From a virus: a DNA stretch of 26,318 nt. Of the stretch, positions 1 through 26,318 are shown in pieces (positions within the stretch are counted from its first letter, which is position 1; each line of letters opens with the position of its first letter). The notes below the pieces were generated by a model, which was given only the letters and a program-made list of their open reading frames with translations, had not been told where the DNA came from and did no database searches. The position numbers and the translations under genes are program-made. The stretch is from positions 1 through 26,318 of the IMG/VR virus record IMGVR_UViG_3300020457_000082; one strand, 5' to 3'.

Positions 1-11
1 ACCGAGCTCAC

Positions 12-1412
12 ATGACAAAGATGGCCAAAATGTTAGGTCAAGAAATTGTCAAGTTCTTCGGTAAACCTACAGCAAAAGTAAAAGATTCACTTGCACATGA
101 TATGAAAACATCCACAAGTGGTGTAGAGAAAATCAAGAAGTTACAAGAATCTTTTGAAAACCAAACAAAGGAGTTATTACTTATGGGCGGAGCCTATGGA
201 CACATGAGTCATCCATTTGATGACAATAATCTTACATTTTCAGATTTGAAACAGATAGTTATTAATGGTATAGGAGGAAAGTTAGATAGAGAAGATGGAG
301 TTACAGAGAAACTCGATGGACAGAATCTAATGGTGAGTTGGATTGATGGAAAGTTGAGAGCGGCTCGTAACAAAGGACATTTGAAAAACTTTGGAAAAAC
401 TTCACCTACCACAAGTGGAATAGCAACTATCTTCAAAGGTAGAGGAGAAATCAAGAAAGCCTTTGTAGGTGCTATGAAAGATTTAGAAAAAGCAATCGGT
501 AGATTATCGGATAAACAAAAAGAAAAAGTTTTCGGTAATGGTAAACGATGGATGAATTTAGAGGTTATGTATCCAGCAACAGCAAATGTAATAGATTATG
601 ATGTGGCAGAGATAGTGTTTCATGGTACATTAGAGTATGATGAAAGTGGAAGACCCGTAGGTCAACCAAAAGATTCTGCTCGTATGTTGGCTGGTATGAT
701 TAAACAAGTGAATCAGAATGTACAAAAAACATTTAAGATTGGTAAACCGATTTTCTTGACCGTACCAAAAGTACAAGATTTTGGTAAGAAGAAAAATATG
801 TATTTAGGAAAATTAAAAAAACTACAATCACAATATAGTTTGAGTGATAAAGATACATTAGGTGAGTATCACGAGGCGTATTGGAGAGAGTACATTTATA
901 ATGCAAGTAAACAATTCGGTGTAAAATTAAAACCAGCTCAGTTTGCTAAGTTGATTCGTAGATGGGCATACTTTGATAAGGGTTATAAGATACAAGAGAT
1001 TAGAAAAGATTTTGGTGATAATCAAAAATTCTTAGATTGGATATTAAATACAGATAAGTTTGACCATAAGAAAATTTTTAAAGATAATATAAAACCATTT
1101 GAAGTATTGTTCTTCCAAGTAGGTGCTGAGATATTGAAAAACATAAGTGGATATATGGCAGTGAATCCGAAACGAACAATACAAAAAATGAGACAAGAAA
1201 TGATTAGTGCAATGAAAGATTTGCAAAAACCAGATAATATAGAAAAACTTAAAAAGTTAAAATTACAAATACAAAAACTACAAAAGATTGGTGGTTTAGA
1301 TGCAATAGTTCCAAGTGAGGGTATTGTGTTTAAATATAAAGGTAAGGTGTACAAATTCACAGGAGCTTTTGCACCAATCAATCAGATACTTGGTAGTTTG
1401 AAATTTGGATAG
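12..1412 (+). CDS. Nucleotidyltransferase/ligase-like protein, possibly 5'-partial
   Basis: The protein carries what look like the signature motifs of the covalent nucleotidyltransferase (DNA/RNA ligase) superfamily. K100-L-D-G103 fits motif I, whose Lys would take the AMP; ARNKGH at 118-123 fits motif Ia; NLEVMYP around E184 fits motif III; EGIVFK at 436-441 fits motif IV; YKFTG near 447-451 fits motif V. A helical, lysine-rich stretch of about 250 residues separates motifs III and IV, far longer than in ordinary ligases. The frame is open to the window edge (codons for R-A-H precede the first ATG) and no good ribosome binding site precedes position 12, so the true start may lie upstream. 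It sits at the head of the packaging genes. It could be an RNA or DNA end-repair ligase or a capping-type enzyme; the substrate cannot be told. The superfamily call rests on motifs seen by eye. Confidence 0.55.
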   Translation: MTKMAKMLGQEIVKFFGKPTAKVKDSLAHDMKTSTSGVEKIKKLQESFENQTKELLLMGGAYGHMSHPFDDNNLTFSDLKQIVINGIGGKLDREDGVTEKLDGQNLMVSWIDGKLRAARNKGHLKNFGKTSPTTSGIATIFKGRGEIKKAFVGAMKDLEKAIGRLSDKQKEKVFGNGKRWMNLEVMYPATANVIDYDVAEIVFHGTLEYDESGRPVGQPKDSARMLAGMIKQVNQNVQKTFKIGKPIFLTVPKVQDFGKKKNMYLGKLKKLQSQYSLSDKDTLGEYHEAYWREYIYNASKQFGVKLKPAQFAKLIRRWAYFDKGYKIQEIRKDFGDNQKFLDWILNTDKFDHKKIFKDNIKPFEVLFFQVGAEILKNISGYMAVNPKRTIQKMRQEMISAMKDLQKPDNIEKLKKLKLQIQKLQKIGGLDAIVPSEGIVFKYKGKVYKFTGAFAPINQILGSLKFG

Positions 1413-1420
1413 GAGTTACA

Positions 1421-1984
1421 ATGGCTAATTATAGTAAAGAGATGGAGAGACAAAATAAGGCCTTAAAGGACTTACTCTCTGGTAAAGACCATGAAAAAGA
1501 TTATGTTCAAGTAGGATACGAAGGCAAAAAAGAAAATCGTGGTGGGGAAACAAGAGAATCAGACTTAAGTAAAACAATGCAATCAATTAGGATGCCTTTG
1601 TTTTGTCCTAAGTGTAAAAAGGCAATGAAGAAAAAACTTGATGATAAGTTTTGGAGAATACAAGGACATTGTTTTGATTGTCAAATTGATTTTGAACATA
1701 AACTTAGAGTTAAAGGTGAGTACGAGGATTATGCTAAGAAAAAGGTGTTAGAAAATAAAAAATCATATTTAAAAGATTTATCACAAAGTATTGAAGAGTT
1801 TGAAAAACAAGGTGGAAAACAAACATGGTTGAACAATGTTGGGGTACAAACACCTGAACTTGAGAAAGAAGAATGGGCGATGGGTAAAGAGGAGTTTGAA
1901 AAGGTAGTTAGTGAAGCCAAAGATTACTTAAAAAATGCACAGGAGGCCATCGATGAGGAAGAGAAATTACTTAATACTACCTGA
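1421..1984 (+). CDS. Zinc-ribbon protein of unknown function
   Basis: A 187-residue charged protein with two Cys pairs, CPKC at 62-65 and CFDC at 84-87, spaced 18 residues apart. This is a typical zinc-ribbon arrangement (CxxC-x18-CxxC). The C-terminal half is helical and rich in Glu and Lys, with coiled-coil character from about 105 to 185. An AGGAG lies 7 nt before the ATG, so the start is secure. It is 8 nt downstream of the nucleotidyltransferase-like gene and overlaps the next gene, so it belongs to the same transcription unit upstream of the terminase. A role in DNA or RNA binding is plausible from the zinc ribbon but not shown. One of the small genes here could be the otherwise missing terminase small subunit, but nothing in this protein identifies it as such. 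Confidence 0.75.
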   Translation: MANYSKEMERQNKALKDLLSGKDHEKDYVQVGYEGKKENRGGETRESDLSKTMQSIRMPLFCPKCKKAMKKKLDDKFWRIQGHCFDCQIDFEHKLRVKGEYEDYAKKKVLENKKSYLKDLSQSIEEFEKQGGKQTWLNNVGVQTPELEKEEWAMGKEEFEKVVSEAKDYLKNAQEAIDEEEKLLNTT

Positions 1985-2216
1985 GGATATTGTTTTGGAT
2001 ATAATGTTGATGGTATCAAGGTTGGGTGAAACTGCTGTTGATTATCACAACAAAGTTAGTTCAGAACAATCAGGTGAGACTGTACGAGTATATACGAGAA
2101 TTTTAGAAAAACTTATGGATTTGGAAGAACACGATATTGATTATAAACCACAAGGTATATCGTTTGAAGAATTGTTAAAACAATGTGGTGTGAAAAAACC
2201 TAAAAGGAGAAAATAA
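1953..2216 (+). CDS. Small hypothetical protein
   Basis: An 87-residue protein starting MRKRNYLILPED. The reading frame also has an ATG at 1935, but a perfect AGGAGG at 1941-1946 lies 6 nt before the ATG at 1953 and downstream of the earlier ATG, so 1953 is the real start. The gene overlaps the zinc-ribbon gene by 32 nt. The sequence is predicted mostly helical with a basic C-terminus (KKPKRRK). I do not recognise the family. Its position two genes before the terminase membrane/coiled-coil gene makes a packaging role possible but unproven. Confidence 0.7.
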   Translation: MRKRNYLILPEDIVLDIMLMVSRLGETAVDYHNKVSSEQSGETVRVYTRILEKLMDLEEHDIDYKPQGISFEELLKQCGVKKPKRRK

Positions 2217-2497
2217 TGGGATTAATCGATTTCATAATGAATCTATTCTTTGGCAAAAAGAAAAAACAAGAAGTCAAAGAATTAGATGAGGCAATCAAAG
2301 TAAAAAACAAAGAAGTTTCTAAACTTGAAAAAGAAGTAGAGAAACTTGAAAACAAGAAGAAAGTTAACAAAAAAGAAGTTGGCAATCTTAAGAGAAAAGT
2401 AACTAATACTAAAAAACAAATTGCACAGGCTGAGAAAGCAGTGAAAACTGATGATGTTGATGAGGCTGTAAAATTTTTGAAGAAATTTAGTAAGTAG
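2216..2497 (+). CDS. Coiled-coil protein with hydrophobic N-terminus
   Basis: A 93-residue protein. The first 13 residues (MGLIDFIMNLFFG) are hydrophobic and followed by KKKK, like a short membrane anchor or amphipathic helix. Residues 20-80 are an almost continuous Glu/Lys heptad pattern, indicating a long coiled coil. The ATG overlaps the TAA of the previous gene (TAATG), and AAGGAGA precedes it. T4's small terminase subunit gp16 is also largely helical and precedes gp17, so this is one candidate for that role, but the sequence does not prove it. Confidence 0.65.
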   Translation: MGLIDFIMNLFFGKKKKQEVKELDEAIKVKNKEVSKLEKEVEKLENKKKVNKKEVGNLKRKVTNTKKQIAQAEKAVKTDDVDEAVKFLKKFSK

Positions 2498-2500
2498 TAT

Positions 2501-2508
2501 ATATTTAT
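2501..2508 (+). promoter_or_regulatory. Candidate promoter element (ATATTTAT)
   Basis: ATATTTAT in the 15-nt gap after the coiled-coil gene, 4 nt before the ATG at 2513. The same octamer recurs in the same orientation in the other main gaps (6322, 13675, 14626, 17696, 21970). If it acts like a -10 element, transcription would start at or next to the ATG, giving a leaderless mRNA. Confidence 0.45.
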
Positions 2509-2512
2509 ATAT

Positions 2513-2887
2513 ATGAGATATATTATTTACATATTATTTCTTGGTTTGTTGTTTGGGCAAGATACAAAAACTTATACCTTTTCAGAGGAAGAAGTTCTTG
2601 GGTTCACTAATAAAATCAAAGAGTTAGAGTTAAAAGATAGTTTGAATGTATCTTTAGTGATGGATTTGGAAAAACAAATCTCGTTATTAGAGGAAAATGC
2701 AAAATCTAACGAATTGATTATCGATTTCAGAACACAGCAACTTCAGTTACAAGAAGAAACTATTAATCTGTATAAGGAAAAAGTTAAAGTCGTAAAACCT
2801 AAATGGCACGAAAACAAATGGTTATGGTTTGTTTATGGTGTTGGTGCTACGGCAATTTCAGTTAATCTTGCAGGACAACTAAAATAA
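2513..2887 (+). CDS. Membrane-anchored coiled-coil protein, spanin-like topology
   Basis: A 124-residue protein. Residues 1-16 (ending LLFGQ) look like a signal peptide or N-terminal membrane segment. Residues 25-95 are helical and probably coiled coil, and residues 104-121 (WLWFVYGVGATAISVNLA) form a second hydrophobic segment. This resembles envelope-spanning lysis proteins (spanins), but other membrane roles, such as anchoring assembly to the membrane, fit as well. There is no Shine-Dalgarno sequence; instead the ATATTTAT element lies 4 nt upstream, so the mRNA may be leaderless. The stop codon overlaps the terminase start (TAATG), so it is probably co-transcribed with packaging genes. The function is unassigned. 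Confidence 0.6.
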   Translation: MRYIIYILFLGLLFGQDTKTYTFSEEEVLGFTNKIKELELKDSLNVSLVMDLEKQISLLEENAKSNELIIDFRTQQLQLQEETINLYKEKVKVVKPKWHENKWLWFVYGVGATAISVNLAGQLK

Positions 2888-4455
2888 TGGCTGAACAATT
2901 AAAAGAAGTAATCAAACAAGAATATGTTAAATGTGCTCAAGACCCAGCATATTTTTTATCTAAGTATTGTGTGATACAACATCCAATCAAAGGGAAGATT
3001 CCTTTTGCATTGTATGATTTTCAAAAAAACACAGTAAAAGAGTTTGAAGATAATCGTATGAATATCATACTGAAGGCTCGTCAGTTGGGTATATCAACAT
3101 TAACTGCTGGTTACTCTTTGTGGATGATGACATTTCACCAAGATAAAAATATATTGGTTATTGCTACTAAACAAGATGTTGCTAAGAACTTGGTTACTAA
3201 AGTTCGTGTTATGCATGCTAACCTACCAAGTTGGTTGAAACAGAAGTGTGTTGAGGATAACAAGTTGAACCTAAGATATTTAAATGGTTCACAAATTAAA
3301 GCAGTATCATCAGGTCCTGAAGCCGCTCGTTCTGAGGCACTATCATTATTGATATTGGATGAGGCGGCATTCATTGATAAGATTGATGATATATGGACTG
3401 CTGCTCAATCTACTTTAACGACTGGTGGACAATGTATTGCACTTTCAACACCTAATGGTGTGGGTAATTGGTTCCACAAAACTTGGGTAGAAGCTGAAGA
3501 GGGTAGAGGATTATTTAACTTTATCAAACTTCATTGGACTGTACATCCTGATAGAGATGAAAGTTGGAGAGAGGAACAAGATGCATTATTAGGTGTACAA
3601 GGTGCGGCACAAGAATGTGATTGTGATTTTGTAACTTCTGGTACATCTGTTATTGATGGTACTATCTTAGAATCTTGTAGAGAAAAAATGTGTGAAGACC
3701 CTGTAGAGAAACGAGGTGTTGATAGTAATTTGTGGATTTGGAAACAACCAGATTACTCTAAGAATTATGTGGTTTGTGCTGATGTTGGTCGTGGAGATTC
3801 AAAAGATTATAGTGCTTTTCATGTTATTGATGTAGAAAATGTAGAACAAGTTGCTGAGTATAAAGGAAGAGTTCCTACAAAAGATTTTGGTAATATGTTG
3901 GTGAATATTTCAACGGAATATAACGATGCCTTACTAATTATAGAAAACAATAATATTGGTTGGGCAACCATCCAACAGGTAATAGATAGGGAATATCCTA
4001 ACCTATTTTACACAAGTAAAGATTTACAATATATTGATATTGCTCATCAGATGACAAATCGATATAGAAGTCAAGAGAAGAATATGGTGGCTGGGTTCAG
4101 TACAACGATGAAAACTCGACCATTGATTATTGCTAAACTTGAAGAATATTTTAGAGATGAAAGTGTAGTGGTTCATAGTAATCGTTTGATTGATGAATTG
4201 TTTACTTTTATCTACAATAATAATAGAGCCGAAGCTATGGCGGGATACAATGATGATTTGGTTATGTCGTTTGCTATCGGTTTATGGGTTCGTGATACTG
4301 CATTAAGATTACGAACTGAGGGAATTGAATTAACAAAAAAGACTCTCAATAGAATGCAAGATATTGATGGTCTTTATACACCCGATGAGAACAAGAATGA
4401 TTCTTGGGATTGGGAAGTAAACAAGAAAAAAGAGTCATTAGAGTGGCTCTTGTAA
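2887..4455 (+). CDS. 17: Terminase large subunit (gp17-like)
   Basis: This is the packaging motor ATPase and headful nuclease, which docks on the portal and pumps DNA into the prohead. The N-terminal ATPase shows a Walker A variant ARQLGIST (64-71), Walker B LLILDE (154-159, with D158 and catalytic E159) and coupling motif STPNG (187-191). The C-terminal RNase H-like nuclease shows ADVGRGD (298-304, D299), IIENNNIG (351-358, E353) and a DD pair at 456-457, matching the three-acid centre of gp17. At 522 residues it is somewhat shorter than T4 gp17 (about 610). The start overlaps the preceding stop codon. The portal gene follows after 12 nt; T4's sheath (18) and tube (19) genes are absent from between them. 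Confidence 0.96.
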   Translation: MAEQLKEVIKQEYVKCAQDPAYFLSKYCVIQHPIKGKIPFALYDFQKNTVKEFEDNRMNIILKARQLGISTLTAGYSLWMMTFHQDKNILVIATKQDVAKNLVTKVRVMHANLPSWLKQKCVEDNKLNLRYLNGSQIKAVSSGPEAARSEALSLLILDEAAFIDKIDDIWTAAQSTLTTGGQCIALSTPNGVGNWFHKTWVEAEEGRGLFNFIKLHWTVHPDRDESWREEQDALLGVQGAAQECDCDFVTSGTSVIDGTILESCREKMCEDPVEKRGVDSNLWIWKQPDYSKNYVVCADVGRGDSKDYSAFHVIDVENVEQVAEYKGRVPTKDFGNMLVNISTEYNDALLIIENNNIGWATIQQVIDREYPNLFYTSKDLQYIDIAHQMTNRYRSQEKNMVAGFSTTMKTRPLIIAKLEEYFRDESVVVHSNRLIDELFTFIYNNNRAEAMAGYNDDLVMSFAIGLWVRDTALRLRTEGIELTKKTLNRMQDIDGLYTPDENKNDSWDWEVNKKKESLEWLL

Positions 4456-4467
4456 GTGAGGTAAAAA

Positions 4468-6303
4468 ATGGCAGATAAATCATTATTCGGTAGACTGAGA
4501 AGATTATTCTCAACAAATGTTATTGTGAGAAATGTCGGTGGTAGAAAACTAAAAGTAGCAGATACCGAACAAATACAATCAGCAACGAGGTCACACTTAG
4601 TTGATAGATACTCTAAATTACATAGTGGTTTAGATTTAGTAAGTAGTGGATACTCAAGTTTTGCACAATTACAGGCGGCAAGACTAGGATTGTTTAAAGA
4701 TTATGAAAGTATGGAGGCAGATTCAATTATAGCTGCAGCACTCGATATATATGCCGATGAGTGTACAATGAAAAATCCATATGGTGAAGTACTACAGATA
4801 CAAACTGATAACGATAATATAAAACAAATTCTACATAATTTATTTTATGATATTATGAATATAGAATTTAATCTATGGCCATGGGTTAGAAATCTAACTA
4901 AGTATGGTGATTTCTTTTTATATTTAGATGTAGAGGATAAGTATGGTATTACAAATGTTGTACCTGTATCTGCTTATGAATTAGTTCGTTCTGAGGGAGA
5001 AGACCCTGAGAATCCTTATTATGTTAAATTCTATTTAGAAGCAGTTGAATCACAACATCCTTATTTTGCTCGTTCAACAAAAGGAAAGAAGATAGAATTT
5101 GAAAACTTCCAAATTGCACACTTTAGATTAGCAAGTGATAGTAATCTTTTACCTTATGGTAAATCTATGTTAGAGAGTGGTAGAAAAGTTTGGAAACAAT
5201 TAACTCTTATGGAAGATGCTATGTTGATACATAGAATCATGAGAGCACCTGAAAAAAGAATCTTTAAAGTGGATATTGGAAATATACCACCAAATGAAGT
5301 TGATAACTATATGCAAAGAATTATCAACAAGATGAAGAAAACACCATTTATTGATGAGAGTACAGGTGATTATAACTTGAAGTTCAACATACAGAACTTA
5401 ACAGAAGATTTCTTTATGCCAGTTCGTGGTGGAGATAGTGGAACAAATATTGAATCACTACCTGGTATGACTTATGAAACTACAGAAGATATTGAGTATC
5501 TAAAAAATAGATTACTTGCGGCACTTCATGTACCAAAAGCATTCTTAGGATATGAAGAATCACTTGGTAGTAAAGCAACACTAGCGGCAGAAGATGTTAG
5601 ATTTGCTCGTACTATTGAAAGGATTCAAAGAATCGTGGTTAGTGAGTTAACAAAGATTGCGGTTGTTCATTTATATTCACAAGGATATACAGATGCTGAG
5701 TTGGTAAACTTTGAATTAAGTTTAACGAATCCATCTACAATTTATGAACAAGAAAAGATTGAATTATGGAGTAACAAAATTAATCTTGCTCGTGATATGA
5801 AAGATAATCAAATGATGAGTCAAGATTGGATTTATAAAAACATATTTAATTTCTCTGATAAACAAATTGATTCTCTTGAAAAAGAATTAGTTTCAGACCA
5901 AAAACAAAAATTCAGATTTGAACAAATAGCAGTTGAGGGTAATGACCCTAAATCAAGTGGTGAATCAATCGGTACACCAAGTGATATGGCAGCAGTGGGT
6001 GTAGGTGAAGATGATGCTCAAACACCACCAGATACCATAGCAGGTTCGATTTTTGATGATGAAGGAGGTTCGGAAGAGGGTGGACAACCAGGAGCTGGTA
6101 GACCAAAAGAGGTTACTAAATATAGTAAAGATGGTAGTGCAAGAGGGAGAGACCCACTTGGAAGACCAAAGATTCCTATAGCTTTAGCTCATTATGATGG
6201 GTTAAAGAAATCATTCGGTAAGAAAGCCAGAGAAGTGTTGAAAGAAACAATGGAAAGTGAAGAAATTACTAAAGAATATGAAGATTTTAAGGAAGATAAA
6301 TAA
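4468..6303 (+). CDS. 20: Portal protein (gp20-like)
   Basis: This forms the dodecameric portal at the capsid vertex through which DNA enters and leaves; it nucleates prohead assembly and binds the terminase. The conserved core is clear: MEADSIIAAALDIYADE (82-98), HRIMRAPEKRIFKVDIG (255-271), the region before EDFFMPVRGG (313-322), and KATLAAEDVRFARTIERIQ (369-387), all typical of gp20. The length of 611 residues is slightly above T4 gp20 (524), the extra being a C-terminal tail from about 490. The tail is acidic and Gly-rich and holds GGQPGAGRP (538-546), a motif echoed in the protein encoded at 8088. GAGGT lies just before the ATG. It directly follows the terminase, fitting their physical partnership. 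Confidence 0.95.
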   Translation: MADKSLFGRLRRLFSTNVIVRNVGGRKLKVADTEQIQSATRSHLVDRYSKLHSGLDLVSSGYSSFAQLQAARLGLFKDYESMEADSIIAAALDIYADECTMKNPYGEVLQIQTDNDNIKQILHNLFYDIMNIEFNLWPWVRNLTKYGDFFLYLDVEDKYGITNVVPVSAYELVRSEGEDPENPYYVKFYLEAVESQHPYFARSTKGKKIEFENFQIAHFRLASDSNLLPYGKSMLESGRKVWKQLTLMEDAMLIHRIMRAPEKRIFKVDIGNIPPNEVDNYMQRIINKMKKTPFIDESTGDYNLKFNIQNLTEDFFMPVRGGDSGTNIESLPGMTYETTEDIEYLKNRLLAALHVPKAFLGYEESLGSKATLAAEDVRFARTIERIQRIVVSELTKIAVVHLYSQGYTDAELVNFELSLTNPSTIYEQEKIELWSNKINLARDMKDNQMMSQDWIYKNIFNFSDKQIDSLEKELVSDQKQKFRFEQIAVEGNDPKSSGESIGTPSDMAAVGVGEDDAQTPPDTIAGSIFDDEGGSEEGGQPGAGRPKEVTKYSKDGSARGRDPLGRPKIPIALAHYDGLKKSFGKKAREVLKETMESEEITKEYEDFKEDK

Positions 6304-6321
6304 CGATTTCTTGAAAGTTTT

Positions 6322-6329
6322 ATATTTAT
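6322..6329 (+). promoter_or_regulatory. Candidate promoter element (ATATTTAT)
   Basis: ATATTTAT followed by TTATG in the 62-nt gap between the portal gene and the next gene. The ATG at 6366 lies 36 nt further on, behind its own ribosome binding site, so a normal leader of about 30 nt would result. It shares orientation and sequence with the elements at 2501, 13675, 14626, 17696 and 21970. Confidence 0.45.
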
Positions 6330-6365
6330 TTATGTATATAAACTATCAAAATAACGGAGTGTTTG

Positions 6366-7241
6366 ATGAAATATAATAAGAAGCACAGTAAATTAAAAAA
6401 TACTGGTATTCTTTTCGAATTACTAACGAGACAAATCACAGTCGATGTTCTCAATAATGTTGGTAATAGTAATGCTGTGAAAATATTAAAAGAGAACTTC
6501 GGTTCAAAAACAGAATTAGGTAAAGAATACGAACTATATAAAATTTTAACCGAGAAAAAATACAAAACTACTGGCCAAGCCAATATTTTGTTAGAAGCGG
6601 TAATAAAAAATCGTAGAAAGTTATCAAATCGTAAATTAGCTAACGAAAAGTACAATTTAATTAAAAGAATTAAAGAAACTTACGATACGAAAGCTTTTTT
6701 TAATACAAGAATTCCTGAATATAAACTACTTGCATCAATATATAATGTATTTGAGGGTGAATCATCAAGACAAGTAGTGGGACCAGTTGAAGAAACTGAT
6801 AGTAAAGTAACAATCATTGAAACTATCACAAAAACCAAACACTCCAGTAAAAAATCAAAAAGTGGTGTCAATGAAAGTCTTAAAAAAGAAGATACTGATT
6901 TAAGATTACTTACTTATCAGTTATTAGTAGATAAATTCAACGAAAAATACAGCAATCTAAACGAAAATCAAAAGAATTTGTTGAAAGAATACATCAACAA
7001 TATATCAAACACTAATTCTTTGAGAGAGTTCATAGATACTGAAGTTATAAAAGTTAAAAGAGTATTAAAATCACACTTGAAAAAAGTAGATGATAAACTT
7101 ACTAAAATTAAATTAACGGAAGCTATTAATCACACCAAAGATGCAACAGGCGGTTCGGTTGTAAAAGATAACCATGTTGTTTCCTTGATGAGATACTATG
7201 AATTAGTCAAGGAGTTAGATAATGTCCACGAAAATAAGTAA
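6366..7241 (+). CDS. Conserved-looking hypothetical head-region protein
   Basis: A 291-residue, Lys- and Asn-rich, mostly helical protein starting MKYNKKHSKLKNTGILFELL. A TTG immediately precedes the ATG at 6366; the ATG, with ACGGAG about 7 nt upstream, is the better start. I do not recognise a named family. It lies between portal and prohead protease, where T4-like phages encode prohead core components (gp67, gp68), so a role in the core or in head assembly is a reasonable inference. It overlaps the next gene by 20 nt, which suggests translational coupling. No enzymatic motif is visible. Confidence 0.7.
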   Translation: MKYNKKHSKLKNTGILFELLTRQITVDVLNNVGNSNAVKILKENFGSKTELGKEYELYKILTEKKYKTTGQANILLEAVIKNRRKLSNRKLANEKYNLIKRIKETYDTKAFFNTRIPEYKLLASIYNVFEGESSRQVVGPVEETDSKVTIIETITKTKHSSKKSKSGVNESLKKEDTDLRLLTYQLLVDKFNEKYSNLNENQKNLLKEYINNISNTNSLREFIDTEVIKVKRVLKSHLKKVDDKLTKIKLTEAINHTKDATGGSVVKDNHVVSLMRYYELVKELDNVHENK

Positions 7242-8091
7242 AAAAAGATTTATTGAAATCTTAAAAAAGTTGATTCGTCGTGAAATCGATGAAGCATCTA
7301 CTTCTGTAAATGTACCAGGATATATGACACCACATGCATTTAGTGGTAAAGGTAAAATGGATAGAAGAGATTCAGTTGCCAGTGGAAGTGGATATGAAAA
7401 GATTGATGAAGTAAAATTTGCTGTAACTGTTGATATGGGCCAATTAGGTCAAGGTAAAGTTCTTGTAGATGCAGGTTCAAAAGGACAAGCAAAAACCCAA
7501 GTTGCTAAAAAATTAAAACAAGGTTTAAAAGGAATCATAAGTGTATCTCGTGTACAACCATCACTTGGTAAACAAGTAGATAAAAAGATTGAAACTATAA
7601 CTGTAGATGAGGCAGTTGACCCTAAAGTAAAAAAACAAGCTGCTTCATTACTTAAACGATACACAAACAATTGGAAAAAATTAGAAAAAGAAACTGAAAT
7701 GATGATGAAGTTTGCTAAAAAGAATAAAGCAACTGAAATGATGATGAACTTTGAAGAAGTTTTGAAGAAATTAAAAGGTAGTGTGTGGCAGAATATTAGT
7801 TACCAAGTTAAAGAACCAATGGATGATTATTTTTATGAAAGTATAAATGAGGGTAAGTATCACGATTGGAGAAATGATGAATCATTAACACCAAGACAAA
7901 AAATTGGTAGAAGTATTCGTGAAGTTAAAAATTCATTAAACCAATTGAGTAAGATGATTGATTTTAATGTTCGTTTAAAAAATGAATTAAGTGTTGATTC
8001 TTCATCTTATTGGAAAACAACACATAAAGCACTTAATAACATATCAGAACGATTAGTTAAATTAGCTAACAAAGTAGGGAAATTACAATGA
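7222..8091 (+). CDS. Probable head/core-associated protein
   Basis: A 289-residue basic, helical protein with AGGAG 7 nt before its ATG. The N-terminus, ending REIDEAS, contains I22-D23-E24 before A25, which fits the (I/L)xE|A cleavage rule of T4 gp21, so the first 24 residues may be a propeptide. A Pro/Gly segment VPGYMTPHAFSGKGK follows at 31-45. Residues 125-200 repeat the pattern TEMMM and are helical. The C-terminal 80 residues, from KYHDWRNDES, look like a separate helical domain. It overlaps the genes on both sides (20 nt and 4 nt). The role is inferred from position among head genes. Confidence 0.65.
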   Translation: MSTKISKKRFIEILKKLIRREIDEASTSVNVPGYMTPHAFSGKGKMDRRDSVASGSGYEKIDEVKFAVTVDMGQLGQGKVLVDAGSKGQAKTQVAKKLKQGLKGIISVSRVQPSLGKQVDKKIETITVDEAVDPKVKKQAASLLKRYTNNWKKLEKETEMMMKFAKKNKATEMMMNFEEVLKKLKGSVWQNISYQVKEPMDDYFYESINEGKYHDWRNDESLTPRQKIGRSIREVKNSLNQLSKMIDFNVRLKNELSVDSSSYWKTTHKALNNISERLVKLANKVGKLQ

Positions 8092-8552
8092 ACGATAAAT
8101 ACTTAAAAGAATCAATTGATATATTAAACAGAAAATTTGGTGACCCATTACCTACTCTCGAAGATACTATGAAATGGTACAAACAAAAAAATGAGGGTGG
8201 GCCAGGTAGTGGTAGACCAGCTAAACCAGGTGGTGCAAAGGATATCGATAATAAAATGAGTAAAGCGGTAGATGATGCAAATGCTAGATTGGATGCGGCT
8301 GAGAAAGAATTAAAGAAAAAGAAAATGAAAAAAGAGGGGCCAGATGATGTAAGGTTTGCAAGAAGAGCTTTATCTAAGATTGCAAAACATGAGGGTGCTT
8401 TGAGAAAAGCAATGTTTGATTTAGAACAGGCCTTCCTAAGAGACCCAAGAACTGAAAACAGAAAACTGGCTAAGGATATAAAGAAGATTTACAAAGAGGG
8501 TGTTACAAAGTTTATGAGAGAAGCAGTACAAATGATTAAGAGGATGAAGTAA
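8088..8552 (+). CDS. Small helical protein with GGPGSGRP motif
   Basis: A 154-residue basic protein that starts within the previous stop (ATGA overlap) and ends 1 nt before the protease gene. Residues 37-44 read GGPGSGRP, a Gly/Pro motif often seen in phage head-maturation and portal-associated proteins; a close variant occurs in the portal's C-terminal tail. Residues 55-154 are helical and strongly Lys-rich, typical of a protein packed near DNA or in the prohead core. It may be a core or protease-partner protein, comparable in position to T4 gp68, but homology is not shown. Confidence 0.6.
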   Translation: MNDKYLKESIDILNRKFGDPLPTLEDTMKWYKQKNEGGPGSGRPAKPGGAKDIDNKMSKAVDDANARLDAAEKELKKKKMKKEGPDDVRFARRALSKIAKHEGALRKAMFDLEQAFLRDPRTENRKLAKDIKKIYKEGVTKFMREAVQMIKRMK

Positions 8553-8553
8553 G

Positions 8554-9174
8554 ATGAAACAATTATTAGTAGATTATATTCCATTTGAAATATCATCTGA
8601 ACAAATCAACGAATCCATGAAAGAAAACAATGGTAAGTTAGTTGTTAAAGGTGTATTACAAAGAGCAAATGCAAAGAATCAAAATGGAAGAGTATATCCA
8701 ATGGAGATTCTACAAAGAGAAGCAAAAAATTATAATGATGGATTTATAAAACAGAAAAGAGCTTTGGGTGAGTTAGACCATCCTGATTCTTCTGTAGTGA
8801 ACTTACAAAATGTATCTCACAATATTACAGAAATGCATTGGGAAGGCGATAACTTATTAGGAACTTGTGAAATCTTAACTACACCAAGTGGTAATATCTT
8901 GAGAGAATTATTTAAGAATGGTATCAAGTTAGGTATCAGTTCTCGTGGTATGGGTTCAGTTGAGGCTATACAAGAAGATGATGGTAAACCAGCAATGAAA
9001 GTTGGAAAAGATTTTGAATTGATTGCTTTTGATTTTGTTTCCAATCCATCTACACATGGTGCTTTTATGCATCCATTACAAGAGGGTGTTGATAATACTC
9101 AAACACAAGGAAGAACTTGTGGTTCGTATTGTAAAGCAGAAGATATAATTAATAAAATTATAAGAGGAGAGTAA
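8554..9174 (+). CDS. 21: Prohead core protease (gp21-like)
   Basis: This is the serine protease assembled inside the prohead that cleaves scaffold, major capsid and internal proteins after (I/L)xE sequences, clearing space for DNA. The fold family is that of T4 gp21 and herpesvirus assemblins. The catalytic His is expected in GELDHPDSS (H76) and the Ser in LGISSRGMGS (S129 or S130). ANAKNQNGRVYP (39-49) and AFDFVSNPSTHGAF (158-171) are also typical of the family. At 206 residues it is close to T4 gp21 (212). A short Cys-containing tail (CGSYC, 179-183) is unusual. Predicted cleavage sites in the products of 11466, 12455, 12787, 13316, 14746 and 15965 make these its probable substrates. Confidence 0.93.
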   Translation: MKQLLVDYIPFEISSEQINESMKENNGKLVVKGVLQRANAKNQNGRVYPMEILQREAKNYNDGFIKQKRALGELDHPDSSVVNLQNVSHNITEMHWEGDNLLGTCEILTTPSGNILRELFKNGIKLGISSRGMGSVEAIQEDDGKPAMKVGKDFELIAFDFVSNPSTHGAFMHPLQEGVDNTQTQGRTCGSYCKAEDIINKIIRGE

Positions 9175-9175
9175 G

Positions 9176-9388
9176 ATGCCAGGTTTAGAAGATAAACAAT
9201 TACCTAACATTCCAAAAAACAATGATAGTTTAGGTGGTGATTCAGGTTTAGAAAATTTAGTACCAAGCCAACCATTTGTTAAAAGTGGTAATGATTCATT
9301 AGGTGGGCCAAGTGGTTTAGATAAACTACCAACACCAACCAATGGTTTACCAAATAGACAATTCAATGGTGATGGTTTAGCAAAGTAA
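9176..9388 (+). CDS. Small Gly/Asn/Pro-rich protein with internal repeat
   Basis: A 70-residue low-complexity protein with AGGAG ahead of its ATG. It contains two copies of NDSLGGxSGL[E/D]xL, at 16-28 and 39-51, separated by a Pro-rich linker. It has no predicted globular core. It lies 1 nt after the protease gene and its stop overlaps the next start (TAATG), so it is translated as part of this head operon. It may be a flexible decoration or linker peptide; the function is unknown. Confidence 0.65.
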   Translation: MPGLEDKQLPNIPKNNDSLGGDSGLENLVPSQPFVKSGNDSLGGPSGLDKLPTPTNGLPNRQFNGDGLAK

Positions 9389-11469
9389 TGCCTGCTAAAT
9401 CTAAAGCTCAACAAAGATTTATGGGATTAGTACATGCCTTGAATAAAGGTGATGTAGACCCAAGTAAAGTATCCAAGAAAGTAAAAGATGTTGCTAAAGA
9501 TATGGATAAATCAGATGTAAAAAAATATGCATCTACAAAACATAAAGGGAAACCAGAGAAAGTGAAACAAGAAGATATAAACTTAGAAACACTTATCAAA
9601 GAGAATCCAGCCGCTATTGCTGCCGCAGTTCAAACTATGCAAAAGATGAAAGCGAAGAATCCTAAAACAGGTAGAGTTAACAAACTTTCTACTGCTCTCG
9701 GTGATAAACAACATCCAGCACACAAAAAAGCTAAAAGTGTTTTTTCAAGAATTGTAGATAAGTTTAAGAAAAAGAAAGATGGGCCTAATCCAACAAGTAA
9801 AGATTCACCTTTAGTTCCAAAGAAACAATCTAAAGCAGATGTAGATTTTTACAAAAAACAATTTACAGGTGAAACAATTAATAAATTAAAAGAAATGATT
9901 CGTGTAGAACTTGAGGGATGTGGTTACACTACTTCAGCGGTTGACCCAAATATTAAATTAAAATCACCAGGTGGAACAGGTGAGGAAGATAAAGATTTAA
10001 AAGAGGGTATGAAAACTGCTGGTGATGTTCCTTTTGGTAATTTTAATTTCAATACAGCTGGAAAAAACTCAATTAAAAAGTTAGCAAAAAGATATGGATT
10101 GAAAGTTAAAAAGATTACTAAAGGCCCTAACTACGAACCAACAGCAGTATTACAAGGTGATGAGAAAAAATTAATGAAGTTCCTTATGAGTAAAGATTAT
10201 GGTGTTGATAAATTTAGTGCTGAAGATATGATAGAGGGTAAACTACATGAGGGTGAAAAAGAAAAGATAGAACAATTACTAATCAAGTATGGTAACACAC
10301 CTGAAGATGCTAAACAAATGGTTAGAAAAACCTATGATTATATAAAGAAGGCCTATCGAAATGCAAATGCTTCAAAGAAAGCAGAAATCATGTCATCATT
10401 GATGAAGTTCGAAACAACAGAACAATTCAGTAATTTAGTTGAAAAGTGTTGGAAAGGATACATGATTCATCCAAAAAGAAAAACTAAAAAGTTATTTGGT
10501 AAAACATATCCTAATTGTATAAAGAAAGAAAATATATCTTCTAAGAGTATTATGAGTGAAATGGATTACAGAGGATTCATTAAATATATGAATGATTTCT
10601 ATGGGCCAAAAGGAGTTTATCCTGATAAAAAGAAAAGAACTTTGAAGATGAAAGATATTGGATTAGCATACTCAGTATTATTAAAGAAGAAACCAAATTT
10701 TGAAATAGGATATGATTCTACAGATAGAGAGATGTTAAGAGATATTTTAATCAAGATGAAAAAACTTGACCCTGATTATACAAAAAAAGAATATATGAAT
10801 ACTATGGCTAAGAAGAGAAAAAGAAAAGGGTTGGCACCAATAGAGGGTTTTGCTAGTGCGGCACAAAGAAGAGCGGCATTTGCAAGTGGATATAAAGCCA
10901 AAGGTAAAAAGAAAAAGAAAGAAGTAGCAGAAGCAGTTAAAGTATTAAAATTTACAAAGGTGAAAGATAACACATTAGAAAAACATCTAAAGTTTATTAG
11001 TAAAAAAGTTGGAGCAGAATTATCTAAAATTGATGGTGGATTCAGAGTTGATGCCGATGGAGATATCAGAAAATTAACTTCGGTGGTTGATTATGTATTT
11101 GATAAATCAATCAAGAAAGGCCTTATGAAAGGTGGTGGGATGTCTCAAATCAATTTAGTAAAAGAAGCAATGGATAAAAGACAAGGTGCCGAAACTCTAA
11201 AACAATTAGGTGGTAATAGATTTATTATGATGACAGGAGCAAAACACTTCGGTGTAGGGCCTAATGGAATGAGTTTCAAGATTGGTAAAAACTCTAAAAG
11301 AGTAAACCATGTTACAATAGATTATGATAGAGGTAGAGATTTATATAATATGAAATTTGATTGGGTAACCATCAAGGGTATTAAAAACAAGAAAACACTA
11401 AAAGGAATCTATGCAGACCAGTTACAAGATATGTTCACAAGATATACAGGTATGTACACAAGCTTATGA
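9388..11469 (+). CDS. Multi-module basic protein with DUF3008-type N-terminus
   Basis: A 693-residue, very Lys-rich protein that looks assembled from several modules. Residues 1-58, starting MPAKSKAQQRFMG and ending KHKGKPEKV, match the small-protein family DUF3008. Residues 66-72 (LETLIKE) resemble the capsid-targeting motif of nearby genes. Residues 354-384 (CWKGY...PNCIKKE) form a short Cys-bounded segment. Residues 484-503 are an Ala-rich basic segment with AAQRRAAFASGY. Residues 600-693, from AETLKQLGGNRFIMMTGAK to YTGMYTSL, form a compact C-terminal domain of a type I associate with marine phages. It follows protease and precedes the cargo-like genes. A DNA-associated prohead core or internal protein is a reasonable inference; no enzyme motif is seen. 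Confidence 0.75.
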   Translation: MPAKSKAQQRFMGLVHALNKGDVDPSKVSKKVKDVAKDMDKSDVKKYASTKHKGKPEKVKQEDINLETLIKENPAAIAAAVQTMQKMKAKNPKTGRVNKLSTALGDKQHPAHKKAKSVFSRIVDKFKKKKDGPNPTSKDSPLVPKKQSKADVDFYKKQFTGETINKLKEMIRVELEGCGYTTSAVDPNIKLKSPGGTGEEDKDLKEGMKTAGDVPFGNFNFNTAGKNSIKKLAKRYGLKVKKITKGPNYEPTAVLQGDEKKLMKFLMSKDYGVDKFSAEDMIEGKLHEGEKEKIEQLLIKYGNTPEDAKQMVRKTYDYIKKAYRNANASKKAEIMSSLMKFETTEQFSNLVEKCWKGYMIHPKRKTKKLFGKTYPNCIKKENISSKSIMSEMDYRGFIKYMNDFYGPKGVYPDKKKRTLKMKDIGLAYSVLLKKKPNFEIGYDSTDREMLRDILIKMKKLDPDYTKKEYMNTMAKKRKRKGLAPIEGFASAAQRRAAFASGYKAKGKKKKKEVAEAVKVLKFTKVKDNTLEKHLKFISKKVGAELSKIDGGFRVDADGDIRKLTSVVDYVFDKSIKKGLMKGGGMSQINLVKEAMDKRQGAETLKQLGGNRFIMMTGAKHFGVGPNGMSFKIGKNSKRVNHVTIDYDRGRDLYNMKFDWVTIKGIKNKKTLKGIYADQLQDMFTRYTGMYTSL

Positions 11470-12455
11470 TAAAATTAACAGACATAATAAAAGAATCAAA
11501 GGTATCTTATTTAACAGAGGCTTTTAGAAGTAAACTATTAAGAAAATTTTCTATGAATAATAGGGGTTCTTTGGATAGAGATTTATATACTTACTTGGCA
11601 AAACAAGGTTTACAGGCAAGTAAGATTGAAGATAATCAAATTACAAAACAATCCACATTACCAAGAAAAGGTGTTGCAATTGCTGTTACAGGTAAGAAAG
11701 TAACTCTTCATGCAAAAGGTAATAGATATTGGGAATCTTCTTTAGAAATAGATAAAGGAACAGTCGTATGTGTATTCAAAGATGGTAAATCACTATGGTA
11801 TACAAAATCTTGGAGAAGTAAAGATATCAATGTAAAAAATCCTACAGAGTGGGGTGCTGAAGATATGAAAACATTTGGTTTGAATAAATATGGATGGCAA
11901 AGTCCTAAGGCAGTAAAAGGTATTGATGGTATTCAATTCTATACAATCTCATTGGATGAAGATATGCCTTACATGGGTGCTCAAAAAATTAGAAAACTAA
12001 GACAAGATATAAAATATGGTGCGGCTTCATTTAGAGATGATAAGTATTTCAGAGATGAAAACAAGAGAAGATATGATGATGCAATAGAAAATCTATATGA
12101 TGACCCAGCAAAAGTAAAAGCAAAAATTAAGAAAGCAAAAGATTATACTGATAAATTAATACAAGGTTTGATTGGTGGTAAACCAAATGCAGAATCTAAA
12201 AAGTTGATGAATAGTTTGGATAGGTCATTTGCTAATGATGCACACAAAGCGATATCGTTATTAAGTAGGATAGCAGATGCTATGGATAGATTATATCAAA
12301 AGGTTAGAACATATCAAGAAGAGTTACATTACGATAACCAATATGAAAAAGAACATGGTGAGAAGAAATCATACAGAAGTGCACCAAGATATGGTAAAGA
12401 GATTGCTCAGTATGTTAATTACATTCTTACAAATAAATTTGGGAGTGTATACTAA
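11466..12455 (+). CDS. Candidate capsid-targeted internal protein, 329 aa
   Basis: The N-terminus MIKLTDIIKE places Glu at residue 10 after I-x, the same layout as the capsid-targeting peptide of T4 internal proteins (MKTYQEFIAE), which gp21 removes. A second possible cleavage site, L16-T-E18|A, follows. The rest is a soluble, mixed-charge protein: a probable beta-rich part at about 60-170 (VAIAVTGKKVTLHAKGNRYW and following) and a helical C-terminal half rich in Lys and Tyr. Its ATG overlaps the preceding stop codon (ATGA) and has no clear ribosome binding site, so translation is probably coupled. By inference it is loaded into the prohead and trimmed by gp21; the activity of the mature part is unknown. 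Confidence 0.65.
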   Translation: MIKLTDIIKESKVSYLTEAFRSKLLRKFSMNNRGSLDRDLYTYLAKQGLQASKIEDNQITKQSTLPRKGVAIAVTGKKVTLHAKGNRYWESSLEIDKGTVVCVFKDGKSLWYTKSWRSKDINVKNPTEWGAEDMKTFGLNKYGWQSPKAVKGIDGIQFYTISLDEDMPYMGAQKIRKLRQDIKYGAASFRDDKYFRDENKRRYDDAIENLYDDPAKVKAKIKKAKDYTDKLIQGLIGGKPNAESKKLMNSLDRSFANDAHKAISLLSRIADAMDRLYQKVRTYQEELHYDNQYEKEHGEKKSYRSAPRYGKEIAQYVNYILTNKFGSVY

Positions 12456-12475
12456 TGATTAAGTTAAAAGATTTA
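12454..12475 (+). repeat. Direct repeat at gene start, copy 1
   Basis: A 22-nt stretch from one base before the ATG of the 12455 gene. It is identical to 12786-12807 and shares its first 18 nt with 13315-13332. It encodes the start of the shared N-terminal peptide MIKLKDL. The identity covers synonymous positions, so it exceeds what protein conservation needs. Confidence 0.8.
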
Positions 12476-12790
12476 ATAAAAGAAGAAGAGTGTCATTGTG
12501 GGGATTCATGTTGTTCCCCTAAAGAACAAGTGATAAAAGAAATGAAAGTATCTGCAGACTTAACTAAAATTAGTAATATGTATGGTGCTACTAAATCGAG
12601 AGGTACAACAAGTAAAACTCCAGTTACACCAAAGGCATATAATATGTTGAGTAAGGATGTAAAAGTTTTGAAAATGGCAGTAAAACAATTAGAGAATGCT
12701 GTAAGAAAACAAAACGATGTAGAACTAAAAGATGATATCGTATACTTAGTATTGAAAGCACACGAAGCTTTAGAGAACTTTCAAAAATGA
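12455..12790 (+). CDS. Candidate capsid-targeted internal protein with Cys cluster
   Basis: A 111-residue protein beginning MIKLKDLIKE, the capsid-targeting-like peptide with Glu at residue 10. Directly after the expected gp21 cut comes CHCGDSCC (13-20), four Cys and one His in eight residues, which could bind metal or form disulfides. The last 50 residues are helical and align by eye with the end of the next gene's product (16 of 50 identical), so the two are tandem paralogues. The ATG overlaps the upstream stop (TAATG) and GGGAG precedes it. The function of the mature protein is unknown. Confidence 0.65.
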   Translation: MIKLKDLIKEEECHCGDSCCSPKEQVIKEMKVSADLTKISNMYGATKSRGTTSKTPVTPKAYNMLSKDVKVLKMAVKQLENAVRKQNDVELKDDIVYLVLKAHEALENFQK

Positions 12791-12807
12791 TTAAGTTAAA
12801 AGATTTA
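12782..12807 (+). repeat. Direct repeat at gene junction, copy 2
   Basis: This copy matches 12454-12475 over its last 22 nt and matches 13311-13332 over its first 22 nt. It spans the end of one gene (codons for Q-K and the stop) and the start of the next (M-I-K-L-K-D). It links the other two copies into one repeat family. Confidence 0.8.
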
Positions 12808-13032
12808 TTAAGCGAGAGAAAAGTTGAACTTTATTTCAGAGATGATTTAAAGAACAAACCAATATCAAGAAGTGGATACTCAGAGGTAAATGGACAAATG
12901 AGACACTTAGAGTTTGGTATAAAAGATTTGAAAAAAAGTATTAGAACACAAAATGATAAACTAACCATTGATAACATTCAATACATTATATTGAAAGCGT
13001 TTCAAATGAAAGAAGTTTTGGAGAAGAAGTAA
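12787..13032 (+). CDS. Candidate capsid-targeted internal protein, 81 aa
   Basis: An 81-residue protein beginning MIKLKDLLSE, with L-x-E ending at residue 10. The remaining 71 residues contain a helical region (32-81) related to the C-terminal region of the preceding gene's product; shared positions include IRxQND and YxxLKA, with D-x-I between them. It is therefore probably a duplicate that lost or never had the Cys cluster. Its start overlaps the preceding stop (ATGA) and its stop overlaps the next start (TAATG). After cleavage the mature protein would be about 8 kDa, similar in scale to small T4 internal proteins. Confidence 0.6.
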   Translation: MIKLKDLLSERKVELYFRDDLKNKPISRSGYSEVNGQMRHLEFGIKDLKKSIRTQNDKLTIDNIQYIILKAFQMKEVLEKK

Positions 13033-13319
13033 TGGGTAAAAAAACAATGACACATCAAATGTGGAGCCAATGGAAAGATTTTAGATTAGATGAGATAGAA
13101 GACCATGAGGGTAAGATGGCAAAATCTCAATTAGAAAGAACCATGAAGTATGCCAAAATGATTTATAAAATTATTGATAATGTTGATAAAGGTGGTGATG
13201 GTGGAGTTCAGTTTCCATCATGGGTTCAGTCTAAAATGACTAAATCTATGGATTACCTACAATCAGTTTACAATTATTTAGATGGTAAAGATGGGTTAGA
13301 TGATAAGTTCCAAAAATGA
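13032..13319 (+). CDS. Small helical protein in the internal-protein cluster
   Basis: A 95-residue protein. The N-terminus differs from its neighbours (MGKKTMTHQMWSQWKDFRLDE), but L19-D-E21 is again a possible gp21 site, so the leader may be a longer version of the targeting peptide. Residues 50-95 (from NVDKGGDGGVQFPSWVQSKMTKSMDYL) look like a compact helical domain of a type I associate with marine phage proteins. It ends KFQK, and its junction with the next gene repeats the DNA of the 12787 junction. GGAG lies about 10 nt before the ATG. The function is unknown. Confidence 0.6.
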   Translation: MGKKTMTHQMWSQWKDFRLDEIEDHEGKMAKSQLERTMKYAKMIYKIIDNVDKGGDGGVQFPSWVQSKMTKSMDYLQSVYNYLDGKDGLDDKFQK

Positions 13320-13332
13320 TTAAGTTAAAAGA
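13311..13332 (+). repeat. Direct repeat at gene junction, copy 3
   Basis: Identical over 22 nt to 12782-12803. Like copy 2, it spans the end of a gene (codons Q-K then stop) and the ATGA-overlapped start of the next (M-I-K-L-K). Confidence 0.8.
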
Positions 13333-13672
13333 AATATTAAAGGAAGAGGGTTCTTATGTACCAGGTTCAATTAAAACCACACATAAGATGAGTGTTCCAT
13401 CATTAGGATATTCAACACCAGAATCTAAAAAGTTTGTAGAAAAAGATATACAAACGATGGGTAAGATTTTTAATAAAGCATCTCAACAATCCATTAAGAT
13501 AATGATGGATGGTGTTAAAGGTGGAAGATATGATGCTATGGATATTATTCAAAGTATCAAATCAGGTCCCGCTGGTGATACAAGTAAAGGTATCAGAAGT
13601 ATGTTGATTGTTTTATGGAGTAAAGTAGATAAAAGATTTCGTAGTTATCTTCGTGGTAAAAAACGAAGATGA
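13316..13672 (+). CDS. Candidate capsid-targeted internal protein, 118 aa, basic
   Basis: A 118-residue protein beginning MIKLKEILKE, with Glu at residue 10. After the predicted cleavage comes EGSYVPGSIKTTHKMSVPS, then a helical region and a strongly basic C-terminus (RFRSYLRGKKRR), which would suit binding to packaged DNA. Its start overlaps the preceding stop (ATGA). It ends 2 nt before a candidate promoter, so it closes a long overlapping gene string that begins around 6366. The mature function is unknown. Confidence 0.62.
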   Translation: MIKLKEILKEEGSYVPGSIKTTHKMSVPSLGYSTPESKKFVEKDIQTMGKIFNKASQQSIKIMMDGVKGGRYDAMDIIQSIKSGPAGDTSKGIRSMLIVLWSKVDKRFRSYLRGKKRR

Positions 13673-13674
13673 TG

Positions 13675-13682
13675 ATATTTAT
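13675..13682 (+). promoter_or_regulatory. Candidate promoter element (ATATTTAT)
   Basis: ATATTTAT preceded by G, starting 2 nt after the stop codon at 13672 and 21 nt before the ATG at 13704. The gene downstream has AAGGAGA as its ribosome binding site. The position at the end of a chain of overlapping genes fits an internal late promoter. Confidence 0.45.
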
Positions 13683-13703
13683 TAGGGAATAAGGAGACAC
13701 AAA

Positions 13704-14363
13704 ATGGCAAAATTAAAAGATTTAGTTAAAGAGAGTTTTTCACTCGTAGGTGGAGTTGTATCAACACCCGTAATAGGTACAGCTACAAATACAGGTTTGA
13801 CAGATATCGTAGAAGATTTATATGGTCAAAAGACTGGAAAAGTTTCTGCTAAAGAAGTACAAGAAGCAATTAGAGAATTTTCAAGTTACTCTAAAGTATT
13901 ACAAAAAGAAGAGAATCTTCAGAAGATTGCTGAAAGATTATCTAAAATTGCAACTAATGCAAAAACATATACAGTAAGTGAAACTGAAGATTGGTTTGAT
14001 AAAGTTACTGTAAATCGTAATATGAAAGAATTAACAAACCTATCAAAATCATTTGGTAAGATTGCACAAGAATCACAAGCACTACAACAAAGATTAGGTG
14101 GATTATATGAAGATATGGGACACATCTTGGGTAGATATTATGAAATAGATGATAATGGTGATTCACAAGAAGATGAAAAAATCAAAGCTGGTTTAGAAGA
14201 ACCTAAAGGTCACGATATTAAAGAGGGTGATTATGAAGAGTTCTTCCAAAAGGCTATGAAAAAATTTGGTATAAAATCACCAGCTGAATTAGATGATGAG
14301 AAGAAAAAAGAATTCTTTAATTTTGTAGATAAAAACTACAAAGGTAAAAACGAAGAAGATTAA
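13704..14363 (+). CDS. Candidate capsid-targeted prohead/internal protein, 219 aa
   Basis: A 219-residue helical protein beginning MAKLKDLVKE, the fifth member of the group with Glu at residue 10, although Val replaces I/L at residue 8. Residues 14-30 are a Gly/Val/Thr-rich stretch, residues 45-150 are long helices with coiled-coil character, and 150-175 is acidic. The last 45 residues, from EEFFQKAMKKFGIKSPAEL to FVDKNYKG, form a module of a type I associate with head-region proteins of marine T4-like phages. AAGGAG precedes the ATG, and a candidate promoter lies 21 nt upstream. It lies two genes before the scaffold, so a prohead-core role is likely. Confidence 0.65.
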   Translation: MAKLKDLVKESFSLVGGVVSTPVIGTATNTGLTDIVEDLYGQKTGKVSAKEVQEAIREFSSYSKVLQKEENLQKIAERLSKIATNAKTYTVSETEDWFDKVTVNRNMKELTNLSKSFGKIAQESQALQQRLGGLYEDMGHILGRYYEIDDNGDSQEDEKIKAGLEEPKGHDIKEGDYEEFFQKAMKKFGIKSPAELDDEKKKEFFNFVDKNYKGKNEED

Positions 14364-14375
14364 GTAGAGGTAAAC

Positions 14376-14585
14376 TTGAGTTTAAAAGTTGAAGTCCGAA
14401 AAGGACAATCTGTAGAAAAAGCAATTTCTATTTTTAAGAAGAAAGTAAAACAAAGTGGTATTTTAATGGAATATCGTGATAGACAATTCTATGTAAAACC
14501 ATCAGCTATCAAACGAGAAAAAAGAAATAAAGCTATTTTACGAAATAAATACAAGATTTTAAAAGAAAAAGAACAAGATAAGTAA
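14376..14585 (+). CDS. rpsU: Ribosomal protein bS21, phage-encoded
   Basis: A 69-residue protein that matches bacterial bS21: VEVRKGQSVEKAI (4-16), then FKKKVKQSGIL (20-30), then RQFYVKPSAIKREKR (36-50), followed by a basic tail. bS21 sits on the small subunit near the anti-Shine-Dalgarno end of 16S rRNA and helps start translation. The start is TTG, set by the family alignment and by GAGG about 5 nt upstream; the first in-frame ATG would cut away half the protein. It lies between a head gene and the scaffold and is followed by a terminator-like repeat. It has no capsid-targeting peptide, so it is expected to act in the cell. Phage-encoded bS21 is already known; this placement in the head operon is informative. 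Confidence 0.93.
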   Translation: MSLKVEVRKGQSVEKAISIFKKKVKQSGILMEYRDRQFYVKPSAIKREKRNKAILRNKYKILKEKEQDK

Positions 14586-14615
14586 AAAAAATACCTATAT
14601 CGTGTGTATTTTTTT
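14585..14615 (+). terminator. Probable AT-rich terminator after bS21
   Basis: AAAAAAATAC (14585-14594) and GTATTTTTTT (14606-14615) form a 10-bp inverted repeat around an 11-nt loop, starting within the bS21 stop codon and ending in a run of seven T. The stem has only one G-C pair, so termination may be partial. It could also work in the reverse direction. Confidence 0.6.
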
Positions 14616-14619
14616 CGCG

Positions 14620-14639
14620 TTTTATATATTTATATAAAA
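14620..14639 (+). promoter_or_regulatory. Candidate promoter element within a perfect palindrome
   Basis: ATATTTAT at 14626-14633 lies inside a perfect inverted repeat: 9-nt arms 14620-14628 and 14631-14639 around TT. It comes just after the bS21 terminator and 106 nt or more before the scaffold ATG. As a palindrome it reads TATAAATA on the other strand, so direction cannot be judged from this copy alone. Confidence 0.45.
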
Positions 14640-14645
14640 TGAAAT

Positions 14646-14736
14646 ACACTTTCGTACATTCGTACATCATAAAGTGTAACCGATGATTAAACTAATCTAA
14701 TTATAGTTCCCAATAACTATACTGAAATCCAATTAG
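14646..14736 (+). promoter_or_regulatory. Structured 5' leader of the scaffold gene
   Basis: Three pairings can be drawn in the leader. ACACTTT (14646-14652) pairs with AAAGTGT (14671-14677); its loop holds a tandem 8-nt repeat TCGTACAT (14652-14659 and 14660-14667). TATAGTT (14702-14708) pairs with AACTATA (14715-14721) around a 6-nt loop. CTAATT (14697-14702) can pair with AATTAG (14731-14736), which abuts or overlaps the Shine-Dalgarno AGGAG and could hide it. These may tune scaffold or capsid expression; no riboswitch class is recognised. Confidence 0.45.
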
Positions 14737-14745
14737 GAGATAATA

Positions 14746-15948
14746 ATGGATGATTTACTAAAAGAAGCCATAGCAGATGCAAAAGCAGTTCGTGAAACAG
14801 CTTTACAGAATGCAAAGATGGCACTTGAAGAAGCGTTCACACCTAAATTGAAATCAATGTTAGCTCAGAAGATTCAACAAGAGATTGAAGATGAAGAGAT
14901 GGAAGATGAAGTCGAAGATGAAGGCTACGGCGGAGAAGGCATGGATGATGAAGAACATGAACCAGGCCATGAAAAAGAAGTAGCTGAAGTTGAAGACGAG
15001 GATGAAGACAAAGTAGATGAAGTCGAAGACGAAGATGAAGAAATGAAATCTGAAGTTGAAGACGAAGATGAGGACAAAATGGATGAAATCGAAGACGAAG
15101 TCGAAGATGAAGTTCATGATGATGAAATGTCTATGAAGAAAGAAGTCGAAGACGAAGACGAAGACAAGATGGATGAAGTCGAAGACGAAGACGAAGACAT
15201 GGATGAAGAACTTGACCTCGAATCTATACTTGCTGAGTTAGAAGCAGAAGTTAATGAAGTAGAAGATGAAGAAGATTCTATGGATGAAATTGACGATAAA
15301 GAAGATAAAGAAGAAATGGATGAAAATGATGTTTCTTCAGAAATCGGAAAAGCTGATAACAAAGTAGCTGATAAAGCTGGTGATTCATCTGAAACAGGTG
15401 CTCAGGGACCAGAAGGCGAAGGTAAAGACGAACCTGCTGGAAAAGAACTTGATGACCACGAAGTGGTTAAAGAGGGTGAGGACAAAGAAGATGACATGGA
15501 TGAAGATATCGATTTAGAAGAAGTCTTAAAAGCATTAACTGAAGAAGATGAAGATGAAGATGAGACTAAAGATGAAATTGCTAAACTTCAAGGTGAAATT
15601 AAAGAGCACAGAGATGTTGTAAAATATCTTCGTGAGAAATTAAACGAAGTTAATTTATTGAATGCTAAACTCTTATTCTCAAACAAACTATTCAGAGCGT
15701 TTGGTTTAAGTAATGAACAGAAATTAAAAGTTGTTGAAACTTTTGATAGAACTAAAAACTTAAGAGAAATCAAGTTGGTTTACTCAACACTTGCAGAATC
15801 TTTCAAAGGTACTAAAGTGAAACCAGCTAGTGAAACTAAAGGTTCAAGTTCAAAACCTGTTGCATCTACTAAACCAGCTAACGAAGAAGTTATTTCTGAG
15901 GGTGCTGAGTTAAAGAACAGATTCAAGAAATTAGCTAACATACTATAA
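14746..15948 (+). CDS. 22: Prohead core scaffold protein (gp22-like)
   Basis: The main component of the inner core on which the capsid assembles; it is later digested by gp21. The N-terminus MDDLLKEAIADAKAVRETAL and helices to about 48 lead into an extremely acidic stretch (48-195). That stretch holds three exact copies of VEDEDEDK (82-89, 104-111, 134-141). Two related segments, LDLESILAELE (156-166) and IDLEEVLKALTE (255-266), may be core-binding helices. The C-terminal part, NLLNAKLLFSNKLFRAFG (303-320) through LVYSTLAESF (344-353), matches gp22 of T4-like phages. At 400 residues it is longer than T4 gp22 (269), mainly through the acidic insert. LxE sites are plentiful. AGGAG precedes the ATG, and gp23 follows 16 nt after the stop. 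Confidence 0.88.
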   Translation: MDDLLKEAIADAKAVRETALQNAKMALEEAFTPKLKSMLAQKIQQEIEDEEMEDEVEDEGYGGEGMDDEEHEPGHEKEVAEVEDEDEDKVDEVEDEDEEMKSEVEDEDEDKMDEIEDEVEDEVHDDEMSMKKEVEDEDEDKMDEVEDEDEDMDEELDLESILAELEAEVNEVEDEEDSMDEIDDKEDKEEMDENDVSSEIGKADNKVADKAGDSSETGAQGPEGEGKDEPAGKELDDHEVVKEGEDKEDDMDEDIDLEEVLKALTEEDEDEDETKDEIAKLQGEIKEHRDVVKYLREKLNEVNLLNAKLLFSNKLFRAFGLSNEQKLKVVETFDRTKNLREIKLVYSTLAESFKGTKVKPASETKGSSSKPVASTKPANEEVISEGAELKNRFKKLANIL

Positions 15949-15964
15949 TTTGGGAGACTAAAAA

Positions 15965-17617
15965 ATGAGTGACAAATTCAAATCAGTAGAGTCTTTAATG
16001 GATGGATATAATCCACAAAGACAACTACTCGAACAAACTCGTAAGTTAGTCAAGAAATGGGAACCAACAGGCCTTTTAGAAGGTATGGACAAAGAACATG
16101 AAGTAAACGGAATGGCTGTACTTCTTGAAAACCAAGCCCGTCAGTTAATTGATGAGGCTTCAAGAACAGGTACATCTGCAAACTCTGAAGAGTGGTCAGG
16201 TGTTGCACTTCCATTAGTTCGTAGAATCTTTGGTGAGTTGGCAGCACAGGAATTCGTTTCTGTTCAGCCAATGAACTTACCATCTGGTCTTATTTTCTAT
16301 CTTGACTTTAAATACGGAACTGCCCAAACAGATGCACACACTAACAACTCAGATGTATTTGGTAATACTTCAGGTTCAGGTGATGCTTCTGGTGGTTTGT
16401 ATGGTGCTGGTAAATTCGGCTACTCAATAAACGATGTTGATTCTTCAACATTAGATATTGGTGCAGCTGTAGGTTCATCAGCGTTTACAACTGCCTCTGT
16501 TTCATGGCAAGACGTTAATTTTGAACCAGACCTTTCTGCTTCAGCCGCTTTAGGACACGAAGCTGATAATGGTCTTGTTAAAATCACCGTATCAAACGAT
16601 GCTATTGCATCTTTTGATGAAGACGGTGTTAGAGCTTTCTCAGTAAGTGGTTCTGGTATAGATGCTTTCTATCCAGCACATACTTCTGTTAATGCCGCTA
16701 AAACTCAGGTATCATTTATTGCACAGAAATCAAAAGCTGGTAACCCTGATAAGATTGTTGTATCTTTCCATAAGAAAGCCGCAAACAACTTTACAAGAGG
16801 TGACTTTGAAGCTTCTGCAGCTGCTATAGATGCAAATCCTGAAACTGATATCGACATTCCAGAATTAGATATTGCGTTAAAGAGTATTCCTATCATAGCG
16901 AAAACTCGTAAGTTAAAAGCTGTCTGGACTCCAGAACTTGCTCAAGACTTAAATGCTTATCATTCTGTGGATGCTGAAGCTGAACTAACAGCTCTTCTTT
17001 CTGAGTACATCTCAATGGAAATCGATTTAGAAATCCTTGATATGTTATATGCAGGTGCTACTGCTAAGACAGAAAGATGGTCAGCTAGAGTTGGATTCGA
17101 ATATGATTCCGCTACTACATTGTTTGCACAATCAAGTGGTGAATCAAATGCTTACACAAAAGGTGAGTGGTTCCAAACTCTTGGAAACAAAATACAAGCA
17201 GTTTCTAATGCAATCCATCAGAAAACTCTAAGAGGTGGTGCTAACTTCTTGGTCGTAAGTCCAGAAACAGCAACTATCATCGAGAGTATTCCTGGATATG
17301 CCGCAGATACTACTGGTGAAGCAACTGAGAAATCATTTGCAATGGGTGTACAAAAAGTAGGTGCTCTTAACAACAGATATACTGTTTACAAGAACCCTTA
17401 TGCATTGGATAATGTAATACTAGCAGGTTTCAGAGGAAGTAACTTCTTAGAAACAGGTGCTGTGTATGCTCCATATGTACCACTTATCATGACACCATTA
17501 GTGTACGACCCTAAGAACTTCACACCAAGAAAAGGCGTAATGACTCGTTATGCTAAGAAGATGGTTAGAAGTGAGTTCTATGGTAAGATTGTCGTAGCTG
17601 ATGTAAACTATGTGTAA
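15965..17617 (+). CDS. 23: Major capsid protein (gp23-like)
   Basis: The hexamer-forming shell protein. KKWEPTGLLEG (30-40) corresponds to KWKPLLEG of T4 gp23, and L61-I-D-E64|A65 corresponds to T4's FLTE|A processing site, so the mature protein probably starts at A65. VQPMNLPSGLIF (100-111) and KTRKLKAVWTPELAQDLNAYHSVDAEAEL (313-341) are strongly conserved in gp23. The middle (about 120-300) is variable and Ser/Ala/Gly-rich, as expected for surface loops. The 550-residue length is close to T4's 521. Codons ending in C are commoner than in flanking genes, fitting high expression. GGGAG precedes the ATG, and a strong terminator follows. Confidence 0.96.
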   Translation: MSDKFKSVESLMDGYNPQRQLLEQTRKLVKKWEPTGLLEGMDKEHEVNGMAVLLENQARQLIDEASRTGTSANSEEWSGVALPLVRRIFGELAAQEFVSVQPMNLPSGLIFYLDFKYGTAQTDAHTNNSDVFGNTSGSGDASGGLYGAGKFGYSINDVDSSTLDIGAAVGSSAFTTASVSWQDVNFEPDLSASAALGHEADNGLVKITVSNDAIASFDEDGVRAFSVSGSGIDAFYPAHTSVNAAKTQVSFIAQKSKAGNPDKIVVSFHKKAANNFTRGDFEASAAAIDANPETDIDIPELDIALKSIPIIAKTRKLKAVWTPELAQDLNAYHSVDAEAELTALLSEYISMEIDLEILDMLYAGATAKTERWSARVGFEYDSATTLFAQSSGESNAYTKGEWFQTLGNKIQAVSNAIHQKTLRGGANFLVVSPETATIIESIPGYAADTTGEATEKSFAMGVQKVGALNNRYTVYKNPYALDNVILAGFRGSNFLETGAVYAPYVPLIMTPLVYDPKNFTPRKGVMTRYAKKMVRSEFYGKIVVADVNYV

Positions 17618-17656
17618 GTTTGAGTTAATTTTATAACTTAAAAGTACATTATCATT

Positions 17657-17686
17657 AAAGGGGAATCATTTTGGTTCCCCTTTTTT
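17657..17686 (+). terminator. Strong rho-independent terminator after gp23
   Basis: AAAGGGGAA (17657-17665) pairs perfectly with TTCCCCTTT (17675-17683) and can be extended by a T-G and a C-G pair, leaving a 5-nt loop. A run of six T spans 17681-17686. The best terminator in the window, it lies 39 nt after the major capsid stop and separates capsid from neck and fibre genes. Confidence 0.9.
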
Positions 17687-17695
17687 GTTTTCTTG

Positions 17696-17703
17696 ATATT
17701 TAT
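17696..17703 (+). promoter_or_regulatory. Candidate promoter element (ATATTTAT)
   Basis: TTGATATTTATTTA starts 6 nt after the T run of the gp23 terminator. The ATG at 17743 is 39 nt downstream, with AGGAG at 17731-17735. A terminator followed at once by this element and then a gene is the strongest positional argument that it starts transcription on the + strand. Confidence 0.5.
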
Positions 17704-17742
17704 TTACAGATATATCTATAGACTATTAATAGGAGAATTTAT

Positions 17743-18900
17743 ATGGCTCAAGAACCAATATGGCCAGGAAGTGGTTCGGATGCAAGTGGTTCAACACCAT
17801 TTGGTTTTTACGATACAGAATCAGATTTTCAAACCGATGCTCCTAAATTTGCAACATGGTGTGCAAGAAGGCTCGGTTTTCCAATAACTGCCGTAGAATT
17901 ACAAGATATTCAATTTTACGCTTGTTTTGAGGAAAGTATCACAGAATATTCGGCACAAGTAAACCAATTCAACATTAAAGATAATTTATTAAGTTTAAAA
18001 GGACAATCTACAAGTTCTAATTTAACTCACAAAAGATTATCACATACTATGGGTGAACAGATATTTTTATCTGAAACTTATGGAAGTGAGGCTCAAGTAG
18101 GTGGACAAGTAGAAACTTTCAAAAACAAAATAACTTTAGTAAGTGGTTCACAAGATTATGATTTAAATTCATTGATTGCTGATGAAAGTGGTAGTGGAGC
18201 GATTGAAGTTAAACGAGTATTTTATCATGCCGACCCTGCCATCACAAGATACTTTGACCCATATGCTGGAACAGGTCAACAAACAAATAATATGTTAGAT
18301 GCATTTGGATTTGGTGGTTCATCACCAGCAATTACATTTATGTTACAACCAGTGTATGCAGATTTATTAAGAGTACAGGCTATCGAATTCAATGACCAAA
18401 TAAGAAAATCTTCTTATTCATTTGAAATTGTAAACAATAAATTAAGGATATTTCCTACTTGGACAACTTCAGCAACAGGTTCATTGTGGATAGAATGGAA
18501 TAAAGTAAGTGATAGAGATAATGTATTAAGAACGAGATATAGTGGTTCAGCAGATACAGTATCAGATATCAGTAATGCACCTTATGATAACATGAAGTAT
18601 GGACAAATTAATGATGTGGGTAAACAATGGATTCGTAAGTATGGATTAGCTTTATCAAAAGAGTTATTAGGTATGGTTCGTAGTAAATACGGAACAATTC
18701 CTATTCCTAATGCTGATGTAAGTTTAGATGGTGATACACTAAGAGCTGAAGCAACAGCGGAAAAGGAACAATTAGTAGAACAATTAAGAGAAATGTTAGA
18801 CCAAACAAGTAATAGGGCACTTATGGAAGCGGATAGAGAATCTGCTGAAAACTTACAAGAGAAGTTAAAGAAAGTTCCTTATCCAATGTATATAGGATAA
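17743..18900 (+). CDS. 13: Neck protein (gp13-like)
   Basis: A 385-residue virion protein that would join the filled head to the tail. The N-terminal part has FGFYDTESDFQTDAPKF (20-36) and CARRLGFPITAVELQDIQFY (40-59). The centre has YFDPYAGTG, GFGGSSP and VQAIEFNDQIRKSSYSFEI. The end has QWIRKYGLALSKELLGMVRSKYGTIPIPN, DGDTLRAEATAEKEQLVEQL and PYPMYIG. The C-terminal layout (WxxxYxxALxKxxxG, then Pro, Asn-Gly-like turn, then a Glu-rich helix) resembles gp13 of T4-like phages, and a gp14-like gene follows. It begins a new transcription unit after the gp23 terminator, with a clear AGGAG. The overall structural-protein call is firm; the gp13 name is moderately sure. Confidence 0.75.
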   Translation: MAQEPIWPGSGSDASGSTPFGFYDTESDFQTDAPKFATWCARRLGFPITAVELQDIQFYACFEESITEYSAQVNQFNIKDNLLSLKGQSTSSNLTHKRLSHTMGEQIFLSETYGSEAQVGGQVETFKNKITLVSGSQDYDLNSLIADESGSGAIEVKRVFYHADPAITRYFDPYAGTGQQTNNMLDAFGFGGSSPAITFMLQPVYADLLRVQAIEFNDQIRKSSYSFEIVNNKLRIFPTWTTSATGSLWIEWNKVSDRDNVLRTRYSGSADTVSDISNAPYDNMKYGQINDVGKQWIRKYGLALSKELLGMVRSKYGTIPIPNADVSLDGDTLRAEATAEKEQLVEQLREMLDQTSNRALMEADRESAENLQEKLKKVPYPMYIG

Positions 18901-18904
18901 TCAC

Positions 18905-19393
18905 ATGGCAAGTAGATATTGGCCAACAAGAGATACAAACTTAGCCAAACGATTCAACGATGAATTAGTTGGAAATCTAAAAGATGGAAAATGTGGAATC
19001 ATTGGGCAAGAAATCATTATCTATAGAGTTTCAACATATGATACAGAACCAAATATGTATGGTGAAGCTGGAGAGAGTGGTAAAGTATATGAGGCTGGAG
19101 TAAAATTAAGTTGTATTATTGATGCACAAGATTTTGATTGGGAAACAAACGAGTTCGGTCCAAGTTCAAATCAAACTGCCACCTTTTCATTTCAAAGAGA
19201 TATGTTAATAGATGTAAATTTCAGACCAGATGTTGGTGATGTAATAAGTTGGAACTTTGGTTATTTTGAAATTAATAAGACAAACGAAAACCAATTAGTA
19301 GGTGGAGATTTTAATAAAAATTGGACTATAACTTGTGAGGCACAATTAACAAGAATCTCAACACTTAATATTGAGAGAACAAGGGCGTTTTAA
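18905..19393 (+). CDS. 14: Neck protein (gp14-like)
   Basis: A 162-residue protein, shorter than T4 gp14 (256). Shared features are a segment IGQEIIIYRVSTYDTEPNMYGEA, comparable to gp14's REYVSPDLIFGED, a middle strand-rich stretch with SFQRDMLIDVNFRPDVGDVISW, and GYFEINKTNEN, comparable to DNSLFEINWVEP in T4 gp14. gp13 and gp14 form the connector between the head and the sheath-terminated tail, and here the two genes are adjacent as well. AGGA lies about 8 nt before the ATG. The stop overlaps the start of the gp15-like fusion gene (TAATG), so the neck and tail-terminator proteins are translated together. Confidence 0.68.
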   Translation: MASRYWPTRDTNLAKRFNDELVGNLKDGKCGIIGQEIIIYRVSTYDTEPNMYGEAGESGKVYEAGVKLSCIIDAQDFDWETNEFGPSSNQTATFSFQRDMLIDVNFRPDVGDVISWNFGYFEINKTNENQLVGGDFNKNWTITCEAQLTRISTLNIERTRAF

Positions 19394-21078
19394 TGGCAAG
19401 AAGTAAACCTTTATCGAGAAAAATAAGAAGAGATTTAAACTCGATATCGTTAAATCCTGATTACAATAGAGCGAATCAAGTTCGTAGGGATAAAGATGAT
19501 ATCAAAAATATCTCTGTTGGTATCATGGAACACGATGCCGCGATTATGTATTACTTTAATGAGGTTATCAAACCATCAGTAGTTGATAATAAAGAAACAA
19601 TTAAAGTACCTGTAATGTACGCTTCACCTGAAAGATGGTATGCTATGCAAAGACAAGGGTTTCTTCGTGATAAAAGACAACAGATTCTTACACCTGTTAT
19701 TGTATTTAGAAGAACTGGTATTGATAGAAACGATAATATACCTGTAGATAAATTAGATGCAAATAAACCAGAACATTTTCAAACATTTACTCAAAAATAT
19801 TCTCAATCAAATAGATACGACCAGTTCAGTAAAACGGTTGGTACAACACCAAACAAAGAACATTTTAGTGTAGTAGTACCTGATTATGTTATTTTAAATT
19901 ACGAGTTCACTGTATTCACAAGTTATATTGAACAAATGAACAAGGTTGTTGAAAAAATAAATTATACCGATGGTGCTTATTGGGGTGAACCTGGTAAGTT
20001 AAGATTTAGAAGTAGAATTGAATCATTTAGTGATGCAAGTGAAATGGATGGTGAAAGGTTAGTTAAAACTACATTCACAGTACAATTGATGGGATATATA
20101 ATACCTGAAGAGTTCAATAGTATGGTAACTACTCGTAGACATCTTACACCTAAAAAAGTTATTATTAATATGGATGTTGAGAAAAGTGCTGAAGAATTAC
20201 TTGGAGTTGATTCTAAGGGTGGAGTATCAATACAAAGTCCTGTAAAAGATGTGTTTAGTATTTCAGTTTCTAATCCACTAACATTTATTGGTGGGACTGG
20301 TGTTACACTTTCACAAGATGGTACACCATTTGATGGTTCTCAAGCAGTTACACAAACGATTTCTATTGGTCAAGATGTGAGTACAACATCCGATGTATCA
20401 TTTAATCAAGTTACATCTAATACATTAGTATTTGGTAATCCAACCACATATTCACATACAGGTATTAGTGGTAGTGTAAATATTACAGGTAGTTTAACCA
20501 CGAGTGGTAATGTTACGGTCAATGGTAACATGACTGTTCTTGGTACATTAAATGCACAAGAACTTAAAACTACATTTGTATCTTCAAGTATATTATTTGA
20601 AAGTGGTAGTACAAGATTTGGTGATACTATTGATGATACACATCATAGGACGGGTAGTGTAAACATTACAGGTTCATTTAGTTTGAATGGATATGAAATA
20701 AATGAGATTAGTAATGATAGTTCATTAACAGACCAGAGTTCTACTGCTCTTGTAACAGAAGCCGCCTTACAATCATTTTCTACCGAAGGTCAAACTACTG
20801 TACAAGAATATTTGAGAAAACAATTTTTTAAAACATCTAATAGTATTACAACATCAACAGCAAGTTTTGCGGCAGTTACGGCATCGGCACCAGCTGGATA
20901 TACTGCTACTGATGAAAATGATTTCTTATTCTTTATTAATGGACAATATATGGAACATGATGCCTTGACCGTCGAACAAAGTGGTAGTGTATTTTTATTA
21001 AAAGTTGATAATAGTTCTATTGGATATGATTTGGAAAGTGATGATGAAATAATCTCGGTGGGTAAATTCAATTCATAA
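19393..21078 (+). CDS. Tail-sheath terminator (gp15-like) fused to fibre-like tail
   Basis: A 561-residue two-part protein. Residues 45-240 resemble T4 gp15, which caps the sheath and joins tail to head: MYYFNEVIKPS, then IKVPVMYASPERWYAMQ (70-86; T4 has IRVPITYASKEHFMMK), then YEFTVFTSYIEQMNKVVEKI (170-189; T4 has YELSIFTRYEDDMFQIVEQI), then LVKTTFTVQLMGYIIPE (223-239). From about 285 the sequence becomes Ser/Thr/Gly/Asn-rich and fibre-like, with VTLSQDGTPFDGS, GQDVSTTSDVSFNQVT and GNMTVLGTLNAQE. Residues 393-561 are a distal module shared with the next protein. T4 gp15 (272 residues) has no such tail, so copies of this fibre would surround the neck. The single frame shows no sign of an assembly error. 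Confidence 0.75.
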   Translation: MARSKPLSRKIRRDLNSISLNPDYNRANQVRRDKDDIKNISVGIMEHDAAIMYYFNEVIKPSVVDNKETIKVPVMYASPERWYAMQRQGFLRDKRQQILTPVIVFRRTGIDRNDNIPVDKLDANKPEHFQTFTQKYSQSNRYDQFSKTVGTTPNKEHFSVVVPDYVILNYEFTVFTSYIEQMNKVVEKINYTDGAYWGEPGKLRFRSRIESFSDASEMDGERLVKTTFTVQLMGYIIPEEFNSMVTTRRHLTPKKVIINMDVEKSAEELLGVDSKGGVSIQSPVKDVFSISVSNPLTFIGGTGVTLSQDGTPFDGSQAVTQTISIGQDVSTTSDVSFNQVTSNTLVFGNPTTYSHTGISGSVNITGSLTTSGNVTVNGNMTVLGTLNAQELKTTFVSSSILFESGSTRFGDTIDDTHHRTGSVNITGSFSLNGYEINEISNDSSLTDQSSTALVTEAALQSFSTEGQTTVQEYLRKQFFKTSNSITTSTASFAAVTASAPAGYTATDENDFLFFINGQYMEHDALTVEQSGSVFLLKVDNSSIGYDLESDDEIISVGKFNS

Positions 21079-21087
21079 GGAAACACG

Positions 21088-21930
21088 ATGCCATTATTAA
21101 AATTTAAAAACCCACTCACTACATCAGGTTCAAGTGGTTTCAACACTTCTATTGTTGGTGAACAAGATGGTAATCAGGCCACAATAAATACATTTAGTAT
21201 CGGACAAGATGTTGGTACTACTTCTCAAGTAACATTTAATGGTGTAACTCAACCAGAATCACAAACAGCTATCATTGGTACAAGTGAAAGTAATATGGTG
21301 TTGGGTTATGAATTTATTAGTGGTTCAAATCTTACATTTACAACCGATGAACAAGGTATAACTGAAAACTATACACATGAAGATAATATTACTATTAATG
21401 GTAATGTTTCTTTTACAAGTGCTAGTTTAGAACAATCAAACACATCAACGATACATAAATCTGGTAGTACAAAGTTTGGTGATACATTAGATGATACACA
21501 TTTCATAACTGGTAGTTATCTTCTTAGTGGTTCACTTGAATTGAATGGTAATAGTATAATTGGAGTTAGTAATTCATCAGATTTATCATCAGCTAGAACT
21601 AATTTTTTAGTAACAGAGGAAGCAGCCAGAACGGCATTGGGTGGTGATTCTACTACCAATCTTGAGTACTTAAGAAAAATTAAAGCAGTAAAAGGAACGA
21701 TTAGTGGTGCTACAGGAAGTTTCACCGCCACAACGGCATCAATTGCAACAAGTTTATCAAACACTTCAATAAATGATTTTCAGTTTTATTTGAATGGTAT
21801 GTTGATGGAATATGATGCTTTGAGTATTAAACAAGCTAATACTACATTTGAATTACATATAAACACAGGTTCATTAGGATATCATTTAACAAGTACTGAT
21901 GAAATAGTTGCATGGGGAAAATTTAATTAA
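21088..21930 (+). CDS. Fibre protein sharing the distal module of the gp15-like fusion
   Basis: A 280-residue Ser/Thr/Gly/Asn-rich protein. Residues 35-53 (SIGQDVGTTSQVTFNGVTQ) are a common phage-fibre repeat. Residues 115-280 align with 393-561 of the preceding protein: SGSTKFGDTLDDTHFITGS, FLVTEEAARTAL, EYLRK, DFQFYLNGMLMEYDALSI, and the ending GYHLTSTDEIVAWGKFN. It therefore looks like a freestanding copy of the fibre part of the previous gene, with a short different N-terminus (MPLLKFKNPLTTSG) as its attachment region. AAGGA precedes the ATG. A weak terminator follows. Confidence 0.78.
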   Translation: MPLLKFKNPLTTSGSSGFNTSIVGEQDGNQATINTFSIGQDVGTTSQVTFNGVTQPESQTAIIGTSESNMVLGYEFISGSNLTFTTDEQGITENYTHEDNITINGNVSFTSASLEQSNTSTIHKSGSTKFGDTLDDTHFITGSYLLSGSLELNGNSIIGVSNSSDLSSARTNFLVTEEAARTALGGDSTTNLEYLRKIKAVKGTISGATGSFTATTASIATSLSNTSINDFQFYLNGMLMEYDALSIKQANTTFELHINTGSLGYHLTSTDEIVAWGKFN

Positions 21931-21934
21931 AAAA

Positions 21935-21967
21935 AATACCACATTGGTGTTACCATTTTTAATTTTT
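21935..21967 (+). terminator. Probable weak terminator after fibre gene
   Basis: AATACC (21935-21940) can pair with GGTGTT (21946-21951, one G-T pair), or alternatively TGGT (21945-21948) with ACCA (21952-21955) around a 3-nt loop, followed by TTTTT and then TTTTTT. The two hairpins are mutually exclusive. It lies just after the stop codon and just before a candidate promoter. Confidence 0.45.
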
Positions 21968-21969
21968 TG

Positions 21970-21977
21970 ATATTTAT
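21970..21977 (+). promoter_or_regulatory. Candidate promoter element (ATATTTAT)
   Basis: TTGATATTTATATG lies directly after the weak terminator and 4 nt before the ATG at 21982. The 17 bases ATATTTATATGTATGAG differ at only one position from those at 2501-2517, including the start codon and spacing. This copy would also give a leaderless mRNA. Confidence 0.48.
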
Positions 21978-21981
21978 ATGT

Positions 21982-22257
21982 ATGAGAAAGAGAAGTTGGA
22001 AAAATAGGAAAAACAGACCTTGTCCTGATTGTGGGAAAGTATTAACTTATACAAGAAAGGATGCCTTTGATAGGGCAGTAGGTAATAATAGTGTGTGTAA
22101 ATCATGTGCTCAATCTGATAGAAAGTTTACATTGGAAACTATCGAGAAGATGAAACAACCAAAAACCACACAACATAAGAAAAAGATTTCGAAATCAATT
22201 ACAAGTTGGTGGGTAGAGAAAAAACAAGAAGTAGAAGAATATGGCATTAATAGATAG
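21982..22257 (+). CDS. Zinc-finger protein with NUMOD3-like C-terminus
   Basis: A 91-residue protein starting MRKRSWKNRKNRPCPDC. The frame could also open at a TTG (21967), but that lies within the candidate promoter, so the ATG is preferred. CPDC (14-17) and CKSC (about 40-43) form a zinc finger. The segment from KFTLETIEKMKQPKTTQHKKKIS resembles the NUMOD3 DNA-binding repeat found in phage homing endonucleases. No nuclease domain is present, so it may be a truncated mobile gene or a small DNA-binding protein. It has no Shine-Dalgarno site, carries its own promoter element, and overlaps the next fibre gene by 17 nt. It is out of place among structural genes. Confidence 0.6.
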   Translation: MRKRSWKNRKNRPCPDCGKVLTYTRKDAFDRAVGNNSVCKSCAQSDRKFTLETIEKMKQPKTTQHKKKISKSITSWWVEKKQEVEEYGINR

Positions 22258-25051
22258 TAAACAGCTGAATCCAAGATTTACTGGTTCATTTTCATTTAGT
22301 GGTTCTTTAGAAGTAGCTAAAGGAGATTTATCTGTAAATGAATACATCAGACATGCTGGTGATACAAATACAAACATCAGATTTACTGATAATAGGATAA
22401 GATTTGATGCTGGTAATATGACTTTTATAGGAATACATGATGATGATAGTGCACCTTTTACCACTACAATCAATCCAAGTTCGAATAAAATTAACTTTAA
22501 GGTTATGGATGAAAATAATGATGTTCTTCTAAAAACTAATTCTGAAACATTCACAGTTGAACTATATCATGCAGGTAATAAAAAATTAGAAACCACTGCT
22601 GGTGGTTTAATAGTAACAGGTTCAGTAACATCAAGTTTAGGATTTAAAGGTGATGGTAGTGGATTGACTGGTATTCCTGCAAGTGGAATTGATGGACAAC
22701 TCGGTGTATTTGCTGCTACAGGTTCTATACAATCTACTACTAATGATTTAGAGATTACAGGTTCACTAAAAGTAAATACTGCATCATCAAGTTCTACTGC
22801 CATCTTTACAAACAATATACAAAACGGATATCCTACTTCAAATAATTGGGGAGAAAACTTAGGTGGTAGTTTCTTCAATAATTTTACAAATGAAACTCAT
22901 GTTAGTGAAATTTTAAGATTTATGGCTGGAGCTATGAGTCATAGTTTAGATGTTGCAGATGCGGCACCAAATACAAAATTTTGGGATACAGTAAGTACAT
23001 CACACACCGATGGTACAGAAGTTACGAAAGATTCTATTTTGAATGGTGTGTTGGGTTCAACATATGAAAATGCCAGATTGAGTAATAGTTGGACGGGTTC
23101 TGCATTTATAGACTTGAGTGAGACTGGTTCATATAAATTAGCATTAGATTATTTAGAATCAAAGAATTTCGTACAATCAAGTGATAGAGGTACAAATAAT
23201 AATGATGTAGGAACGAATCCATTTCATGGTTCATATGCATCAAGAATACCATCAACAAACATTACATCACAAGGAACATTTAGTACACTTACTAATACAA
23301 TTACAGCAAATGCAGGTGGTTCAACGACTGTAAGTAGTAATGTAAATAACTTTGGATTAGGTGGATTAACAAGTGGAGGTGCTACTGAGTATTCAGTAAG
23401 AGTTATTGCATCACAATCTTATAGTGATAATCATGATGACCAAACACCAGATGCAAGTTCAACATTCCATACGAAATCTTTTGTTGATTATACTGCAGAT
23501 TCATTTGGTACTACAGGTGATGGATTAACATTAAGTAAAATAGTAACATCACAACCAGCTGTTATTCCATCAGCATTCCAAGATGGAGATTTCAATAGTG
23601 TGGCTGGGCCAATAAGTGGTAGGAAATATACAGGTGGTGCAACTTCTGCTACAAATATTTCTGCTAGTGGATATTATCAATTACATGATATAGTAGTAGG
23701 AGTGAAAAGTGGTTCGATGAGTGATTTCCAATACAAAAATGGTTCTGATGGTACTACAAGATTTTATTTATATACAGGTGGGTTACCTACAGATATTACA
23801 GATTCACAACCTACTGCAGTTGTAACGAGTTCATTAACTCGAACAAGTTTTTCAGCAACATCAAGAAGTTTAAGTGGAGCACCTTATATTTTATCAACAA
23901 GTTATGGATATGATTTTGTATCAGAGGTAAGTAAATCCTTTGACCCTGCTTATGGATTTGGAACATCAGTAATAGTAAATTCTAATTCTACAGACCAATG
24001 GGATAATATTGGTTCTACAACATTAAGTAACACAACCACGACCGTAAATAATAGTGGTGTATCATCTACAGGTGCAACTAATTATGTGATTGATAGAACA
24101 AGAACTACAAAGAGAAGTAGTGGTGATGACCCACAGATACAAGATATTGCAGTTGCAAGTTCTTCATTTGTTTTCTCACTCGATAGTAATATTGATAATG
24201 TGGTTCAAAATAGAAGTTCTCAAGAATCTAAAAATTATAATTTAAAATTTAGAGCTACTGGTAGAAATTGGAAAAACACAAGTGTAACTGATACAACACC
24301 AAATGAAAAATACTATGATGCAACTCGATTTGGACAACCATCATCAAGTGGTAGTTTGGCAATTTATAGTAGAGCACAAGGATTTGATTCCAATACTCTA
24401 CAAGATACTACAGAAACATTTGTAGGTGAAGATTTTAGAATAGTGTTGGCAAACAATGTAACAACATTTACAGGAGCTTTTTTTACAACGGATTCATTTC
24501 AAACGAATGATGAGGGGGATGCGGTTCTCGGTAATTTAGACCTACAAGTAAAACCAGGTTACTTAGTAGACCCAGGCGGTGATTATGGGTATTGGTTTGC
24601 AGATGGATTCGGTAGTGGTACATACAAATATTTTATAAGAAAGTTCCAAAAAACAAGTGGAAACAAAACAAGTATGACAATTGATGTTGGTAAAACATTA
24701 GTGAATTGGAACTCTACTTCAGATGGAGTTGCAGTTGGATTAATATTTGAGAGTGGTACAAGTGCTGGTGGTAATACAAGTATAACTACTTGTAGAATAT
24801 TTGACCCAAGTGATACCACAAGTAACTTGATTGAGAGTGGAGTAAGTAATGATAATCATAAGAATCCATTTTCAAGTAATATAGATTTATATGGAAATAC
24901 AGGTGGTAGTATATCATCGACCACTTATACATTACCATTAAGAAATGCAGATGGTATGTTTTTAGATTCAACAGATGATGAACTTTATGTATTGGTAAGA
25001 TTTAAGGGAGACCCTACACCAGTAACAAGTATAACATTGGGGTATAGTTAA
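22241..25051 (+). CDS. Large tail-fibre or receptor-binding protein
   Basis: A 936-residue Ser/Thr/Gly/Asn-rich protein. Residues 34-90 (EYIRHAGDTNTNIRFTDNR, then FIGIHDDDSAP) resemble a segment common in fibres of marine phages, and 136-145 reads KGDGSGLTGI, a typical trimeric-fibre motif. Residues 200-800 are long, low-similarity and beta-rich, likely the exposed shaft and tip. Near the end, VDPGGDYGYWFADGFGSG and YKYFIRKFQKTSGNKTSMTIDV suggest a folded domain. It is the longest gene in the window. The ribosome binding site is weak (AGAAG). The ATG lies inside the preceding small gene, and the stop overlaps the next start (TAATG). Host-range determination is likely but not shown. Confidence 0.72.
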   Translation: MALIDSKQLNPRFTGSFSFSGSLEVAKGDLSVNEYIRHAGDTNTNIRFTDNRIRFDAGNMTFIGIHDDDSAPFTTTINPSSNKINFKVMDENNDVLLKTNSETFTVELYHAGNKKLETTAGGLIVTGSVTSSLGFKGDGSGLTGIPASGIDGQLGVFAATGSIQSTTNDLEITGSLKVNTASSSSTAIFTNNIQNGYPTSNNWGENLGGSFFNNFTNETHVSEILRFMAGAMSHSLDVADAAPNTKFWDTVSTSHTDGTEVTKDSILNGVLGSTYENARLSNSWTGSAFIDLSETGSYKLALDYLESKNFVQSSDRGTNNNDVGTNPFHGSYASRIPSTNITSQGTFSTLTNTITANAGGSTTVSSNVNNFGLGGLTSGGATEYSVRVIASQSYSDNHDDQTPDASSTFHTKSFVDYTADSFGTTGDGLTLSKIVTSQPAVIPSAFQDGDFNSVAGPISGRKYTGGATSATNISASGYYQLHDIVVGVKSGSMSDFQYKNGSDGTTRFYLYTGGLPTDITDSQPTAVVTSSLTRTSFSATSRSLSGAPYILSTSYGYDFVSEVSKSFDPAYGFGTSVIVNSNSTDQWDNIGSTTLSNTTTTVNNSGVSSTGATNYVIDRTRTTKRSSGDDPQIQDIAVASSSFVFSLDSNIDNVVQNRSSQESKNYNLKFRATGRNWKNTSVTDTTPNEKYYDATRFGQPSSSGSLAIYSRAQGFDSNTLQDTTETFVGEDFRIVLANNVTTFTGAFFTTDSFQTNDEGDAVLGNLDLQVKPGYLVDPGGDYGYWFADGFGSGTYKYFIRKFQKTSGNKTSMTIDVGKTLVNWNSTSDGVAVGLIFESGTSAGGNTSITTCRIFDPSDTTSNLIESGVSNDNHKNPFSSNIDLYGNTGGSISSTTYTLPLRNADGMFLDSTDDELYVLVRFKGDPTPVTSITLGYS

Positions 25052-26163
25052 TGGCTATTAATTTAGAAAAAAAATCAAACAGATTACTTGGTAATAGACG
25101 ATTTACAAGTGCTGATTTAAATACAGCACAAGAATCATTTACTGATGTATTAGATATCGGTGCTAGTGAGATATTTACAGAAACACATTTGATACCATCA
25201 AGTGCTTTACCATTTAGTGGAAGTACTCAAAGTGGACAAACAAGAGGTGTACTGAAATATTATTTTAGACAAAGATTAACAAGGTCTAATGTTGCAAATG
25301 ATGTTTTCTTCTTTATGACACCAACAGGAAGTACAAGTGGAGTAACACCTCAGTTGATACAAGATGGTCAACAAACTAATTTTTTATCACCGAAGTATTC
25401 AGTAAGTTCATTAGCAAATGCCAATGCTGAAGATTCAACACCTGGTTATGGTGTAAAAGTATTTAAATCCACATCAACCGATAGTGGTTCGTTAGGTGGT
25501 AGTGATATTGTATCTGTTAATGATTATCAGTTCGATTATAAAACTGGTATAATACAATTTGAATCTGCATTAAACTCTAATGATGAAGTTTATATGAGTG
25601 CTTATCAATATGTTGGTAAGAACTTAAGTACAGGTTTATTTGTTGATGGAGATGTAACTGCAAACAATTATATAGTTAGTTCATCAGTAACCAATATAAC
25701 AACACAAGAATTAAGTGGTTCATCTAAGTTTGGTGATGATATAGGTGATACACATCAGTTTACAGGTAGTTTAAGTATAAGTGGTTCATTCTTACCTACC
25801 AAAGATGATTTAATAGATTTAGGAAGTACATTATTCCAATGGAAAGATTTACATTTAGATGGAACTGCAAACATTGATACATTAAGTTTAACTGATAATT
25901 TTACTTATAACAATGTTACATTCAATACTACAGGTGGAAGTTCAGACCACTTGAGTACAACGGGTTCAGCATTTTCATTTAAGGCAACTGATAGTTCAGA
26001 TTTATTCACATTATATAATGGTAGTGATGAAGTTTCTGTTCAATTTGATGATAAAGTTTTAGTATTAGGTTCAAGAACTACTGCACCAACACCTGTGGCA
26101 GGTGGATTGTATTATAGTGGTTCGGATGAGTGGTTTTTAGGGTATGAAAACTCACCTACTTAA
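25051..26163 (+). CDS. Fibre or baseplate-associated structural protein
   Basis: A 370-residue protein. The N-terminal 200 residues look like an attachment domain (MAINLEKKSNRLLGNRRFTSADL, then DYQFDYKTGIIQFESALN and DEVYMSAYQYVGKNL). From 200 the protein is fibre-like: SGSSKFGDDIGDTHQFTGS (222-240) is the same motif as in the proteins at 19393 and 21088, and LIDLGSTLFQWKDLHLDGTA (254-273) is a typical fibre repeat. It ends GGLYYSGSDEWFLGYEN. The start overlaps the preceding stop codon. It probably works with the neighbouring fibre proteins as part of an adsorption apparatus. Confidence 0.7.
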   Translation: MAINLEKKSNRLLGNRRFTSADLNTAQESFTDVLDIGASEIFTETHLIPSSALPFSGSTQSGQTRGVLKYYFRQRLTRSNVANDVFFFMTPTGSTSGVTPQLIQDGQQTNFLSPKYSVSSLANANAEDSTPGYGVKVFKSTSTDSGSLGGSDIVSVNDYQFDYKTGIIQFESALNSNDEVYMSAYQYVGKNLSTGLFVDGDVTANNYIVSSSVTNITTQELSGSSKFGDDIGDTHQFTGSLSISGSFLPTKDDLIDLGSTLFQWKDLHLDGTANIDTLSLTDNFTYNNVTFNTTGGSSDHLSTTGSAFSFKATDSSDLFTLYNGSDEVSVQFDDKVLVLGSRTTAPTPVAGGLYYSGSDEWFLGYENSPT

Positions 26164-26170
26164 TATTTAA
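26162..26170 (+). promoter_or_regulatory. Weak candidate promoter element (AATATTTAA)
   Basis: A one-mismatch relative of ATATTTAT overlapping the stop codon at 26161-26163 and lying 35 nt before the ATG at 26206. It fits the pattern of elements in gaps, but the match is weaker than the other six. Confidence 0.25.
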
Positions 26171-26205
26171 TAATAGAGAAAAAATACTCAATTTAGGAGA
26201 ATAAA

Positions 26206-26318
26206 ATGGCACAATGGAGAAAAGTAATAGTAAGTGGTTCAGCTGCGGAACTATCTTCTTTGACTTTAGACACTGCATTACCAGTAGCACAAGGTGGTAT
26301 TGGTGCAACATCCCTTTC
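26206..26318 (+). CDS. Fibre protein, partial (3' end outside window)
   Basis: The open frame starts MAQWRKVIVSGSAAELSSL and runs to the window edge without a stop (37 full codons). An AGGAG lies 7 nt before the ATG, so the start is good. The ending ALPVAQGGIGATS is a widespread fibre motif (VxxGGTGAT type). It continues the fibre gene series. The rest cannot be judged from this window. Confidence 0.7.
   Translation, partial: MAQWRKVIVSGSAAELSSLTLDTALPVAQGGIGATSL

Follow-up and report, generated by a model that had tools for sequence, protein, structure and literature searches.

A bank of small genes beside the prohead protease of a T4-related environmental phage encodes proteins whose N-terminal leaders most probably (about 80%) serve capsid targeting and prohead-protease trimming, with probable injection of the trimmed proteins, a great expansion of the logic of the T4 internal proteins. 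The DNA analysed, hereafter the window, is 26,318 nt long (positions 1 to 26,318 of IMG/VR record IMGVR_UViG_3300020457_000082), and 27 genes were counted in it. At the level of sequence, this reading is supported by the presence of the leader on unrelated bodies, its sharp end at a Glu, where leaders are also exchanged, its co-occurrence with S77 proteases, and the enzyme domains among the cargo. Many T4-related environmental phages seem to fill their heads in this way with dozens of unrelated proteins, carried either behind one of a few short cleavable tags or in strings between cut sites.

The leader-bearing bank and its neighbours

Five window genes, all on the + strand, begin with the leader type T1, against a shuffled-expectation rate that gives P of about 3e-12. 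Their starts, coordinates and leaders, reported in an initial annotation of this DNA, were all confirmed. As also reported there, four leaders fit (I/L)xE while the remaining one has Val at P3, and the bodies show no obvious similarity except for the products of the genes starting at 12455 and 12787. BLASTP confirmed the relation of this pair (E 2e-09, 30% over 56 aa) and showed none of the kind among the other bodies.

The first gene of the bank (11466..12455, 329 aa; leader MIKLTDIIKE, 11466-11495) carries another predicted site beyond the leader, after residue 18 (11519), where the sequence reads SYLTE|AF. Residues E10 and E18 are invariant in 11 homologues, with identity down to 34%. In the AF2 model (overall pLDDT 64), for which no fold match was obtained in the PDB, residues 1-18 have pLDDT < 50. 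The same body in the relative L375 follows a leader of the IIREE type, with the boundary kept (SLLTE|TF). In the second gene (12455..12790, 111 aa; leader MIKLKDLIKE, 12455-12484), a Cys-rich mini-module (residues 11-29, 12485-12541) runs up to another predicted site, VIKE|MKVSADL. This site reads VIQE|MRVSADL in homologues, which share the CxCGxxCC module. The third gene (12787..13032, 81 aa; leader MIKLKDLLSE, 12787-12816) encodes a body related to that of the second, found 94% identical in L046 after ...EEVITE| instead of LLSE|.

The fourth gene (13032..13319, +, 95 aa) is a sixth leader-bearing gene missed by the initial annotation, as were the other leader types and the polyprotein-like ORF at 9388. 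Its leader is of a different type, T2, MGKKTMTHQMWSQWKDFRLDE (residues 1-21, 13032-13094), reading ...WKDFRLDE with a predicted site RLDE|I. This N-terminus also precedes homologues of the body of the fifth gene in L065, L066, L034 and others. The fifth gene itself (13316..13672, 118 aa; leader MIKLKEILKE, 13316-13345) has the predicted site ILKE|EGSYVPGS, which in the L065 homologue reads LLEE|DGMYVPGS behind a different leader; a weak DUF7416 match (E 0.0023) lies below the cut-off. The sixth gene (13704..14363, 219 aa; leader MAKLKDLVKE, 13704-13733) is the most conserved member of the bank, and its E10 is invariant in 14 aligned homologues. In its AF2 model, residues 1-44 have low confidence and the body forms a low-confidence helical bundle. 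Microcystis phage Mel-JY01 encodes an orthologue whose N-terminus differs (...EVIAE|N). No function for any of the six bank proteins emerged from Pfam or PHROGs.

The cluster had been placed between protease and scaffold genes. It is interrupted by the 693-aa ORF at 9388 on the protease side and by the T1-less gene at 13032. The S77 (gp21-like) prohead maturation protease (8554..9174, +; PF03420 E 8.5e-28, phrog_207 2.7e-54) is presumed to be the processing enzyme for the leaders. On the other side, the acidic ORF at 14746..15948 (+, 400 aa) is the presumed prohead scaffold (gp22 analogue); searches of protein families and PHROGs returned no match, so this name rests on its position next to the major capsid protein gene and its extreme acidic composition. 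The gp23-like major capsid protein (15965..17617, +; phrog_138 2.6e-74) is predicted to be cut during maturation after residue 64 (16156), at QLIDE|AS. This site corresponds to the T4 gp23 cleavage position; [ILV]xE is conserved there in 16/16 distinct relatives, Val being allowed, and Ala follows in 15/16.

Upstream of the protease, leaders of other types were found. The 154-aa gene between portal and protease (8088..8552, +) has a T3 leader, MNDKYLKE (8088-8111), with the predicted site YLKE|SIDIL, followed by a RKFGDPLPTL mini-module. Its homologues carry MKLKKLLNE| or MIKLKKLxxE| ahead of the same RKFGxPLPTL module. The preceding 289-aa gene (7222..8091, +) has an N-terminus, ...LKKLIRREIDE|ASTSV (residues 1-24, 7222-7293), that resembles the IIREE type, with ...IxE|[AV]ST conserved in homologues, and a further predicted site, EKIDE|VKFAV. 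The VKFAV module recurs C-terminally in homologues of bank gene 6 (L037, L057), after NLSE| or TVNE|.

The ORF at 9388..11469 (+, 693 aa) resembles a polyprotein, in which a DUF3008 N-terminus is followed by modules joined at [ILVM]xE sites, located after residues 72 (9603), 206 (10005), 352 (10443), 391 (10560), 515 (10932) and 593 (11166). Family matches cover residues 3-59 (PF11450), 395-459 (phrog_7799) and 602-693 (phrog_9437). Homology places module boundaries at TLIKE|NPAAIA, SNLVE|KCWKGY, IMSE|MDYRGF, EVAE|AVKVLK and LVKE|AMDKRQ, and the KCWKGY module stands alone in L146 as LISE|KCWKGY.

Leader conservation and exchange among relatives

A leader search over related phages, named beforehand as a check, retrieved 106 of 1035 genes in 80 relatives, on about 100 unrelated bodies; with this looser pattern, 0.54 genes were expected when residues 2-31 of the 1035 genes were shuffled. 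On 32 contigs, the forward pattern gave 74 matches and the reversed pattern 0. Scans of one collection yielded at least 253 leader proteins in 97 body clusters, and the mean column identity among 96 body representatives was 5%.

When no rule was imposed on residues 6-10, [ILVM]xE was found at residues 8-10 in 76 of 88 distinct proteins and at 7-9 in 4 more. The earlier statement that Glu always occupies residue 10 is therefore valid for the five window proteins and not for all relatives. In this site-unselected set, Glu10 carries 3.39 bits, positions 7-8 carry 2.6-3.0 and position 9 (P2) carries 1.6. Conservation ends sharply at Glu10, with 1.2 bits or less from residue 11 onward and a preference for N/S/A at P1'. 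The conserved residues L4, [LI]7, [LIV]8 and E10 are the positions used for targeting (4 and 7) and processing (8 and 10) in the capsid-targeting sequence of T4 IPIII (PMC9026906); since L4 is within the search pattern, only positions 7, 8 and 10 are independent.

In an unbiased leader scan, S77 proteases were present on 36/79 leader contigs and on 1-2/27 control contigs retrieved with a scrambled pattern (Fisher P 4e-5 to 3e-4). S77 was missing from roughly half of the leader contigs, of which those tested were mostly fragments, also without gp23. T1 leaders were also found 120 kb or more from head genes, which fits T4, so position alone is no proof.

These phages have at least five kinds of N-terminus, T1 among them. 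There are at least two further leader families, MKITKRQLRRIIREE... and MDNFDLKKFLVENKLT..., which sit on unrelated bodies (66 and 61 clusters), each with S77 on 22/50 contigs. Homologues without the leader, which the initial annotation had named as a finding that would refute its reading, do exist, but most have another N-terminus that finishes with this type of site at the corresponding position, which supports the mechanism. Among 67 homologues with a non-T1 N-terminus, 35 had [ILVM]xE no more than one residue away from the homologous position, compared with 5.5 expected and a maximum of 15 in 1000 randomisations. The control motifs [ILVM]xD, [ILVM]xK and [AGST]xE gave 1, 6 (null 7.2) and 3 (null 2.4).

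Internal sites were treated with more caution. With a motif as short as that of gp21, a lone internal site carries little weight. In addition, [IL]xE is not enriched overall in residues 11-50 of leader proteins, and second sites are therefore claimed only where homology supports them. In favour of the proposed processing, the motif S[VI][ND]E occurs 1.16 times per 1000 aa in head-cluster genes and 0.31 elsewhere, with controls at 0.02-0.15.

Proposed mechanism and alternatives

In the proposed mechanism, a short N-terminal helix would dock each protein onto the prohead core, and the S77 protease would then cut after [I/L/V]xE, leaving the mature protein free within the head. This leader may have turned into a general packaging tag moved among unrelated proteins, alongside polyproteins in which several modules would be joined at cut sites of this type. 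The greater part of the cargo would probably be injected with the DNA and act in the host, like T4 IPI-III and Alt, and a minority may serve head assembly.

The main alternative is that the bank consists of prohead-core (scaffold) components like T4 gp67, gp68 and gp22, whose leader binds the core and which the protease destroys or trims for DNA entry, few or none reaching the host. The location between protease, scaffold and major capsid protein, the many internal sites of several bank proteins, as in gp22, and the retention of bank gene 6 in most relatives agree with such a role, and some bank members could be core parts rather than injected cargo. As an account of the whole bank it is unlikely: more than 90 unrelated bodies fit a structural core poorly, bodies are gained and lost between close relatives, leaders also occur far from head genes, and the cargo includes enzyme domains (SOD, NUDIX, Mom, exonuclease, kinase). 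The T4 gp67/gp68 families in PHROG gave no match; the window gene at 8088 had a sub-threshold match (E 0.056) to an 'internal head protein' family.

Far less probable is that the leader is another N-terminal signal, for example one that acts in translation initiation, a degron, or a localisation signal for use within the infected cell. It is AT-rich, lies directly at the start codon, and uses Leu TTA and Asp GAC more commonly than the bodies do. However, 199 leaders have 179 distinct DNA versions and their codon use for K, E and I resembles that of the bodies; an RNA or translation element was rejected because of this codon variation. Nor would a translation signal lead one to expect conservation to stop at Glu, or unrelated leaders and polyproteins to preserve the [ILVM]xE boundary. 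Hardly credible is the view that the five genes are divergent paralogues, with bodies that drifted past recognition and the leader as the sole conserved remnant. The genes at 12455 and 12787 are indeed paralogues, with leader DNA identical over 20 bases, but one and the same body can follow different leaders, and the unrelated folds and enzyme domains recognised by family profiles already contradict common descent for the whole family. The modular, leader-tagged cargo proposed in the initial annotation remains the best fit, given the unrelated bodies, the S77 association relative to the scrambled control and the match to the T4 IPIII positions.

Proposed cargo and comparison with known systems

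In relatives, family profiles identified NUDIX, superoxide dismutase (SOD), Mom-like, RNase_T (exonuclease), HD, GNAT, Hydrolase_2 and zeta/AAA kinase domains among the cargo. No more than a handful of T4 proteins are known to have such a tag; those studied proved to be a modifier of the host polymerase and inhibitors of restriction enzymes. If the proposed reading is true, a ten-residue signature retrieves several hundred uncharacterised head-delivered proteins (at least 253 with one leader, plus two other families), likely including anti-defence factors and host-takeover enzymes. It would also explain the many unrelated small genes in the head clusters of these phages and would suggest prohead-protease polyproteins as a route to packing many small proteins. 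The broader proposal, rated slightly above even odds, posits for a large group of these phages a general delivery code of a few exchangeable leaders and [ILV]xE polyproteins, by which dozens of unrelated enzymes and inhibitors would be placed in the head to be injected; under such a code, the leader alone would suffice to find cargo on any such genome.

The closest parallels are T4 IPI, IPII and IPIII, together with the Ips of T-even phages, which number at least 10; these proteins carry a capsid-targeting sequence (PMC9026906; PMC12373910). Both systems have a ten-residue N-terminal leader ending in (I/L)xE, key positions 4, 7, 8 and 10, and unrelated bodies sharing only the leader. The system proposed here differs in its leader sequence, its about 100 bodies, many adjoining the prohead protease, its several interchangeable leader families, its second sites predicted to release mini-modules, and its polyproteins. 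The window bodies had no match to the IPI-III or Alt families in PHROG or Pfam. T4 Alt, an injected ADP-ribosyltransferase (ART) with a short propeptide and a C-terminus that is also cut (PMC9026906), is likewise an enzyme delivered via a short cleaved leader, here predicted, whereas ART-like cargo is suggested here by the motifs YHFTS and YHGTT only. The motif candidates (YHFTS, YHGTT, LYHYT) matched nothing in Pfam and no PDB sequence convincingly, so no claim of ART activity is made; when relatives of one candidate were sought, only that candidate itself came back. The bank shares with T4 gp67, gp68 and gp22 its location between portal, protease and major capsid protein and its many gp21-type sites, and differs in its many unrelated and enzymatic modules and in a leader common by sequence. 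The ejection proteins of phiKZ and SPN3US are inner-head proteins trimmed by the prohead protease and ejected (PMC5694885), and such trimming is predicted here; most of their propeptides have 100 or more residues, and exchange between unrelated bodies is not shown for them. In the open-access literature searched, no leader-based cargo banks or prohead polyproteins were found, including in marine T4-like phages. A cultured relative, Flavobacterium phage vB_FspM_immuto_2-6A, contains four matches to the MDNFDLKKFLVE-type pattern.

A leader shared by unrelated proteins

The window spans an entire 26,318-base IMG/VR record, in which the terminase (2887), the portal (4468), three further genes (6363, 7222, 8088), the gp21-like S77 prohead protease (8554) and a 693-aa ORF (9388) precede the bank of six small genes at 11466-14363. 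The bank is followed by a ribosomal-S21-like gene inside the head cluster (14376-14585; PF01165, E 7e-15), an acidic scaffold-like ORF (14746) and the gp23-type major capsid protein (15965). In Microcystis phage Mel-JY01, an S21-like gene occupies the matching position. The 466-aa protein at 12-1412 carries an EKLDG motif reminiscent of nucleotidyltransferase or ligase active sites and found no match among PHROGs.

Five of the bank proteins had been annotated initially as sharing a capsid-targeting-like leader of ten residues (MIKLKDLIKE-like), and these sequences agreed exactly when re-read in the window. The protease was used to fetch 80 relatives, whose loci together with the window contain 1035 called genes. 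The leader pattern starts 106 of these; with each gene's 30 N-terminal residues shuffled, matches averaged 0.54 and never exceeded 3 (200 trials). Only 3 of 4767 non-gene ORFs match, two of them resembling real genes omitted by the simple gene caller. At the DNA level, a degenerate version of the leader pattern had at least 120 matches in viral_contigs, against 27 in the whole collection for a control with reordered residues, and a slightly looser pattern matched 74 times in 32 contigs versus 0 for the backwards-read pattern.

The putative leader has an exact end. Among 88 distinct relatives starting MxKLx, examined with residues 6 to 10 unconstrained, Glu occupies residue 10 in 77, and [ILVM]xE lies at residues 8-10 in 76 and at 7-9 in 4 more. 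Information content reaches 3.4 bits at residue 10 and is at most 1.2 bits from residue 11 on. The rest of the protein, or body, is highly diverse: 253 leader proteins form 97 body clusters, 68 of them singletons. As judged from sequence, one leader is thus common to unrelated proteins. It is conserved as protein rather than DNA, since its 30-base DNA exists in 179 different versions among 199 leaders and leaders and bodies have similar usage of K, E and I codons, with some difference for L and D.

Exchange of leaders at the predicted cleavage site

Homologues of the leader bodies were collected, and 67 non-redundant ones have another N-terminus. Homologues lacking the leader had been named as evidence against it; they do exist, yet in 35 of the 67 the alternative N-terminus ends in [ILVM]xE within one residue of the point aligned to the first post-Glu residue. 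For random positions in the same proteins the mean was 5.5 and the highest count 15 (1000 trials); control motifs gave 1 ([ILVM]xD), 6 ([ILVM]xK, null 7.2) and 3 ([AGST]xE, null 2.4). Examples of exchanged N-termini before a shared body (slash, predicted cleavage point) are LLE/AGVPNHL and RLDE/AGVPNHL, LIME/DRDSDYEGQK and QLNE/DREDDFDGQK, ILKE/EGSYVPGS (window 13316) and LLEE/DGMYVPGS, and LITE/GTRW and IINE/GTRW. Judged by sequence, leaders are exchanged exactly at the leader end; N-termini that differ yet share both the site and its position are the behavior expected of a cleavage site and hard to explain otherwise. In L240, on the same contig as L013, the body of window gene 1 (11466) is part of a longer fused ORF and is immediately preceded there by a Met-less leader, IIKLKDVMRE.

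The exchanges exposed more leader types: ...WKDFRLxE (window 13032), NDKYLxE (window 8088), ...LRxIIREExxxL(x)E (related to window 7222) and the NFDLKKFLVENKLT type (NFDLKKFLVENKLTxNSxLLxE). Separate scans found 91 proteins in 66 body clusters for NFDLKKFLVENKLT and 89 in 61 for IIREE. The automatically assigned types are not fully distinct, since a number of MIKLKELIKEE proteins were scored as IIREE, so that swap counts by type are approximate; the boundary test is independent of typing. The body of window gene 1 also occurs under an IIREE leader with a second site retained (SYLTE/AF in the window, SLLTE/TF in L375). Window 8088-8552 and many relatives have a mini-module, RKFG[ED]PLPTL, immediately after the predicted cleavage point, and it stands behind several leader types.

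Several homologous modules sit within long ORFs, after ESVNE/, NVNE/ or SVDE/. The 693-aa ORF, with a DUF3008 N-terminus, is such a polyprotein-like ORF; its modules start after TLIKE72, SNLVE352, IMSE391, EVAE515 and LVKE593, and its CWKGY module is free-standing in L146 behind the MIKLKDLIKE-like leader (LISE/KCWKGY). Module borders fall at the motif that ends the leaders. The frequency of S[VI][ND]E per 1000 residues is 1.16 in head-cluster genes versus 0.31 in the rest of these loci (0.02-0.15 for control motifs); a general enrichment of [IL]xE directly after the leader was sought and not found. At window 12485-12541, the leader is separated from a second [VI]xE site by a Cys-rich mini-module (CHCGDSCCS...), which recurs in L046, L065, L031 and L024. 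As the same bodies occur with or without it, the protease would excise it as a separate peptide.

Protease association and the T4 precedent

Of 79 leader contigs, 36 carry S77 proteases; among 27 control contigs, 1 (above cut-off) or 2 do (Fisher P 4e-5 and 3e-4), which associates the leaders with these enzymes. Both the NFDLKKFLVENKLT and IIREE sets have S77 on 22 of 50 contigs, including every IIREE contig of at least 180 kb. Only 1 of 22 S77-less leader contigs tested carries a gp23-type capsid gene; it starts about 9.5 kb before that gene, with leader genes at its start, so the protease probably lies beyond the contig end. Leader genes and protease always share a strand, one 369-kb genome excepted; 21 of 49 leader genes lie at most 7 kb downstream of the protease, the others 11-66 kb upstream or farther away. 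In contig G202 (the L412 contig), a single TAA interrupts the S77 frame at 7456-7896, reflecting either a broken gene or an error in the sequence.

In the T4 IPIII leader, MKTYQEFIAE, residues 4 and 7 are the main ones for targeting and 8 and 10 for processing (PMC9026906); ungapped alignment places L4, L/I7, I/L8 and E10 there. The capsid protein of these phages retains [ILV]xE where T4 gp23 is cleaved, and Ala comes next in 15 of the 16 distinct sequences. By analogy with T4, leader proteins would dock on the prohead core and be cleaved by the S77 enzyme, and the trimmed proteins would stay in the virion, be injected and act in the host. Individual bank members may be either delivered cargo or parts of the core. 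T-even phages have at least 10 internal proteins with only the leader in common, and T4 Ip1-3, once injected, block different GmrSD restriction enzymes (PMC12373910), a direct precedent for the role suggested here. T4 and close relatives are already known to put capsid-targeting leaders on unrelated proteins. Judged by the open literature that was searched, three features are new: how large the cargo set is, the presence of several interchangeable leader families in environmental T4-like phages, and the polyprotein form.

Putative cargo proteins

AF2 gave pLDDT below 50 for residues 1-18 of window gene 1, ending at the second predicted site, and moderate values for the remainder (mean 64, pTM 0.41); this model had no match in the PDB. 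Gene 6 (13704) was modeled at low confidence as a helical bundle with a floppy N-terminus. The window's own cargo has no function assigned. Family profiles were run on 96 representatives of the leader proteins, a list made up mostly of proteins without recognized function. NUDIX, Fe/Mn superoxide dismutase, Mom-like, RNase_T exonuclease, HD, GNAT, cell-wall hydrolase and zeta-toxin/AAA kinase domains were found in one protein each, all singletons, along with several PHROG enzyme families. The superoxide dismutase leader, MKLKKLIEQ, is among the weaker matches to the pattern. The HD-domain body is found under two leader types. In L107 (minus strand), adjoining proteins at 12435-12962 and 13257-13853, an HD-domain and a YYHGTT protein, have identical first 23 residues and wholly different remainders, as if the leader had been duplicated recently. 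The last 45 residues of gene 6 (14229-14360) belong to phrog_28651, which recurs in several proteins from phages of Vibrio, Pseudomonas and Tenacibaculum, some labeled DNA ligase.
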